From: Thermoflexales bacterium
Lineage (GTDB): Bacteria > Chloroflexota > Anaerolineae > J036 > Brachytrichaceae
Reading direction: 5' to 3'
DNA length: 51,589 nucleotides
Assembly (NCBI GenBank): GCA_025056965.1
Contig: JANWVF010000061.1
Span: 1-51,589 of the forward strand
Shown: positions 1 through 51,589 of the stretch, piece after piece
How the letters are laid out: each line of letters starts with the position of its first letter
How positions within the stretch are numbered: the first letter of the stretch is position 1
Notes under the pieces: model-generated
Seen by the model: the letters and a program-made list of their open reading frames with translations, nothing else
Databases searched by the model: none
Told to the model about the DNA's origin: nothing
Translations under genes and position numbers: made by a program

Positions 1-38
1 AACGGTCGGCCTGGGATAGATCGCTCTCTGATTATCAT
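1..38 (-). CDS. 5' end of an unidentified gene cut by the left edge
   Basis: A start codon at 38 reading leftwards opens a frame (M-I-I-R-E-R-S-I-P-G-R-P) that stays open to the window edge. A consensus Shine-Dalgarno AGGAGG (CCTCCT on the plus strand, 48-53) sits 9 nt before the ATG, which is the main reason for calling it. About 75-90 bases upstream is a copy of the TGTGGAC heptamer pair that also precedes the lipoprotein gene, so the two genes are probably co-regulated. Only 12 codons are visible, so nothing can be said about the product. Confidence 0.5.
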   Translation of the reverse strand, partial: MIIRERSIPGRP

Positions 39-111
39 TGTGATTAACCTCCTGATTGAAATGTGTGCTCTCTGCCTGAGTAACCGGCTCGGTCTCATGG
101 CACGTCTTCAG

Positions 112-117
112 ATTACG
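112..117 (-). promoter_or_regulatory. candidate -10 box for the left-edge gene
   Basis: CGTAAT on the minus strand lies exactly 8 bp after the second TGTGGAC heptamer. TAATCT, shifted by 2 nt (110-115), is an alternative. Transcription would start near 105 and give a leader of about 65 nt containing the AGGAGG site. The hexamer alone is weak; the spacing to the heptamers is the support. Confidence 0.35.
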
Positions 118-125
118 CCTGCGAC

Positions 126-143
126 GTCCACATAGCGTCCACA
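126..143 (-). promoter_or_regulatory. SARP-type operator: two TGTGGAC heptamers, 11-bp period (copy 1)
   Basis: The minus strand reads TGTGGAC-GCTA-TGTGGAC, a direct repeat of a heptamer with a 4-bp spacer. The same 18 bp occurs at 1106-1123. SARP regulators (ActII-ORF4, DnrI, AfsR type) bind direct heptamers repeated every 11 bp, with the last repeat 8 bp before the -10 box. That layout is seen here, and a SARP gene lies at 1192-4815. Assignment to that regulator is inference. Confidence 0.55.
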
Positions 144-164
144 CGCCTGCGGGGTGGATTCGCC

Positions 165-182
165 GCCCTAGGGCACTAGGGC
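165..182 (-). other. hairpin overlapping the lipoprotein stop codon
   Basis: GCCCTAG and CTAGGGC form a perfect 7-bp stem around a 4-base loop, with the lipoprotein stop codon inside the structure. No T-run follows on the minus strand, so it is not a standard intrinsic terminator. It may stabilise the 3' end of the message or act with Rho. Confidence 0.3.
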
Positions 183-1060
183 ACGTTGTAGGCCAACAAG
201 ACGATCTCCGTTGCGCCCATGTTGGTCGAGCCGCTCGACTTGATCAGGCCCACGCCTGGCGCATACCAGCGTGCGTCGTCGCCCTCGAACGTGAAACCTG
301 GCATGCCGGCCGGTCCGCCGGAGAGGCTGATTTGAACGGTGGTCTTGCAGTTCACCCGCAGCGCCTCGAACGTGCCGGCCGGGACGGCGACGGCCTCGAT
401 TCCGACGGCCCGGCACGACGTCTCCGCTACGTTGCGCGACTCCATGGTGACGTCGCCGACCGTTTGCCGGCCGGAATAGACAATCTTCTGCGTCCAGGTC
501 TGGCCGGGCTGTGGGTCGGCCGGCAGCGAGATGCCCTCGTTCGACTCGACGGTGAAATCGGCCTGCATGTCTGCAGCGGCCACAGTCGCCCCGCCGGATG
601 GCGTGAGCGCGATCAGGTCGCCGTTCCGGCAGGCCCAGCTGCTGGTGCGCGTCGTCCCAGCGTCAAAAGTATCCTGGTCGTCGAAGCCATCCGGCCGGAC
701 AGCGGTGATGCGGCGGGTGAACGTGCCGCTGCTGATGCCACTGAGCCGATATTGCCACGAAGCGCCCTCGGCCACGGGCAGGTAGCGGTTTCCGCAAGCA
801 TCGGCGGCGACGGCGGCAGCCGTCGGGGTCGCCGGCGGGGTGGCCGTCGGTTGAGGGCTGGGCGTGGGCGGCGCGGTCGGCGATGCCTCAATCGCTGTCG
901 TTGCTGCCGCGGTGGCGGTGGGCGCCACCGTCGGCTCGGCAGTCGTCGGTGTGGCGACCGGCGCACTTGCCGATCCGTCCGAGCTGGTGGGTGCACCGGA
1001 TGAACAAGCCGATAACGCCAGCGCGAGCGCTAGGCAGGCAAAGCAAAGCCGTTTGGTCAT
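176..1060 (-). CDS. putative lipoprotein of unknown function
   Basis: 294 residues. The N-terminus is a lipoprotein signal peptide (MTKRL, a hydrophobic stretch, lipobox LSAC with Cys19). Residues about 20-90 are a Ser/Thr/Pro/Ala-rich spacer typical of surface proteins in this phylum. The rest (about 90-294) is a soluble domain containing 'YLPVAEGASWQYRLSG' and a late 'ARWYAPGVGLIKSS'. This pattern resembles extracytoplasmic proteins whose domain begins with a YxPxxxGxxWxY motif and ends near WYAxGVGxVK; their function is unknown. The ATG at 1060 has AGGGAG about 10 nt upstream. A TACATA -10 box and the SARP-type heptamer pair lie before it. It follows the SARP gene on the same strand but has its own promoter, so it is a likely direct target of that regulator. 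Confidence 0.75.
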   Translation of the reverse strand: MTKRLCFACLALALALSACSSGAPTSSDGSASAPVATPTTAEPTVAPTATAAATTAIEASPTAPPTPSPQPTATPPATPTAAAVAADACGNRYLPVAEGASWQYRLSGISSGTFTRRITAVRPDGFDDQDTFDAGTTRTSSWACRNGDLIALTPSGGATVAAADMQADFTVESNEGISLPADPQPGQTWTQKIVYSGRQTVGDVTMESRNVAETSCRAVGIEAVAVPAGTFEALRVNCKTTVQISLSGGPAGMPGFTFEGDDARWYAPGVGLIKSSGSTNMGATEIVLLAYNVP

Positions 1061-1091
1061 CTGTCGTTTTCTCCCTGTGATTTATCATGAG

Positions 1092-1097
1092 TATGTA
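1092..1097 (-). promoter_or_regulatory. candidate -10 box of the lipoprotein gene
   Basis: TACATA on the minus strand begins exactly 8 bp after the downstream TGTGGAC heptamer. Initiation near 1085 would leave a leader of about 25 nt containing the AGGGAG ribosome site. No -35 hexamer is apparent, as expected for an activator-dependent SARP promoter. Confidence 0.45.
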
Positions 1098-1105
1098 GGC
1101 GAAGC

Positions 1106-1123
1106 GTCCACATAGCGTCCACA
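1106..1123 (-). promoter_or_regulatory. SARP-type operator: two TGTGGAC heptamers, 11-bp period (copy 2)
   Basis: Identical over 18 bp to 126-143 and in the same orientation. It lies in the 131-bp gap between the SARP gene and the lipoprotein gene, 8 bp before TACATA. Identity of the element plus identical spacing to a -10 candidate at two promoters argues for a functional operator rather than a chance repeat. Confidence 0.6.
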
Positions 1124-1191
1124 TGAAGCGCGTTCGAGACGCCGAGGAACACGCGAACGCGGCAGCAGAAGAGACTTCCGCGCACTGATCT

Positions 1192-4100
1192 TCACGCCAG
1201 CGCCGGCGGATCGGGCCAGTCATTTTCTGCGCAGGCGCGCAGGATGGCGCGGTTGAAGGCGAAGGCCGCGCAGTAACGCTCGCGTTGGGCGGCGGGCAGC
1301 GCCGCCTCGACGCGCCGCAGGCAGGCGACGGCCTCATCGAGCGCGGCGCGCGCCTCATCTGGCCGGCCGAGCGCGCGCAGCACCTGGGCGCGCGCGAACC
1401 AGATTTGCTGAGGATTCTCCACTTGGGGTATGCGCTCCAGATCGGCAACTGCCTGCGCGCTGTGGGCCTCGGCTGCGGCTAGGTCGCCCAGGCGCAAGCA
1501 GGCGATGGCGAGGAAGGCGCGGTCAATGCTGGCGTCCAGGTGGCCTTGAGCGGCGCGCAGCGCCAGGCCTTGCTCCATTACCTGACGCGCTTCGTCCAAG
1601 CGGCCTTGCTGCAACAGCGCCGCGCCCAAGTTGGCCAAAGCCGCCGCCTGCTGGGCTGGCAAGTCGAGCGCCGTGGCCCGCTCATAAGATTCGCGCAGCC
1701 AGCTTTCGCCTGCCGTGCCCTCACCCAGCCAGACGTATGCCGCGCCGAGGTTGCTGGCGGCTACGCACAGCCCGCGCGCATCTTGGATGCTTTGGAACAG
1801 GGCGTAGGCCTCGCGCGCCAGGGCGATGCCGTGGGTGAAGTCGCCCATGCGCAGCGCAAGCGTGCTGGCGTTGACGCGCGCGGCAGCCATGCCCTGGCGC
1901 AGGTCGAGGGCAGCATAGCCGGCGTAGGCGGCTTGGTAAGCGGCCAACGCTTCGTCTGGCCGCCCGAGCCGGGCGCACATGCGCGCAATCAGCACCTGAG
2001 CAGCCGCCTCGGCATCCGGTGCGCCGCGTTGGGCGAATAAGCGCTGCGCTTCTTGGGCATAGGTCAGCGCCGCGCCGAAGTCGTTGCGGACGGAAGCCAA
2101 GGCGCCGCGCGCCAGCATGATCTGCGGCAGCAAAGGGGATCGGGCGCCGGCGGCCGCGACCGCCTGGTTGAGCGCGGCCTCGGCGGCGTCGTAGCGTTCG
2201 CGCGATCGCTCGATCTCGGCCCATGTCAGCCAGACCTGCGCCTGGGCCGTCGCATCGCCCCGGTTCTGGGCCAGCGCCAGCGCGCGCTGCAGAGCCGATT
2301 CGGCTTCGGCCCAGCGCCGGCTCTGGGCCAGCGCGCGCGCCAGCGCGATGAGCACCGGTTCGCTTTGATACAACGTGCACGCGGCGGCGCGCTGCAGGGC
2401 GTCCACAGCTTCGCTCCAGGCATTGCGCGCCAGCGCGTAGCGCCCGCGTCGGTAATGCACTTCGGCTTGCCATTCGGGATGCTGCGGCGCAGCGTCGGCC
2501 ATGGCCTGAAGGGCGGCTAGGGCAGCCGCCTGCTGCTCGCGCTGCCCGCTCTCGTGCAGGGCGTGTTCCTGCTCACACAGTAGGTCAAACTGCAACGGCG
2601 CGTCGGCGCACAGCGCCAGCCCGTGCCGAATGGCGCTCAGGGCTGCCTCGTAGGCATACACCTCGCGCGCGCGCCGCGCGGCCTGCAGCCACATAGCGGC
2701 TGCTTGGTCGTGCTGGCCGGCCGCCTCCAGATGATAGGCGATCGTGTGTGGGTCGGCGTTGCGCCGGCCCAGGAGCGCGGCTGCTTGTTGATGCAATCGT
2801 TGGCGGCGCGCTGGGGAAAGCGCGTCCAGCGCAGCCTGCTGGACTTCTGGATAAGTAATGATGTAACGATCGCCGATCGGCAGCAGCCAGTCGCGCTGCG
2901 CGAGTACCTCGCAGGCGCGCTCGACTTCTGCCGGGCTGCGCCCGCTGACTTGCTGCAATTGGTCGGCCGTATCGCCGCCGAGGACCGCGGCCGCTTCCAA
3001 CACCTGTCGGCTGATCGGATCCAGGGTCGCTAGGTTGATGTGAATGGCCGCCCTCAGCGATTCCGGGGCCGCAACATCGTCTGCTGCGCGCAGGGCCAGC
3101 GTGGCGCGCAGCATCTCCAATACTGCGCGCGGTGCGCCTGCGCTATGCGCCCAGATCGCATCGGCCAGCGTCGTGGGCAGCCCCCACCGTTGCACCAGTG
3201 CCCTCACCGCCGTTGCGCTCAGCCCTGGCAGCCGCCACATGCGCACCCCCAAGGTGTGTAGGCGCTGCGCCAGCGCCCTCAGCGCCTCGTTGCGGGCAGG
3301 AGAATCGTCTTCGCGGCTGGTGAGGATTAGCACGATAGGAGCATCGGCTAGGCCGCGGGCCAGCCAGCCGATCGCCTCGAGCGAGGCTGAATCGGCGGCG
3401 TCCAGATCGTTCAGCACGATGGCCGTCGGCCGCTTGCCGGCCAAGGCCAGCAGCGCGCGCGGCAATGCCTGCAAGAGGCGGCGCGACGCAATAGTCGGCG
3501 CAGCGTCGTCGTCGGGCTTGTGCGGATCGCGTGGGGGGAGATAAGAGAAGACGGCGCGCAGCTCCGGCAATAGGCGCACGGCTTCGCTCATCCAAAGGCC
3601 GGTCGGCGTCGAGTCCTCGCTCGCCTCGTCGGGCGTGCGATGCAGTTGTTGCTGCAGCGCGACCTCGAGCAATAGGCGCATCAGCCGGAAGGGCGCATCG
3701 TAAGGCGCTCCGCGCGCGCTCGCCGACCAGACGCACAGCTCGGGCCGACGCCGCGACGCCGATTCCAGGGCGTGCTGAACGAGCACATTCTTGCCGCTGC
3801 CGGCCGGACCTTCAATCCATATGAGGCGCGGACCGTCACATAAGCCCGCGATTATGGCTTCGGCGATTTCGCCTTCTGTGTTCGGTGCGCCCAGTGCAAG
3901 GTCGCTCAGACGCGGCTCACTCGTCGCCGTTCGTTGCCGCGCGACGATGTTGGGTGAGGCCGGCTTGATCTCCGTCGGCATGCGCTGCACACGCGTGAGG
4001 TCCGATGGAAAGGCCAAGGCGCGCGCTTCGTCGAGCCGATCATTCAGCACGGCCTGATACACGGCGCGCGTCGCCTCATCCGGCTCAATCGCCAGTTCGC

Positions 4101-4815
4101 GCTCCAGTAAGCTGGCGCACCAAGCGAACTGGCGGATCGCGTCGCTGCGCCGTCCGCTAACGGCGTAGAGCCAGATCGCCTGGCGGTGCAAATCCTCGCC
4201 GAGCGCGTCCAGCGCAAGGGCTTGCTCGACGGACGCGATCGCGCGCGGGTAATCTTCCAGGGCAGTGTATCCGCTCACCATGCGGCGCAGCACATCCAGC
4301 CGCAGGCGCTCGAAGCGTTCGCGCTGACGATGCATCCAGTGCTCGAACTCCGGCGCGTTGTCCAGTTCTAGGCCTTGCAGCAACGGTTCGGCGCCGATCT
4401 GCGCCGCGCGTTCTGCGGCGCGCAGACCGGCCGGGTCGGGTAGCTCGCGCGCTCGGCTCGAAAGCTCCAGGAAGTCGTGGGCGTCAACTCGGCAGATCTC
4501 CGCATCGAACCGCAGCAGGCTGCTCGTCGAGCCGGACGTGTTGGGGATTAGCCGATCGGCCGGCGCGCCGATCGAGCGGCGCAGCTCGGAGAGCGACCGA
4601 CGTAAGCGCTGACGGGCGACTTCCTGGTCGGCATCGGGCCACAACAGATAGCACAGTTCGTCGCGCGTCATCGGGCGCGCGTGCAGCGCCAGCACCGACA
4701 GGACGGCCAGTGGCTGACGCCGACGAAACCGGGCTTCGCACGTGCCGATGTAGAGTCGCGGCGCACCGAACATCCTGAATTCGACGATTCGAGATGTTGA
4801 TCTGTGAGTATTCAC
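1192..4815 (-). CDS. SARP-type transcriptional activator with BTAD, AAA-like ATPase and TPR domains
   Basis: 1207 residues. Order seen: OmpR-like winged helix (about 10-100), bacterial transcriptional activation domain with helical repeats (about 110-265), linker, STAND/AAA-type nucleotide-binding module with Walker A GPAGSGKN (Lys342) and Walker B-like AIVLNDLD, then a long Ala-rich TPR solenoid (about 650-1200). Large SARPs of this type (AfsR-like) couple nucleotide- or partner-dependent oligomerisation to activation at direct-repeat operators. Asn follows the Walker A lysine where Thr or Ser is usual. The GTG start at 4815 has a very strong AAGGAGGGGG 6 nt upstream. It lies only 27 bases after the PA14 gene and is probably co-transcribed with it. 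Likely targets are the heptamer-pair promoters to its left. The family call is firm; ligand and regulon are unknown. Confidence 0.88.
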   Translation of the reverse strand: MNTHRSTSRIVEFRMFGAPRLYIGTCEARFRRRQPLAVLSVLALHARPMTRDELCYLLWPDADQEVARQRLRRSLSELRRSIGAPADRLIPNTSGSTSSLLRFDAEICRVDAHDFLELSSRARELPDPAGLRAAERAAQIGAEPLLQGLELDNAPEFEHWMHRQRERFERLRLDVLRRMVSGYTALEDYPRAIASVEQALALDALGEDLHRQAIWLYAVSGRRSDAIRQFAWCASLLERELAIEPDEATRAVYQAVLNDRLDEARALAFPSDLTRVQRMPTEIKPASPNIVARQRTATSEPRLSDLALGAPNTEGEIAEAIIAGLCDGPRLIWIEGPAGSGKNVLVQHALESASRRRPELCVWSASARGAPYDAPFRLMRLLLEVALQQQLHRTPDEASEDSTPTGLWMSEAVRLLPELRAVFSYLPPRDPHKPDDDAAPTIASRRLLQALPRALLALAGKRPTAIVLNDLDAADSASLEAIGWLARGLADAPIVLILTSREDDSPARNEALRALAQRLHTLGVRMWRLPGLSATAVRALVQRWGLPTTLADAIWAHSAGAPRAVLEMLRATLALRAADDVAAPESLRAAIHINLATLDPISRQVLEAAAVLGGDTADQLQQVSGRSPAEVERACEVLAQRDWLLPIGDRYIITYPEVQQAALDALSPARRQRLHQQAAALLGRRNADPHTIAYHLEAAGQHDQAAAMWLQAARRAREVYAYEAALSAIRHGLALCADAPLQFDLLCEQEHALHESGQREQQAAALAALQAMADAAPQHPEWQAEVHYRRGRYALARNAWSEAVDALQRAAACTLYQSEPVLIALARALAQSRRWAEAESALQRALALAQNRGDATAQAQVWLTWAEIERSRERYDAAEAALNQAVAAAGARSPLLPQIMLARGALASVRNDFGAALTYAQEAQRLFAQRGAPDAEAAAQVLIARMCARLGRPDEALAAYQAAYAGYAALDLRQGMAAARVNASTLALRMGDFTHGIALAREAYALFQSIQDARGLCVAASNLGAAYVWLGEGTAGESWLRESYERATALDLPAQQAAALANLGAALLQQGRLDEARQVMEQGLALRAAQGHLDASIDRAFLAIACLRLGDLAAAEAHSAQAVADLERIPQVENPQQIWFARAQVLRALGRPDEARAALDEAVACLRRVEAALPAAQRERYCAAFAFNRAILRACAENDWPDPPALA

Positions 4816-4842
4816 TTCGATCCCCCTCCTTGTCCGGCGCAG

Positions 4843-6831
4843 CTACGGAGTGACAATAATGATGGCCGGCGTCTCCGTCGGCGTGGGCGATGGGGTGGTG
4901 GGTGACGTTGGCGTGCCGGTCGGCAGCGGGGAAGACGGTGTATCCGTCGGTGTTGGCGAAGGCAGCGGGGTGTTTGTGGGCGTCGTCGTGGGCGTAGCGG
5001 TCGGCGGCAGTGGCGTGTTCGTAGGCGTCGGCGTGGATGTGGGAGTCGGCAACGGCGGGGTGTTCGTAGGCGTGGGCGTCAGCGTCGGCGTCGCCGTGGG
5101 TGGGGGTGGCACAAGCGCCCAGACCAGCGCGAGGTTGCCCGGGCCGGTGTAGTTCACGTACTGCACCTGCAGGAAGTGCGGGCCGGCGCTTAGCGCACGG
5201 GTGCCAACCAGCACCTTCACGCCGGCCGTGAAGTCATCTATGCCGGGGACGATTGCCCCGTCAATTAACAGCCGCGCGCCGTCGTCCACCGTCGCCGTGA
5301 ACACGTATGTGCCGGCGACCGGGAAGTTAACCGAGCGCCGCCAGTCTGCCGAGAAGTTGAAGGGGTTGACCTGCGGCGGCGGCCAATTCGGCATCGCCGC
5401 GGTGTTCAGGAATCCGGGCGGGTTCGGCGGCGCCGGTGGATCATCGCGCTTAGCGACAACCGGGCCGGTCAAGTTGGGCGAGTTGTAATATCGGCCTTCC
5501 CATCCGGCGTAGTTGACCCGCCAGTTCAACGCGACGCGCGCCGAGCCGCTCGACTTGTAGTACTCGACCCGCACCTCATGCGCCCCGGCCGTCAGGCTCA
5601 CGTCGGCCGTCGCCGTGCGCAAGCCGGCGCTGAACCATTGATTGATGATCAGTATGTCATCCACGAACACGCGCGCGCCGCCGTCCACGCTCAACGTGAA
5701 GCGGTAGTTATCCGTGGTCGGGAAGTTGACGTTGCTGGTGAAGATAGCCGACCAGTTGTTGCGCGGGACGCCCGAAGCAGGTGCGCCTGTGCCCCAGTTC
5801 ACATTCAGCGGCGGGCCGGGCAGGTTCTGGTCGAACAGCACAGGCGGGATGAGATCGGGATTGTTGAAATACTGGCCGTACCACGCGCCGGCAGGGTTGG
5901 GATTGGGCGTCGCGGTCGCCGCGATGACCGTCGGAGCCGGCGGCGGCGTGCACGTCGCAGGCAGGGTTGGCACGGCCAGTGGACCGTTGAAGGTATTGTT
6001 GGCCTTGTTGCTCTCGGCGACCAGGTTACTCGGATCAATGACGACGAGGTTCGAGCCGGTCGTGAAACCGGGGAACCACAGGGAGGTCGTTTGACCGGGC
6101 GCAAGCCCGCTCGGCTGTTGCTGCTGATTGTTGACCAGCACGGCGAACGGCCCGACAGGCGCGTTGCCGACGTTCTGTACGGCAACGCGGATGCCGAGCT
6201 GAGTCGAGACGTAAGCGCAACTCGAGCCGGTCTCCAGCTCGATGGCTACGCCGGCGATGGCCAGGTCGGGCAACGGGCCGACCGAGGTGGCCGTCGGCGT
6301 CGGCGGTACGGGTGACGTCGGCGTAGGGATGATCTCGCCGCTGACGGCGATCGGCGTGAACTGCGTGAATCCGCTCTTCGCGCCTCGCGCGACGAGATAG
6401 TATTGACCGGTTGCGCCGGGCGCGACCAAGTTGTCGCGCACGAAAGTGCCGTCGGCACCCACAATCGCGTCACCCAGACGCCGTAGCTCGCTGGCGGGAG
6501 ACGTCGGCGAAGATGCTAGAAAGATCTCGACGGCCTCATTGGCTTGAAAGCCACTTCCGCGCACGCCGAAGGGGCCACCGGGCACGAGTGGACCGTTGGC
6601 TTCGATGCGCGCTCTGATTCCGGGCGACGTCGGCACAACGCCCTGTTCGCCGGCGCTGCGCGACAAGAGCCAGAACGCAGCCGTGCAGCTCAGGATCAGC
6701 ACTACGACGGTGAGGATGCCGGCCCACACATAGCGCGATGGCGACGCCGTCTCGACGCCGGCTAGGCCGTCCGAGGGAGTCCCCGGAGGAGATGTCGGCG
6801 ATGAAGGAAGTGGGTCGCGTTCTGGTCTCAT
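4843..6831 (-). CDS. membrane-anchored CARDB/PA14-domain surface protein with Thr-Pro tail
   Basis: 662 residues from the ATG at 6831, chosen because GGAG lies 7 nt upstream (a TTG one codon earlier is less likely). One transmembrane segment (about 33-60) anchors it, leaving a short cytoplasmic N-terminus and a large outer part. Next come a carboxypeptidase-regulatory-like region (about 75-165), a CARDB domain (about 190-290, 'LPDLAIAGVAIE') and two consecutive PA14-like domains (about 320-445 and 448-580), recognisable by W/YxGxYFNNPDL and DDGARLLIDG. The last 80 residues are a Thr-Pro-rich tail ending in IIIVTP. PA14 and CARDB modules bind carbohydrate or mediate adhesion. It heads the unit with the SARP gene, so it might supply an external input to that regulator; this is inference. 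Promoter TATAAT at 6852-6857. Confidence 0.82.
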   Translation of the reverse strand: MRPERDPLPSSPTSPPGTPSDGLAGVETASPSRYVWAGILTVVVLILSCTAAFWLLSRSAGEQGVVPTSPGIRARIEANGPLVPGGPFGVRGSGFQANEAVEIFLASSPTSPASELRRLGDAIVGADGTFVRDNLVAPGATGQYYLVARGAKSGFTQFTPIAVSGEIIPTPTSPVPPTPTATSVGPLPDLAIAGVAIELETGSSCAYVSTQLGIRVAVQNVGNAPVGPFAVLVNNQQQQPSGLAPGQTTSLWFPGFTTGSNLVVIDPSNLVAESNKANNTFNGPLAVPTLPATCTPPPAPTVIAATATPNPNPAGAWYGQYFNNPDLIPPVLFDQNLPGPPLNVNWGTGAPASGVPRNNWSAIFTSNVNFPTTDNYRFTLSVDGGARVFVDDILIINQWFSAGLRTATADVSLTAGAHEVRVEYYKSSGSARVALNWRVNYAGWEGRYYNSPNLTGPVVAKRDDPPAPPNPPGFLNTAAMPNWPPPQVNPFNFSADWRRSVNFPVAGTYVFTATVDDGARLLIDGAIVPGIDDFTAGVKVLVGTRALSAGPHFLQVQYVNYTGPGNLALVWALVPPPPTATPTLTPTPTNTPPLPTPTSTPTPTNTPLPPTATPTTTPTNTPLPSPTPTDTPSSPLPTGTPTSPTTPSPTPTETPAIIIVTP
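4850..5110 (-). repeat. low-complexity Thr-Pro-coding repeat
   Basis: Imperfect tandem units around GGCGTNGGCGTGGG (plus strand) encode the TPTPTNTP-like tail of the PA14 protein. It is a protein-coding low-complexity tract prone to length change, not a mobile element. Confidence 0.75.
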
Positions 6832-6851
6832 CAACTCGCTCCAGATTTAAG

Positions 6852-6857
6852 ATTATA
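6852..6857 (-). promoter_or_regulatory. -10 box of the PA14-SARP unit
   Basis: A consensus TATAAT on the minus strand, 20 nt before the ATG at 6831, leaves room for the GGAG ribosome site. No good -35 hexamer is evident. It lies between the two divergent starts (PA14 protein and methyltransferase). Confidence 0.5.
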
Positions 6858-6902
6858 GGCGCGCCATCTCTAATCGGCATGCCTAAGATAGCGAGTGACG
6901 CC

Positions 6903-7688
6903 ATGAACTCTGCCAGCCCCTACGACAACTTCGCTCGTATTTATGACTTGCAGCACCACAACTTCCTGGACGATGCGCCGATGTACCTGCGCTTAGCGCG
7001 CGAGTTATCGGCGCAGTCCGTCTTAGAAATCGGCTGCGGCAGCGGCCGGCTGATGGTTCCATTGGCCGAAGCCGGCTTGCGCGTCGCAGGCGTGGATGAA
7101 TCGGCCGAGATGTTGCGCATTGCGGAGCAACACCTGCGCGGAAGCCGGCACCTGCCTGCCGAGCGTTGGTCGCTGGTTCATGCCGACGTCCGCACGCTTA
7201 GGCTGGACGCGCCGCCGTTCGACATGGCCATCATCGCCCTCAACACCTTTTTGCACAACCTGACGCGCGATGCCCAGCTCGCCACGCTGCGCGCCGCACG
7301 CGCTCATCTGGCTCCGGGAGGTCTACTCGTGGTGGATTTGCCGCCCAACGATGAGATCGCCTACCAGCCCGATGACGGCGCCTTCCAGCTCGAAGCCACG
7401 TTGATAGATCCGCAGGCCGGAACGGAGATTCACAAGTTCGTGGCCAGCCGCATCTTCTGGTCCATCCAGGAACAAGAGCTGACCTACCGCATCGAAGAAC
7501 GTCGCGCAGGCCAGGCCGCCTCTATCGAACAGCTCATCACCTTCCGCTTGCGCCACGTCTTCAGATACGAGATGGAGCTGCTCTTGCTGCAGAGCGGCTT
7601 TGCCGAGCCGGCTTGGTATGGCAACTATGACTTATCCCCTTACGGCGAAGGCAGCCCGCGCATGATTGCGGCATCGCGCGCCGTCTAG
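6903..7688 (+). CDS. class I SAM-dependent methyltransferase
   Basis: 261 residues from the ATG at 6903. It begins SPYDNFARIYDLQH, a common opening of small SAM methyltransferases. Motif I is VLEIGCGSGRLMVPLAEAG (about residues 40-58), with the acidic motif II end at VAGVDESAEML. A post-motif with D-V-R and 'IIALNTFLHNL' follows, then 'LAPGGLLVVDLPP'. The C-terminal part (about 150-261) is a beta-rich cap including YRIEERR. Substrate cannot be read from the sequence. An in-frame ATG at 6879 is possible but would add eight residues not expected in the family. It is divergent from the PA14 gene and 47 bases before the sensor kinase. Confidence 0.85.
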   Translation: MNSASPYDNFARIYDLQHHNFLDDAPMYLRLARELSAQSVLEIGCGSGRLMVPLAEAGLRVAGVDESAEMLRIAEQHLRGSRHLPAERWSLVHADVRTLRLDAPPFDMAIIALNTFLHNLTRDAQLATLRAARAHLAPGGLLVVDLPPNDEIAYQPDDGAFQLEATLIDPQAGTEIHKFVASRIFWSIQEQELTYRIEERRAGQAASIEQLITFRLRHVFRYEMELLLLQSGFAEPAWYGNYDLSPYGEGSPRMIAASRAV

Positions 7689-7735
7689 ACAGCTCAGTTC
7701 TTTCTCAGCAAGTCGCACTATCTTTGCCCTAAGTT

Positions 7736-9196
7736 ATGCCTATACGCACGCGGCTCACGATCTGGTACACCGCCGTCCTCGCGTTGGTTCTCCTCATCTT
7801 CGGCACGGGGGTATACATCTACGTCAGCTGGCAGATGATTCAGCAGGTGGACTCGCGGCTGAGCCAGGCTGCCAACACTGCGCTGCCGCTCGCCCTGAGC
7901 CAGCGGCCGGAAGTCGAGGAACGTGCCGGACATAGGGTGTTGACGCTTCCCGGCCTGGATGCCCTGCGCGCCTCCGAGACCTACGTGCAACTCATCGGCC
8001 CGCGCGGCCAGGTGATCGGCATCTCGCCCAACGTCGCCGACCCGTTCCTGACGAATCACCTCGACCCGAAGGCGTTCAAGGAAGCGATCGGTATGCCTGC
8101 CGAACAGCGCGCGAATCTGTTCACCGAGGCGCAACATCGCGGGCTGCCGCCGATCCGCGTCTTCACGCAGGCGCTCACGGCGCGCAACGGTGAAGTGGTG
8201 GGCTATCTACAGGTCGCTACGTCGCTGGAGAGCGTCAAAGCGGCGCAGAACAGCCTGTTGATCGCACTGTTGTCGCTCGGCGGGCTGGGCATCTTATTCT
8301 CGGCCGTCATCGGCGCGTTGCTGGCGCGGCGCGCGCTGCGGCCGGTGGACGAATTGACGAAGACGGCCATGGCGATCTACCGCGCCGAAAACCTCGACCA
8401 GCGCGTCGCCGTCCCCAAGACGAACGACGAGGTGAGCCGGCTGTCGCAGGCATTCAACGAAATGCTCGACCGGCTGTCGAAGCTCTTTCACGCGCAGCAG
8501 CGCCTGATCGCCGACGTGTCGCACGAGATGCGCACGCCGCTCACCGTCATCCGCGGCAACGTGGATCTGCTGCGCGCGATGGGCTGTGCTGATGAAGAAT
8601 CGCTCGATGCCCTCACCCGCGAGAGCGACCGCATGACGCGCTTGGTCGGCGATCTGCTGCTGCTTTCCCAGGCCGACGCCGGCGTGCTGCCGATGCATTT
8701 CCATACCGTCAGGCTGAGCCAGGTGATCTCGGACGTGGAGCGCAGCGGACAGGTGCTCAGCGCCGGCCGCGTCAATGTGTCGGCGCACGTCGAGCCTGAC
8801 CTAGTCATCCAAGCCGACGCCGACCGCTTGAAGCAAGTCCTGCTCAATTTGGTGGATAACGCGATCAAGCATACCCCTGAGGGCGGGCAGGTGCGCATCG
8901 AAGCGGTGCGCAGCTACAACAACTATGTGCGCATCTCCGTCAGCGACACCGGCATCGGCATCCCGGAGAAGGACTTACCGCACGTGTTCGAGCGCTTCTA
9001 CCGCGTGGATAAATCGCGCTCGCGGGCCAACGGCGGCTCTGGACTTGGCCTCGCCATCGCTCACTCGATCGTCCAGGCGCACAACGGCCGCATCGTCGTG
9101 AACAGCAAACTCGGCGTCGGCACGACGTTCGACGTCTACCTGCCCAGGCAGCACCAGCCTGCCTCGAGCGGGGAGAGCGAGGCTATCTCTGCCTGA
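7736..9196 (+). CDS. transmembrane sensor histidine kinase
   Basis: 486 residues. TM1 is about 9-30, an extracytoplasmic sensor region about 31-172, TM2 about 173-197, followed by HAMP (about 198-250). The HisKA H-box DVSHEMRTPLTV has phospho-acceptor His263. The HATPase domain shows the N-box (LLNLVDNAIKHTPEGG), G1 (VSDTGIGIP), F-box (FERFYRVD) and G2 (GGSGLGLAIA). It belongs to the common OmpR-coupled kinase class. No response regulator is adjacent; the nearest is the orphan at 22445-23194, whose OmpR-class DNA-binding domain would suit it. Its 3' end overlaps the convergent aminotransferase by 14 bases. No Shine-Dalgarno precedes the ATG at 7736. Confidence 0.93.
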   Translation: MPIRTRLTIWYTAVLALVLLIFGTGVYIYVSWQMIQQVDSRLSQAANTALPLALSQRPEVEERAGHRVLTLPGLDALRASETYVQLIGPRGQVIGISPNVADPFLTNHLDPKAFKEAIGMPAEQRANLFTEAQHRGLPPIRVFTQALTARNGEVVGYLQVATSLESVKAAQNSLLIALLSLGGLGILFSAVIGALLARRALRPVDELTKTAMAIYRAENLDQRVAVPKTNDEVSRLSQAFNEMLDRLSKLFHAQQRLIADVSHEMRTPLTVIRGNVDLLRAMGCADEESLDALTRESDRMTRLVGDLLLLSQADAGVLPMHFHTVRLSQVISDVERSGQVLSAGRVNVSAHVEPDLVIQADADRLKQVLLNLVDNAIKHTPEGGQVRIEAVRSYNNYVRISVSDTGIGIPEKDLPHVFERFYRVDKSRSRANGGSGLGLAIAHSIVQAHNGRIVVNSKLGVGTTFDVYLPRQHQPASSGESEAISA

Positions 9197-10397
9197 GCGC
9201 CGCGCGCATGCGCTCAAGCGCTTCGAGCAGCTGGGCGCGCGGGCAGCCGAAGTTGAGGCGCAAGAAGCCCTCGCCCCCCGGCCCAAACGTCGCGCCGTCG
9301 CTCAACGCTACACGCGCGCGCTCCAGAAAGAATCGGTAGGGGTTATCGGCAAGGCCGGCCGCGCGGAAGTCCAGCCAGCCCAGATAGGTGGCCTCCGGCA
9401 CGGTGGCCCGCACGTCGGGCATGTTTTCGGCCAGATAGTCGAGCAGCGCATCGCGGTTCGCCGATAAGTAGCGTTTAAGCGCGACGAGCCAGTCCTCGCA
9501 CTGCGTATAGGCCGCCTGAGCCGCCGCCAGCCCCATCGCGTTGGGGTGCGGCAGCACCCCGTTGTTCGACGCGATGAAGCGCTGACGCAACCTCGCGTCT
9601 TGAATGACCGCGAAGCCGAAGCCCAGCCCCGGCAGGTTGAAGGTCTTGCTCGGCGCCATCAGGGTGATGCACCGTCGGGCGATCTCCGGCGAGAGGCTGG
9701 CCATCGGCGTATGGGATGCGCCATCCAACGTGAGGTCGCTCCAGATTTCGTCGGAGCAGATCAGCACATCATGCCCCAAGCAGATCTCGGCCAGGCGCTG
9801 AAGTTCATTGCGCGTCCAGGCGCGCCCGACCGGGTTATGCGGATGGCAATGGATGAACAGCGACGTGCGCGGCCCGATCGCGCGCGCGAACGCCTCGTAG
9901 TCCACCTCCACATGTAGCCGTTGTCCCTCGGCGCGATAGCTCAGCGCCACTTGGCTCAGCGTCATGCCGTGGTTCACCGGCGCGGAAAGGAACGGGAAGT
10001 AGACCGGCGTGAGGACGACCGCTGCGTCGCCCACGCGCCCAAACGCCCGACAGACCAAGTTCAAGCCGCTAACCAGGCCGGGCAGGAACACGATTTCGTC
10101 CGGCTCAACGCGCCAGCCGTAGCGCCGCTGCAACCAGGCGCAGATCGCCTGCGCCAAGTCCGCAGTGGGAAACTCATACCCAAACGTGCCTTCGGCCACC
10201 CGTTCGGCTAACGCTCGACGCACCGGCTCAGGGGAGCGAAAGTCCATGTCTGCCACCCACATCGGGATGACGTCTTGCGGGTAAGACATCCATTTCACGC
10301 ACCCCGGCCGTCTGCGATCGGTCGGCCGATCGAAGTCGAATGAGCTTGGCGGCGCGCCATCCGATGAGGGAGACGAGGCGAAGATAGCTGGGTTCAC
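9183..10397 (-). CDS. PatB/MalY-type PLP aminotransferase (probable cystathionine beta-lyase)
   Basis: 404 residues from the GTG at 10397. This start gives the family length (about 390) and has TACAAT 9 nt before it; an upstream extension of the frame would add about 59 unlikely residues. Family marks are DFDRPTDRRR near the N-terminus, DVIPMWVADMDF (about 42-53), the active-site tract SDEIWSDL (about 215-222) and PLP-binding Lys251 in APSKTFNLPGL. MalY/PatB enzymes are fold-type I PLP proteins that cleave C-S bonds of cystathionine or cysteine conjugates, and some act as regulators. The exact substrate is not certain. It is convergent with the sensor kinase and divergent from the permease gene. 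Confidence 0.87.
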   Translation of the reverse strand: MNPAIFASSPSSDGAPPSSFDFDRPTDRRRPGCVKWMSYPQDVIPMWVADMDFRSPEPVRRALAERVAEGTFGYEFPTADLAQAICAWLQRRYGWRVEPDEIVFLPGLVSGLNLVCRAFGRVGDAAVVLTPVYFPFLSAPVNHGMTLSQVALSYRAEGQRLHVEVDYEAFARAIGPRTSLFIHCHPHNPVGRAWTRNELQRLAEICLGHDVLICSDEIWSDLTLDGASHTPMASLSPEIARRCITLMAPSKTFNLPGLGFGFAVIQDARLRQRFIASNNGVLPHPNAMGLAAAQAAYTQCEDWLVALKRYLSANRDALLDYLAENMPDVRATVPEATYLGWLDFRAAGLADNPYRFFLERARVALSDGATFGPGGEGFLRLNFGCPRAQLLEALERMRAALRQR

Positions 10398-10406
10398 GAC
10401 GGCGCT

Positions 10407-10412
10407 ATTGTA
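10407..10412 (-). promoter_or_regulatory. -10 box, short-leader promoter of the PatB/MalY-type gene
   Basis: TACAAT on the minus strand is followed by 9 nt and then the GTG start. Transcription would begin within 0-3 nt of the start codon, so there is no room for a Shine-Dalgarno site. Confidence 0.45.
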
Positions 10413-10431
10413 TGCTAGCCAGCGCACGGGG

Positions 10432-11760
10432 ATGGCGAACTTAGCAGCCGATCTGACCTTGCTGGGGATCGCGCTGGCCGGTGCGCTGGTCGGATGTGGC
10501 CTGGCTCTGCTCCCGGGCCTGCACGTGTTCAACGTGGCCGGGCTAGCGCTGGCGCTTTCGGCCCGGGACGCCATCGGCCTGGCCGATCAGGCCTTGGCGA
10601 TGTTCCTGCTGGGTGCGTTGGTCGGCTGGGCGATGGTCAACGTCATTCCGGCGGTGTTCCTGTTCGCGCCGGACGATGCCAACGTGATCGTCGTGCTGCC
10701 GACGACCAAATATCTGATGCGCGGGCGCGGCGCCGAAGCAGTGATGCTGGTGGGAGCGGGAAGCTTGGGTGCGCTGGTCGGCTTGGTGCTGTTGTCGCCT
10801 TTGCTGGATGAAGTTCTTCGTCCGCTGCGCGCGATCATCCAGCCGCACACTGGATGGATGCTCGTGGCGATCATCGCCTTTCTGTTGTTGGGTGAGTGGC
10901 CGCGCGCCGACGATCTGGCGCCTCCGATGCGGCGCTTGGCGTCGGCGTGGGGCTATTTGGGTGCAGGTCTGCTCACGTTCGTCTTGAGCGGGCTACTGGG
11001 CTTCGTCCTGTTCTATCGCAGCCCGATCGCCGTCGAATCGGCCTTCGTCAACTTGATGCCGGCATTCATCGGCCTGTTCGCCGTGCCCGGCTTGCTGCAA
11101 ATTCTCTTGTTCGGCGCCAAGCCGCCGCCGCAGATAACGGCATTGCCGGCCGAGATCGAGCCGCGCCTGCTGCTGCGCGGTTCGCTGACCGGCCTAAGCG
11201 GCGGCCTGTTCGCCGCCGTGTTGCCGGTCGTCACCGGCGGCATCGGCGGCCTGCTGGCCGGACATGCCACCGCCCAATGGAACGACCGGCTGTTCATGAT
11301 CTCGCTCGGCGCGTCGAAGGTGGCCTACTATGTGGGCAGCCTGCTGTTGCTCTTTGTGCCCGGCCTGACGCTAACGCGCGGTGGCATGGCTTGGATGCTG
11401 AGCAGCGTCTACGTGCCGTATGGTTGGCGCAGCTACTGGCTCGCCGTCGCCGGCATTGCCCTGGCCGGCGCGGTTGCCTTCGTCGTGCTGGTCGTCCTGG
11501 CGCGCGCGGCGGCCAAGCTGGTCAGCCGTCTCGACGTGAAGTGGATCGCCGTTGGATCACTGGGAGTCGCCGTCGTCGTCACGCTCGCCTTCACTGGCGC
11601 GGCCGGCCTCATAATAATGTTAGTGGCGACGACCGTCGGCCTGATTCCCGTGATTGTCGGCGGGCGCCGGCTGAACTGCCTGGGCGTGCTTCTGCTGCCG
11701 ATCACCCTGAACGTGATCGGCGTCGGCCCGGCCGTGGCACGGTGGTTGGGACTGCTGTAA
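10432..11760 (+). CDS. TctA-like (DUF112/COG1784-type) membrane permease
   Basis: 442 residues from the ATG at 10432 (an in-frame TTG at 10408 would add 8 residues). It has about ten to twelve hydrophobic segments. Near the N-terminus 'GLALLPGLHVFNVAGL' matches the glycine/proline-rich loop of TctA-family permeases, and an internal repeat 'GLSGGLFAAVLPVVTGGIGGLLAG' (about 255-280) is the second copy of the same motif. This duplicated arrangement is typical of the family, especially the DUF112 branch common in archaea. TctA proteins import tricarboxylates with TctB and a periplasmic TctC; neither partner is next to this gene, so the substrate is unknown. The small gene at 11776 follows by 15 bases and is probably co-transcribed. 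Confidence 0.75.
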   Translation: MANLAADLTLLGIALAGALVGCGLALLPGLHVFNVAGLALALSARDAIGLADQALAMFLLGALVGWAMVNVIPAVFLFAPDDANVIVVLPTTKYLMRGRGAEAVMLVGAGSLGALVGLVLLSPLLDEVLRPLRAIIQPHTGWMLVAIIAFLLLGEWPRADDLAPPMRRLASAWGYLGAGLLTFVLSGLLGFVLFYRSPIAVESAFVNLMPAFIGLFAVPGLLQILLFGAKPPPQITALPAEIEPRLLLRGSLTGLSGGLFAAVLPVVTGGIGGLLAGHATAQWNDRLFMISLGASKVAYYVGSLLLLFVPGLTLTRGGMAWMLSSVYVPYGWRSYWLAVAGIALAGAVAFVVLVVLARAAAKLVSRLDVKWIAVGSLGVAVVVTLAFTGAAGLIIMLVATTVGLIPVIVGGRRLNCLGVLLLPITLNVIGVGPAVARWLGLL

Positions 11761-11775
11761 ATCGCGCGGTGCTCT

Positions 11776-12198
11776 ATGAAGAAGGCGCTATTTGAAGGCT
11801 TGGTGTTGGACGAAGCAGGTAACGCTTTGCCGGTGGCTTACGTTGGTCAAGACCCGACGTATGTGCTGGTCGAGGACGGCTTCAAGTATCACGTAGATGC
11901 GCGCCGAGTAGATGAACAGGTGCTCAATGCGTTTCGCGAACATGTGCAGCAGAACGAGGCGCTGGTTAGCGAGGGCGTGCTGCGCCTGTTGGGCAGAGAC
12001 GACCTGTTCACCAAGGCAGCCGTGGATCAACAGATTCGTCACCTCGATCAGCACTTCGCTCAGCTGTTCGAAGTGGGCATTCCGGAACAGGTGCGTCGTT
12101 ACCTCGGCATGCTCGGCTTCAGCATCATCATCAACCGACACGGCGAGGTGGTGGACTTGAAAATGCCGTCCGCGCCGATAGATAGCGAGGGGGAGTGA
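11776..12198 (+). CDS. conserved-looking small protein of unknown function
   Basis: 140 residues, soluble, acidic at the C-terminus (PIDSEGE). An N-terminal beta-rich part (about 1-45, 'ALPVAYVGQDPTYVLVEDGFKYHVDA') is followed by a helical part (about 48-110) and a hydrophobic patch LGMLGFSIIINRHGEVVDL. I do not recognise the family. It starts 15 bases after the permease stop with no clear ribosome site, which suggests coupled translation. It is convergent with pyruvate kinase. Confidence 0.6.
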   Translation: MKKALFEGLVLDEAGNALPVAYVGQDPTYVLVEDGFKYHVDARRVDEQVLNAFREHVQQNEALVSEGVLRLLGRDDLFTKAAVDQQIRHLDQHFAQLFEVGIPEQVRRYLGMLGFSIIINRHGEVVDLKMPSAPIDSEGE

Positions 12199-12240
12199 AG
12201 ACAACGGGCGACGAAAGGCCTGGGCTGCGGTCGGCAGCGC

Positions 12241-14073
12241 TCACAGGCGTGAGATGGACAGCCGGCGCAGCCGCGCGCGCTTCTTGGATTGGTGCGCTTC
12301 CATGCGCTCGAGCACGCCGTTGAGGAAGCGCACGGCCTCGACGATATACGGCCCTTTGTTGAGCATCACGCATTCGGCCCGGCCGCTCATCACCGCGTCG
12401 GACACCTCGGCGCGCGAGGGCGAGCCGAACTTGGCCATGCTCTCCAGCACCTGCGTCGCCCAAATCACCGGCACGTGCGCTGCCTCACACAGCCACAGAA
12501 TCTCTTCCTGAACCTCGGCCAGGCGCTCGAAGCCGACCTCAACGGCCAGATCGCCGCGCGCTACCATCACGCCGACCGGCGGTAGTTGCATGCCGGCCAG
12601 TAATAACTGGGGCAGGTTTTCAAACGCCGCGCGCGTCTCGATCTTCAAGATCACGCCGACGTCGCGCACTTTCAGGCGGTTGATTTCCTCGCGGAGCGCC
12701 CACACATCCTCCGGGCTGCGCACGAACGACAGGCCGACCATGTCCACGCGCGACGCCATAACAGCCAGATCGTCCAGATCCTTCTGGGTGAGCGACGGGA
12801 TGTCTAGCTGGATGCCGGGCAGGTTGATGCCCTTTTCGGCGCCCAGCTTCGCGCCTGACGCCGGGTTGGTGTGGGTGATCTCCACGACCATGCGCGCGCC
12901 GTCGTTTTCCAACACGCGCCCGCCGATTTTGCCGTCGTCGAACCAGATATGCTCCCCCGGCTTGACGGCGGCGAACGCATTCCCCAGGGTGCAAGAGATG
13001 TGTGCCGGGCGAATCACCTCGCCCTGCGCGTTCAACATCGCCGGGCTGCCCGGCGCGTCATCGTTGGTCACGATCAGCTTGTCGCCGGGGCGCAACAAGA
13101 TCGGCTCGACGAGGGTCGGCAGTTCGCCCACGCGGCCTTCGGCGACAGACGACTTCTTGCGCAGCAAGCGCAAGGGCATGCCGGTCTCCAGGTAAAAAGT
13201 CCTGTCGCATTCGGCCAATACGGCTTCGCCGTTCCTGGCCACAACCTTCAGCTCGCGGGATTTGCCGCGCGTGTCGGTGAAAGCGATGACGTCGCCGCGC
13301 CTCGCTTCGAGGAGTAAGTCGCCGTGCAGAGGCACGATCGGCGCGTCGCCCGGCGCCGCTCCCTCCTCTGTCTTCGGCATGAACCACACGCGCGCCGGTT
13401 TGAGGACGCAGCCGCGCAGGTCGCGCTGTGGCCTGAGCTTGATCACCTGGGCCGAGGTGGCGAGCGGACCGGTGCGCAACTTCGGCCCGGCGAGATCGGC
13501 ATATACCTTGCATGTCCGGCCCAGCTCACGTTCGGCGCGCCGCAGATTCTCGATCATCCTCAGCCAAGTCTCGGCATCGTCGTGCGCGCAGTTAATGCGC
13601 ATCACGTCCATGCCGGAGGCGAGCAAGTGTCGGATGAGGTCGGGGTTGCTGGCGGCCTCGGTGGGCATGGTCACCATGATGCGCACGGTGCGCTTGCCGG
13701 ATGCGGAGCCGAACAGGCGGCGCGTGTGCTCCTGGAGCAGCGCGCGGCCCAGCTTGAAGTCCACCGTTGCCACCGGTTCGAGCCGCGGCTCTTGGCCGGC
13801 GAGGCGGTGCAGGGCGATCAGCACGGCATCCAGCGTGTGGAGCGTGTGCGCCTCGGAGCGACCGAGCGAGCTGAGGCCGAGCGCCGCAAGTTCATCTTGC
13901 AGATCGCGCACATCCACTTGGCGCAGCGCCAAGTAGTGCAGCAGATTGCGCGCGCTCTCGCGGTATCCCGACGCAGCCTGATCTACGGCATCTTGATATT
14001 GCTGCTCAAGCGCCAGCGCGCGCTGCCGCAGCTCCATCAAGGGAGCGATCAGCCGTTCGGGCGGGGGATTCAT
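12241..14073 (-). CDS. pyk: pyruvate kinase, variant with long N-terminus and no C-terminal domain
   Basis: 610 residues, against about 470 for the usual enzyme. Residues 1-150 form a helical extension absent from standard enzymes. The barrel starts at KRTVRIMVTMP; the B domain is enlarged. Catalytic motifs are present: MRINCAHD (substrate Arg), DDGKIGGRV, LKIETRAAFENL (Lys and metal-ligand Glu), MVARGDLAVEVG (Asp) and WATQVLESM (Thr). The protein ends soon after NKGPYIVEAV, so the C-terminal effector domain is missing. The 'GPEIRTG' segment of classical enzymes reads GPKLRTG (Lys198), and the Ser and Thr that bind K+ are replaced (Ala and Leu). Lys at this site marks K+-independent enzymes. 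It transfers phosphate from PEP to ADP. TACAAT lies 9 nt before the ATG. It is last on the strand in the carbon-metabolism block. Confidence 0.85.
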   Translation of the reverse strand: MNPPPERLIAPLMELRQRALALEQQYQDAVDQAASGYRESARNLLHYLALRQVDVRDLQDELAALGLSSLGRSEAHTLHTLDAVLIALHRLAGQEPRLEPVATVDFKLGRALLQEHTRRLFGSASGKRTVRIMVTMPTEAASNPDLIRHLLASGMDVMRINCAHDDAETWLRMIENLRRAERELGRTCKVYADLAGPKLRTGPLATSAQVIKLRPQRDLRGCVLKPARVWFMPKTEEGAAPGDAPIVPLHGDLLLEARRGDVIAFTDTRGKSRELKVVARNGEAVLAECDRTFYLETGMPLRLLRKKSSVAEGRVGELPTLVEPILLRPGDKLIVTNDDAPGSPAMLNAQGEVIRPAHISCTLGNAFAAVKPGEHIWFDDGKIGGRVLENDGARMVVEITHTNPASGAKLGAEKGINLPGIQLDIPSLTQKDLDDLAVMASRVDMVGLSFVRSPEDVWALREEINRLKVRDVGVILKIETRAAFENLPQLLLAGMQLPPVGVMVARGDLAVEVGFERLAEVQEEILWLCEAAHVPVIWATQVLESMAKFGSPSRAEVSDAVMSGRAECVMLNKGPYIVEAVRFLNGVLERMEAHQSKKRARLRRLSISRL

Positions 14074-14082
14074 TTAGCCGGC

Positions 14083-14088
14083 ATTGTA
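14083..14088 (-). promoter_or_regulatory. -10 box, short-leader promoter of pyk
   Basis: TACAAT on the minus strand, then 9 nt, then the ATG at 14073. No Shine-Dalgarno site fits between. It suggests pyk is transcribed separately from glgA, 97 bases upstream. Confidence 0.45.
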
Positions 14089-14170
14089 GCAAACCGTACT
14101 AAGGGTTTATTAAGTCGGCGGGTTCGCTCGGCATGCGGCTCGCATCGTGCGTCGGACGAAGCATCAACCG

Positions 14171-15637
14171 TCACATGCCGCGCTTGTTCCGAATGGCTTG
14201 CTCATAGGCGCGCACATACTGCTCGGCGCTGCGCTCCCACGAGAAGTCCTGCGCCATCGCCGCGCGGATCATCTTTTGCATGTGCTGCGGCCGATCGTAG
14301 TAGGTGCTGACCGCCCAGCCGACGGTGTAGTAGATTGCGTGCGCGCTTGGCTCGTAGAACTTAAAGCCGGTGCCGTCGCCCGTCGCCTCGTCATATTGCT
14401 GCACCGTGTCGTCCAGCCCACCCGTGGCGCGCACGATCGGCAGCGTGCCGTAGCGCAGCGAATACATCTGGTTCAAGCCACACGGCTCGAACAGCGACGG
14501 CATGAGGAAGAAATCCGCCCCTGCCTCGATCCAGTGTGCCAACTCCTCGTTGTAGCCGATGTAGCTGCCGACGCGACCGGGGCAGCGCGCCGGCAGTTGG
14601 CCGAAGAAATGCTCTAAGGCCTTCTCGCCGCTGCCGAGGATGGCGAACTGGACGCGCATGTTCGCCACGATGCCCTCGATGCACTGCGCCAGGAGGTGCA
14701 GCCCCTTCTGCTCCACCATCCGGCTGACCACGCCGATGACCGGCGTATCGGGCGAGACCTCGAGGTCCATCCGTCGTTGCAACGCGCGCTTGCAAATCGC
14801 CTTGCCGCTTAGGTCATCGCGCGAATAGCGCGCCGGTATGAGTTTGTCATCCTCTGGGTTCCACTGCGCATAGTCGCAGCCGTTGAGGATGCCGATGTAG
14901 TTCTCGCCCTTGGCGTTGAGATACGGCGCCATCCCGTAGCCCAGCTCCGGTGTGCGCGTCTCGCGCGCGTAGTTCGGGCTGACCGTGTTGACCATGTCGG
15001 CGTAGACGATGCCGCCCTTGAGGAAATTGATCGCCCCATGATCCTCGAACTTGTCCGGCGTGAAATTGCGCCACTGCAGGCCGAGGTAGTCCATGTGGTG
15101 CGCCGGGTAACGCCCTTGATAAGCGATGTTATGGATGGTGAGCAGGCTGGCCGCATCGCCCAAGAGCGGATCGTTCCAGTGCCAAATCTTCAGATAGGCC
15201 GGGGCGAGCGCGGTGTGCCAGTCGTGCGCATGTACCACGTCGGGTTTGAAGCCGATGTCCTTGCACAGCTGCAGGCCGGCGCGCGTCAAAAAGCCGAACC
15301 GGCGCGGGTTGTCCTGGTAGTCGTTGAAGTCGGCGTCGTGGTATAGCCCCCAACGGTCGAAGTACTTTTGGCTCTCGATGAAGTACACCGGCGCGCCGCC
15401 GTTCGACGTCGTATGCACGGCGCACCACTCCTGCGCGTCGCCCATCCACACGCCCATCGGGCCGTGAAACCAGCGCAGGCCGTAGCGGTCGCCGTTGATG
15501 GATGCGTAGCGCGGCATCACCACGATCACGTCGTGGCCCATGGCGCGCAGGGAACGCGGCAGCGCGCCGACCACGTCGGCCAGCCCACCGGTCTTGGCGT
15601 AGGGCGCGCACTCGGCAGCGATGAAGAGGATGTTCAT
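14171..15637 (-). CDS. glgA: glycogen synthase (ADP-glucose type, GT5)
   Basis: 488 residues, the normal length for bacterial GlgA. The N-terminal MNILFIAAECAPYAKTGGLADVVGALP carries the KxGG ADP-glucose-binding motif (Lys15-Gly18). The first Rossmann half ends near 'HAHDWHTALAPAYL'. The second half contains 'VSRMVEQKGLHLL' and the conserved 'MPSLFEPCGLNQMYSLRYGTLPIVRATGGLDDTV', which binds the nucleotide and carries the catalytic Glu region. It extends alpha-1,4-glucan chains in the cytoplasm. Its start is 33 bases after the VOC gene, so co-transcription is likely. No other glycogen gene (glgB, glgC, glgP) is in the window. Confidence 0.96.
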   Translation of the reverse strand: MNILFIAAECAPYAKTGGLADVVGALPRSLRAMGHDVIVVMPRYASINGDRYGLRWFHGPMGVWMGDAQEWCAVHTTSNGGAPVYFIESQKYFDRWGLYHDADFNDYQDNPRRFGFLTRAGLQLCKDIGFKPDVVHAHDWHTALAPAYLKIWHWNDPLLGDAASLLTIHNIAYQGRYPAHHMDYLGLQWRNFTPDKFEDHGAINFLKGGIVYADMVNTVSPNYARETRTPELGYGMAPYLNAKGENYIGILNGCDYAQWNPEDDKLIPARYSRDDLSGKAICKRALQRRMDLEVSPDTPVIGVVSRMVEQKGLHLLAQCIEGIVANMRVQFAILGSGEKALEHFFGQLPARCPGRVGSYIGYNEELAHWIEAGADFFLMPSLFEPCGLNQMYSLRYGTLPIVRATGGLDDTVQQYDEATGDGTGFKFYEPSAHAIYYTVGWAVSTYYDRPQHMQKMIRAAMAQDFSWERSAEQYVRAYEQAIRNKRGM

Positions 15638-15670
15638 GCGCGAAGGGTTGACCTTCGGCAGCAGGCTTGT

Positions 15671-16159
15671 TTAGCTGCGCGCGGCTTCCGGCGGCGGAGG
15701 CGGTTGCAGCAGCTCCAGCGTGATGCCGTTGCAATCCAAAAAGTAGATGGCGTAGCCGCCCTTGTTCACGCCGTGCTCGATGGCCACCGGCTTATCGGCC
15801 TTGAAGCGCACCCCCAGCGCCTTCATCCGCTCGAACTCCTTGTGAATGTCGTCCACGATGAAGGCCCAGTGGCCGTTGCCGACGTTGTTGGTCGAGAGGT
15901 CGAGATCGTCGCGGCCTTGCGGATGCACGTATTCCACCAGCTCGATGTGGTGATTGGCGCGTTCGGCCAGCGGCTGTCCCGGCACGCGCAGCTGGGCCAC
16001 CTTCAAGTGCGCGCCAGGGAAGGCCACCAGGCGAGCGGTGTACTCGTTGTGCTGCTCCTGCCCGCGAAAGTATTCCAGGCCGAGCACTTCGGTATACCAC
16101 TTGACCGATTCTTCGAGGTTCTTGACGGTGAACGAAACGTGGAAGATGCCTTGAATCAT
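15671..16159 (-). CDS. VOC-superfamily protein (glyoxalase/epimerase-like)
   Basis: 162 residues with two beta-alpha-beta-beta-beta modules. Likely metal ligands are His7 (FHVSFTV), Glu76 (IELVEYV), His97 (NGHWAFIV) and Glu149 (ITLELLQ), the usual VOC tetrad. 'LEESVKWYTEVLGLEYF' and the C-terminal 'YFLDCNGITLELLQ' are typical of glyoxalase I and methylmalonyl-CoA epimerase relatives. The substrate cannot be assigned. It ends in a Pro-rich tail. It lies between the E1 genes and glgA on the same strand, 68 bases after E1-beta, and may be part of that unit. Confidence 0.85.
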   Translation of the reverse strand: MIQGIFHVSFTVKNLEESVKWYTEVLGLEYFRGQEQHNEYTARLVAFPGAHLKVAQLRVPGQPLAERANHHIELVEYVHPQGRDDLDLSTNNVGNGHWAFIVDDIHKEFERMKALGVRFKADKPVAIEHGVNKGGYAIYFLDCNGITLELLQPPPPPEAARS

Positions 16160-16227
16160 GGATCGGATCAGTCAGTCGGTTGAACGGGATGGGATTAGGT
16201 CAATCCTGTTCATCCGCGCGGCAAGGC

Positions 16228-17211
16228 TCACTTGCCGTTCATCAGCCGCAACGCGCCGCGCACGATCGCAGCAGGTTGCGGCAGCACTACCTCTTCGAGG
16301 GTCTTCGAGACGTGGATCGGCACGTCCAGGCCGGCCACGCGCATGATCGGCGCGTCGAGTTCGTCGAAAGCCGTCTCCATGACGCGCATGGCGATCTCGG
16401 CGCCGACGCCGCACGATGCGTGCGCTTCGTGCGTGATTAGCAAGCGGTGGGTCTTGCGCAGCGACCGCACGATGGTCTCGATGTCCATCGGCACGGTGCA
16501 GCGCAGGTCAATCACCTCGGCAGAGATGCCGTGCTCCTTTTGTAGCGTCTCGGCGGCTTCGAGCGCAAACAGCAGTTGGCGCGAATAGCTCACGATGGTG
16601 AGGTCGCGGCCTTCGCGCTTAACGTCGGCGACGCCCAGTGGGATGGTGTATTCGCCGTCGGGCACCGGCCCCTTGGTGTTGTAGAGCAGCTTGTGCTCGA
16701 TGAACATGACGGGGTTCTCGTCGCGCAAGGCGCTCTTCAGCAGCCCTTTGGCGTCGGCCGGCGTGGCCGGCAGGACGACCTTGAAGCCGGGGATGTGGGT
16801 GAACAGCGCCTCGAAGCTCTGCGAATGCTGCGCGCCGTTGCCGCGCCCGCCGCCCTGCTGCGTGCGGATGACCATCGGCACCTTCACCCGGCCGCCGCTC
16901 ATCGCGCGCATCTTCGCCGCCTGGTTCCAGATCGAGTCGGCGGCGACCAGCGCGAAGTCCATGAACATTAGCTCCGGCACGGGGCGCTTGCCGGTCATGG
17001 CCAGGCCCACGCCCATGCCGATGAAGCCGGCCTCGCTGATCGGCGTATCGCGCACGCGCTCCGGGCCGAACTTGGCCAGCAGGCCTTCGGTCACCCGAAA
17101 GACGCCTCCATATGCGCCGATGTCCTCGCCTAGCAGGATGATGCTTGGGTCGCGCTCCATCTCTTCGGTGAGCGCTTCACGCAATGCTTGGGTGTAAGTC
17201 AGTTCTCGCAT
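16228..17211 (-). CDS. 2-oxoacid dehydrogenase E1 component, beta subunit
   Basis: 327 residues, full length. It shows '[22 protein letters not shown]', the TPP-pocket stretch '[19 protein letters not shown]', '[21 protein letters not shown]', '[17 protein letters not shown]', and the C-terminal transketolase domain '[32 protein letters not shown]'. With the alpha subunit it decarboxylates pyruvate or a related 2-oxoacid using TPP and passes the acyl group to E2 lipoyl domains. The alpha gene is immediately upstream (93-base gap). No E2 or E3 gene is visible nearby. Pyruvate versus acetoin specificity cannot be separated from sequence alone. Confidence 0.92.
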
Positions 17212-17304
17212 CGTGAGTGATTCCGTTCCAAAACCCTGCAGCGCGCGAAGGCCGCGCGGTGGTCTTCTCGTTAGCCGCCGCGCTTCGCGCCTGCGCAGTG
17301 TGAT

Positions 17305-18264
17305 CTAGATCCAGAAGTCGGTATAAGCTTCCTCGGGATCAGGATAGGGCGACTCCTTGGCGAACTTGACCGCCGCTTCGATCTGCCGGCTCACGCGCGC
17401 GTGAATGGCGTCGAACTCAGCCTCGCTCACGCCCTCGGCCTGCGCCAGGTGCGCGCGCAGGCGCTTAATCGGGTCGCGTTCGCGCCAGGCGGCCACCTCT
17501 TCTTTGGTGCGGTAGCTCTCCGAATCACCGATCATATGGCCGAGCAGGCGATAGGTGCGCGCCTCGATGAAAGTGGGGCCTTCGCCGGCGCGGGCGAGCC
17601 GAGCCGCTTCGCGCACCGCCTCGTAGACCGCGCACACATCGTTGCCGTCCACCACCATGGCGCGCATGTTGTAGCCCTTGGCGCGGTCGGCGACCTGGGC
17701 CAGCGGATTGGACTTAGCCAGCGGCGTCATCTCGGCATACAAGTTGTTCTCGCACAGCAGAATCAGCGGCAGCTTCCACAACTGCGCCATGTTCAACGCT
17801 TCGTGAAAGGCGCCCTGATTGATCGCGCCGTCGCCGAAGATGGTGAGCGCGACGCGGCCGTTGCGGTCCATCTGGGCGCTGAGCGCCGCCCCGGCGGCGA
17901 TCGGCACGCCGGCCGCGACGATGGCGTTCTCGCCGAGCAGGCCGATGCTGGGATCGGTCCAGTGCATCGAGCCGCCCTTGCCTTTGCTGATGCCCGTCTT
18001 GCGGCCTAGCATCTCCGCCATCGCTGCGTTCACGTCAATGCCCTTGGCGATGCACGCGCCATGGCCGCGATACGTGCAGGTCATGTAGTCGTCCGGGTTG
18101 ATGGCGAAGCATGCGCCCACGGCCGTCGCCTCTTGGCCGACGCACGGGTGAAACGAGCCGCGGATCTCTTTCTCCATGTAGAGCTGAACACAGGCTTCCT
18201 CGAAGGCACGGATCAGCACCATGCGCTCATACATCGAGAGCAACAAATCTTTGGGAAGAGACAT
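17305..18264 (-). CDS. 2-oxoacid dehydrogenase E1 component, alpha subunit (PDH/acetoin type)
   Basis: 319 residues from the ATG at 18264 (a TTG two codons earlier is less likely). Family marks are 'RAFEEACVQLYMEKEIRGSFHPCVGQEA', 'TYRGHGACIAKG', the phosphorylation-loop-like 'GKGGSMHWTD', and the TPP motif GDGAINQ (144-150) ending at CENN (171-174). 'LLGHMIGDSESYRTKEE' precedes the C-terminal helices. The GxGGSMH loop and overall spacing are shared by pyruvate and acetoin dehydrogenase alpha subunits. A TACAAT box lies 34 bases upstream. It is first gene of the run E1-alpha, E1-beta, VOC, glgA. Confidence 0.92.
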   Translation of the reverse strand: MSLPKDLLLSMYERMVLIRAFEEACVQLYMEKEIRGSFHPCVGQEATAVGACFAINPDDYMTCTYRGHGACIAKGIDVNAAMAEMLGRKTGISKGKGGSMHWTDPSIGLLGENAIVAAGVPIAAGAALSAQMDRNGRVALTIFGDGAINQGAFHEALNMAQLWKLPLILLCENNLYAEMTPLAKSNPLAQVADRAKGYNMRAMVVDGNDVCAVYEAVREAARLARAGEGPTFIEARTYRLLGHMIGDSESYRTKEEVAAWRERDPIKRLRAHLAQAEGVSEAEFDAIHARVSRQIEAAVKFAKESPYPDPEEAYTDFWI

Positions 18265-18298
18265 AGGCAAGATACTCGATTTGGAAGTTCAGCGCGAG

Positions 18299-18304
18299 AT
18301 TGTA
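18299..18304 (-). promoter_or_regulatory. candidate -10 box of the E1 gene unit
   Basis: TACAAT on the minus strand, 34 nt before the ATG at 18264. The rest of the 231-base gap to the divergent peptidase gene holds no other recognisable feature. Confidence 0.4.
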
Positions 18305-18495
18305 TGCCGAAGTAGTTTATCGCGCATCCGGCCTTTCGACTCAATGGGCGTGAGCCGGAAGCCCTCACCATGCGCAGTAGGCAGGCGACGGGCAAGGGAT
18401 AGGCAATGCTCGTCACCTTTTGCCATGAGCCTAGCCTCTGCCTTGCGATCGGCGCTCTCGCCTAGGCCGTACACTTAAGCAGGTCAGGCAAACAC

Positions 18496-20010
18496 ATGCG
18501 ACACGTCGCTGCTTTGTGCTCAGTCATCATGCTGGTCTCGGCCGGCTGCACGCGCACCGGCGCATCGGGCAAGCCGATCCCGATTCCGACGGCGGTGGTA
18601 AATCAAGGTGACCTCATCGGCAGGCTGGTGGGAGGGAGCTTGCCGGTGCTCGACGATCCGCCCGAGCGTCCGCTCTACGTGCTCAACGTCACGCTGGATT
18701 ACGCTGCCGGCAACGTGCATGCCCAGCAGCGGATCGAGTTCGTCAATCCCACCGGCCAAGCCACGAGCGAGGTGAAGTTCAACGTGCCGCCAGCGCGACG
18801 GGCCGGCGCCGTTGAACTGCGCGACGTGCGCATCTTCGGCCAGGCTGCCCCATTGCCCTTCGACCTGACCGACGCCGTGCTCACCGTGCAACTGCCGGCG
18901 CCGCTGCCGCCGGACAAAGCCATCGCGATGACATTCGACTTCACTTTCAAGGTGCCGCTGCAAGAAGTGACCACCGGCATCGGCGGCGATGACACTTCGC
19001 GTGGGCCGCACAGCCTGACCTGTGGCCACTGGTACGTCATGCTTGCGCCGTTCCGCGACGGACAATGGGACACGCCGGCCTACGTGCCGATCGGCGATCC
19101 CTACACCTCGGAGCTGGCCGATTACGAGGTGAGCATCCTTGCGCCGGAGGGTGTGATCATCGCAGGCGGTGGCGATGAGGTGCGCGACGGCCGATTGTGG
19201 CGCTACTCGCTGCCGAAGGCGCGCGTGTTCGCCTTTGCCGCCAGTGACGTATATGAAGTGGACACGCTCGAGGAAGACGGCGTGACGTTCATCCACTACG
19301 TCTATCCCGAACATCGCCACACGAGCGCAGCCGTGCTGAACACCGCTGCGCGCGCGGTGCGCCTGTTTACGCGGCTGTATGGGCCGTATCCTTACCGCGC
19401 GTTGCGCATCGTGGAAACCGGCCGGCAGCAGGGTCAAGAATACAGCGGCATGGTCGGCATCGGCGCGGCGATCTACGCCGGCTACCCCGGCCGCGGCGCG
19501 CGCCACGACCTGATCGCGACGACCGTGCACGAGGTAGCGCACCAATGGTGGTTCAACGTCGTCGGCAACGACCAGATTCGTTCACCGTGGCTGGACGAGG
19601 CCTTCGCCCGCTACGGCGAGCTGCGCTTTTACCAAGAGTACTACGACCGCGACGCCGATTGGTGGTACGGCTACTTCATCCTAGGCAAGGAGCGCGGCCG
19701 GCTGACTGGCGCGATTGACCTGCCGCTCAGCGCCTATCCCGACTCGCGCGCCTACATCAACGCCGTCTACCGACGTGGGCTGATGTTCCTCAACGACATC
19801 CGCAAACTGGTCGGCACGGCGACGCTCGACGCGGCGATGAAAGACTACTACCGGTCGCAGACCTACAAGATCGCCGACCAAGATGCGTTCTTCGACGCGC
19901 TGGCCCGCCACACCACGAAGGACATCAGCGGTCTGGTGAGAGGCTATTTCGCCGGAGCGGTGGATCTGCCTTGTCGCATCAGCAACAACGCCCCCGGATG
20001 TCGCCGGTAG
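18496..20010 (+). CDS. M1-family-like zinc metallopeptidase lipoprotein
   Basis: 504 residues. A lipoprotein signal peptide is present (lipobox VSAGC, Cys17). An N-terminal beta-sandwich (about 50-230) resembles the M1 aminopeptidase domain: 'LDYAAGNVHAQQRIEFVN' and 'AMTFDFTFKVPL'. The catalytic domain has the zinc motif HEVAHQW (His345, Glu346, His349) and the third ligand Glu368 in LDEAFARYGE, exactly the gluzincin spacing. The GAMEN exopeptidase motif expected about 30 residues earlier is replaced by SGMVGIG, so aminopeptidase specificity is uncertain. The C-terminal helical part is short compared with full M1 enzymes. It acts outside the membrane. The ATG at 18496 is preceded by TACACT and a weak AGG site. 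Confidence 0.85.
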   Translation: MRHVAALCSVIMLVSAGCTRTGASGKPIPIPTAVVNQGDLIGRLVGGSLPVLDDPPERPLYVLNVTLDYAAGNVHAQQRIEFVNPTGQATSEVKFNVPPARRAGAVELRDVRIFGQAAPLPFDLTDAVLTVQLPAPLPPDKAIAMTFDFTFKVPLQEVTTGIGGDDTSRGPHSLTCGHWYVMLAPFRDGQWDTPAYVPIGDPYTSELADYEVSILAPEGVIIAGGGDEVRDGRLWRYSLPKARVFAFAASDVYEVDTLEEDGVTFIHYVYPEHRHTSAAVLNTAARAVRLFTRLYGPYPYRALRIVETGRQQGQEYSGMVGIGAAIYAGYPGRGARHDLIATTVHEVAHQWWFNVVGNDQIRSPWLDEAFARYGELRFYQEYYDRDADWWYGYFILGKERGRLTGAIDLPLSAYPDSRAYINAVYRRGLMFLNDIRKLVGTATLDAAMKDYYRSQTYKIADQDAFFDALARHTTKDISGLVRGYFAGAVDLPCRISNNAPGCRR

Positions 20011-20172
20011 GGGACGCGCCACATACGCCCGGGGGTCACTCCGACATTGATGGTGTGCGAAAGGCCGCTTTGGGGTAAGGCATCGCGCAGAAAATGGACG
20101 GCGATGATGGCGCGGCCTCGCTGTTCTCATCTTCACATGCGCCCTCTCCCAACTCCTCTTAATGCAACTGAG

Positions 20173-20178
20173 TACAAT
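20173..20178 (+). promoter_or_regulatory. -10 box of the LarA-like gene
   Basis: TACAAT, followed by a short leader containing AAGAAGG about 10 nt before the GTG at 20205. This is a conventional, leader-bearing promoter, in contrast to several leaderless ones in the window. Confidence 0.45.
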
Positions 20179-20204
20179 CAACGCCGGAAGAAGGTGACGC
20201 AGGC

Positions 20205-21569
20205 GTGTTTGAGGAAGGCAGGCGCTTCTTCATCAGTTCCTACAGTTTGCCGGCGCATTGGCAGGTTGACGAGATTGACATGGCAGTTGCCAAGCCGCTG
20301 GCCGATGTAGATGAAGAAGTCGAGACGCGCATCTCCAACCCGCTCAATTCGCTGGCGCTGAGCGATCTGTGCGACGCGGGCGATGACATCGTCATCCTGT
20401 GCGACCGCGCGCCGACGGATCAAGTTCGCCTGGCCATTGTGCGCGGTGTGCTGTCGCACCTGGATCGCGCGGCAATTGCCCCCGAAAGGGTGACGCTCTT
20501 GATCGCTGCGCCGGATGATGCAAGCCCTGCTGACAAGGAACTGCTCGGCAGTATCCACGCCGCCCTTCATCGCCTCGGCGATTACGCGGCGCGGGTCGCC
20601 GTCGTCCAGCATGACCCTGAGGACCTGCGTGAGCTGGACGACATGGGCAATTTCGAGGGCGTTCCGCTCACGATCAACTATCGGGCCGTCGAAGCCGATG
20701 TGCTCATCGCGATTTACGCCATGCAGCTCGACGACGACGCCGACTGCGCCGGCAGTTGCGCAGCTGTCACCCTCGGCATCGTGGGAACGCACGCCAAGCG
20801 TGAGCTGCACACCACGCGCTTCTATGACGATCAGATCGAGCCGTCTGCGGATCGCCATCCGCTTCTTCGGCGCGTCCTGCGCGAAGGCGCCCGGCGCGCC
20901 GGCCTTGCCTTCGCTGTCGGCGCGTTGGTGGATGCGCATGGGCGACCGCTGGCCGTTCGCGCCGGCGCGCCGATTAGCGTAGACGACGCGCTGGCCGATC
21001 AAGCTGCCGCCCTGCGAGAGTCCAACGTCAGCAGGCCTAGCTACGACGTTGTGCTGGCCGACCCCAGCCGGAACGGACACACCGCCGGAAGCCTGTTCGA
21101 GGCGAGCTTGGCCGCCATTCGCCTCAGCCTTGGGCGCGCGCCGATCCTGCTGCGCGGCAGCCCGCTTATCTTGCCGGTCGAGGGATGCGAAGATGGCAGC
21201 TCGGCAGCGCGCGACTTCTACAATGCGTTGATCAACACGGCGTCGCCCGAGTTGATCATCAAGCAACTGCAAGGGCGCAGCCTACAAGCCGGTGAGGCAC
21301 GCGCCTACTTGCTGGCGCATGCGATGCAGCGCAACCGCTTGATCATCGCCGGGCCGCAGCCTGAACGCTTAGCGCGCGACTTCCCCATTCTCTCTTCATC
21401 CAGCATACGCGAGGCCGCCGAATTGGCCGGCAATTTCACCGGCAAACGCCCGCGCGCGCTCATCGTGCGCCATGCGCTGAGCACGACCCCAGTCTTCCGC
21501 GGCCTGTTCTCTACCCCCGATTCGCCCCGAGCCGCCGAACCTGCTCCGCCGCCTTGGCGCTGGAACTGA
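20205..21569 (+). CDS. LarA-like (DUF2088) protein, probably catalytically altered
   Basis: 454 residues from the GTG at 20205, with AAGAAGG upstream. The N-terminal half resembles the lactate racemase N-domain: 'SLALSDLCDAGDDIVILCDRAPTDQVRLAI' corresponds to the DDATR-P region, and 'HDPEDLRELDDMGNFEGVPLTINYRAVEADVLIAI' to the second conserved block. In LarA the following block carries the catalytic His and the Lys that holds the nickel-pincer cofactor (PHxxxGxSGGxK). Here it reads LDDDADCAGSCAAVTLG, without His or Lys, and the earlier GTH is absent too. The protein is therefore unlikely to be a nickel racemase; its role is unknown. It stands alone as a transcription unit. Confidence 0.65.
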   Translation: MFEEGRRFFISSYSLPAHWQVDEIDMAVAKPLADVDEEVETRISNPLNSLALSDLCDAGDDIVILCDRAPTDQVRLAIVRGVLSHLDRAAIAPERVTLLIAAPDDASPADKELLGSIHAALHRLGDYAARVAVVQHDPEDLRELDDMGNFEGVPLTINYRAVEADVLIAIYAMQLDDDADCAGSCAAVTLGIVGTHAKRELHTTRFYDDQIEPSADRHPLLRRVLREGARRAGLAFAVGALVDAHGRPLAVRAGAPISVDDALADQAAALRESNVSRPSYDVVLADPSRNGHTAGSLFEASLAAIRLSLGRAPILLRGSPLILPVEGCEDGSSAARDFYNALINTASPELIIKQLQGRSLQAGEARAYLLAHAMQRNRLIIAGPQPERLARDFPILSSSSIREAAELAGNFTGKRPRALIVRHALSTTPVFRGLFSTPDSPRAAEPAPPPWRWN

Positions 21570-21598
21570 GGCTGGCCACACCCCGCGCGAGCCGAAGA

Positions 21599-22381
21599 TT
21601 AGCGAATCTCGTCCTTGATCTCGCCGTCAACGACCAACACCGCGCGCGTGACGCGCCGGGCTAAGTCCTGGTCGTGGGTGACCATCAGGATGGTCTTCCC
21701 TTCCTCCACCAGCTGCATGAACAGGTCGAAGACCTGGTTCGCCGTCTTCGAGTCGAGGTTGCCGGTAGGCTCATCCGCCACGATGATCGGTGGATCGTTG
21801 GCCAACGCGCGGGCGATGGCGACGCGCTGCTGTTGTCCTCCCGAAACCGCCGCGGGCAACTTGTGCGCGTGACGCGCCATGTCCACATGCTCCAGAAGCT
21901 GCATCGCGCGATCATATCGCTCGTGCGGCGGATAGGTGTTACAGAAGTCCATCGGCAGCATGACGTTCTCGACGAGCGTGAGCGTGGGCAACAGCTGGAA
22001 GAACTGGAAGATTACCCCGACGTGTTTGCCGCGCCAGACCGCCATTTGCCCTTCGCTCAGCTTATGCACCGCCATGTCGCCCACATACACCTCCCCGGAT
22101 GTGGGGCGGTCAATGCCCGTGATCATGTTGATCAGCGTGGATTTGCCGCTGCCGCTTTTGCCAATCACAGCGACGAACTCGTGCGTGTCCACGCGCAGGT
22201 CAACGCCGCGCAGCGCATGGAACTTGCCTGCCGGCGTGTCGTACACCTTGACCACGCGCTTCAGCTCGATCAAGTGGCAGTTGCCATGCCGATACGGCTC
22301 CTCGCAGGCCGGCTCGTCCGGCGCTGTGCCGTTAACGGCTTGACTCTTGGTTCGGTCGCGTCCCCTCAGCAACGTGAGCAC
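21599..22381 (-). CDS. ABC transporter ATP-binding protein, LolD/MacB type
   Basis: 260 residues. Walker [10 protein letters not shown] (74-82), Q-loop Gln126, signature [14 protein letters not shown] (180-193), Walker [13 protein letters not shown] with Glu204, and switch His236. '[21 protein letters not shown]' and '[11 protein letters not shown]' are typical of the LolD/MacB/FtsE-like group that powers mechanotransmission-type transporters. About 37 extra residues precede the domain; the GTG at 22381 is used because TAACAT lies 7 nt before it. No permease gene is adjacent on either side. The response regulator lies 63 bases upstream on the same strand, so joint regulation is possible. Confidence 0.9.
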
Positions 22382-22388
22382 TCACTGA

Positions 22389-22394
22389 ATGTTA
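22389..22394 (-). promoter_or_regulatory. -10 box, leaderless-type promoter of the ABC ATPase gene
   Basis: TAACAT on the minus strand, then 7 nt, then GTG at 22381. Transcription would begin at or one base before the start codon. Confidence 0.4.
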
Positions 22395-22444
22395 TTCTCC
22401 GAGCTTAGGGAATGATGAAATGATGCAGAGGCTTAGGCGTGTAG

Positions 22445-23194
22445 CTAACCCTGTTGGGCCTCCTCCTGCTTCTCGCGCTCGCGCTCTTTCTTGCGAAAGT
22501 CCACGAAGCGGTAGCCAATGCCGCGCTCGGTGAGGATGTATTGCGGGTGCGCCATGTCCTTCTCGATCTTCTGGCGCAGATAGGTGATATAAAGGCGCAG
22601 ATACTGGGTCTCGTCGCGATACTCCCAACCCCACACCTTGCTGAGCAGCGTCTCGTGCGGCACGACCCAGCCGGCGTTCTGCACCAGGTGGTAGAGCAGT
22701 CGCCACTCCGTCGGGCGCAGCTTAATCGGCTTGCCGTCCACGATCACCTCGCGCCGGTTGAAATCAATTGAAAGCCGGTCGTCCACCTTGATCGGCGCCT
22801 TCTCTATCATCGCCGGCAGCTCGGCGCGCCGAATGACGGCCTTGATGCGCATGACTAATTCGCGCGGGCTAAACGGCTTGGTCACGTAGTCGTCGGCGCC
22901 GAGCGAGAGCCCCGTCACTTTGTCATCCTCTTCGCCTTTGGCCGTGAGCATAATGACCGGCACGTTGCTCTCCTCGCGGATCATGCGCAGCGTCTCGAAG
23001 CCGTCCATGTCGCGCATCATCACATCGAGCAGCACGCAGTCGGGCAACAACTCGCGCACCTTGCGCACTGCCTCCAGGCCGTTCTCCGCGGAGACGACTC
23101 GGAAGTGCTCCAGCTCCAGGTTCATGCGGATGAATTGGATCATGCGCGGCTCGTCGTCCACCACGAGCACCAGCTTCGAGTCTTCGTTGGCCAT
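22445..23194 (-). CDS. OmpR/PhoB-family response regulator (KdpE-like)
   Basis: 249 residues from the ATG at 23194. Receiver domain: acidic pocket Asp13-Asp14, phospho-acceptor Asp57 ([11 protein letters not shown]), Thr85 and Lys106 (DYVTKPF). The winged-helix DNA-binding domain (about 135-235) has '[31 protein letters not shown]' and '[15 protein letters not shown]', close to KdpE-type regulators. The C-terminus is a charged tail rich in Lys, Arg, Glu and Gln. A consensus TATAAT lies inside the longer frame that begins with GTG at 23236 and exactly 7 nt before the ATG, so the short start is preferred. No partner kinase adjoins it. The yqeB gene is divergent, 103 bases away. Confidence 0.93.
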
Positions 23195-23201
23195 GACGGG
23201 C

Positions 23202-23207
23202 ATTATA
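23202..23207 (-). promoter_or_regulatory. -10 box, leaderless promoter of the response regulator
   Basis: Perfect TATAAT on the minus strand, then GCCCGTC (7 nt), then ATG. This is the cleanest leaderless-type arrangement in the window. No matching -35 hexamer is visible. Confidence 0.55.
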
Positions 23208-23284
23208 AGGTTGCCTTTGCCCAAGGGACGTTTCACCGCTGATGCCCCATCCTTTGGGCTTCAGAGAGGCACGATGGCGGTCGT

Positions 23285-23290
23285 TACAAT
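23285..23290 (+). promoter_or_regulatory. -10 box, leaderless promoter of yqeB
   Basis: TACAAT, then CACGCCC (7 nt), then ATG at 23298. It mirrors the response-regulator promoter on the other strand. Confidence 0.45.
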
Positions 23291-23297
23291 CACGCCC

Positions 23298-24128
23298 ATG
23301 GCTCGTCGCGATATTCCCATCGCCGTCGTCAAAGGTGCCGGTGACCTAGGCACGGGCGTAGCTTACCGTCTGTGGAAGTGCGGTTTTCGCGTGTTATGCA
23401 CCGACTTGGAAAAGCCACTCGTCATCCGGCGCACGGTCGCATTCGCCTCGGCGCTGTACGACGGCCGCATCACGGTTGAGGGTGTGCCGTGTGAGCGCGT
23501 GTTCTACGCCGACGAAGCGATTTATCTGTGGCAGCGCGGCACGTTGGCGGTCGTCGCCGATCCGGTTGGGCGGGTCATCGAATCGCTCCGGCCGGAGATC
23601 GTCGTGGATGCGATCATGGCGAAGCGCAACACCGGCACGACGATCCGCGACGCGCCTTGCGTTATCGCACTTGGGCCCGGCTTCACCGCCGGCCAGGACT
23701 GCCATGCGGTAATCGAGACGCAGCGCGGGCATGACTTGGGCCGCGTGATTTGGTCCGGCAGTGCTGCAGCCGACACCGGCGTGCCCGGCAAGGTCGGCGG
23801 CGAGGACGCGCGCCGCGTGGTGCGTGCGCCATGCGACGGTTTGTTCTACGGCCGCCGCGCCATCGGCGACCTGGTGCGGGAAGGCGAGATCATCGCTCAA
23901 GTCGAGGATGCGCCGGTTCACGCGACGCTCAGCGGCGTGTTGCGCGGGCTGCTGCACGATGGCCTGCGGGTACGTGCCGGGTTGAAAGTGGCCGACATAG
24001 ATCCGCGCGGTGACCCGCGCTACTGCTTCTCGATCAGCGATAAATCCTTGGCCGTCGCCGGCGGCGTGCTAGAGGCGGTGTTCAGCCTGCGCGAGCATTG
24101 GCAGCACAAAATCGCTGCATCGCCATGA
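23298..24128 (+). CDS. yqeB: YqeB/EF2563-family protein (selenium-dependent molybdenum hydroxylase system)
   Basis: 276 residues from the ATG at 23298. The opening IAVVKGAGDLGTGVAYRLWKCGFRV is a Rossmann-like glycine motif characteristic of the family, followed by 'RRTVAFASALYDGRITVEG' and 'VDAIMAKRNTGTTIRDAP'. The C-terminal part (about 175-235) looks like a small biotinyl/lipoyl-type beta domain ('VRAPCDGLFYGRRAIGDLVREGEIIAQVEDAPVHA'). Family members accompany selenium-dependent molybdenum hydroxylases; their biochemical step is not established. No xanthine dehydrogenase, selD or molybdopterin gene is nearby. A start at 23274 with GAGAGG 4 nt upstream is the alternative. It is convergent with the C45 gene, 5 bases apart. 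Confidence 0.82.
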   Translation: MARRDIPIAVVKGAGDLGTGVAYRLWKCGFRVLCTDLEKPLVIRRTVAFASALYDGRITVEGVPCERVFYADEAIYLWQRGTLAVVADPVGRVIESLRPEIVVDAIMAKRNTGTTIRDAPCVIALGPGFTAGQDCHAVIETQRGHDLGRVIWSGSAAADTGVPGKVGGEDARRVVRAPCDGLFYGRRAIGDLVREGEIIAQVEDAPVHATLSGVLRGLLHDGLRVRAGLKVADIDPRGDPRYCFSISDKSLAVAGGVLEAVFSLREHWQHKIAASP

Positions 24129-24133
24129 GGCGG

Positions 24134-25255
24134 TTAGAAACTCGGCATGTCCTCATAGGGGGTGAAACAGGGTGGGCCGGCGGCATATCGGATGCGCTTA
24201 GTCGTCAACTCGGCCACGCACGACCACAACGTAGTGAGCGAGCCGCTCAGGCCGCACATCGGCGCGCTCCGGTCGGCCATGACTGCTTGGGCGTAATCCA
24301 GCAGCGCGTCCACCGACGAGCCGATCGGCCGCGCATGATCGTGCCTTTGCAAGAAGTCCAGGCGACACACCGAGTTTGCCGACGCGCGGTTGCCTTGCAG
24401 GGGGCGCATGTCGGGGTGGCGGAAGTGGTTAGTGGCCGCCAAGACATCCCCCGAATCCGTTGCCGGGTCGCGCTCGATCACCCGCACGCGGCGCGGGTCG
24501 GCCTCGATCACATAGGCGTCATGCGCATCGGCCACCAAGTAGTTCAGCGAGCTCAGGTGGGGGATGCGCGTCAACAGGTCGCGCGCTTCGCGCGCCGTGC
24601 GGCATAGCTCTAGCGCAGCGCGCAGCACCAAATGAAAGGGCACGCCCGGCTTGACCTCGTCCTCGCCCGGCGTCTCGGTCATCACCACGTGGAGCGAGGC
24701 GAACAACCCGTAACAGTTCAACCCATCGTAGCGGCCACAAGGCACGCTGCCGCGCGCGCCGACGCTGGGGTTGGCGCAGCAGTCGGGGATGAAGCGGATG
24801 CGTTGTCGGCGCGCCTGCTGCGGCAGATAGTCGTAGTTGCGACCAACGATCACCCTGCGCACGCAGTTGCCGGACGCCGTCTGGACGGAGATGAACCGCA
24901 CGAAAGTCGAACATCCCTCGGCCAATTCGTCCCCAGCAGCGCGCGCGGGCGACAAGCGCGCCTTCAGATTCACGCGGCAGCACTTGCGCCAGAGTTCGTC
25001 GGCTGGCAGACGCTGCGCGTCGGCGTAGGCGTGTAGTTCATCTAGCAGATGAGGATGAATCTCGCGCACCACATCGCGACAGGCGGCGGCAAAGCGAGCG
25101 GGCGGCGGTGGCCACCACCAGAACTGCATGCGAAAGGGTGGATCGGCCTTGCCCAGCGCATAACCCAGATGCGCGTGGCTGCCGTAAAAGTCGAAGACGC
25201 GATAGTCGGGCGCTTCGTCCAAGACCCGCCGGTCATGATCAGAAGGCTCTATCAC
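24134..25255 (-). CDS. C45-family autoproteolytic acyltransferase/amidohydrolase
   Basis: 373 residues. N-terminal nucleophile fold of the acyl-CoA:6-aminopenicillanate acyltransferase family: GCSTF at 114-118 supplies the self-cleavage site and Cys115 as the new N-terminal nucleophile. It is followed by 'VIVGRNYDY' and later 'NCYGLFASLHVVMTE', 'SSLNYLVADAHDAYVIEADP' and 'LAATNHF'. All are conserved landmarks of C45 proteins. The mature enzyme would be a heterodimer of an about 13-kDa alpha chain and an about 28-kDa beta chain. Substrate (amide or acyl-amino acid) is unknown. The GTG at 25255 has no ribosome site. It is divergent from gyrA. Confidence 0.83.
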   Translation of the reverse strand: MIEPSDHDRRVLDEAPDYRVFDFYGSHAHLGYALGKADPPFRMQFWWWPPPPARFAAACRDVVREIHPHLLDELHAYADAQRLPADELWRKCCRVNLKARLSPARAAGDELAEGCSTFVRFISVQTASGNCVRRVIVGRNYDYLPQQARRQRIRFIPDCCANPSVGARGSVPCGRYDGLNCYGLFASLHVVMTETPGEDEVKPGVPFHLVLRAALELCRTAREARDLLTRIPHLSSLNYLVADAHDAYVIEADPRRVRVIERDPATDSGDVLAATNHFRHPDMRPLQGNRASANSVCRLDFLQRHDHARPIGSSVDALLDYAQAVMADRSAPMCGLSGSLTTLWSCVAELTTKRIRYAAGPPCFTPYEDMPSF

Positions 25256-25289
25256 TGCGCCGATGCGCCGATTATCCCATCGGGCCGCG

Positions 25290-25295
25290 TATAAT
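25290..25295 (+). promoter_or_regulatory. -10 box of gyrA
   Basis: Consensus TATAAT 22 nt before the ATG at 25318, giving a leader of about 16 nt without a recognisable Shine-Dalgarno site. A GATAAT on the opposite strand (about 25271-25276) may serve the divergent C45 gene. Confidence 0.5.
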
Positions 25296-25317
25296 CCTGC
25301 TTTAGAACAAACGTCCT

Positions 25318-27966
25318 ATGGCCAAAAAGCAACCCGCGTCCACCGGCGGCGATGGCCGCACCCCCGTCCAAGCCGTCATCGAGCTCGAAGACAACCGCTT
25401 CGGTCGCATTCGGCGCACCGACATCAACCGAGAGATGCAGACCAGCTATCTCTCCTACGCCATGTCGGTCATCGTCAGCCGTGCCCTGCCCGACGCACGA
25501 GACGGCCTCAAGCCGGTTCAGCGCCGCATCTTGTACGTTATGCACGACACCGGTCTGCGCCCCGACGCACCCTATCGCAAGAGCGCGCGCATCGTCGGCG
25601 ACGTGCTGGGCAAGTATCACCCGCACGGTGACCAGTCGGTCTACGACGCGATGGCACGCATGGCGCAGGACTTCTCCATGCGTTATCCGCTGGTGGACGG
25701 CCAGGGCAACTTCGGCAGCGTGGACGGCGACCCGCCGGCCGCCATGCGCTACACCGAGGCGCGCCTCAGTCGGCCGGCCATGGACCTGCTGGGGGACATA
25801 GAGAAGAACACGGTTGACTTCACCGACAACTACGACGGCACCACCCGCGAGCCGACCGTGCTTCCCGCGGCGCTGCCCAACTTGATCCTCAACGGCGCGA
25901 CTGGCATCGCCGTCGGCATGGCGACTAACATCCCGCCCCACAACTTGGGCGAGATCGTAGACGCCATCGCGTTCATGATTGATCGCATCGCGGAGAAGCG
26001 CGGCGCGGCCAAGCAGTTGCAGCAGTGGACGCTCCCCGAGGCCGAGGTGGACGTGGACGAGCTGATGAACTTCGTCAAGGGGCCCGACTTCCCCACCGGC
26101 GGCATCGTCTTCCGCTACGACGAACGCGCCGAGGGGGGTGACGCGATCAAGTCGGCCTATGCCACCGGCCGCGGCAAGATCATCGTGCAGGCCAAGGCGC
26201 ACTTCGAGGAGGGCGCGCGCGGGCGCAACCATATCGTCGTCACCGAGCTGCCCTACGCCGTGAACAAGAGCGCGCTGATCGAGCGCATCGCCGATCTCGT
26301 GCGCGACGGCAAGATCACCGGCATCACCGACATCCACGACGAGAGCGACCGACGCGGCATGCGCATCGTGATTGACATCAACAAGAACGACGACCCGCGT
26401 CAGGTGCTGAGCGCGCTCTACAAGCACACCGCTATGCGCACCTCGTTCGGCGTCATCATGCTGGCGCTGGTGAACGGCGAGCCGCGCGTCCTCCCCCTGC
26501 GACGCATGCTGCAGGTGTTCATCGAGCACCGCCTCATCGTCATCAAGCGGCGCAGCGAGTTCGACTTGGACGAGGCCAGACGGCGCGCCCACATCCTCGA
26601 GGGGTTGGTCAAAGCGCTCGACATCATTGACGAGATCATCCGGCTGATCCGCACGTCACGCGACACCGACGCCGCGCGCCAGGGATTGATCCGGCAATTC
26701 GAGTTCAGCGAGGCGCAGGCGCAAGCGATTCTCGACATGCCGCTGCGCCGGCTGACCCAGCTCGACCGCAAGCGGCTAGAGGAGGAACTGGCCGAGAAGC
26801 GCAAGCTGATCAAATACCTTGAAGACTTGCTCAAGAATCCCATCAAGATCCTCGGCGTGATCAAGGAGGAGTTGCAGGCCCTCAAGGACAAATACGGCGA
26901 TAGCCGGCGCACCACGATTGTGGGGCGGGTCGAGGAGAAGCCCGCGACCACGCGGCGAAAAGCGGAGGCTGCTAAGCGAAGTGGAGCGCCTTCCGACAAC
27001 CGCCAATCTGCGACCGAGGACTTCCCGCTCACGGTTCATGAATTGATCGGCGACGAGACGGCCTACGTGATCATCGGACAAAACGGCAAGATCGGCCGGG
27101 TCGGTGAGCTGCCACGGGTCACCAGCGCCGCCGAAGTTGCTCCGGTTGCCATCGTCAAGGCGCGCACCAAGGAGATGGTCTACGTCATCGGGGCGTCGGG
27201 GAAGGGCGTGGCGCTGAGCGTGGGCACACTGCCCCAAGAGGACGTGACGCGCGGTCAAGGCGCGCTGCTGAGCGCCATCAGCGCCTTCCCGGCGGACGAC
27301 GAGGTGGCCGGCGCGTTCGCCGTGGATCGCGCCGCAGTGAAGAAAGGGGACGACGAATCTGGCCCGTATATGGTGTGCGCCACTGCCAAAGGCATGGTTA
27401 AGCGCAGCTCGGCCGGTATCCTACCCGGCGTGCCCGGCCAGGCGTTCACTGCCATCGGCCTTGGCGAGGATGACAGCGTGACCGACGTGCGACTAGTTCA
27501 AGGCCACGAAGACTTGATGATGTTCACGCAACAGGGCATGGCCATTCGCTTCAAGCAGGATGAGGTGCGACCGATGGGCTTGCCGGCCGGCGGCGTCGTC
27601 GGCATCAAGCTGGCGGACGGCGACATGGTGATGAGCTTGGGCGTCGCCGATAAGAAGGACAAGGAGCGAGAGGTGGTGATCGGCACGACCGATGGGCGGG
27701 CCAAGCGCGTAGCCTTCAGGCAGTATCCGGTGCAGGGGCGCGCCGGCAAGGGCGTGATCACAGCCAAACTCGCGAAAGACGTCACCGTCGCCGGCGCCGT
27801 GATCGCCGCGCCGGACGACACCATCGTTTACGTCACCTTCAAGAACAACACCAAATCGCTGAAGGCCAAGAATCTCACGCGGCGCAGCCGCGACGCCGGC
27901 GGGGACGAGGTGATCGGACTCTCCGGCGGCGACTACCTGATGCGGATGATCGTGATACAAAAGTGA
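25318..27966 (+). CDS. gyrA: DNA gyrase/topoisomerase IV subunit A
   Basis: 882 residues. The breakage-reunion domain begins after about 30 extra residues: '[36 protein letters not shown]', '[30 protein letters not shown]' and catalytic Tyr145 in [10 protein letters not shown] coiled-coil tower region (about 400-510) leads to a Lys/Arg/Ala-rich linker (about 540-570). The C-terminal beta-pinwheel follows. The canonical GyrA box QRRGGKG expected at the start of the pinwheel is not seen; the matching region reads [11 protein letters not shown] box-like QGRAGKG is at 806-812, in the last blades. It could therefore be a gyrase with a displaced box or a ParC-like enzyme; no gyrB or parE is adjacent. 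The next gene overlaps its stop (GTGA). Confidence 0.93.
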
Positions 27967-29276
27967 GCGATCGTGCCCCGGCCTTCGCCGGGCGCGATGG
28001 TGAGATGCTCCCTCGATCCGGGCTCGCGCTTGGTGCGTGCATCGCCGCGCTGCTTGCGCTGGCGCTCAACACCGCCCCGATCCGCATCCGCGCCCCCGAC
28101 GCTCCGCCGACCCTCGCCGATCTGTGGCACAACCGCGCCGAGTTCATCGTGGAGAGGCAGGACACCGGATTGCCGATGGGCGAATCCGACACTGTGATCG
28201 CGCCTAACGGCGAATGGTGGAGCTACGTCCACGCCAGCCACCGTTCGGCCAAGGTGCATGATCGCTGCGGCGCGCCGGTTGCCTTTCCCGGCTGTGTGGT
28301 GATCTATAAGAGCCGAGACGAAGGTCAAACCTTCGCGCTCGATGCACCGGTCTGCCAGATCGAATGCGGCGCCTGCCCATGCGACGCAGACCGCGACCAC
28401 GTGCAGCAGCAACAATACCCGCGCGTCGCGCGGACCCCTCGCGGCTGGTTCATGGTCTATGAGTTCGGCGGCCGCGTGATGCTGCGCCGATCAACCGACG
28501 GTCTGATCTGGGGCGAGGCACGCTGGGTGTTCAATACCGGCGTGTGGACGCGCCAAATTCGGCCTTGCCGACCCTGGGAAGAAGTTCGCCCCCATCCCTT
28601 TGCCACGGCCGATTACGAGTGCCTCGCCGGCGGTCCGCCGGGCATCTACGCCGATGACGATGTGCTTTACGTCTTCATGGCCATGGGACAGAACCCAGGC
28701 GCGATGGGGTGCATGTACCTTAACCTCACGCCTCCGGCAGAGGACACGCTGCCGTGGCCTCGACCCGGACGAGCCGATCGGACGACGGCGCCCCCGCCTT
28801 TCGAGCCGTCACAGCATCCGACTTGGATCGCGCTTAGCCCATGCGATCACAATCCGCTTTTCGTCGGCCACAGCCGGTATGGCGACGTGCGCGATACGGG
28901 TGCGATGAGCAACGCCCACTTCGATCACCGCACGATCTCCTCTGCAGAGGTGATTAAAGTCGGCGAACGCTACTACATGCTCTACGAAGGCATTCGCGGC
29001 CCTGGGCCGGGCGACGTGGGCGATAACCAGTTCGGCCTGGGCTTGGCGCGCTCGACCACGGCGCGCGTGGACGGGCCATGGGAGAAATTGCCCCAGCCAC
29101 TGCTCGTGAATTTGCCGGGCAACATCGGCCTGGGCCACGCCGACGTCGTCATCACCCCGCGCGGCGAGACGATCGTGTTCACCTCGCTTGACGGCGTGAC
29201 CCGCAGTCGGCTGAAGCTGGTTTGGAAGCGGAGCGCTACGCCGACGCCGGCTGCGGCTGCTTACCGAATTCCTTGA
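27963..29276 (+). CDS. secreted or membrane-anchored sialidase-like beta-propeller protein
   Basis: 437 residues from the GTG at 27963, overlapping the gyrA stop codon (GTGA). A hydrophobic segment at about 20-38 is a signal peptide or anchor. Asp-box-like motifs typical of BNR propellers are seen: [14 protein letters not shown] and [14 protein letters not shown], with further blades around '[26 protein letters not shown]', '[17 protein letters not shown]' and '[21 protein letters not shown]'. The pattern is that of a five-bladed glycosidase-like propeller, and Cys-rich patches suggest disulphides, but catalytic residues cannot be assigned. The last 41 bases overlap the convergent desaturase gene. 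The GTGA overlap suggests translation coupled to gyrA. Confidence 0.7.
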
Positions 29277-30411
29277 GCGACTGCCAGTGGTTCTTCAGCG
29301 CTGCGCGAAAGGTCGGGTAACACCGGTAGGGCAGACCGAATTCCTCGCAGGTCGCCTTCACGATCGGCGCGATCTTCGGATACACCAGGTGGCACATGTG
29401 TGGGAAGAGGTGATGCTCGATCTGGTAATTCAAACCGCCCACGTACCAGTTCAAGATCACGTTGTGGGGCGCGAAGTTGCTGGTAGTTTGCACCTCGTGG
29501 ATCGCCCACTCGTTCTCGATCTTAAGCGGGTCGCCGCTAGGCTCGGGGAATTCCACGCCGTCCATCACGTGCGCCATCTGCAGGATGATGGCCATGACGA
29601 AGCCGGTGACGACCGACGTGACGGCGAAGATCATCAGCGCGCCGCCGATGCCGAAGACCAGCGCCGGCAGCACGAGATACACCGTCAGGTTGACGAAGCG
29701 CCCGATCCAGAAGATGATGCGATCGTTGCGCGACATGGGCGGGTATTGAAAGGTGTCGCCCGATTTGCCGGTGAAGTACACCTGGAAGTTGCGGCCGATC
29801 AACAGCGCGACGCCAGCTAATGCATACACCACCGGCGCATAGAGATGTTGGAAGCGATGAATCGGCTTCCAGATGTCGCGCGGGCTGTTGCGCACCCAGC
29901 CGTCCATTTCCAAGCCTTCGTCTAGGCCGGCGATGTTGGTGTATGTGTGATGCCAGATGTTGTGCTGCTGCCGCCAGATGAAGTTGCTCAGCCCGACCAG
30001 CTCAACGGTGAGGCCGAGCAAGCGATTCACCCGCGGGCGATTGGAGTAGCCGTTGTGATTGGCGTCGTGCATGATGTTGAAGCCGATGCCGCTTGTGGCC
30101 AGCCCGAACGAAACGGCGAGGGCCAGCGTGATGATCCAGTGCCAGCCGGCGATGCCGCTATACAGCATCAGCCCATAGCTGATCGCCCACCAGCTCAAGC
30201 AGATGGCCGACTTGACGTACATGGCCGGCAAGTCGCGCGTGCGCAGATTGTTCTCTCTCAAAAACGCTTCGACGCGCTGCACCACCGTGCGGCGAAAGCC
30301 GTACTGTTTAGTGAAGGGTACGGACCGCACTGGGGTCTGCTTTGCTGCCGGGACGATGGGGGATTCAAACGTCTTCTTTGAGCGGGATGGAACGGATTGA
30401 GTAAATGGCAC
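29236..30411 (-). CDS. membrane fatty acid desaturase (COG3239, front-end/acyl-lipid type)
   Basis: 391 residues. Three histidine boxes hold the di-iron centre: HDANH (115-119), HNIWHH (150-155) and QIEHH (330-334). The glutamine in the third box is typical of front-end (delta-5/6-like) desaturases and related bacterial enzymes. Four or more hydrophobic segments flank them. It introduces a double bond into a fatty acyl chain in the membrane; position is not predictable. No cytochrome b5 domain is fused. The GTG at 30411 has TAGACT 8 nt before it. It is last in the minus-strand series MoxR, VWA, two membrane proteins and desaturase, only 16 bases after the preceding gene. Its 3' end overlaps the propeller gene. 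Confidence 0.93.
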   Translation of the reverse strand: MPFTQSVPSRSKKTFESPIVPAAKQTPVRSVPFTKQYGFRRTVVQRVEAFLRENNLRTRDLPAMYVKSAICLSWWAISYGLMLYSGIAGWHWIITLALAVSFGLATSGIGFNIMHDANHNGYSNRPRVNRLLGLTVELVGLSNFIWRQQHNIWHHTYTNIAGLDEGLEMDGWVRNSPRDIWKPIHRFQHLYAPVVYALAGVALLIGRNFQVYFTGKSGDTFQYPPMSRNDRIIFWIGRFVNLTVYLVLPALVFGIGGALMIFAVTSVVTGFVMAIILQMAHVMDGVEFPEPSGDPLKIENEWAIHEVQTTSNFAPHNVILNWYVGGLNYQIEHHLFPHMCHLVYPKIAPIVKATCEEFGLPYRCYPTFRAALKNHWQSLKEFGKQPQPASA

Positions 30412-30419
30412 GGGCGTGT

Positions 30420-30425
30420 AGTCTA
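30420..30425 (-). promoter_or_regulatory. candidate -10 box of the desaturase gene
   Basis: TAGACT (TAnnnT type) on the minus strand, then 8 nt, then GTG at 30411. It overlaps the 3' end region of the upstream gene, so it would be an internal promoter of the cluster. Confidence 0.3.
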
Positions 30426-30427
30426 CC

Positions 30428-30937
30428 TCAGCTCATTTGGCGCTTGGCCAGCGCACCGCCTATGATGCCCAACACCCAGCCGAAGAGCAAGGCGAAGAGC
30501 AGGTATCCGAAAATGTAGCTGACGTCTTGGCCGCGGAAGAACTCGGCGCCGACAACGATGTTGAACTGTTCCATCATCGCTATTTGATCCGGCGTCAGCT
30601 CGGCGGCGCGTTCAGCGGCGGTCTGGTCATTCACGCCCAAGTAACGCACAAAGTTATAGACCATGAACGGCAGGGCGTAGGCCAGCGCGGCATAGATGCC
30701 GCCGAGGGTGCCTGCGCGGCGGAAGGATTGTGGCTCGAATGGGATGGCCGCGCGCGCCGCGGCGATGCCGCCTGCGAGCGCGATCGCTGCCGCAATCAAG
30801 CAATGCAGCGCCAAGAATGTGCTGGACAACAGCAACATGATCACGCCGACCACGGCTGCGATCGCCGCAACAAAGAGGGCGCGCGCGCGGGCTGCCGCGT
30901 CGGCTTTGATCTGAGATGGGGTGCGAACCTTCTTCAT
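30428..30937 (-). CDS. small membrane protein of unknown function
   Basis: 169 residues from the ATG at 30937, which follows the preceding stop by 16 bases; a longer frame from 30982 would overlap that gene. A basic N-terminus is followed by about four hydrophobic segments: two at about 20-64 ('IAAVVGVIMLLLSSTFLALH'), one near 79-95 and one near the C-terminus ('YIFGYLLFALLFGWVLGIIGG'). A short acidic extramembrane stretch ('ERAAELTPDQIAMMEQF') resembles one in the neighbouring gene ('AQQLSPAQFQQMEAA'), so the two may be paralogues or partners. Family not recognised. Confidence 0.62.
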   Translation of the reverse strand: MKKVRTPSQIKADAAARARALFVAAIAAVVGVIMLLLSSTFLALHCLIAAAIALAGGIAAARAAIPFEPQSFRRAGTLGGIYAALAYALPFMVYNFVRYLGVNDQTAAERAAELTPDQIAMMEQFNIVVGAEFFRGQDVSYIFGYLLFALLFGWVLGIIGGALAKRQMS

Positions 30938-30953
30938 GGGTTGAACGCGGAAT

Positions 30954-31475
30954 CTAGCGCGAGCGATGATTCCGTGCAGCACCGCTGGCGCCCCCTAGTG
31001 CGCCTAGCATCAGGCCGGCGATCGGGAAGCCCAAGCCGCAGCATGCGACGCTGATGGCCAGCGAGACTTGCGTCAGGGTGCGCAGGTCAATATTTGCCGC
31101 TTCCATTTGTTGGAATTGCGCCGGGGAGAGCTGCTGCGCGACCTCGGCTTGGAGCCGCTCGATGTTGGCCGGGTCGAACGACTGCAGCAGCGAGGCCGCG
31201 ACGAAGGCGATTGAGACGAACAGGCCGGCGATCAGCCCGCTGAGCGCGCCGACGCCAGAGCCTGCGTTGCGCTGCGACACGCCGGCGCGGCGAGCGGCGA
31301 AGTAGCCGGCGACGCCGAAGCCCGTCATGATGATGAACGTGCCGAGCGTGCGCATGCCGGGCGAGGACGGCGCCTGCTGCGCGATGGCGGCCAGGGCCAG
31401 CGTTAATCCGGAGACCAAGCCGACGCGCAGCGCCGGCCGGAAGTGCTGTGGCGAGATCTGGGGCGAACCGGTCAC
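30954..31475 (-). CDS. small membrane protein of unknown function, coupled to the VWA gene
   Basis: 173 residues starting at GTG 31475, which overlaps the VWA stop (GTGA). It has four hydrophobic segments (about 15-33, 44-61, 75-98 and 136-160) and a soluble loop with 'LSPAQFQQMEAANIDL'. The glycine-rich C-terminus (GLMLGALGGASGAARN) resembles small integral membrane proteins found beside secretion or export modules. Family not recognised. Translational coupling to the VWA gene suggests a shared membrane-associated role. Confidence 0.62.
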   Translation of the reverse strand: MTGSPQISPQHFRPALRVGLVSGLTLALAAIAQQAPSSPGMRTLGTFIIMTGFGVAGYFAARRAGVSQRNAGSGVGALSGLIAGLFVSIAFVAASLLQSFDPANIERLQAEVAQQLSPAQFQQMEAANIDLRTLTQVSLAISVACCGLGFPIAGLMLGALGGASGAARNHRSR

Positions 31476-32857
31476 CGAGACTGGAATAGATCGTCAATCG
31501 CGTCGGCCAGTTGTTTCAGCGTCGCTACCTGATGCACCGCATGGCACAGCGGGGCATAGGCCAGCATGTCGCTGTCGCCGTGTCCCCATTGGTATGGTGG
31601 CTCGGGGTTGAACCAGATCACCTTGCGGGCGCGCATGCGCAGCATCTGTACCAGGTCGGTGCGCGGGTCGTTGTAATTATTGCGACCGTCGCCGACGAAG
31701 ATTAGCGTAGTGCGGCTATCCACTGAATCGGCAAATCGCTCGCAGAACGTGCTCAGGCTGTGGCCTAGATCGGTGTTGTAGTAGCCCGGCGGCAGCTCGC
31801 GCAGCACGATTTCGACGGCGTCCTGTGGCCGATGCTCGGCGAAGATCATGCTGATCTCGTGCATGTCGCTGATGAAGGCGAACGAACGGGCCTTGCTGAT
31901 TTGGTCCTGCATCTCGTAGACCATGCGCAGCATGAACTCGGCCACCGGCCGCATCGAGGTCGAGACATCCACGATCACCGTGATCTTGGGCTTGAGATGA
32001 CGCCGCTTCATCTTCAGCTCAATCGGCACGCCCATGTTGCGCTGGTTGTAGCGGATGGTGCCTTTGGCGTCGAAGTGGCCGCGCTTGCCGCGGCGCATGC
32101 GCAGGGCCGCGCGCGAGCGCAGCCGAGCCACCAACCGACGCACGTGGTTGCGCAATTCGTCGGCCTCGGACTCGCTCAACGAAGCCAGGGGGCGATTCAT
32201 CAAGTCGTCAATGCGCTGGCGGCGTGGGCGATCATCGGGCTGGTTCAGCAGGCTCTGCCCGACGAAGCGCGCCACTTGCTCGCGCAGCGCCTCGGCATTG
32301 CCCTCCACCGTCTCGCGCACCGTCTGGCGGCCTTCGGCGCTCATGCCCTGCTGCTTGAGTTGCTTCATCAGCGCCTCTAGCGCGTCCCGCACTTGTTCGG
32401 GCGTCAGGCCCATCTCGCGCAGCATGCGCTCGGTCAACCACTGTTGCATCTGCCGATTGCCGCGCATGCCCCGGTTGATGCCGGCCCGCTGGGCGAACTG
32501 CTGCATCTGTTCGCGCGTGGGCTGTTGCCCCTGGGCCAGCATCTGCATCAGTTGGCGAATCTGCTCGCGCAGCTGCTCGATGGCGCGCCGAAGCTGTTCC
32601 TGCTGTTCTTTGCTCAACCCTTCCGGCGGTTGCATCGGCGGGCCCTCGTGGCCGAAATACAGGGGGAAGAGTTGCTCGAACGCCGGCACGTCGGCCGGCT
32701 CCTTGACCAGCGTCGCCTTCAAGGCGTTCTTGAACGTCTCACGATCCATCACACCGACGGCCGCGACGGCCTTCAAGGCGTCGGCCGATTCGGCCAGCGA
32801 CACACGCACGCCGCTCGATCGCAGCGCGCTGACGAATTCAACGATTCTCTGGTCCAT
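31472..32857 (-). CDS. VWA-domain protein, CoxE-like
   Basis: 461 residues. The N-terminal helical region (about 1-230) is rich in Gln, Arg and Glu, with 'FVSALRSSGVRVSLAESADAL' at the start as in CoxE-like proteins. The VWA domain (about 285-461) has the MIDAS motif DVSTS (297-301), a later Thr/Gly region ('ELPPGYYNTDLGHSLSTF') and 'IFVGDGRNNYNDPR'. CoxE-like VWA proteins pair with MoxR ATPases such as CoxD to mature or insert metal cofactors in client enzymes. No Cox or methanol dehydrogenase client is next to it, so the client is unknown. It follows the MoxR gene by 27 bases. Confidence 0.88.
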   Translation of the reverse strand: MDQRIVEFVSALRSSGVRVSLAESADALKAVAAVGVMDRETFKNALKATLVKEPADVPAFEQLFPLYFGHEGPPMQPPEGLSKEQQEQLRRAIEQLREQIRQLMQMLAQGQQPTREQMQQFAQRAGINRGMRGNRQMQQWLTERMLREMGLTPEQVRDALEALMKQLKQQGMSAEGRQTVRETVEGNAEALREQVARFVGQSLLNQPDDRPRRQRIDDLMNRPLASLSESEADELRNHVRRLVARLRSRAALRMRRGKRGHFDAKGTIRYNQRNMGVPIELKMKRRHLKPKITVIVDVSTSMRPVAEFMLRMVYEMQDQISKARSFAFISDMHEISMIFAEHRPQDAVEIVLRELPPGYYNTDLGHSLSTFCERFADSVDSRTTLIFVGDGRNNYNDPRTDLVQMLRMRARKVIWFNPEPPYQWGHGDSDMLAYAPLCHAVHQVATLKQLADAIDDLFQSR

Positions 32858-32884
32858 CTCGTTTAGGGGGTCGAAAGCTAAAAA

Positions 32885-33811
32885 CTACCTGATGCCGACG
32901 TCCGGCCCGCGCTTGCCACCGCTCAGGGCGCGCCGGGCGCGTTGAATGTCGCTCTCGTGCTTCAAGATGACCGTCAATGTGTCGTTCAGCGTCTTTTCGT
33001 CGAGGTGCTTCGCGTTGATGGCGACGAGTGCCTTGGCCCAGTCCACTGTTTCTGCGACGCTAGGCGACTTCTTCAGGTCGAGTCCGCGCAGGCGCTGCAC
33101 GATCTCCACGCACTGCCGCGCGACTTGCGGCGCCAGATTCGGCACGCGCATCTGCACGATCTGCAATTCTGATTCAAAAGACGGGTAATCCACGAATAGG
33201 TAGAGCGCGCGGCGCTTGAGTGCTTCGCTTAACTCGCGCGTGTTGTTGCTGGTGAGCACGACCATCGGCTGGTGGTTGGCCTTGATGGTGCCCAGCTCCG
33301 GCACGCTCACCTGGAAGTCGCTGAGGATCTCCAGCAAGAAGGCCTCGAACTCCGCGTCGGCGCGGTCAATCTCGTCAATCAGCAACACCACCGGCTTATC
33401 GTTCATCAGCGCGCGCAACAGCGGACGAGGCAACAGGAAGCGCTGCGAAAAGAACACGTTCTCCTCGCGCCCCAGCGCATCGGCCGCTTCGGCCAGCGTG
33501 GAGGCCGTCCCCATGATCTGGCTCAGCTTGTCGCGCAGCAGCTGCGTGTAGAGCATTTGCTTGGAATACTCCCATTCATAGAGGGCCTTGGATTCATCCA
33601 AGCCCTCGTAGCACTGCAAGCGGATCAACTCGCGCCCGCTGGCGGCGGCCCAAGCCTTGGCCAATTCGGTCTTGCCCACGCCGGCCGGCCCCTCGGCCAA
33701 GATCGGCTTGCCCATCTGCTCGGCTAGGAAGACCACCGTCGCAATTTCGTCCGATGCGATGTACTGCTGCTCCAACAACCCCTGTTTGACGTCTGAAATC
33801 TGTTTGAACAT
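32885..33811 (-). CDS. MoxR-family AAA+ ATPase
   Basis: 308 residues. Walker A GPAGVGKTE (41-49, Lys47), Walker B VVLLIDEIDRAD (Asp146-Glu147), sensor 1 in VVLTSNNTRELSEAL, arginine finger in LKRRALYLFVDYPS. This is the CoxD-like branch of MoxR chaperone ATPases, cytoplasmic, hexameric and working with VWA proteins. The ATG at 33811 follows AAGGAGG at a long distance (13 nt), with TAACAT further upstream. It is the first gene of the minus-strand series ending in the desaturase. It is separated from dps by a strong terminator. Confidence 0.92.
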   Translation of the reverse strand: MFKQISDVKQGLLEQQYIASDEIATVVFLAEQMGKPILAEGPAGVGKTELAKAWAAASGRELIRLQCYEGLDESKALYEWEYSKQMLYTQLLRDKLSQIMGTASTLAEAADALGREENVFFSQRFLLPRPLLRALMNDKPVVLLIDEIDRADAEFEAFLLEILSDFQVSVPELGTIKANHQPMVVLTSNNTRELSEALKRRALYLFVDYPSFESELQIVQMRVPNLAPQVARQCVEIVQRLRGLDLKKSPSVAETVDWAKALVAINAKHLDEKTLNDTLTVILKHESDIQRARRALSGGKRGPDVGIR

Positions 33812-33845
33812 CTAGAAGGAAAGGCCTCCTTGAAGGATGTTACCA

Positions 33846-33882
33846 GAAAAGAAACTTCCGAAGTCGTCGCGGACTTCGGAAG
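33846..33882 (-). terminator. intrinsic terminator of the clpC-dps operon
   Basis: A perfect 11-bp stem (CTTCCGAAGTC paired with GACTTCGGAAG, plus strand 33855-33865 and 33872-33882) with a 6-base loop. On the minus strand it is followed by TTTCTTTTC. It lies 27 bases after the dps stop. Confidence 0.85.
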
Positions 33883-33908
33883 CTGAACCTTTGTGGCTGA
33901 GCTTGCGC

Positions 33909-34442
33909 TTAGGCTTGTATGTGCGCCTCCAAGAACCACAGCCACTTGTCCAGATCGCGCGAGACCTCGATGAACAAGTCGGCGGTGTCTTGGTCGCCGG
34001 CGTCGGTTGCCACGTCTATTGCCTTGCGCGTGCTGGCGGCCAAGGCGGCATAGCGGTCGGCTAGCGCGCGCACGTGATCCATATCTGCGACGACATCCGT
34101 CGGGTAGTCGGGCAGGGTAGATGCCTTGGCTGCCATGCGCAGCGTGCCGGCCGCATAGCCGCCCAGCGCCGTGATGCGCTCGGCGATGTCGTCCACATAG
34201 CCCTCCAGGCCCTCCGCAAATTCATCGAACATCTTGTGCAAGGCGATGAACTGTGGCCCCTTTACGTTCCAATGCGCCTGCTTCGTCTGACTCATCAGGT
34301 CGAACGTGTCGGCCAATTGCTGGTTGAGCAACGCGATCATTTGGCCGCGCACCGCTGCCGGCAAATCGTGGCGCGTGTCGAAAGTTGCCAATGCCCCGTT
34401 CCGGGCACCTTTTTGCTCGATCGTTGTCTCTAGGTTAGACAT
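33909..34442 (-). CDS. dps: Dps-family DNA-protecting ferritin-like protein
   Basis: 177 residues. The inter-subunit ferroxidase motif is intact: His57 in KQAHWNVKGPQF, then His69, Asp73 and Glu77 in ALHKMFDEFAEGLEGYVDDIAER. It oxidises ferrous iron with hydrogen peroxide and forms a 12-mer that can coat DNA. The short N-terminal tail (about 25 residues) has two Lys/Arg residues. The ATG at 34442 follows AAGGAGG by 9 nt; this site lies in the last codons of clpC, 4 bases away, so the two genes form one operon. Stress-linked co-expression with clpC is likely. Confidence 0.95.
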   Translation of the reverse strand: MSNLETTIEQKGARNGALATFDTRHDLPAAVRGQMIALLNQQLADTFDLMSQTKQAHWNVKGPQFIALHKMFDEFAEGLEGYVDDIAERITALGGYAAGTLRMAAKASTLPDYPTDVVADMDHVRALADRYAALAASTRKAIDVATDAGDQDTADLFIEVSRDLDKWLWFLEAHIQA

Positions 34443-34446
34443 GTCT

Positions 34447-36990
<2,544 letters not shown>

Positions 36991-37212
36991 GCTTGATCAG
37001 TCCCTAAGAGGATCAGAGGTCAAGGATCGGAGCCGTTCTAACAGCCGAGGATCGGTGACCGGTGATCCGAACGTCAAATCCACACACAACCCAACTCAAA
37101 GCCAAACTACCCGCAATCAAACGCAACGCACCGCTGCGCAGGGACGCGCCGGACATCGTTGATTGCAAGCATCCGAGGCGACAGTGGTGCGCGCGTCCTT
37201 ACAGCTATCGGG

Positions 37213-37218
37213 ATTATA
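37213..37218 (-). promoter_or_regulatory. possible distal -10 box for clpC
   Basis: TATAAT on the minus strand about 220 bases before clpC. No good -35 hexamer was seen. The 271-base gap between clpC and the oxidase gene holds nothing else recognisable apart from short GGATCGG repeats. Confidence 0.25.
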
Positions 37219-37261
37219 GTGACCGGCGTTAGTGGAACGTCAGAGGTCGGTTGGAGCAGTA

Positions 37262-37639
37262 TTAGCGATGCCTCATCGGCCACCTCTCTGGCACGATCTC
37301 GATCAGTACGTCGTAGCCATCGTCGGTCGCGATGTCCCAGCCGTACTTTCGCTTGAACTCGGCCGCGACGTCGTCGGGATACGGCTGGGTAAGGATCGTA
37401 GCGCGGCCTTCGGCGATGACCGGTCGGTCGCCGTCTTCCAGCGCTGCTGAGGCGCGTGGGTTGGCGATGAGGTTCTTGGCCTTAACCGATTGCCCGGCGG
37501 TACAAACATAGAATCGTTCGCGCACCCACACAAACCAGACCGGCACCAGATGCGGGCGGCCGTCCGGTCGAACCGTGGCCAACCAGATATTGCGCGCGGC
37601 GAACAGCCGATCCTCCGGCAAGTCCTCTCCCTTGTTCAT
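37262..37639 (-). CDS. pyridoxamine 5'-phosphate oxidase-like flavin/F420-binding protein
   Basis: 125 residues from the ATG at 37639, which overlaps the stop of the upstream hydrolase (ATGA). A split-barrel fold is suggested by 'NIWLATVRPDGRPHLVPVWFVWVRERFYVCTAGQSVKAKNLIANPRASAALED', the usual opening of PPOX-class proteins that bind FMN or F420. The C-terminal half 'VAAEFKRKYGWDIATDDGYDVLIEIVPERW' is also typical. The substrate is unknown. A longer frame exists upstream but lies inside the hydrolase gene. Translational coupling to the hydrolase suggests a two-gene operon. Confidence 0.82.
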   Translation of the reverse strand: MNKGEDLPEDRLFAARNIWLATVRPDGRPHLVPVWFVWVRERFYVCTAGQSVKAKNLIANPRASAALEDGDRPVIAEGRATILTQPYPDDVAAEFKRKYGWDIATDDGYDVLIEIVPERWPMRHR

Positions 37640-38790
37640 CTCAGCCAGCGATCCAGCCAGTCGAACGCCTGTTCCTGCATCTCGACGTTGAATTGGTGAG
37701 GCACATCGTAAAACCGGCAAGCAAAACGCTTGCTCAGGCCAGCTTTAGCGTAGATCGCCTCCAGCCGCGCGCAAGTTTGCTGCATGCCTTCCAGCGGGAA
37801 CAGCGCGTCTTGGGCACACTGCTGCACCAAGAGCGCGCCGGGCATGCCCATCGCAGCTACGTCGCTCAGCTCGAGCCAGCCGGTTAAGCCGGGCACATAC
37901 TGCGCCCAAGAGTGCCGCCCGATGTGCTCCGGCAGCAGCGCGCGCCAATCGGTCATCCAGCCCACCGTGACGGCGGCCTTGACCCGTGGGTCGGTGCCGA
38001 ACAACCAGTTGGCGCGCATGCCACCCATCGAGAGACCTACGCAGCCGATGCGCTCCCGGTCTACCTCGGGGCGCGCGACTAGGTAATCTACACTGACGCG
38101 ATCGTCGTGTGCAAGGATGCCCATCCATGTGGCGCCGGCGGCGGCGATATGCCGCATCACCAGTTCCTCCAACAAGTGATAGGTCTCGTTCACGCCGGGC
38201 ACGCCGGTTTTGAACTGCGCCCGGCGCTGCATCTCCCTCACCAGCTCTGGTGACGCTTGTTGCAGGTCCAGCCGACGCTCACCCCAGTAAAACGCATCAA
38301 TCACGATCACGACGTAGCCGCGCCGGGCTAGGGCATCGGCGAAGGCGCGTCCGCCGTAGCCATTCTGGCGGTAGGCGACCAGATGCGGCGACTCGCGCTC
38401 GACCTCCACCAGCTTCTCCTTGCCGTGCACGTAATAGCCACCGTGGTCGTGCAGTGCGACGATGCCCGGCGCGGGCGCGTTCAGGCCTTTGGGAATCAAC
38501 ACGTAGGCCGGCACGCGCGACCAGGGCGCGCTGGCAAAGGTGACCTTCTCGCGCACGTAGTCACCCTTGTCCACGACCTCGACTACCTGTGGGTCGAGCG
38601 GAACCGGCGGTGGCGCATAGCGCAGCAGCTCCAGCGCCTTGGCGCGGGCAGCTTGGCGCCAAGCCGTTAGGTCGGTGAACTGTGGATTGAGAAAGGAGAG
38701 CGCCGGGGGATTGTGCTCGGCGATGGCCGAGATGAAAGGGTGCAGGTTGCCGAGAGGCAGGCGAATCATATTTCTGCGATTATCGGGCAT
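37636..38790 (-). CDS. alpha/beta hydrolase (dienelactone hydrolase/acetyl esterase-like)
   Basis: 384 residues. The hydrolase core shows 'PAPGIVALHDHGGYYVHGKEKL' (oxyanion HDHGG), nucleophile elbow GLSMGG (Ser about 255), Asp in CAQDALFP and His in DVPHQFN. The triad order and 'GRAFADALARRGYVVIVIDAFYWGERR' are typical of cephalosporin-C deacetylase and DUF1749/dienelactone-like esterases. It hydrolyses an ester or lactone of unknown identity in the cytoplasm (no signal peptide). GAAGG precedes the ATG at 38790 by about 9 nt; an ATG at 38769 preceded by GATAAT is the alternative start. The oxidase gene overlaps its stop codon. Confidence 0.85.
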   Translation of the reverse strand: MPDNRRNMIRLPLGNLHPFISAIAEHNPPALSFLNPQFTDLTAWRQAARAKALELLRYAPPPVPLDPQVVEVVDKGDYVREKVTFASAPWSRVPAYVLIPKGLNAPAPGIVALHDHGGYYVHGKEKLVEVERESPHLVAYRQNGYGGRAFADALARRGYVVIVIDAFYWGERRLDLQQASPELVREMQRRAQFKTGVPGVNETYHLLEELVMRHIAAAGATWMGILAHDDRVSVDYLVARPEVDRERIGCVGLSMGGMRANWLFGTDPRVKAAVTVGWMTDWRALLPEHIGRHSWAQYVPGLTGWLELSDVAAMGMPGALLVQQCAQDALFPLEGMQQTCARLEAIYAKAGLSKRFACRFYDVPHQFNVEMQEQAFDWLDRWLR

Positions 38791-38856
38791 TGTCCTAAAC
38801 CTTCATCCGTTGATTTGCCAATTGCCTGTAGGACGGGCGTGCCGAGGCGTCATCGG

Positions 38857-38876
38857 CGGAAATCGCGCGATTTGCG
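38857..38876 (+). repeat. palindrome-like site, upstream copy of a 32-bp-period pair
   Basis: CGGAAATCGCGCGATTTGCG contains the perfect 14-bp palindrome AAATCGCGCGATTT (38860-38873). It matches the second copy at 17 of 20 positions, counted by eye. Centre-to-centre distance is 32 bp, about three turns of DNA, so the two copies lie on one face. It is probably an operator for the AAA gene, or shared with the divergent hydrolase gene. Confidence 0.55.
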
Positions 38877-38888
38877 CTGATAAACAAG

Positions 38889-38908
38889 CGGAATTCGCGC
38901 GATTTCGG
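38889..38908 (+). repeat. palindrome-like site, downstream copy of a 32-bp-period pair
   Basis: CGGAATTCGCGCGATTTCGG, one base from a perfect palindrome at its core. It ends 10 bp before the TATACT box of the AAA gene, so it covers the expected -35 region. A bound repressor would block polymerase here. Confidence 0.55.
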
Positions 38909-38918
38909 CTAAAAAAGG

Positions 38919-38924
38919 TATACT
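38919..38924 (+). promoter_or_regulatory. -10 box, leaderless promoter of the DUF4143-type AAA gene
   Basis: TATACT, then GGCGGC (6 nt), then ATG at 38931. No ribosome site fits. The promoter overlaps the downstream palindrome-like site. Confidence 0.5.
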
Positions 38925-38930
38925 GGCGGC

Positions 38931-40070
38931 ATGATTCCGCGCATAATTGCACCGCAGATCTCGGCTAAGCTGCGCGCAGGCGGCAAAGCGGTGATCCTCT
39001 ACGGCGCTCGTCAAGTGGGGAAGACGACGCTCGTTCGGCAGGTGCTGAGTGAGCTGCCCTACCGGACTCTGGTCGTGAACGCGGATGAGGCGGAGTTCGT
39101 TGAAGTGCTGTCTAGCCGCAGCTTGGCACGCTTGCGCGAGCTGGTCGCGGGCTACGATGCGCTGTTCGTGGACGAAGCGCAACGCGTGCCGGAGATCGGC
39201 CTGAACCTGAAGTTACTGGTGGATCATGAACCTAACCTGCGTCTGATCGCCACGGGCTCATCATTGCTCGACTTGGCTGGCAAAACGCAAGAACCGCTGA
39301 CCGGGCGCGCTTGGGTATACACGCTCTATCCGATCGCATTGGCCGAGCTGGGCGCTCAGATGAGCGCTTTCGAGCTGAGGCGGATGCTGGATGAGCGGCT
39401 GGTCTTCGGAAGCTATCCGGAGATTTTCTCCCTGGTCGGTCATGCCGATCGCCGTTCGTATCTGCGTACGCTGGTAGCGAGTTATCTCTACAAAGACGTG
39501 CTCGAAATCGGCGGCGTGCGCAACTCAGTCAAGCTTCGGCAGTTAGTCCGGCTGCTGGCATTCCAGATCGGCCAGGAAGTCTCGCTGTCCGAGCTCGGCA
39601 CGCAGCTTGGCATGAGCAAGGACACGGTGGCGAACTACATAGACTTGCTTGAGCAGACGTTCGTCGTGTTCCGGCTGGCCGGCTTTAGCCGCAATTTGCG
39701 CAAAGAAGTGACCAAAATGCAGAAGGTGTACTTCTGGGACCTGGGTGTGCGTAACGTCGTGATTGACAATCTGCAACCGCTGGACATGCGCGACGACGCC
39801 GGCCGGTTGTGGGAAAACTTCGTCATCGCCGAGCGACTCAAGCTGTTGGCCTACAGCGGCGCGTTGGGGAGCTTGTATTTCTGGCGCACGCACACCGGCG
39901 CGGAGCTTGACATCGTCGAGGAGCGCGAGGGACGACTATATGGCTTCCAGGTCAAGTGGGGTCAGCAAAGCAAAGCGCGTCTGCCCCAATCGTTCCTCGA
40001 TTCGTATCCCGGCGCGCTTCTCGGCGTGATTCGCCCCGACGACCTATCCTACCTACTGCGCGTAGAGTGA
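38931..40070 (+). CDS. AAA_14/DUF4143-type ATP-binding protein
   Basis: 379 residues. The N-terminal P-loop ATPase has Walker A GARQVGKTT (25-33, Lys31) and Walker B ALFVDEAQRVPE (Asp81-Glu82), then 'IATGSSLLDLAGKTQEPLTGRAWVYTLYPI'. A winged-helix-like middle region includes 'LSELGTQLGMSKDTVANYIDLLEQ'. The C-terminal DUF4143 part carries 'GAELDIVEEREGRLYGFQVKWG', which fits a PD-(D/E)xK nuclease-like core (Glu-Leu-Asp then Gln-Val-Lys). These proteins are common, often in multiple copies, and their role is not established; links to toxin-like or defence loci are suspected. The start has TATACT 6 nt upstream and a paired palindrome-like site. Confidence 0.88.
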   Translation: MIPRIIAPQISAKLRAGGKAVILYGARQVGKTTLVRQVLSELPYRTLVVNADEAEFVEVLSSRSLARLRELVAGYDALFVDEAQRVPEIGLNLKLLVDHEPNLRLIATGSSLLDLAGKTQEPLTGRAWVYTLYPIALAELGAQMSAFELRRMLDERLVFGSYPEIFSLVGHADRRSYLRTLVASYLYKDVLEIGGVRNSVKLRQLVRLLAFQIGQEVSLSELGTQLGMSKDTVANYIDLLEQTFVVFRLAGFSRNLRKEVTKMQKVYFWDLGVRNVVIDNLQPLDMRDDAGRLWENFVIAERLKLLAYSGALGSLYFWRTHTGAELDIVEEREGRLYGFQVKWGQQSKARLPQSFLDSYPGALLGVIRPDDLSYLLRVE

Positions 40071-40100
40071 GGCGACCGAGCCGGAGCGCCAATCGGCGAT

Positions 40101-41366
40101 CTACTTGCCGGCGACCTGCACGCCTACCGCGGAGTGCGCCGGCACGGGTTTGCGCAGCGTGGTCTTGCTGCCGATGACCAGCGCCAGCGCGGTCGCAATG
40201 AAGATCGCGCCGGTCCAGTAGGGTGCGCCCGGGCCGATGGTGTCGAAGACCAGCCCGGCCCACAGCGGTCCGAACACGCGGGTCAGCGCGCCCAGCGACT
40301 GGGTCACGCCCAGAATGCTGCCCTGCTCCTGCTGCGACACCTGGCCGGATACCATGCCAGTCAGCGTCGGCGTGGTCAACCCGTTGCCCACGCTCAGCGC
40401 GCCGAGCACGGGGAAGAGCATCCAAGCCTGCGGGATGAGAGCGATCAGGACGTAAGTAGCTACCTGCACGCTCAGGCCGAAGATGGCCAGCCGACGATCG
40501 CCGAAGCGCGGCACCAATCGCCGGACGATCACCGCCTGCATCATCACGCCGACCACGCCGACGAAGCTGAACAGGATCGCGTTCTGGTTCGGTCCCCAGC
40601 CGAATCGCTCTAGCGTGAAGAGCGAGAAGTTGTTCTGCAGGCCGGAAAAGGCGAAGTTGAAACCGAAGAAGGCCAGCAGCAGCGCGCTCAGGTTCGAGCG
40701 CTTGAACGCGCTGGAGATCGCACCGAGTGGATTGGCTTTGGCGAGGGTGAGCGGCTCACGCACGCGCCGTTCGGCCGGCAACGACTCGGGCAGGACGAAG
40801 TAGCCCAGTATGAGGTTTGCTAGGGCCAGCCCACCGGCAAAGTAGGCCGGCGCAGATAGGCTGATGTTGCTCAGCAAGCCGCCGAGCGCCGGGCCGATGA
40901 TGAAGCCGAGGCCGAAGGCCGCGCCGATCAAGCCGAAGGCCTTGGAGCGATCTTCCGGCGGCGTGACGTCGGCGATATACGCTTGCGCGATCGAGATGTT
41001 GCCGCCGGTGATGCCATCAATGATGCGCGAGAGGAACAGCAGCCACAACGCGCCTGCCGCGCCGAAGATGAAGTAGGCGATCGCCGTGCCCAGCAAGCTG
41101 AGCAGCAGGATCGGCCGGCGGCCGTAGCGATCGCTCAGCCAGCCGAGGAAGGGCGTCGCCGCAAATTGGAAGATCGAATACGATGCGCTCAGCATGGCCA
41201 CCGCCAGCGCATCGGTGTTGAACTGCCGCACGACGAACGGCGCGATCGGGATGAGGATGCCGACGCCGAGCAGGTCAATGAAGACGGCGATGAAGATGAA
41301 TATCAGTGCGCCGCGACCGGCTTTCGCGGCCGGCCTCGCGATACCCTCTCTTTCACTCTCGAACAT
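40101..41366 (-). CDS. MFS transporter, TetA-like drug/proton antiporter group
   Basis: 421 residues with about 12 hydrophobic segments. Motif A between TM2 and TM3 reads [16 protein letters not shown], and '[44 protein letters not shown]' is the motif C-containing region of the DHA1/TetA group. It probably exports a small hydrophobic compound by proton exchange; the substrate cannot be read. It is convergent with the AAA gene (30 bases apart). No regulator of TetR type adjoins it. The C-terminus is soluble and short. Confidence 0.9.
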
Positions 41367-41545
41367 GGATGACTCTGATGTAAGCCGGCGACCGAGGACC
41401 GCCGGTGGCTGATGCTCCGTTGCCTAAGGAACAGGTATGGTGAATACCCCGATCTTCCAGCTTTTGGGTTAGCCCTTGATTAAAGTTTGCATAGGCTCGA
41501 TTGAGCGGCGGATCACGGGAGCGGATAAGCCCCTAGCGCATCCGG

Positions 41546-41590
41546 AAAGCAAAACAGTCCGGCGACCTCAGGCGAGATCGCCGGACTGTT
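41546..41590 (-). terminator. intrinsic terminator after the alpha-2-macroglobulin gene
   Basis: AACAGTCCGGCGA and TCGCCGGACTGTT form a 13-bp stem; an inner CTC/GAG pairing extends it. On the minus strand the stem is followed by TTTTGCTTT. It is 15 bases after the stop codon at 41606. The remainder of the 239-base gap to the MFS start shows no other feature. Confidence 0.88.
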
Positions 41591-41605
41591 GCGCGCTGCG
41601 CTCGC

Positions 41606-44600
41606 TTACCGCGTTGGGTTCAAGCGGATGATGATGCGCTGTGGCTCACTCTCAGCCCGCTGATCCGGAGTGTAGTAGTCGAAGGCGTCGCTCGGGGGCA
41701 CCCACGCGCGCACAGGGTAGCGCGCGCGTAATCGGTAGTTGAACGTCACTTCCTCGCCCGGCTCTAAGTAGTCCAAATACAGCGCGATGGCGCGACCGGA
41801 TACCTCGTAACGCGCCACTTTGCCCTGCTGCACCAGCGCCTCGAGGTCGCTGCGCACCGGCGTCAGGCCGGGCGGCACGCTGAGCCGCGCGACGACGACG
41901 CCGGCCGGATTCTGCCGCAGCAGGCGCACGCTAGCAGTGGCTGAGATTTCATCGTTCACAGCTACTTCCGTGCGGTTGTAGTCCACGCGCACTACCAGCG
42001 CGCCTTGGTCGCCGGAGCGCGCTCCCGGTATGCTCTCCCACGGTAAGTAGTAGCGAGTCACCGCCTGGTATAGCAGACGCGCATCGGCGTCACGCGCCTC
42101 CAGCGTCAACTCCGCCGCGCCGGCCGGCAAGTCCGCGAAGCGCACCTCCTGGAGCAGCGCTATGTCGTCCTCGGTGAAGACCAGCTCGCGGCGCGCTTCG
42201 CGCCCCTGGCTATCGCGCAGCGTTACGAGAACTGAGAAGTCTTCTGCGGCAGGGGGCTGCGCGACCGATGCCAATGCGCGCAGCGCTTGAACGGTCGCCT
42301 GCGTGGTGTGGAATCCGCCGTAAGGGTCACGATGGGCGGTCAGCCAGTCCACGGCCTCGGCGATGAGCTCGGGATAGAGGCCGGCCGCCCGGAGCGCCTG
42401 CACCGCCAGCGCGGTTGTTTCGATGCGCGCAGCCTCTCCGTAGCCGCCGAACAACGTCCCGCTTTCGGCATCCCACCATGCGCCCGTAACATCTCGCCGG
42501 GCCTGTGACGCAAGCGCGTCAATCACTGCCGAAGCGTCGTTGCCAGCGGCAAGCAGCGCATTGGCGGCCCATGCCAGAGCATAGCTATCGCTCTCATTCA
42601 GCGCAGCGCGCTGAATGTAGCTCACGCCCTCATACATCACTCTAGGCCGATAGCCGCTCTCGGCCAGCGCGCGCGTCGCGGATGCCGTCATGGCCAGGCG
42701 CATCCTATTGCTCTGCGCGCTGTATGCGACATCCCAGTCCCCATCCGAGCGTTGCTGATTGGCCAGCCACAAAGCCGCTTCGTCAATCAGCATCGGATCA
42801 ACATACGTCACTTGGTTGAGCTTGGCCAGCACATTCAGCAAGTGCGCCGATAGCTCGTTGGACGGTAGGCCGTAGCCCGGATAGAGCAAAAAGCCTCGCG
42901 GGCTACGGAAGTTGAGCAAGCGCTGGTAGCCTGCCTCGATGAATTGCTGCGCGCGGGCTTCCAGCTCCGGCGTGGCCTGGCCCGAGGCGCGCAAGTACTC
43001 GAGCACCATTAAGTTGACGTAAAGCAGGCTGCTAGTCTGCTCAAGGCAGCCGTAGGGCACTTGCAATAGACCCTCTAGGCTCTGCGCCAGCTGGCTATTC
43101 AGCGAAGGGTAGAGGCGCACGACCAACTGCGCCGTGCCCGGCAGCGCATCCTCAGGAATGTCTACAGGCAATGTGATGCGCGTCACGAGCCGGCCGCTGC
43201 GGGTTTGCGAGGTCAGCTTGCCGTTGGGCTGCACTTCCACGGGGCGTTCCACCGCATCGCCGAGGCGACCAGAACTGGCGTCAACGCGCAGCGAGAAGAT
43301 GCCCGGGCGCGTGACGCGGATCGGCAGGTAGGCGATGCCGACGTCGTTCGGCGCTAGAGCAACGGTTGCCTCGGCTTCGCCGATGAACTCGAACCAGTCG
43401 CTCGGCGCCAGGCGCACGCGCACCGACTGGGGCTGCGAGGTGTAGTTGAAGACGCTGACCGGCACGGCCACTTCATCTTCCACGGTGAGGAAGCGCGGCA
43501 GTTCCGGTTCGATGAAGAACTCCTGGAACACCTTCAGGGGAATCTCGGCGCCGGCCATGCGCCCTTCCAGGTCAGAGACGAGCGCGCTGACGCGCCACGT
43601 GGTGATCGAATCGGCCAGCGGCACGTTGAGGCTCGCGCGGCCGTTCTCATCGGTCTCCAGCTCTGGCAGCCAGAAGAGCGTCTCGGGGAAGAACTGGCGC
43701 AGGCGAGCCGGCGCGCCGGCTTGTTGATCTGCGCCTGAGCCGACGTCGGTTTGCGGCTGCTCTGCAGGCGGGGCTTCGACCGGCGCGGGAACCGCTTGCG
43801 CGATTTCGGGCGCGGATGGAGGTGACGCAGGCGCAACGCACGCGGAGAGGATGACGCTCACCAGGGCCAAGGCCAGCCCGATCAGCATCCAACGTCGTCG
43901 CCAACCGACCAGCGCCCAAACGACAGCTGGGGTTGCCAGGCCGACGCGCCAGGCGTAGTGCGCGACGACGCTCGCGTCGCCGCGCGCCGCTTTGGCTGCC
44001 GGCGCGGCCTGCGCATTCGCTAGCATTTGGCCGAACAGGCCGGCCAAGGCGCGCTCTTGCGAGCCGGCGATCAGCAAACTGGGCGTCGTATCCATGTCAT
44101 ACGGCGATGGATCGTCATCGCCCACGGTGTCGAACCCACGCACGCGATACGGCAGCTCTTGCAACTCACGCCGCAGCAAAAAGTAGCTGCGCGCAAAGCC
44201 GGCTGCGCGCGCCTCGCTCAGCCCGAACACCGATTCGTCCACGATGGACAATCCCACCGCGCCGCGCATCGGTTGGCCGTCGTCGTAGCGCGCCTGGATA
44301 GACAGCGCTGCCGTGTCGCCGGGGCGATACGTCTCCGCGTTCGGCGTCACATCGAGCTTGGCAGCGCGGGGGGTGACCAGAATATAGCGGCGATCGTAGG
44401 CGTAATTGCCGAACTCATCCACGACGAAGGCGCTTATGTCCAGCGTGCCGATCAGGCTGCCTTCCAGCAGCAGCGACGCGCGCGCGACATTCCCGCGAAC
44501 GGGTACCTCGATGACGGCAAAGCTCTGGCCGCCTTTCGCCACGCTGATGAAGCCTGCGGACGGCTTACCGTGCACCAACAGCTCGATCTCGGCGGTGTCG

Positions 44601-46012
44601 CCAACGGCATACTGCACGCGATTCGGCCGCACGAGCGCGCTCAGGCCCTCGTCCTGTGCCACGTTGAGCCGGAATTCATGCGTCGTTCGTTCCTGCGCTG
44701 CGTCGCCAACCTGCACCGTGAGCAAGAAGGGTGAATCCGCGCCGGCCGGCACGTCCACCGTGAGCGCGGCGAGGCCTTGTTCATCGGTCTGGGCACGGCT
44801 ACTCAGGAAGAGAGATCTTCTGGGATCGGAGAGTTGCACCCAGACCCCCTTCTCCGGCGTGCCGTCGGGGCGCTCGACGCTGATATACACGAGATTGGGC
44901 AGGCCGCGGCGTAGCACGCCGGACTCCGGCGCGACCTGCACCAAGCGCGGCGCGTCCAACACCTGCAACGTCTCGCGGATCGCCTCGGTATTGCCCGCTG
45001 CGTCGGCCACCTCGACGTGCAACTCGATGTTGGCCTTGAGACCGCGCGATGGGCCGGAGTCGTTGCGCCTAGGGAGCACGCTGTCGGGGATGTCGAACGA
45101 GTAAGCAAAGCGGCCTTGATCGTCGAGTCGCCCGCTCAGCTCGGCCAGCGCCAAGTTGCCCTGCGTCTTGACGGCGCGGACGACGACGCTCCCACCTGCG
45201 AGGGGCTTGCCGAAGACATAGCGCGCCTCGACTGTGCCGGCGGCCGTCTCACCGGGCAGATAGTGCAGACGGTCGGGCTGCAGCGTGACCTTGAAGCGCG
45301 GCAAGGCGTAGGGCTTTACTTCGACGGTGCGGGTCATCACCATAGATTTGGACTCGGCCACGACCCGATACGCGCCACTGGCTGCCTCGGCATCCAGCAC
45401 GAAGTCGGCGCCGGCGATGCCGTACTGGCTAGTGTTCAACACGCGACGCTGCAAACGAAGGCCTTGTGGATCAACCAACGTTAGCGTGATTGGCTGCTGG
45501 GCCACGGCGCGCAGGTCATAGGTGTCCAGCACGAGCGCGCGCGTGTGGATCGTCTGACCCGGCTGGTAAATGGGCTTATCGGTGGTCACCAGCACATCAT
45601 GGTTGCGACCCAAGAAAACCGGATAGCGCATACCCCGGGGGGCACCTCGCCGCGATTGCGCGCGCACCTCAAGTTCCGCCGGTCCTTCGACGAGCGGCGC
45701 ATCAAATGTGACGCGCACCGCACCGCTAAAGTCGGTCTCGCCGGTGAACACGACTTCACCATTGCCCCCCTGCGGACGCAGCAGGACTTCCACGCGCTGA
45801 CCTTCGAGCGAATCACTCCCCGACTCCGAGCGGATGCTTTCGTCTTTGCCCACGTGCACCACGAACTCCACCCGCTGACCGGGTATCAAGTAGTTGACAG
45901 AGCCGAACAGGCGAATGTTCGCCGGTGGAGTGAGCGGTGGAACCGGATAACACGCAAGCAGCAGTGTGAGCGCAGGCACGGTGACCAGCAAGCGTTGCCA
46001 TCGTCCTCGCAT
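41606..46012 (-). CDS. bacterial alpha-2-macroglobulin with an internal second lipoprotein signal
   Basis: 1468 residues from the ATG at 46012, chosen because AGGAGGG lies 8 nt upstream. The N-terminus is a lipoprotein signal (MRGRWQRLLV, lipobox LLAC, Cys21). Macroglobulin (MG) domains with 'DKPIYQPGQTIHTRALVLD' follow. At about 680-725, where a bait region might be expected, there are two hydrophobic segments around VGWRRRWML, the second ending in lipobox LSAC (Cys725). A Pro/Ala/Gln linker leads to 'FFPETLFWLPEL' and the thioester domain GCLEQTSS (Cys989), then the receptor-binding-like C-terminus. The family traps attacking proteases, usually in the periplasm or on the surface. No pbpC-type partner adjoins it. 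Promoter elements were not resolved. A strong terminator follows. Confidence 0.92.
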   Translation of the reverse strand: MRGRWQRLLVTVPALTLLLACYPVPPLTPPANIRLFGSVNYLIPGQRVEFVVHVGKDESIRSESGSDSLEGQRVEVLLRPQGGNGEVVFTGETDFSGAVRVTFDAPLVEGPAELEVRAQSRRGAPRGMRYPVFLGRNHDVLVTTDKPIYQPGQTIHTRALVLDTYDLRAVAQQPITLTLVDPQGLRLQRRVLNTSQYGIAGADFVLDAEAASGAYRVVAESKSMVMTRTVEVKPYALPRFKVTLQPDRLHYLPGETAAGTVEARYVFGKPLAGGSVVVRAVKTQGNLALAELSGRLDDQGRFAYSFDIPDSVLPRRNDSGPSRGLKANIELHVEVADAAGNTEAIRETLQVLDAPRLVQVAPESGVLRRGLPNLVYISVERPDGTPEKGVWVQLSDPRRSLFLSSRAQTDEQGLAALTVDVPAGADSPFLLTVQVGDAAQERTTHEFRLNVAQDEGLSALVRPNRVQYAVGDTAEIELLVHGKPSAGFISVAKGGQSFAVIEVPVRGNVARASLLLEGSLIGTLDISAFVVDEFGNYAYDRRYILVTPRAAKLDVTPNAETYRPGDTAALSIQARYDDGQPMRGAVGLSIVDESVFGLSEARAAGFARSYFLLRRELQELPYRVRGFDTVGDDDPSPYDMDTTPSLLIAGSQERALAGLFGQMLANAQAAPAAKAARGDASVVAHYAWRVGLATPAVVWALVGWRRRWMLIGLALALVSVILSACVAPASPPSAPEIAQAVPAPVEAPPAEQPQTDVGSGADQQAGAPARLRQFFPETLFWLPELETDENGRASLNVPLADSITTWRVSALVSDLEGRMAGAEIPLKVFQEFFIEPELPRFLTVEDEVAVPVSVFNYTSQPQSVRVRLAPSDWFEFIGEAEATVALAPNDVGIAYLPIRVTRPGIFSLRVDASSGRLGDAVERPVEVQPNGKLTSQTRSGRLVTRITLPVDIPEDALPGTAQLVVRLYPSLNSQLAQSLEGLLQVPYGCLEQTSSLLYVNLMVLEYLRASGQATPELEARAQQFIEAGYQRLLNFRSPRGFLLYPGYGLPSNELSAHLLNVLAKLNQVTYVDPMLIDEAALWLANQQRSDGDWDVAYSAQSNRMRLAMTASATRALAESGYRPRVMYEGVSYIQRAALNESDSYALAWAANALLAAGNDASAVIDALASQARRDVTGAWWDAESGTLFGGYGEAARIETTALAVQALRAAGLYPELIAEAVDWLTAHRDPYGGFHTTQATVQALRALASVAQPPAAEDFSVLVTLRDSQGREARRELVFTEDDIALLQEVRFADLPAGAAELTLEARDADARLLYQAVTRYYLPWESIPGARSGDQGALVVRVDYNRTEVAVNDEISATASVRLLRQNPAGVVVARLSVPPGLTPVRSDLEALVQQGKVARYEVSGRAIALYLDYLEPGEEVTFNYRLRARYPVRAWVPPSDAFDYYTPDQRAESEPQRIIIRLNPTR

Positions 46013-46138
46013 GGTGCTTACCCTCCTTCGACACGAATCAAGCAGCCTTCTCCTAGGACGCTGCAGCAAGGCCGGGAGTTCCCGCCACCGCTATAGAATT
46101 GCCCAATCGCAGCTTCATCCTCTCTTAACCCGCAGCGC

Positions 46139-47359
46139 GTGATCGCCGACTTGCGCGAGTTGGCAGCGCTCACATCCGACGCGAACGGCGCGCAGCGCGT
46201 GGCTTGGACGCCGGTCTGGGCTAAGGCGCGCGACTGGTATCGCTGCAAGCTGGCCGATCTACCAGTTGACGTCGAACAAGATCAAGCCGGCAACCTCTGG
46301 GCCACGCTGCGCGGCGCATCGCCCCGTGCATTGATTATGGGCAGCCACCTGGATAGCGTGCCTAACGGCGGATGGCTGGACGGCTGTCTGGGCGTGCTGG
46401 CCGGTCTAGAAGTGCTGCGGCGTATCGCCGGCCAGGGCGTGCCCCCGCTGACCGTGCGCTTAGTGGACTGGGCCGATGAAGAGGGCGCTCGCTTCGGGCG
46501 CAGCCTATTCGGCTCCAGCGCCGTCGCCGGTCGGTTGAACTTGGAATGGGTCAGCCGGCTTAGCGACACCGACGGGGTGCGCTTGCCCGACGCGGTGCGC
46601 GCCTTCGGCGTGGACGTTGCAACGGCGGAGCAGGCACACCGGCAGATCGCCGATGCCAGCGCATACCTAGAGATGCACATTGAGCAGGGGCCGGTGCTGG
46701 AATCGCTTGGCCTACCGCTCGGCGCGGTCATCGGCTGTTATGGCATCGAGCGGCATCAACTCGTCTTCAGCGGCGTCGCGGCACACGCCGGCGGCTTCCC
46801 GATGCACCTGCGCCACGATGCCTTCTTGGCCGCGGCACGCTTCGCCCTGGAGGTGCGCGAGATCGCCAAGCGCCATGGCGGCGTGGGCACGAATGGGCGC
46901 GTGCGCAACATGCCCGACATCCCGACGGCCGTGGCCGGCGAGTGTGCCATCACCCTGGATATGCGCCACATTGACGCCGCGCAGTTGGAGGCCATGCTGA
47001 ACGAGGCGCGCGCCGTGAGCGAACGCATCGCCGGCGAAGAAGGCGTGAGCGTGGCCTGGCGCACCATCTATCAATCCCCGCCCCAGCTCTTCCATCCCCA
47101 TCTCGTGGACCTGTGCGATGAGGCCATCCGCGAGGTGAACGCCGGCGCCTCGCACCGCATGCCCAGCGGCCCCGGCCACGATGCCATCGAGATGGCCTGG
47201 GCCGGCGTGCCCACGGTCATGCTGTTCGTCCAGAGCCGGCGCGGCCTCTCGCATAACAAAGACGAAGATACGCCCATCGCCCATCTTGAGCTGGCCGTGC
47301 GGGCTTTCGATCGGTTGGCCGACAAGGCGATGGCGTGGTTGGCCGAAGGCGGCACTTGA
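46139..47359 (+). CDS. M20-family hydrolase (N-carbamoyl-L-amino acid hydrolase/allantoate amidohydrolase type)
   Basis: 406 residues from the GTG at 46139. Zinc ligands are clear: His70 and Asp72 in MGSHLDSVPNGGWLDG, Asp81, Glu114-Glu115 in DWADEEGARFG, and His in LEMHIEQGPVLE; the last His is in SGPGHDAIEMA. The dimerisation lobe includes 'FSGVAAHAGGFPMHLRHDAF'. This pattern is that of N-carbamoyl-amino acid hydrolases, ureidoglycolate and allantoate amidohydrolases; the exact substrate is undecided. It probably works in the cytoplasm on ureido compounds. No hydantoinase or purine-catabolism gene adjoins it. It is divergent from the alpha-2-macroglobulin gene; the next gene lies 65 bases downstream. 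Confidence 0.88.
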   Translation: MIADLRELAALTSDANGAQRVAWTPVWAKARDWYRCKLADLPVDVEQDQAGNLWATLRGASPRALIMGSHLDSVPNGGWLDGCLGVLAGLEVLRRIAGQGVPPLTVRLVDWADEEGARFGRSLFGSSAVAGRLNLEWVSRLSDTDGVRLPDAVRAFGVDVATAEQAHRQIADASAYLEMHIEQGPVLESLGLPLGAVIGCYGIERHQLVFSGVAAHAGGFPMHLRHDAFLAAARFALEVREIAKRHGGVGTNGRVRNMPDIPTAVAGECAITLDMRHIDAAQLEAMLNEARAVSERIAGEEGVSVAWRTIYQSPPQLFHPHLVDLCDEAIREVNAGASHRMPSGPGHDAIEMAWAGVPTVMLFVQSRRGLSHNKDEDTPIAHLELAVRAFDRLADKAMAWLAEGGT

Positions 47360-47424
47360 GCAATCTGCGTCCGGGGTCTGGAGATGAGCTGCGACCTAAT
47401 CGCCGAATCCGTTGTGCTCCGGCC

Positions 47425-49389
47425 ATGGCACATTTGAAACGCATCGCGCCTTATCTGGTCGTCCTATTCGGTTTCGCCATGCGCATGTATGCCATGGACA
47501 CCACCTGGATAGACGGCGACCGCGCCAATCCGCACGGCATGGCGTTACTGCTCGTGTACCAGCTCTCACAAGGGCAACTCACCGATTTGCTCCTGTTCGC
47601 CGACGACGCCTCAACCGGCATTCCTAACGGACCAATCGTCAACTACATCTGGGCGATTGTCTCGCTGTTCGAGCGATCGCTGCTCTCGGCCACGGCGCTC
47701 GGCCTGATGGCCAACACGCTGGTGATCGCGGTGGTATATGCGCTGGGTCGGCGCTGCTTTGGCTGGATGACAGCTATCTTCGCGGCAACGCTGAGCGCGG
47801 CGAGCAACTGGGGCGTGTATCTGGCGCGGGGCGTGTGGCACCCGGGACAAGTGGAGATCAGCGTCGTTGCCACGGCCTGCCTGCTGGCTACGGGCGTCCA
47901 TGCGCAGCACACGCGCGCGCTGCGCTGGGGATTCGTCGGCGCGCTGCTCACCGCCGGTCACTACTTCGGCGCGATGGTTATGCCCTTTCAGGCGGCCGTT
48001 GCCACGCTGGTGGCCGGCGCATGGCGCCCTGCGCTTCGCAAGGCTTGGGCGATCGGCTTTGGGATCAGCCTGGCCGGCCTGACGGCTTTCGTGCTGGCCA
48101 TGATCTTGGCCGGCAGGCTATCGCTTGCCTCACTCGCCGGCCTCAACCTCTTCCGCAGCGAGGGCGGAGCCTTGACCGAGGCCGACTTGATCGCGCGCGA
48201 CATCACGCCGTTCAACCGCGACCCGATCGGCCACTTCCTTCGTTTGGCTAGCAACCGAGATTACGCGCTGGTGTGGACTAGCCCTCAGGTACAAGCTTAC
48301 GCCGTTCGCGAACCGCTGACGCAGGCGCTGGCCTGGCTCGTGACGGTTTTCATAGGCGTCGGGCTGCTGCGCATGACGCTGCATTGGCGACAACCGGCCA
48401 TTCGTTTCCTCTTAGTCTGGGCCGCGCTGCCGATCATCGCCCTCGCGCTCATCGCTGCTTGGAAGCGTGACTTCCGCATCCCTGTGTATTACCTGCTGCT
48501 GACCACGCCGACGATGTATATCGCCGGAGGCTACGGGCTTGCGGCGCTTGCGCAGCGCCTCCACCTACGCACCGTCGGCGTAGTCGCGCTCTGTGCCGCG
48601 CTATGCATCGTCCCGGCGTGGAACTTCTCCGCCGCTGCCGAGACAACCTATCGCCAAGCGCTCATCAGCCCCGGTTTCATGCCCCTGCGCTGGTCGCTGC
48701 GGTTGAGCCGCCTCTGGCAGCAGGAATGCGCGCTGATCAACGGATCGAACTTCTGGTGGGACTTGAGCTTGATCCAGTCGCCCGAGCGATGGCGGCCGAA
48801 TGGGACACGCTTCAACGAGTTCTCCTCGATCTGGACCTTCCCGCCGCGCGGCGGCACATGCGCGCTGAAGCAGACCGGTGCGCCGTTGCCTCACGGCGAG
48901 CTGCTGCCGCTGGTGCTAGAAGACGGATCGGTCGTCCGCACCTATCGCGCGCTGCCCTATTCGCTCCCCGCACGCATCACGAACACGGTCAATCTGGGCT
49001 GGAGCCTGCTCGAATTCGATGCGCCGACCGCCGCTGCGCCGGGCGACACGATTCACATCAGGCATGCCTGGCGCGTGGATGCGCTCCCCGGCGAGCCTTA
49101 TCACGACTGGTATTTTGCGCCCTTCGTCAAGCTGACCGCGCCCGACGGCCGTGTGGTTGTGGATGTGGATCGCGCGGTTGCGCTTTTGGGCCACGAATGG
49201 CGCGTCGGCGAAGTGCAGATGAGCGATATCCGGATTACCTTGCCGAACGATCTGCCGGTCGGGATCTACACGCTCCGATCCAGCCTGTTCGATCCCAACC
49301 AGAAGAAGAACGCCGTGTATTTCGCGACACACGATCCCGGCACGCCCATTTTGTCGCTGGATCGCAAGATTCAGATCGCACACCGATGA
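47425..49389 (+). CDS. GT39/GT-C-type membrane glycosyltransferase-like protein
   Basis: 654 residues from the ATG at 47425; an upstream extension would overlap the M20 gene. About ten hydrophobic segments occupy roughly 1-430. Near the N-terminus 'MYAMDTTWIDGDRANPHG' gives the acidic first-loop motif of dolichyl- or polyprenyl-phosphate-dependent GT-C enzymes, and 'YLARGVWHPGQVEI' is a common second-loop pattern. The C-terminal third (about 470-654) is extracytoplasmic and beta-rich, ending in a 'LPVGIYTLRSSLFDP' domain found in membrane mannosyltransferase-like proteins. Donor and acceptor are unknown. It probably lies in one unit with the M20 gene. Confidence 0.75.
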   Translation: MAHLKRIAPYLVVLFGFAMRMYAMDTTWIDGDRANPHGMALLLVYQLSQGQLTDLLLFADDASTGIPNGPIVNYIWAIVSLFERSLLSATALGLMANTLVIAVVYALGRRCFGWMTAIFAATLSAASNWGVYLARGVWHPGQVEISVVATACLLATGVHAQHTRALRWGFVGALLTAGHYFGAMVMPFQAAVATLVAGAWRPALRKAWAIGFGISLAGLTAFVLAMILAGRLSLASLAGLNLFRSEGGALTEADLIARDITPFNRDPIGHFLRLASNRDYALVWTSPQVQAYAVREPLTQALAWLVTVFIGVGLLRMTLHWRQPAIRFLLVWAALPIIALALIAAWKRDFRIPVYYLLLTTPTMYIAGGYGLAALAQRLHLRTVGVVALCAALCIVPAWNFSAAAETTYRQALISPGFMPLRWSLRLSRLWQQECALINGSNFWWDLSLIQSPERWRPNGTRFNEFSSIWTFPPRGGTCALKQTGAPLPHGELLPLVLEDGSVVRTYRALPYSLPARITNTVNLGWSLLEFDAPTAAAPGDTIHIRHAWRVDALPGEPYHDWYFAPFVKLTAPDGRVVVDVDRAVALLGHEWRVGEVQMSDIRITLPNDLPVGIYTLRSSLFDPNQKKNAVYFATHDPGTPILSLDRKIQIAHR

Positions 49390-49670
49390 ACGGGGCAGGG
49401 GAAGTGCATCGCCATTTTAAGGTGCACCCTGCTTGGCGCACTTTGATCAGGTAATCGTTGCACTCGTAAGCTTAACTACGTCGTGTGTTTCCTCCGGTGC
49501 GGGGCCGTCCGAGCAGGCATGTCTCTGCCATAGGTGCTAGTACAGGATGCGTTGCTCTGCCGGAAAGGCCAAGAGGAAATCTGTTGCCCAAAGTCGCTCT
49601 TGCGCGAGCGGCCGAGCCGGACAAGGCTGATGCGCCCTTTGCGCAACGGCGACGGATAATTGGCCTGCCC

Positions 49671-50315
49671 GTGACGTCACTCACGCTTGACGTTGTGCGC
49701 GCTGCGCTGCGGCAGCCGCTGCCCGGATGGGCGGCGCAAGCGCGGATGGCACCTCCAGGACGAGCCAGAGTCATCGCGCCCGACGCTGCACCGCGCGAGG
49801 CCGGCGTGCTGTTGCTGCTATATCCGCGCCAAGAGACCATGCACTTCGTGCTCACCCGGCGCGCCGAATGGCTAGGGCAGCACAGCGGACAGATCGCACT
49901 TCCCGGTGGCCGGCGCGAACCCGGCGACGCCGATTTCTTTGCGACCGCGCTGCGCGAGGCAAAAGAGGAATTGGGCATTACGCTAGACGCTGCCGAGCCG
50001 CTAGGTAGGCTCACCGCGCTCTATGTCCCGCCGAGCAATTTCGTCGTGCATCCGGCGGTGGCCTATGTGCCGGTACGGCCGGAGTTTCGCCCAAACGCCG
50101 ACGAAGTGGCCGAAGTGATTGAGGTGGCGCTAGACGATCTACTCGATCCGGCGCGGCACGGCACGGAAGCAGCTCCATCGGTCGGGTTACAGGGTGCATC
50201 ACTGACGATACCCTGCTACCGATTCGGCGCGCACCGGGTGTGGGGGGCGACGGCGATGGTGCTGAGTGAGTTCGAGGTGCTGCTGCGCAATGCGATGACC
50301 CGCCAGGGCGGCTAG
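49671..50315 (+). CDS. NUDIX hydrolase, CoA pyrophosphatase-like
   Basis: 214 residues from the GTG at 49671, preceded by GATAAT at 10 nt; a longer frame from 49485 has an N-terminus without family character. 'HFVLTRRAEWLGQHSGQIALPGGRREPGD' followed by 'ALREAKEELGI' (Nudix box about 80-103) is the combined UPF0035/Nudix signature of enzymes that cleave CoA to 3',5'-ADP and 4'-phosphopantetheine. Asp86 replaces the first Glu of the general Nudix box, as is usual in this group. 'LYVPPSNFVVHPAVAYVP' is also typical. The gap 49390-49670 (281 bases) holds nothing I can recognise. It is convergent with clpS, 3 bases apart. Confidence 0.85.
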   Translation: MTSLTLDVVRAALRQPLPGWAAQARMAPPGRARVIAPDAAPREAGVLLLLYPRQETMHFVLTRRAEWLGQHSGQIALPGGRREPGDADFFATALREAKEELGITLDAAEPLGRLTALYVPPSNFVVHPAVAYVPVRPEFRPNADEVAEVIEVALDDLLDPARHGTEAAPSVGLQGASLTIPCYRFGAHRVWGATAMVLSEFEVLLRNAMTRQGG

Positions 50316-50318
50316 GCG

Positions 50319-50648
50319 TCACTCGTCCGGCTCGCAGGTGAGCATCAGCGGGAAGCCCTCCAGCCGCGCCGCGAAGATGGCCTGACCGACTAGCCGTTCG
50401 GCCTCGCTGCGTGGGCGCACGCATACCAGCGCGATGCCGTGAATATGCGTCATCCAGGCGATATGCTCGGCGATCTCGCGCGATAGCTTGAAGATCGTCT
50501 GGAGCATGCGCTCGACGAACTCGAAGGTCGTCACGTCGTCGTTGTGGATCAGCACGCGCCAGGGCGGCTCGACCCACACCATCTCGTCGGCGATGACATC
50601 GCTTTCGATTTCACGCTCACGATCAGGCAGTCGAATCGGGTCGTCCAT
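50319..50648 (-). CDS. clpS: ATP-dependent Clp protease adaptor ClpS
   Basis: 109 residues. The core [26 protein letters not shown] carries the HNDD motif that shapes the N-degron pocket, followed by '[16 protein letters not shown]' and '[20 protein letters not shown]'. The acidic N-terminal extension (about 1-27) is used to engage Clp ATPase N-domains. It delivers proteins with destabilising N-terminal residues to ClpC or ClpA. The clpC gene is in this window at 34447-36990. TATAAT lies 10 nt before the ATG at 50648. The upstream neighbour is the transposase, whose stop codon is only 4 bases from the -10 box. Confidence 0.92.
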
Positions 50649-50658
50649 GGCACAGAAG

Positions 50659-50664
50659 ATTATA
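50659..50664 (-). promoter_or_regulatory. -10 box, short-leader promoter of clpS
   Basis: TATAAT on the minus strand, then 10 nt, then ATG at 50648. Its expected -35 region (about 50682-50687) lies inside the transposase coding sequence, so the insertion may have replaced or supplied part of the promoter. Confidence 0.5.
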
Positions 50665-50667
50665 AAT

Positions 50668-51589
50668 TCAGATCCAGGCTAAGCTGTCTTTGGCCGTCTT
50701 CTCCAGCTTGAGCAAGTTCAACGTAAAACGTCTCACCACGGCGAAGTTCGCCGCCTCAAAGCCCACCCGCGCTCGGCTCAGATCTTCCTGAAAGATCACA
50801 TCCAGCGTCCAGTGCAGATTGTTCTCGATGCTCCAATATCGTCGCACCGCTCGGGCAAAGCGCTTCACATCCCCCTTCAGGCTGGTGATGAAGAACGCTT
50901 GACTCCGTTCCACCCGATCGCCCATCTGCCGCGTGCGCTCCACAATCCCAATCGCTCCAAGTTGCCACCAGGCTTCCTTGCGGTTGAAATACGCCACATA
51001 TTCCGGATCGGTCACCAGCACGTAGCGCCGCGTCTCGATCCGGCCATGTGCCTTGCTACGCTCTGCCCAGCGCTCATGCTTGACCGCTCGATAATCGCTC
51101 GGCGCTTCATGCGCCACCATCGCGCTCACTTCGTCGTATAGCTGCCCCTGATTGCCCTTCAGCGCGAACACATAATCACCGCCACGTTCCACGACGATCC
51201 GCGCGTGCTGGGTCTGGCAGTGGGCGGCATCTGCCGTCACCATGCAGCCCTTCAGCACCAACTGTTGCAAGATCTCCGGCACTGTAGCGATTTCATTGCT
51301 CCCCTCGGCCACCTGTCGCTGAGCCAGCACCAGCCCGGCGCTGCTGGCCCAGGCGCTGACCATCTCGATAGCCGCCCGGCCACTCCATCGGTCGTAGCTG
51401 CGTCGGAGGGTCTTGCCATCTACGGCGATCACTTCGCCGGGTTTCAGGCGTGCGATCGCCTGCACCCAGCGCATGAAGCAGTGCTGAAAGGCGGTCGGGC
51501 ACAACAAGATGAACACGCGCCGAAAGGTGTCATGCGAAGGGATGCCACAGGACAGATCGAGGAACGTGGCCAGCCAGTCGCGTTTGAGC
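50668..51589 (-). CDS. ISAs1-family transposase, cut by the right edge and apparently short at its C-terminus
   Basis: The frame is open from the stop at 50668 to the window edge, about 307 codons. The N-terminal part seen includes '[13 protein letters not shown]' (51518-51580), the usual ISAs1 opening. '[17 protein letters not shown]' holds the first catalytic Asp, '[13 protein letters not shown]' the second, and '[18 protein letters not shown]' the Glu region. The end reads [17 protein letters not shown] and stops, whereas ISAs1 transposases normally continue about 15-20 residues (K-R-x-A-x-W-D-x-x-Y-L type). No terminal inverted repeat was identified near 50640-50668. It is either a short variant or an IS truncated at this end. 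Confidence 0.88.

Follow-up and report, generated by a model that had tools for sequence, protein, structure and literature searches.

Paired direct repeats behind a large SARP gene of a Thermoflexales bacterium as probable activator sites of exported-protein genes in Chloroflexota

The locus considered here raises the question of what recognises two identical 18-mers placed beside the gene of a large SARP, and which genes are controlled through them. In the window, i.e. the whole analysed stretch of 51,589 nucleotides, the sequence TGTGGACGCTATGTGGAC occurs at 126-143 and at 1106-1123, both times on the minus strand and in an intergenic region, exactly as the earlier note had described the pair. 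The explanation that we regard as very probable from the sequence evidence is that an AfsR-type SARP binds these operators as a pair and activates genes of exported proteins. The features on which the argument is built are the following:

1..38, minus strand, 5′ part of the left-edge gene, truncated at the contig end, with its ATG at 38-36 and AGGAGG at 53-48
110..115, minus strand, -10 hexamer TAATCT of operator 1, at +10 from its second TGTGGAC
122..143, minus strand, operator 1, tandem 11-mers TGTGGACGCTA (143-133) and TGTGGACGTCG (132-122)
176..1060, minus strand, predicted target, a DUF3108-like lipoprotein with a signal sequence and an LSAC lipobox
1090..1095, minus strand, -10 hexamer CATACT of operator 2, at +10 from its second TGTGGAC
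1102..1123, minus strand, operator 2, tandem 11-mers TGTGGACGCTA (1123-1113) and TGTGGACGCTT (1112-1102)
1192..4815, minus strand, large SARP of 1207 aa with winged helix and BTAD (about residues 1-270), AAA_16 ATPase and TPR
4579..4617, minus strand, recognition helix ARQRLRRSLSELR, residues 67-79, by alignment to AfsR

As the SARP, the lipoprotein and the cut gene are all encoded on the minus strand, each site separates a gene from its downstream neighbour. Read along this strand, the lipoprotein gene follows the SARP gene, which puts operator 2 just downstream of the SARP gene, 68 bp beyond its stop and 5′ of the lipoprotein gene, while operator 1 lies 5′ of the left-edge gene. The same arrangement, with one site between the SARP and the lipoprotein and another after the lipoprotein, is present in the related genomes G008 and G015. 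Upstream of the window SARP gene, no exact site was found.

In regard to the genome as a whole (3,126,790 bases), the exact pattern TGTGGAC-N4-TGTGGAC is present only in the two window copies, so the random or intragenic scatter that the earlier note proposed to check for is not seen. For 14 fixed bases on both strands, and with base composition ignored, the expectation is about 0.0004 exact matches for the window and about 0.02 for the genome. A single site with one mismatch, TGTAGACGCTTTGTGGAC, was found elsewhere, at position 2409 of contig C50, 5′ of an exported-protein gene. At two mismatches, the genome-wide search gave 11 matches vs. 10 in the control, and because this count equals the control level, only exact or near-exact sites are informative.

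Across sites, the conserved unit proved to be an 11-mer, TGTRGACGYTN, two of which stand in tandem, with a TAnnnT -10 box beginning 6 bp after the second one. Counted from the second TGTRGAC, TAnnnT starts at exactly +10 in 32 of the 42 sites, and every other offset between 0 and 35 collects 0-2 sites. For some of the 42, TA was part of the search pattern; the 18 obtained without this constraint have TAnnnT at +10 in 10 cases and TA at +10 in 13. The distance of 8 bp from TGTGGAC to the -10 box, given in the earlier note, is in fact 10 bp, and 8 bp results only from reading the repeat as TGTGGACGC; its observation is in this way partly confirmed, with the 18-mers and the SARP correct and the spacing wrong. 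In Streptomyces coelicolor, the afs box bound by the activator AfsR at the afsS promoter consists of two 11-bp direct repeats extending from -40 to -19 and overlapping the -35 element (PMC10936776). If the -10 box is set at -12 to -7, the repeats described here cover -40 to -19 as well, and they end 6 bp before the -10 box, like the -19 to -12 of the afs box (PMC10936776). Direct repeats of 11 bp at a fixed short distance to the -10 box are what is expected of SARP sites.

The 1207-residue SARP claimed to stand beside the sites is real. Its Pfam matches comprise BTAD (PF03704, 1.3e-16), AAA_16 and several TPR families, and no receiver domain, as expected of OmpR/PhoB-type proteins, is among the Pfam families matched. 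The predicted model of the N-terminal 280 residues (pLDDT 90) resembles most closely the structures of AfsR (8k60, Z 20.1) and EmbR (2ff4, Z 19.5), with the next rows at about 11.5. The protein has an OmpR-type winged helix followed by BTAD, as do SARPs in general, and behind this part the nucleotide-binding (NOD) and TPR domains of large AfsR-type SARPs. AfsR reads bases with T88 and R92 (PMC10936776); in the alignment these positions fall on R73 and E77 (Q at 77 in some relatives), a replacement that may be the reason for the different repeat. R73 alone was rejected as a diagnostic of the window motif, since it is also present in some SARPs that have no tie to it. The Walker A segment (3787-3810) reads GPAGSGKN vs. 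the consensus GxxGxGKS/T, that of G008 reads GPTGAPAS, with the lysine lost, and G022 has GKS; given the GKN P-loop and the lysine loss in G008, ATP use may have been lost in the clade of the window SARP. A gene for a membrane-anchored PA14/CARDB protein (4843-6834) precedes the SARP gene in the same orientation, with 28 bp between its end and the SARP start, and the two may share a transcript; this protein has weak homologues only, in two or three related loci.

The order to which the window belongs is represented by one family of 28 genomes. The exact motif was found in 9 of the 10 genomes with a SARP orthologue vs. none of the 18 without it (one-sided Fisher 1.4e-6, kinship ignored). The exception, G010, has the SARP and no site, and its contig breaks off where the SARP gene has its 3′ end, which is the expected spot; its beta-helix target gene is cut by a contig end on another contig. 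With the refined 30-mer and up to 3 mismatches, 20 sites were detected in the order, all in SARP-positive genomes, and the reversed control gave 0. The genus of the window is itself patchy, with SARP and motif in G003, G005 and G008 and neither of them in G001, G002, G004, G006 and G007. Relatives that keep the SARP had been named in the earlier note as the place to look, and in them the motif follows the orthologue, at the same place behind the SARP and 10 bp before the -10 box. Contig breaks were observed at or near the SARP/target locus in G000, G003, G010, G015, G017 and G024 (window 1; L105, L113, L119, L118, L102), perhaps due to strain variation or repeats.

The association extends beyond the order. 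The refined pattern was found in 14 of 396 genomes of the class sample (control 3 matches) and in 14 of 400 genomes of the phylum sample (control 0), the two samples overlapping in the window's own family. Outside the order, 12 genomes (G047, G132, G183, G198, G581, G640, G682, G546, G692, G518, G688 and G532) have a site that follows a large SARP gene in the same orientation, at a distance of up to about 600 bp. The distant genomes include Chloroflexia and other Anaerolineae, with the motif directly behind the large SARP gene, and their SARPs are about 26 to 59% identical to the window protein. In G504 and G022 sites are present away from the SARP, and in G106 (L199:234-263) one site precedes a SARP-like gene and is directed away from it, the usual place being behind the gene. 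Only the SARP and the lipoprotein are common to the window and the distant loci; the histidine kinase encoded nearby is not.

Genes behind the sites mostly encode exported proteins, namely lipoproteins, DUF7452, laminin-G-like, bacterial Ig and beta-helix proteins, and DUF3592 membrane proteins. Orthologues of the window lipoprotein lie behind the same operator in G008, G015, G692 and G504. The earlier note had predicted a local regulon of the lipoprotein and the left-edge gene; both are kept as predicted targets, whereas the restriction to the locus does not agree with the C50 site and with several unlinked sites in relatives. Such unlinked targets are homologous to SARP-linked ones, those of G000 C50 and G015 C54 to a gene of G020, and that of G024 C210 to genes of G005/G008; the C50 gene, which belongs to the window's genome, shares 45% identity with the SARP-linked gene of G020. 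As the window is contig C127 from base 1, only the first 12 codons of the left-edge gene are present. The beta-helix protein seen at the corresponding place in G008/G005 has no match in the window's genome, and the assignment of the left-edge gene to this protein was therefore abandoned. DUF7452 and related proteins recur behind SARP sites (L108, L111, L114, L201, L265), in one case with a SARP of another repeat type. In several Chloroflexia (L202:7375, L204:5891, L207:5419), the gene immediately behind the site encodes a small DUF3592-like membrane protein, and in G504 this gene is followed by the lipoprotein orthologue.

In regard to the mechanism, the repeat, its register and position, its co-occurrence with the SARP, the fold and the exported targets are read from the sequence, and from these we infer DNA binding, the dimer, activation and the signal. 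The N-terminal winged-helix/BTAD part would bind side by side, one protomer per 11-bp repeat TGTGGACGNTN, and the SARP pair would occupy the place of the -35 element. Once bound, the SARP would recruit RNA polymerase to promoters in which the -10 box begins 6 bp past the second repeat. Besides the lipoprotein gene (176-1060) and the left-edge gene, the predicted targets include at least one gene on contig C50, all taken as exported-protein genes, and the AAA/TPR part presumably senses a signal.

A sequence-blind scan was also performed on the 700 bp behind 75 other large SARP frames, with no preset sequence. A match required two 8-mers that agree in 7 or more of their 8 bases and repeat with a period of 11 bp, with TAnnnT placed as at the afs box. 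The scan returned 19 matches, compared to 0.25 in block shuffles, 2 on the upstream side and 3 on the reverse strand; the control downstream of 298 other frames gave 7. No such repeat was detected within 700 bp for 56 of the 75. The matches peak at the afs-box register and the adjacent one, because a longer repeat lets the 8-mer slide, and one match (L261) looks like chance. The repeats sort by recognition helix: LRR goes with ..GGACG, [ST]HLLTHL with TGTAGCCA, [ST]TALW with TTTTGNCAC or similar, and [SN]QALW with GAGATA. The genes behind these SARPs are often, not always, exported. A search of 396 genomes for TGTAGCCA-N3-TGTAGCCA-N9-TA detected 22 sites in 15 genomes (control 0), and 5 of these sites were already in the discovery set. 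Among the 17 outside it, 7 are 37-1546 bp behind a SARP frame, another stands where a short SARP frame ends, and the remaining nine do not adjoin a SARP; the readable helices at these sites were [TS]HLLTHL in 4/4. The sites not adjoining a SARP in the stretch read are those in L317, L318, L320-L324, L326 and L328, and SARP-remote sites are possible unlinked regulon members.

A partial Mantel analysis of helix against operator, beyond relatedness, gave a partial r of 0.34 (p 0.001) with window-type SARPs included and 0.03 (p 0.40) without them. As significance is reached only with window-type SARPs, the helix-repeat code is suggestive and not established, and a helix specificity independent of relatedness is only partly supported. 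For many of the large TPR-SARPs in Chloroflexota, the operator seems to lie immediately behind the SARP's own gene, and its repeat to go with the recognition helix. It is also somewhat likely that the large TPR-SARPs of the phylum form a family, many members of which have a self-identifying operator behind the gene, a readable helix-repeat code and mostly exported or surface targets.

OmpR/PhoB-type regulators are of the same winged-helix class as SARPs and bind 11-bp direct repeats over the -35 region. An alternative is thus that such a response regulator binds the repeats and that the SARP is a bystander, for which the shared class and period and a histidine kinase gene nearby (7736-9196) could be put forward. 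However, across distant genomes the site follows the SARP gene while the kinase and other neighbours are not shared, and the repeats behind other large SARPs are different ones, sorting with the helix of the SARP concerned, which makes this alternative quite improbable; the neighbouring kinase as the regulator was discarded with the absence of its gene from the distant loci.

It could also be that the SARP binds and represses, or that the circuit is purely local, with no activation of an exported-protein regulon. The sign of regulation is unreadable from sequence, but the site replaces the -35 element as in the activator AfsR (PMC10936776) and sites precede target genes, unlinked ones included. 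Moreover, the scan of the 75 other SARPs placed 2 repeats upstream and 19 downstream, and upstream of the window SARP no exact one is found; we consider this possibility unlikely, though less so than the bystander one. Finally, two identical 18-mers 1 kb apart could recall a mobile, interspersed or chance repeat copied into both intergenic regions. Yet the flanks differ between the copies, and unrelated genomes contain the same short motif, again at a fixed distance from the -10 box, with reversed-pattern controls near zero; on these controls and the fixed register such an origin was rejected, and we assign next to no probability to it. Activation by the SARP remains the preferred reading, and the interpretation first offered for the locus, having survived its own refutation tests, is supported and right in substance.

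A literature search, which covered few subscription papers, found no study of SARPs or SARP operators in Chloroflexota/Chloroflexi. The new elements are the sequence of the operator, the phylum, the type of target and, for many large SARPs, the rule that the operator lies behind the gene. The pairing of a tag with the regulator beside it recurs across Chloroflexota, and the site of an activator and part of its gene set can thus be predicted from sequence. If this is true, the operator, the promoter and the likely targets of many uncharacterised large regulators could be read from the DNA behind their gene, a natural data set on how SARPs recognise DNA, on their recognition code, would be at hand, and SARPs would be tied to the cell surface, not to antibiotic synthesis.

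Among known systems, OmpR/PhoB proteins share with the window system the winged helix and 11-bp direct repeats, and differ in that the window protein has BTAD and Pfam matches without a receiver domain. EmbR of Mycobacterium tuberculosis shares the winged helix and BTAD fold, but it has a C-terminal FHA domain and is not a TPR-SARP. The SARP-LAL regulators PimR, SanG and PolR are likewise large multidomain SARPs with heptamers separated by 4-bp spacers; their heptamer is CGGCAAG, and PimR uses three repeats that do not overlap the -35 element (PMC5930380). An operator unlike the TCGAGC heptamers had been anticipated for the window, and its sequence is indeed new, whereas such divergence was already known from PimR (PMC5930380). 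The closest likeness is to AfsR, also a large SARP with nucleotide-binding and TPR domains and the same N-terminal fold, whose 11-bp direct repeats overlap the -35 element with an equal gap to the -10 box (PMC10936776). The differences lie in the repeat TGTRGACGYTN, read with R73 and E77/Q where AfsR has T88 and R92, in a degenerate Walker A (GKN; lost in G008), and in a Chloroflexota host in which exported proteins and not antibiotic control would be targeted. Judged by its sequence features, the system is one that resembles AfsR at the afs box and has what defines the SARP family.

What the first reader, a model, noticed from the sequence alone, without database searches (positions are those of the whole stretch)
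41606..46012. Alpha-2-macroglobulin with two lipoprotein-type signals and a mid-protein membrane hairpin
Besides Cys21 at the N-terminus, a second n-region (GWRRRWML), hydrophobic core and LSAC lipobox end at Cys725. A hydrophobic segment just before it would return the chain to the membrane. The protein could be anchored at both places, or cut at Cys725 to give two lipid-anchored halves, with the thioester (Cys989) in the second. The segment lies where a bait region might sit.
Basis: partly seen in the sequence, partly recalled or inferred. Interest (0 to 1): 0.65.

Follow-up and report, generated by a model that had tools for sequence, protein, structure and literature searches.

The report
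Macroglobulin with membrane-embedded bait region
This bacterial cousin of the human protease trap alpha-2-macroglobulin appears to be threaded into the cell membrane at the very place where its relatives carry the protease bait; its own relatives there carry up to six membrane spans, and some replace the reactive cysteine by what looks like selenocysteine.

Summary
P0001 (window 41606-46012, minus) is an alpha-2-macroglobulin (A2M) with an N-terminal lipobox (Cys21) and, mid-protein, a positive stretch (GWRRRW), a strong hydrophobic core and an LSAC lipobox at Cys725; thioester Cys989. The preceding 'return' segment is only weakly hydrophobic. The block lies in the bait-region slot: an AlphaFold2 model puts both flanks into one MG domain that matches the bait-bearing domain of E. 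coli A2M (2.1 A over 108 residues). Relatives decide the matter: across Chloroflexota and other phyla the same slot holds a membrane domain, six spans in most, fewer in some, none in an Armatimonadota-rich clade. Loop charges put both halves outside. A lipobox-like Cys follows the last span in 17 of 62 membrane-type proteins. I read it as an A2M whose bait slot is a membrane tether: only the short linker between tether and the conserved plug is bait, so the fired trap stays on the cell. Lipidation or cleavage at Cys725 is possible but unproven. Beyond the question, 22 relatives have in-frame UGA exactly at the thioester Cys, most with a SECIS-like hairpin, and some are fused to anti-sigma domains behind ECF sigma genes.

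The parts
41606..46012 (-). A2M gene, 1468 aa (P0001), ATG start
   Evidence: Pfam MG2, MG3, MG4, A2M_BRD, A2M, TED, A2M_recep
45950..46012 (-). N-terminal lipoprotein signal, residues 1-21, lipobox LLAC, Cys21
   Evidence: sequence; hydropathy
44219..44632 (-). A2M_BRD (PF07703), residues 461-598, first part of the bait-bearing domain
43952..44155 (-). linker before the membrane block, residues 620-687, low model confidence
43904..43948 (-). weak hydrophobic segment (proposed first span), residues 689-703
   Evidence: KD 1.31-1.42, marginal
43889..43906 (-). positive loop GWRRRW, residues 703-708 (proposed cytoplasmic)
   Evidence: sequence; loop-charge pattern of relatives
43838..43888 (-). 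strong span 709-724 with internal lipobox LSAC ending at Cys725
   Evidence: lipobox recurs in relatives
43700..43837 (-). Ala/Pro/Gln-rich linker 726-771, proposed true bait
   Evidence: sequence; low-confidence linker in models; function inferred
43688..43699 (-). alpha'NT plug R772..F775, counterpart of A2M R732/F735
   Evidence: invariant in A1; role from PMC9352918 passages
43409..43681 (-). A2M domain (PF00207), residues 778-868
42269..43090 (-). thioester domain (TED), residues 975-1248
43037..43057 (-). thioester motif PYGCLEQ, Cys989; in 22 relatives the Cys codon is TGA
41648..41902 (-). A2M receptor-binding domain, residues 1371-1455

Best explanation
It is a thioester A2M in which a membrane tether fills the bait-region slot. 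The chain leaves the cell at Cys21 (lipid anchor), folds MG1 to the first half of MG6 outside, dips into the membrane by a short hairpin (weak span 689-703, positive loop 703-708 inside, strong span 709-725), and comes out again to complete MG6, MG7, CUB, TED and the receptor-like domain. The protein lies on the outer face of the membrane, held at two points. The protease-sensitive stretch is then the linker of about 46 residues between Cys725 and the conserved plug (R772/F775). [quoted passage not shown] Here a cut between tether and plug would let the plug retract, expose the thioester and conjugate the protease, at the cell surface. A cut before the tether should not free the plug, because the tether cannot pass the channel. 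Shown: position in the slot, domain order, conserved plug, membrane blocks in the same slot of relatives, both-sides-outside topology by charge in relatives. Inferred: the hairpin in the window protein itself, the bait role of the linker, surface retention.
For: Domains and motifs. Window model (455-880): one MG domain built from both flanks superposes on E. coli A2M 4ziq 855..1021, 108 residues, rmsd 2.1, Z 13.9; same for six-span relative L085 on 4rtd, 105 residues, rmsd 2.1, Z 13.0. Membrane blocks in relatives: six peaks in 56 of 74 distinct inserts (my tally of the rows), two in 3, none in 11; six helices with block pLDDT mostly 82-95 in L085. Loop net charge alternates +2.75, -0.75, +1.84, -1.16, +1.75 over 44 six-span inserts. 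Two-span L141/L151 nest among six-span proteins, so the block can shrink without losing the architecture. R772 and F775 invariant in 17 of 17 rows. A neighbouring gene has a 63% identical relative in the same family of genomes, so the contig is unlikely to be foreign.
Against: First span of the window protein is marginal and was not counted by the automatic method; AlphaFold2 drew one long helix there (block pLDDT about 43-76), not a hairpin. Parity is not clean: the second counting method gave seven spans in 11 of 73 inserts, the first gave odd counts in 3 of 74. The window protein is a lone long branch (1.5-2.3 changes per site) and no match at E<=1e-55 was found in 27 other genomes of its order, so relatives may not speak for it in detail. 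No protease or substrate is known.
Confidence: 0.66

Rival explanations
1. Lgt lipidates Cys725 and LspA cuts before it, giving two lipid-anchored chains, much as pro-C3 is cut in the same slot without being activated (recalled); the lipid anchor then acts as a stopper that keeps the plug in its channel until a protease cuts 726-771.
For: LSAC with n-region and core at Cys725; recurring lipobox-like Cys at this place in 16 of 61 membrane-type relatives; LspA and Lgt in the window genome and 18 relatives.
Against: In 12 of those 16 relatives the Cys stands roughly 25-50 residues after the last strong span (for L119 only if the weak seventh segment is not counted), an unusual geometry for Lgt; 45 of 61 lack it; a chain break in the bait slot is what triggers ordinary A2Ms.
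Confidence: 0.35
2. It is a protease or envelope-stress sensor rather than a trap: bait cleavage is passed through the membrane, as relatives fused to anti-sigma domains suggest.
For: zf-HC2 N-termini in 8 scanned relatives; ECF sigma gene directly upstream in 9 of 9 loci scanned, these being one BLAST cluster of neighbours.
Against: The window protein has no anti-sigma domain, starts as a lipoprotein, and none of the seven nearby genes scanned is a sigma factor; its thioester is intact.
Confidence: 0.2
3. The hydrophobic stretch is merely a hydrophobic bait or buried packing segment; no membrane insertion.
For: Weak first span; bait regions vary freely (recalled); 11 of 74 relatives' inserts have no hydrophobic block.
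Against: KD 2.74 over 17 residues flanked by RRR and LSAC; six-span domains in the same slot of relatives; both flanks already complete the MG domain in the model without it.
Confidence: 0.1
4. Two products: an internal start yields a separate C-terminal lipoprotein from codon 709.
For: MLIGLALALVSVILSAC could open a lipoprotein.
Against: No Shine-Dalgarno-like sequence before codon 709, no basic n-region after that start, frame open through; most relatives read through.
Confidence: 0.04

Closest known systems
Eukaryotic A2M-type thioester proteins (A2ML1, CD109, A2M, TEP1)
   Same: Nearest solved sequences (A2ML1 E 1.4e-55, CD109 9.6e-52); MG/BRD/TED/RBD order, CxEQ thioester, R..F plug
   Different: Bait slot holds a membrane segment; lipid anchor at the N-terminus; I recall no eukaryotic member with spans in this slot
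Type I bacterial A2M, E. coli YfhM / Salmonella
   Same: Lipoprotein signal, thioester, bait-bearing MG domain superposes
   Different: Much weaker sequence match (3.9e-20); little sequence before MG2 for the extra MG0/NIE domains described for bacterial homologs; no pbpC among nearby genes scanned; soluble bait replaced
Complement C3/C4/C5
   Same: Another domain (anaphylatoxin) sits in the same slot and the chain is processed there (recalled)
   Different: Insert is membrane-type, no anaphylatoxin match
MagD (Type II) A2M of Pseudomonas aeruginosa
   Same: A2M held at the inner membrane
   Different: MagD lacks CxEQ, lipobox and spans and is tethered by MagB (PMC5764988, passages seen)
Transmembrane anti-sigma factors of ECF sigma pairs
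   Same: Some relatives (L041, L119, L121 and others) have zf-HC2 plus a span and an upstream ECF gene
   Different: The window protein has neither

Membership tests
Alpha-2-macroglobulin superfamily, thioester type | MG, BRD, A2M, TED and receptor-binding domains in order | tested here: met
   MG2, MG3, MG4, A2M_BRD, A2M, TED, A2M_recep all above Pfam cut-offs
Alpha-2-macroglobulin superfamily, thioester type | CxEQ thioester motif | tested here: met
   PYGCLEQ at 986-992
Alpha-2-macroglobulin superfamily, thioester type | insertion (bait) inside the MG6-type domain | tested here: met
   content is membrane-type, not soluble
Alpha-2-macroglobulin superfamily, thioester type | plug residues R..F before PET | tested here: met
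   R772, F775 invariant; role from PMC9352918
Alpha-2-macroglobulin superfamily, thioester type | bait cleavage triggers covalent protease trapping | not testable with these tools
   needs biochemistry
Type I bacterial A2M (YfhM-like) | operon with pbpC | tested here: not met
   seven nearby genes scanned: M20 peptidase, MFS, AAA_14/DUF4143, unknown, NUDIX, Clp ATPase, alpha/beta-hydrolase; definition
Type I bacterial A2M (YfhM-like) | extra N-terminal MG0/NIE domains | tested here: inconclusive
   MG2 starts at residue 140 and no domain was matched before it; MG0/NIE were not sought as such; definition
Bacterial lipoprotein (Cys21) | lipobox and Lgt/LspA in genome | tested here: met
Bacterial lipoprotein (Cys725) | lipobox at the outer end of an in-to-out span | tested here: inconclusive
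   LSAC after span 709-724; orientation inferred
Bacterial lipoprotein (Cys725) | diacylglyceryl-Cys and LspA cut | not testable with these tools
   needs mass spectrometry
ECF anti-sigma factor (as some relatives) | cytoplasmic anti-sigma domain and adjacent ECF gene | tested here: not met
   for the window
Selenoprotein (22 relatives, not the window) | in-frame UGA at a Cys position with a downstream SECIS-like hairpin | tested here: met
   hairpin not clear in L138 and L149
Selenoprotein (22 relatives, not the window) | Sec machinery in the genome | tested here: met
   10 genomes tested: strong tRNA-Sec and SelB over cut-off in 9, weaker in G012; 12 named loci not tested
Selenoprotein (22 relatives, not the window) | selenium in the protein | not testable with these tools
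   needs 75Se labelling or mass spectrometry

The most novel reading that the evidence does not exclude
A membrane-knotted macroglobulin family: the bait slot is a membrane stopper (spans, or a lipidated internal Cys made by Lgt/LspA) that holds the trigger plug in place, so that a cut in one short linker fires a surface-retained trap; in relatives the warhead is a selenocysteine selenoester, and in others the same receptor is wired through an anti-sigma domain to an ECF sigma factor, making this A2M lineage a protease sensor as well as a trap.
Probability: 0.25. Interest if true: 0.92.

Novelty: new variant of a known kind. Interest (0 to 1): 0.74.

Why it matters
A2Ms, complement C3 and insect TEPs share one trigger: a chain break in the bait slot. 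A natural family in which that slot is anchored in the membrane, in blocks of six, fewer or no spans, lets one test which side of the slot must be cut and whether the plug must retract. It also offers a way by which a cell could keep a fired trap on its surface. The relatives with in-frame UGA at the thioester would be, if confirmed, a protein selenoester as a covalent warhead, a chemistry I found in none of my literature searches, and the sigma-linked members would make A2M a signalling receptor.

Tried and rejected
Internal start giving a separate C-terminal lipoprotein: no Shine-Dalgarno-like sequence. Homology of the window hairpin to one particular span pair of the six-span domain: not resolved; best was spans 5-6 (4 of 300 full shuffles and 12 of 300 block shuffles as high), others nearer chance. 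Placing the window protein by tree: long branch, position unsure in both trees, so loss of spans versus an ancestral two-span state stays open for it. Known fold or family for the membrane domain: no confident Pfam match (weak DUF2070 at 0.062), the PDB sequence search gave one chance-level hit; structure searches were filled by the MG domains, so a known fold for the six-span part is not excluded. First scan of genome contigs with P0001 alone confirmed no relatives; the profile scan did. Contamination of the contig: a neighbouring gene has a 63% identical relative in the same family of genomes. NCBIfam gave no match over cut-off. Reading UGA as a general sense codon: not pursued beyond noting that frames are otherwise open, with one TGA in most such rows and in addition one TAG in two of them, and that SelB and tRNA-Sec are present.

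Literature searches on these points: searches returned no paper; some searches returned listings in which I saw no paper on membrane bait regions, selenocysteine A2M or A2M anti-sigma factors (only the listed part was read). The library is open-access only. Papers: passages seen of PMC5764988, PMC12939704, PMC9352918 (abstract and passages); the rest listings only.
Full report
CHECK. The gene at 41606-46012 (minus) encodes 1468 aa with all stated motifs at the stated residues. Pfam gives a full thioester A2M: MG2 140-223, MG3, MG4, A2M_BRD 461-598, A2M 778-868, TED 975-1248, receptor domain 1371-1455. The 709-725 core is the most hydrophobic stretch (KD 2.74), preceded by GWRRRW and ended by LSAC. 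The segment before it is marginal (KD 1.31).

RELATIVES. In a class sample of 199 genomes, 171 have some match to P0001 at E<=0.001, but many of these are other A2Ms; strong full-length relatives appear in a subset. None of 27 other genomes of the order has a match at E<=1e-55; 14 of 399 other genomes of a phylum sample do at 1e-60. A profile scan of named genomes gave 78 distinct loci (best 80 kept of 538), mainly Chloroflexota, also Planctomycetota, Verrucomicrobiota, Omnitrophota, Armatimonadota, Poribacteria and others by record title. Most of the Chloroflexota relatives are longer than P0001, and the extra length is in the bait slot.

THE SLOT. Between the end of the BRD half and the FPET motif, relatives carry hydrophobic blocks. 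By peak picking, my tally is six in 56 of 74 distinct inserts, five in 1, four in 1, three in 2, two in 3, none in 11 (rows whose insert could not be delimited were left out). A second method gave, over 73 inserts, six in 44, seven in 11, four in 3, two in 3, one in 1 (the window), none in 11; 25 rows could not be parsed and were left out. The seven-span counts weaken a strict parity rule, although most of the extra segments are weak. Net charge of loops alternates, odd loops positive, over 44 six-span inserts, as expected if both halves are outside and odd loops inside. AlphaFold2 on L085 (545 aa, 53 rows) gives six helices, block pLDDT mostly 82-95.

POSITION. In the window model (426 aa, 43 rows, mean pLDDT 76, pTM 0.52) residues 94..378, that is P0001 548-832, match one domain of E. 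coli A2M (4ziq 855..1021, 108 aligned, 2.1 A, Z 13.9). L085 does the same (4rtd, 105 aligned, 2.1 A, Z 13.0). So the block interrupts the bait-bearing domain and is not part of its core. The hairpin itself is modelled poorly, as one long helix.

INTERNAL LIPOBOX. After the last span, 13 of 62 membrane-type rows (window included) fit a lipobox pattern; L048 and L051, L067, L119 carry variants that the pattern or its frame missed, so 17 of 62. Cys density in this linker is 4.4 per 1000 against 0.4 and 0.9 in the flanking extracellular parts. In L037, L048, L051 and L067 the Cys follows the span directly, as in the window. In the other relatives it lies about 25-50 residues further (in L119 by the same reading as its close relative L041). 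Lgt and LspA are present in 19 of 19 genomes tested.

EVOLUTION. Two-span L141/L151 nest among six-span proteins, so spans have been lost there. The window protein is a long branch near the base; its place is unsure. In the clade without spans the slot of the two members scanned holds a GspG-like domain (T2SSG: L160 27.3 bits over a cut-off of 21, L153 18.8 under it). The slot thus accepts quite different inserts.

MECHANISM. [quoted passage not shown] The matching R772 and F775 are invariant in 17 of 17 rows here. With a membrane tether before this plug, only cuts between tether and plug should let it retract. The N-terminal lipid and the tether would keep the molecule, with any trapped protease, at the membrane unless the cut frees the C-terminal half from the other domains. 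This is inference. If LspA did cut at Cys725, the lipid could serve as the same stopper.

BEYOND THE QUESTION. In 22 distinct relatives the thioester Cys codon is TGA in an otherwise open frame (G-TGA-xEQ was the search rule). Directly downstream, 87.7% of cells of a 7-bp hairpin pair in these 22 against 30.3% in 57 Cys relatives (58 were listed; one with N was left out), with a UA to GU change on both sides in 7 rows. L138 and L149 (Planctomycetota) do not fit this hairpin well. Strong tRNA-Sec matches occur in 9 of the 10 genomes tested of this set, G012 being weaker, and SelB over cut-off in the same 9, with a split match in G012; genomes with Cys versions mostly have them too. Eight scanned relatives have zf-HC2 N-termini, and the upstream gene is an ECF sigma factor in 9 of 9 loci scanned, chosen because these neighbours formed one BLAST cluster.

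VERDICT. A real and unusual variant of a known family. The two-anchor reading is likely; the two-chain reading is open.

Noticed in passing
L033:4126-4173, L036:4828-4875, L109:11388-11435, L149:11274-11321 and 18 more: In-frame TGA at the A2M thioester Cys with a SECIS-like hairpin (GTACGTC-GGY-GACGTAC) 13 nt on: candidate selenocysteine/selenoester A2M in Chloroflexota, and two Planctomycetota rows where the hairpin is unclear.
   Followed up: yes
L041:3539-5144, L119:1-1288, L059-L061, L064, L121, L143, L145: ECF sigma factor gene directly upstream of A2M-family genes; in L041, L119, L059, L060, L061 and L121 (plus L124 and L138) the A2M protein starts with a zf-HC2 anti-sigma domain.
   Followed up: partly
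L059, L060, L061 (Pfam); L062-L064 by length and hydropathy: Shorter relatives: anti-sigma-like N-terminus, MG domains, a multi-span block, second half of MG6, and no thioester domain found in the scanned ones.
   Followed up: partly
L153:9357-10799, L160:7029-8507: GspG-like (T2SSG) soluble domain in the bait slot of span-less relatives.
   Followed up: partly
window 41606-46012: The protein is nearer in sequence to human A2ML1/CD109 (E 1.4e-55, 9.6e-52) than to E. coli YfhM (3.9e-20), which bears on the origin of animal thioester proteins.
   Followed up: no
G000:C53:53133-53405: A second A2M in the window's genome, only distantly alike.
   Followed up: no
L140 and L142: A2M frames split in two overlapping ORFs; assembly error or real split not resolved.
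   Followed up: no
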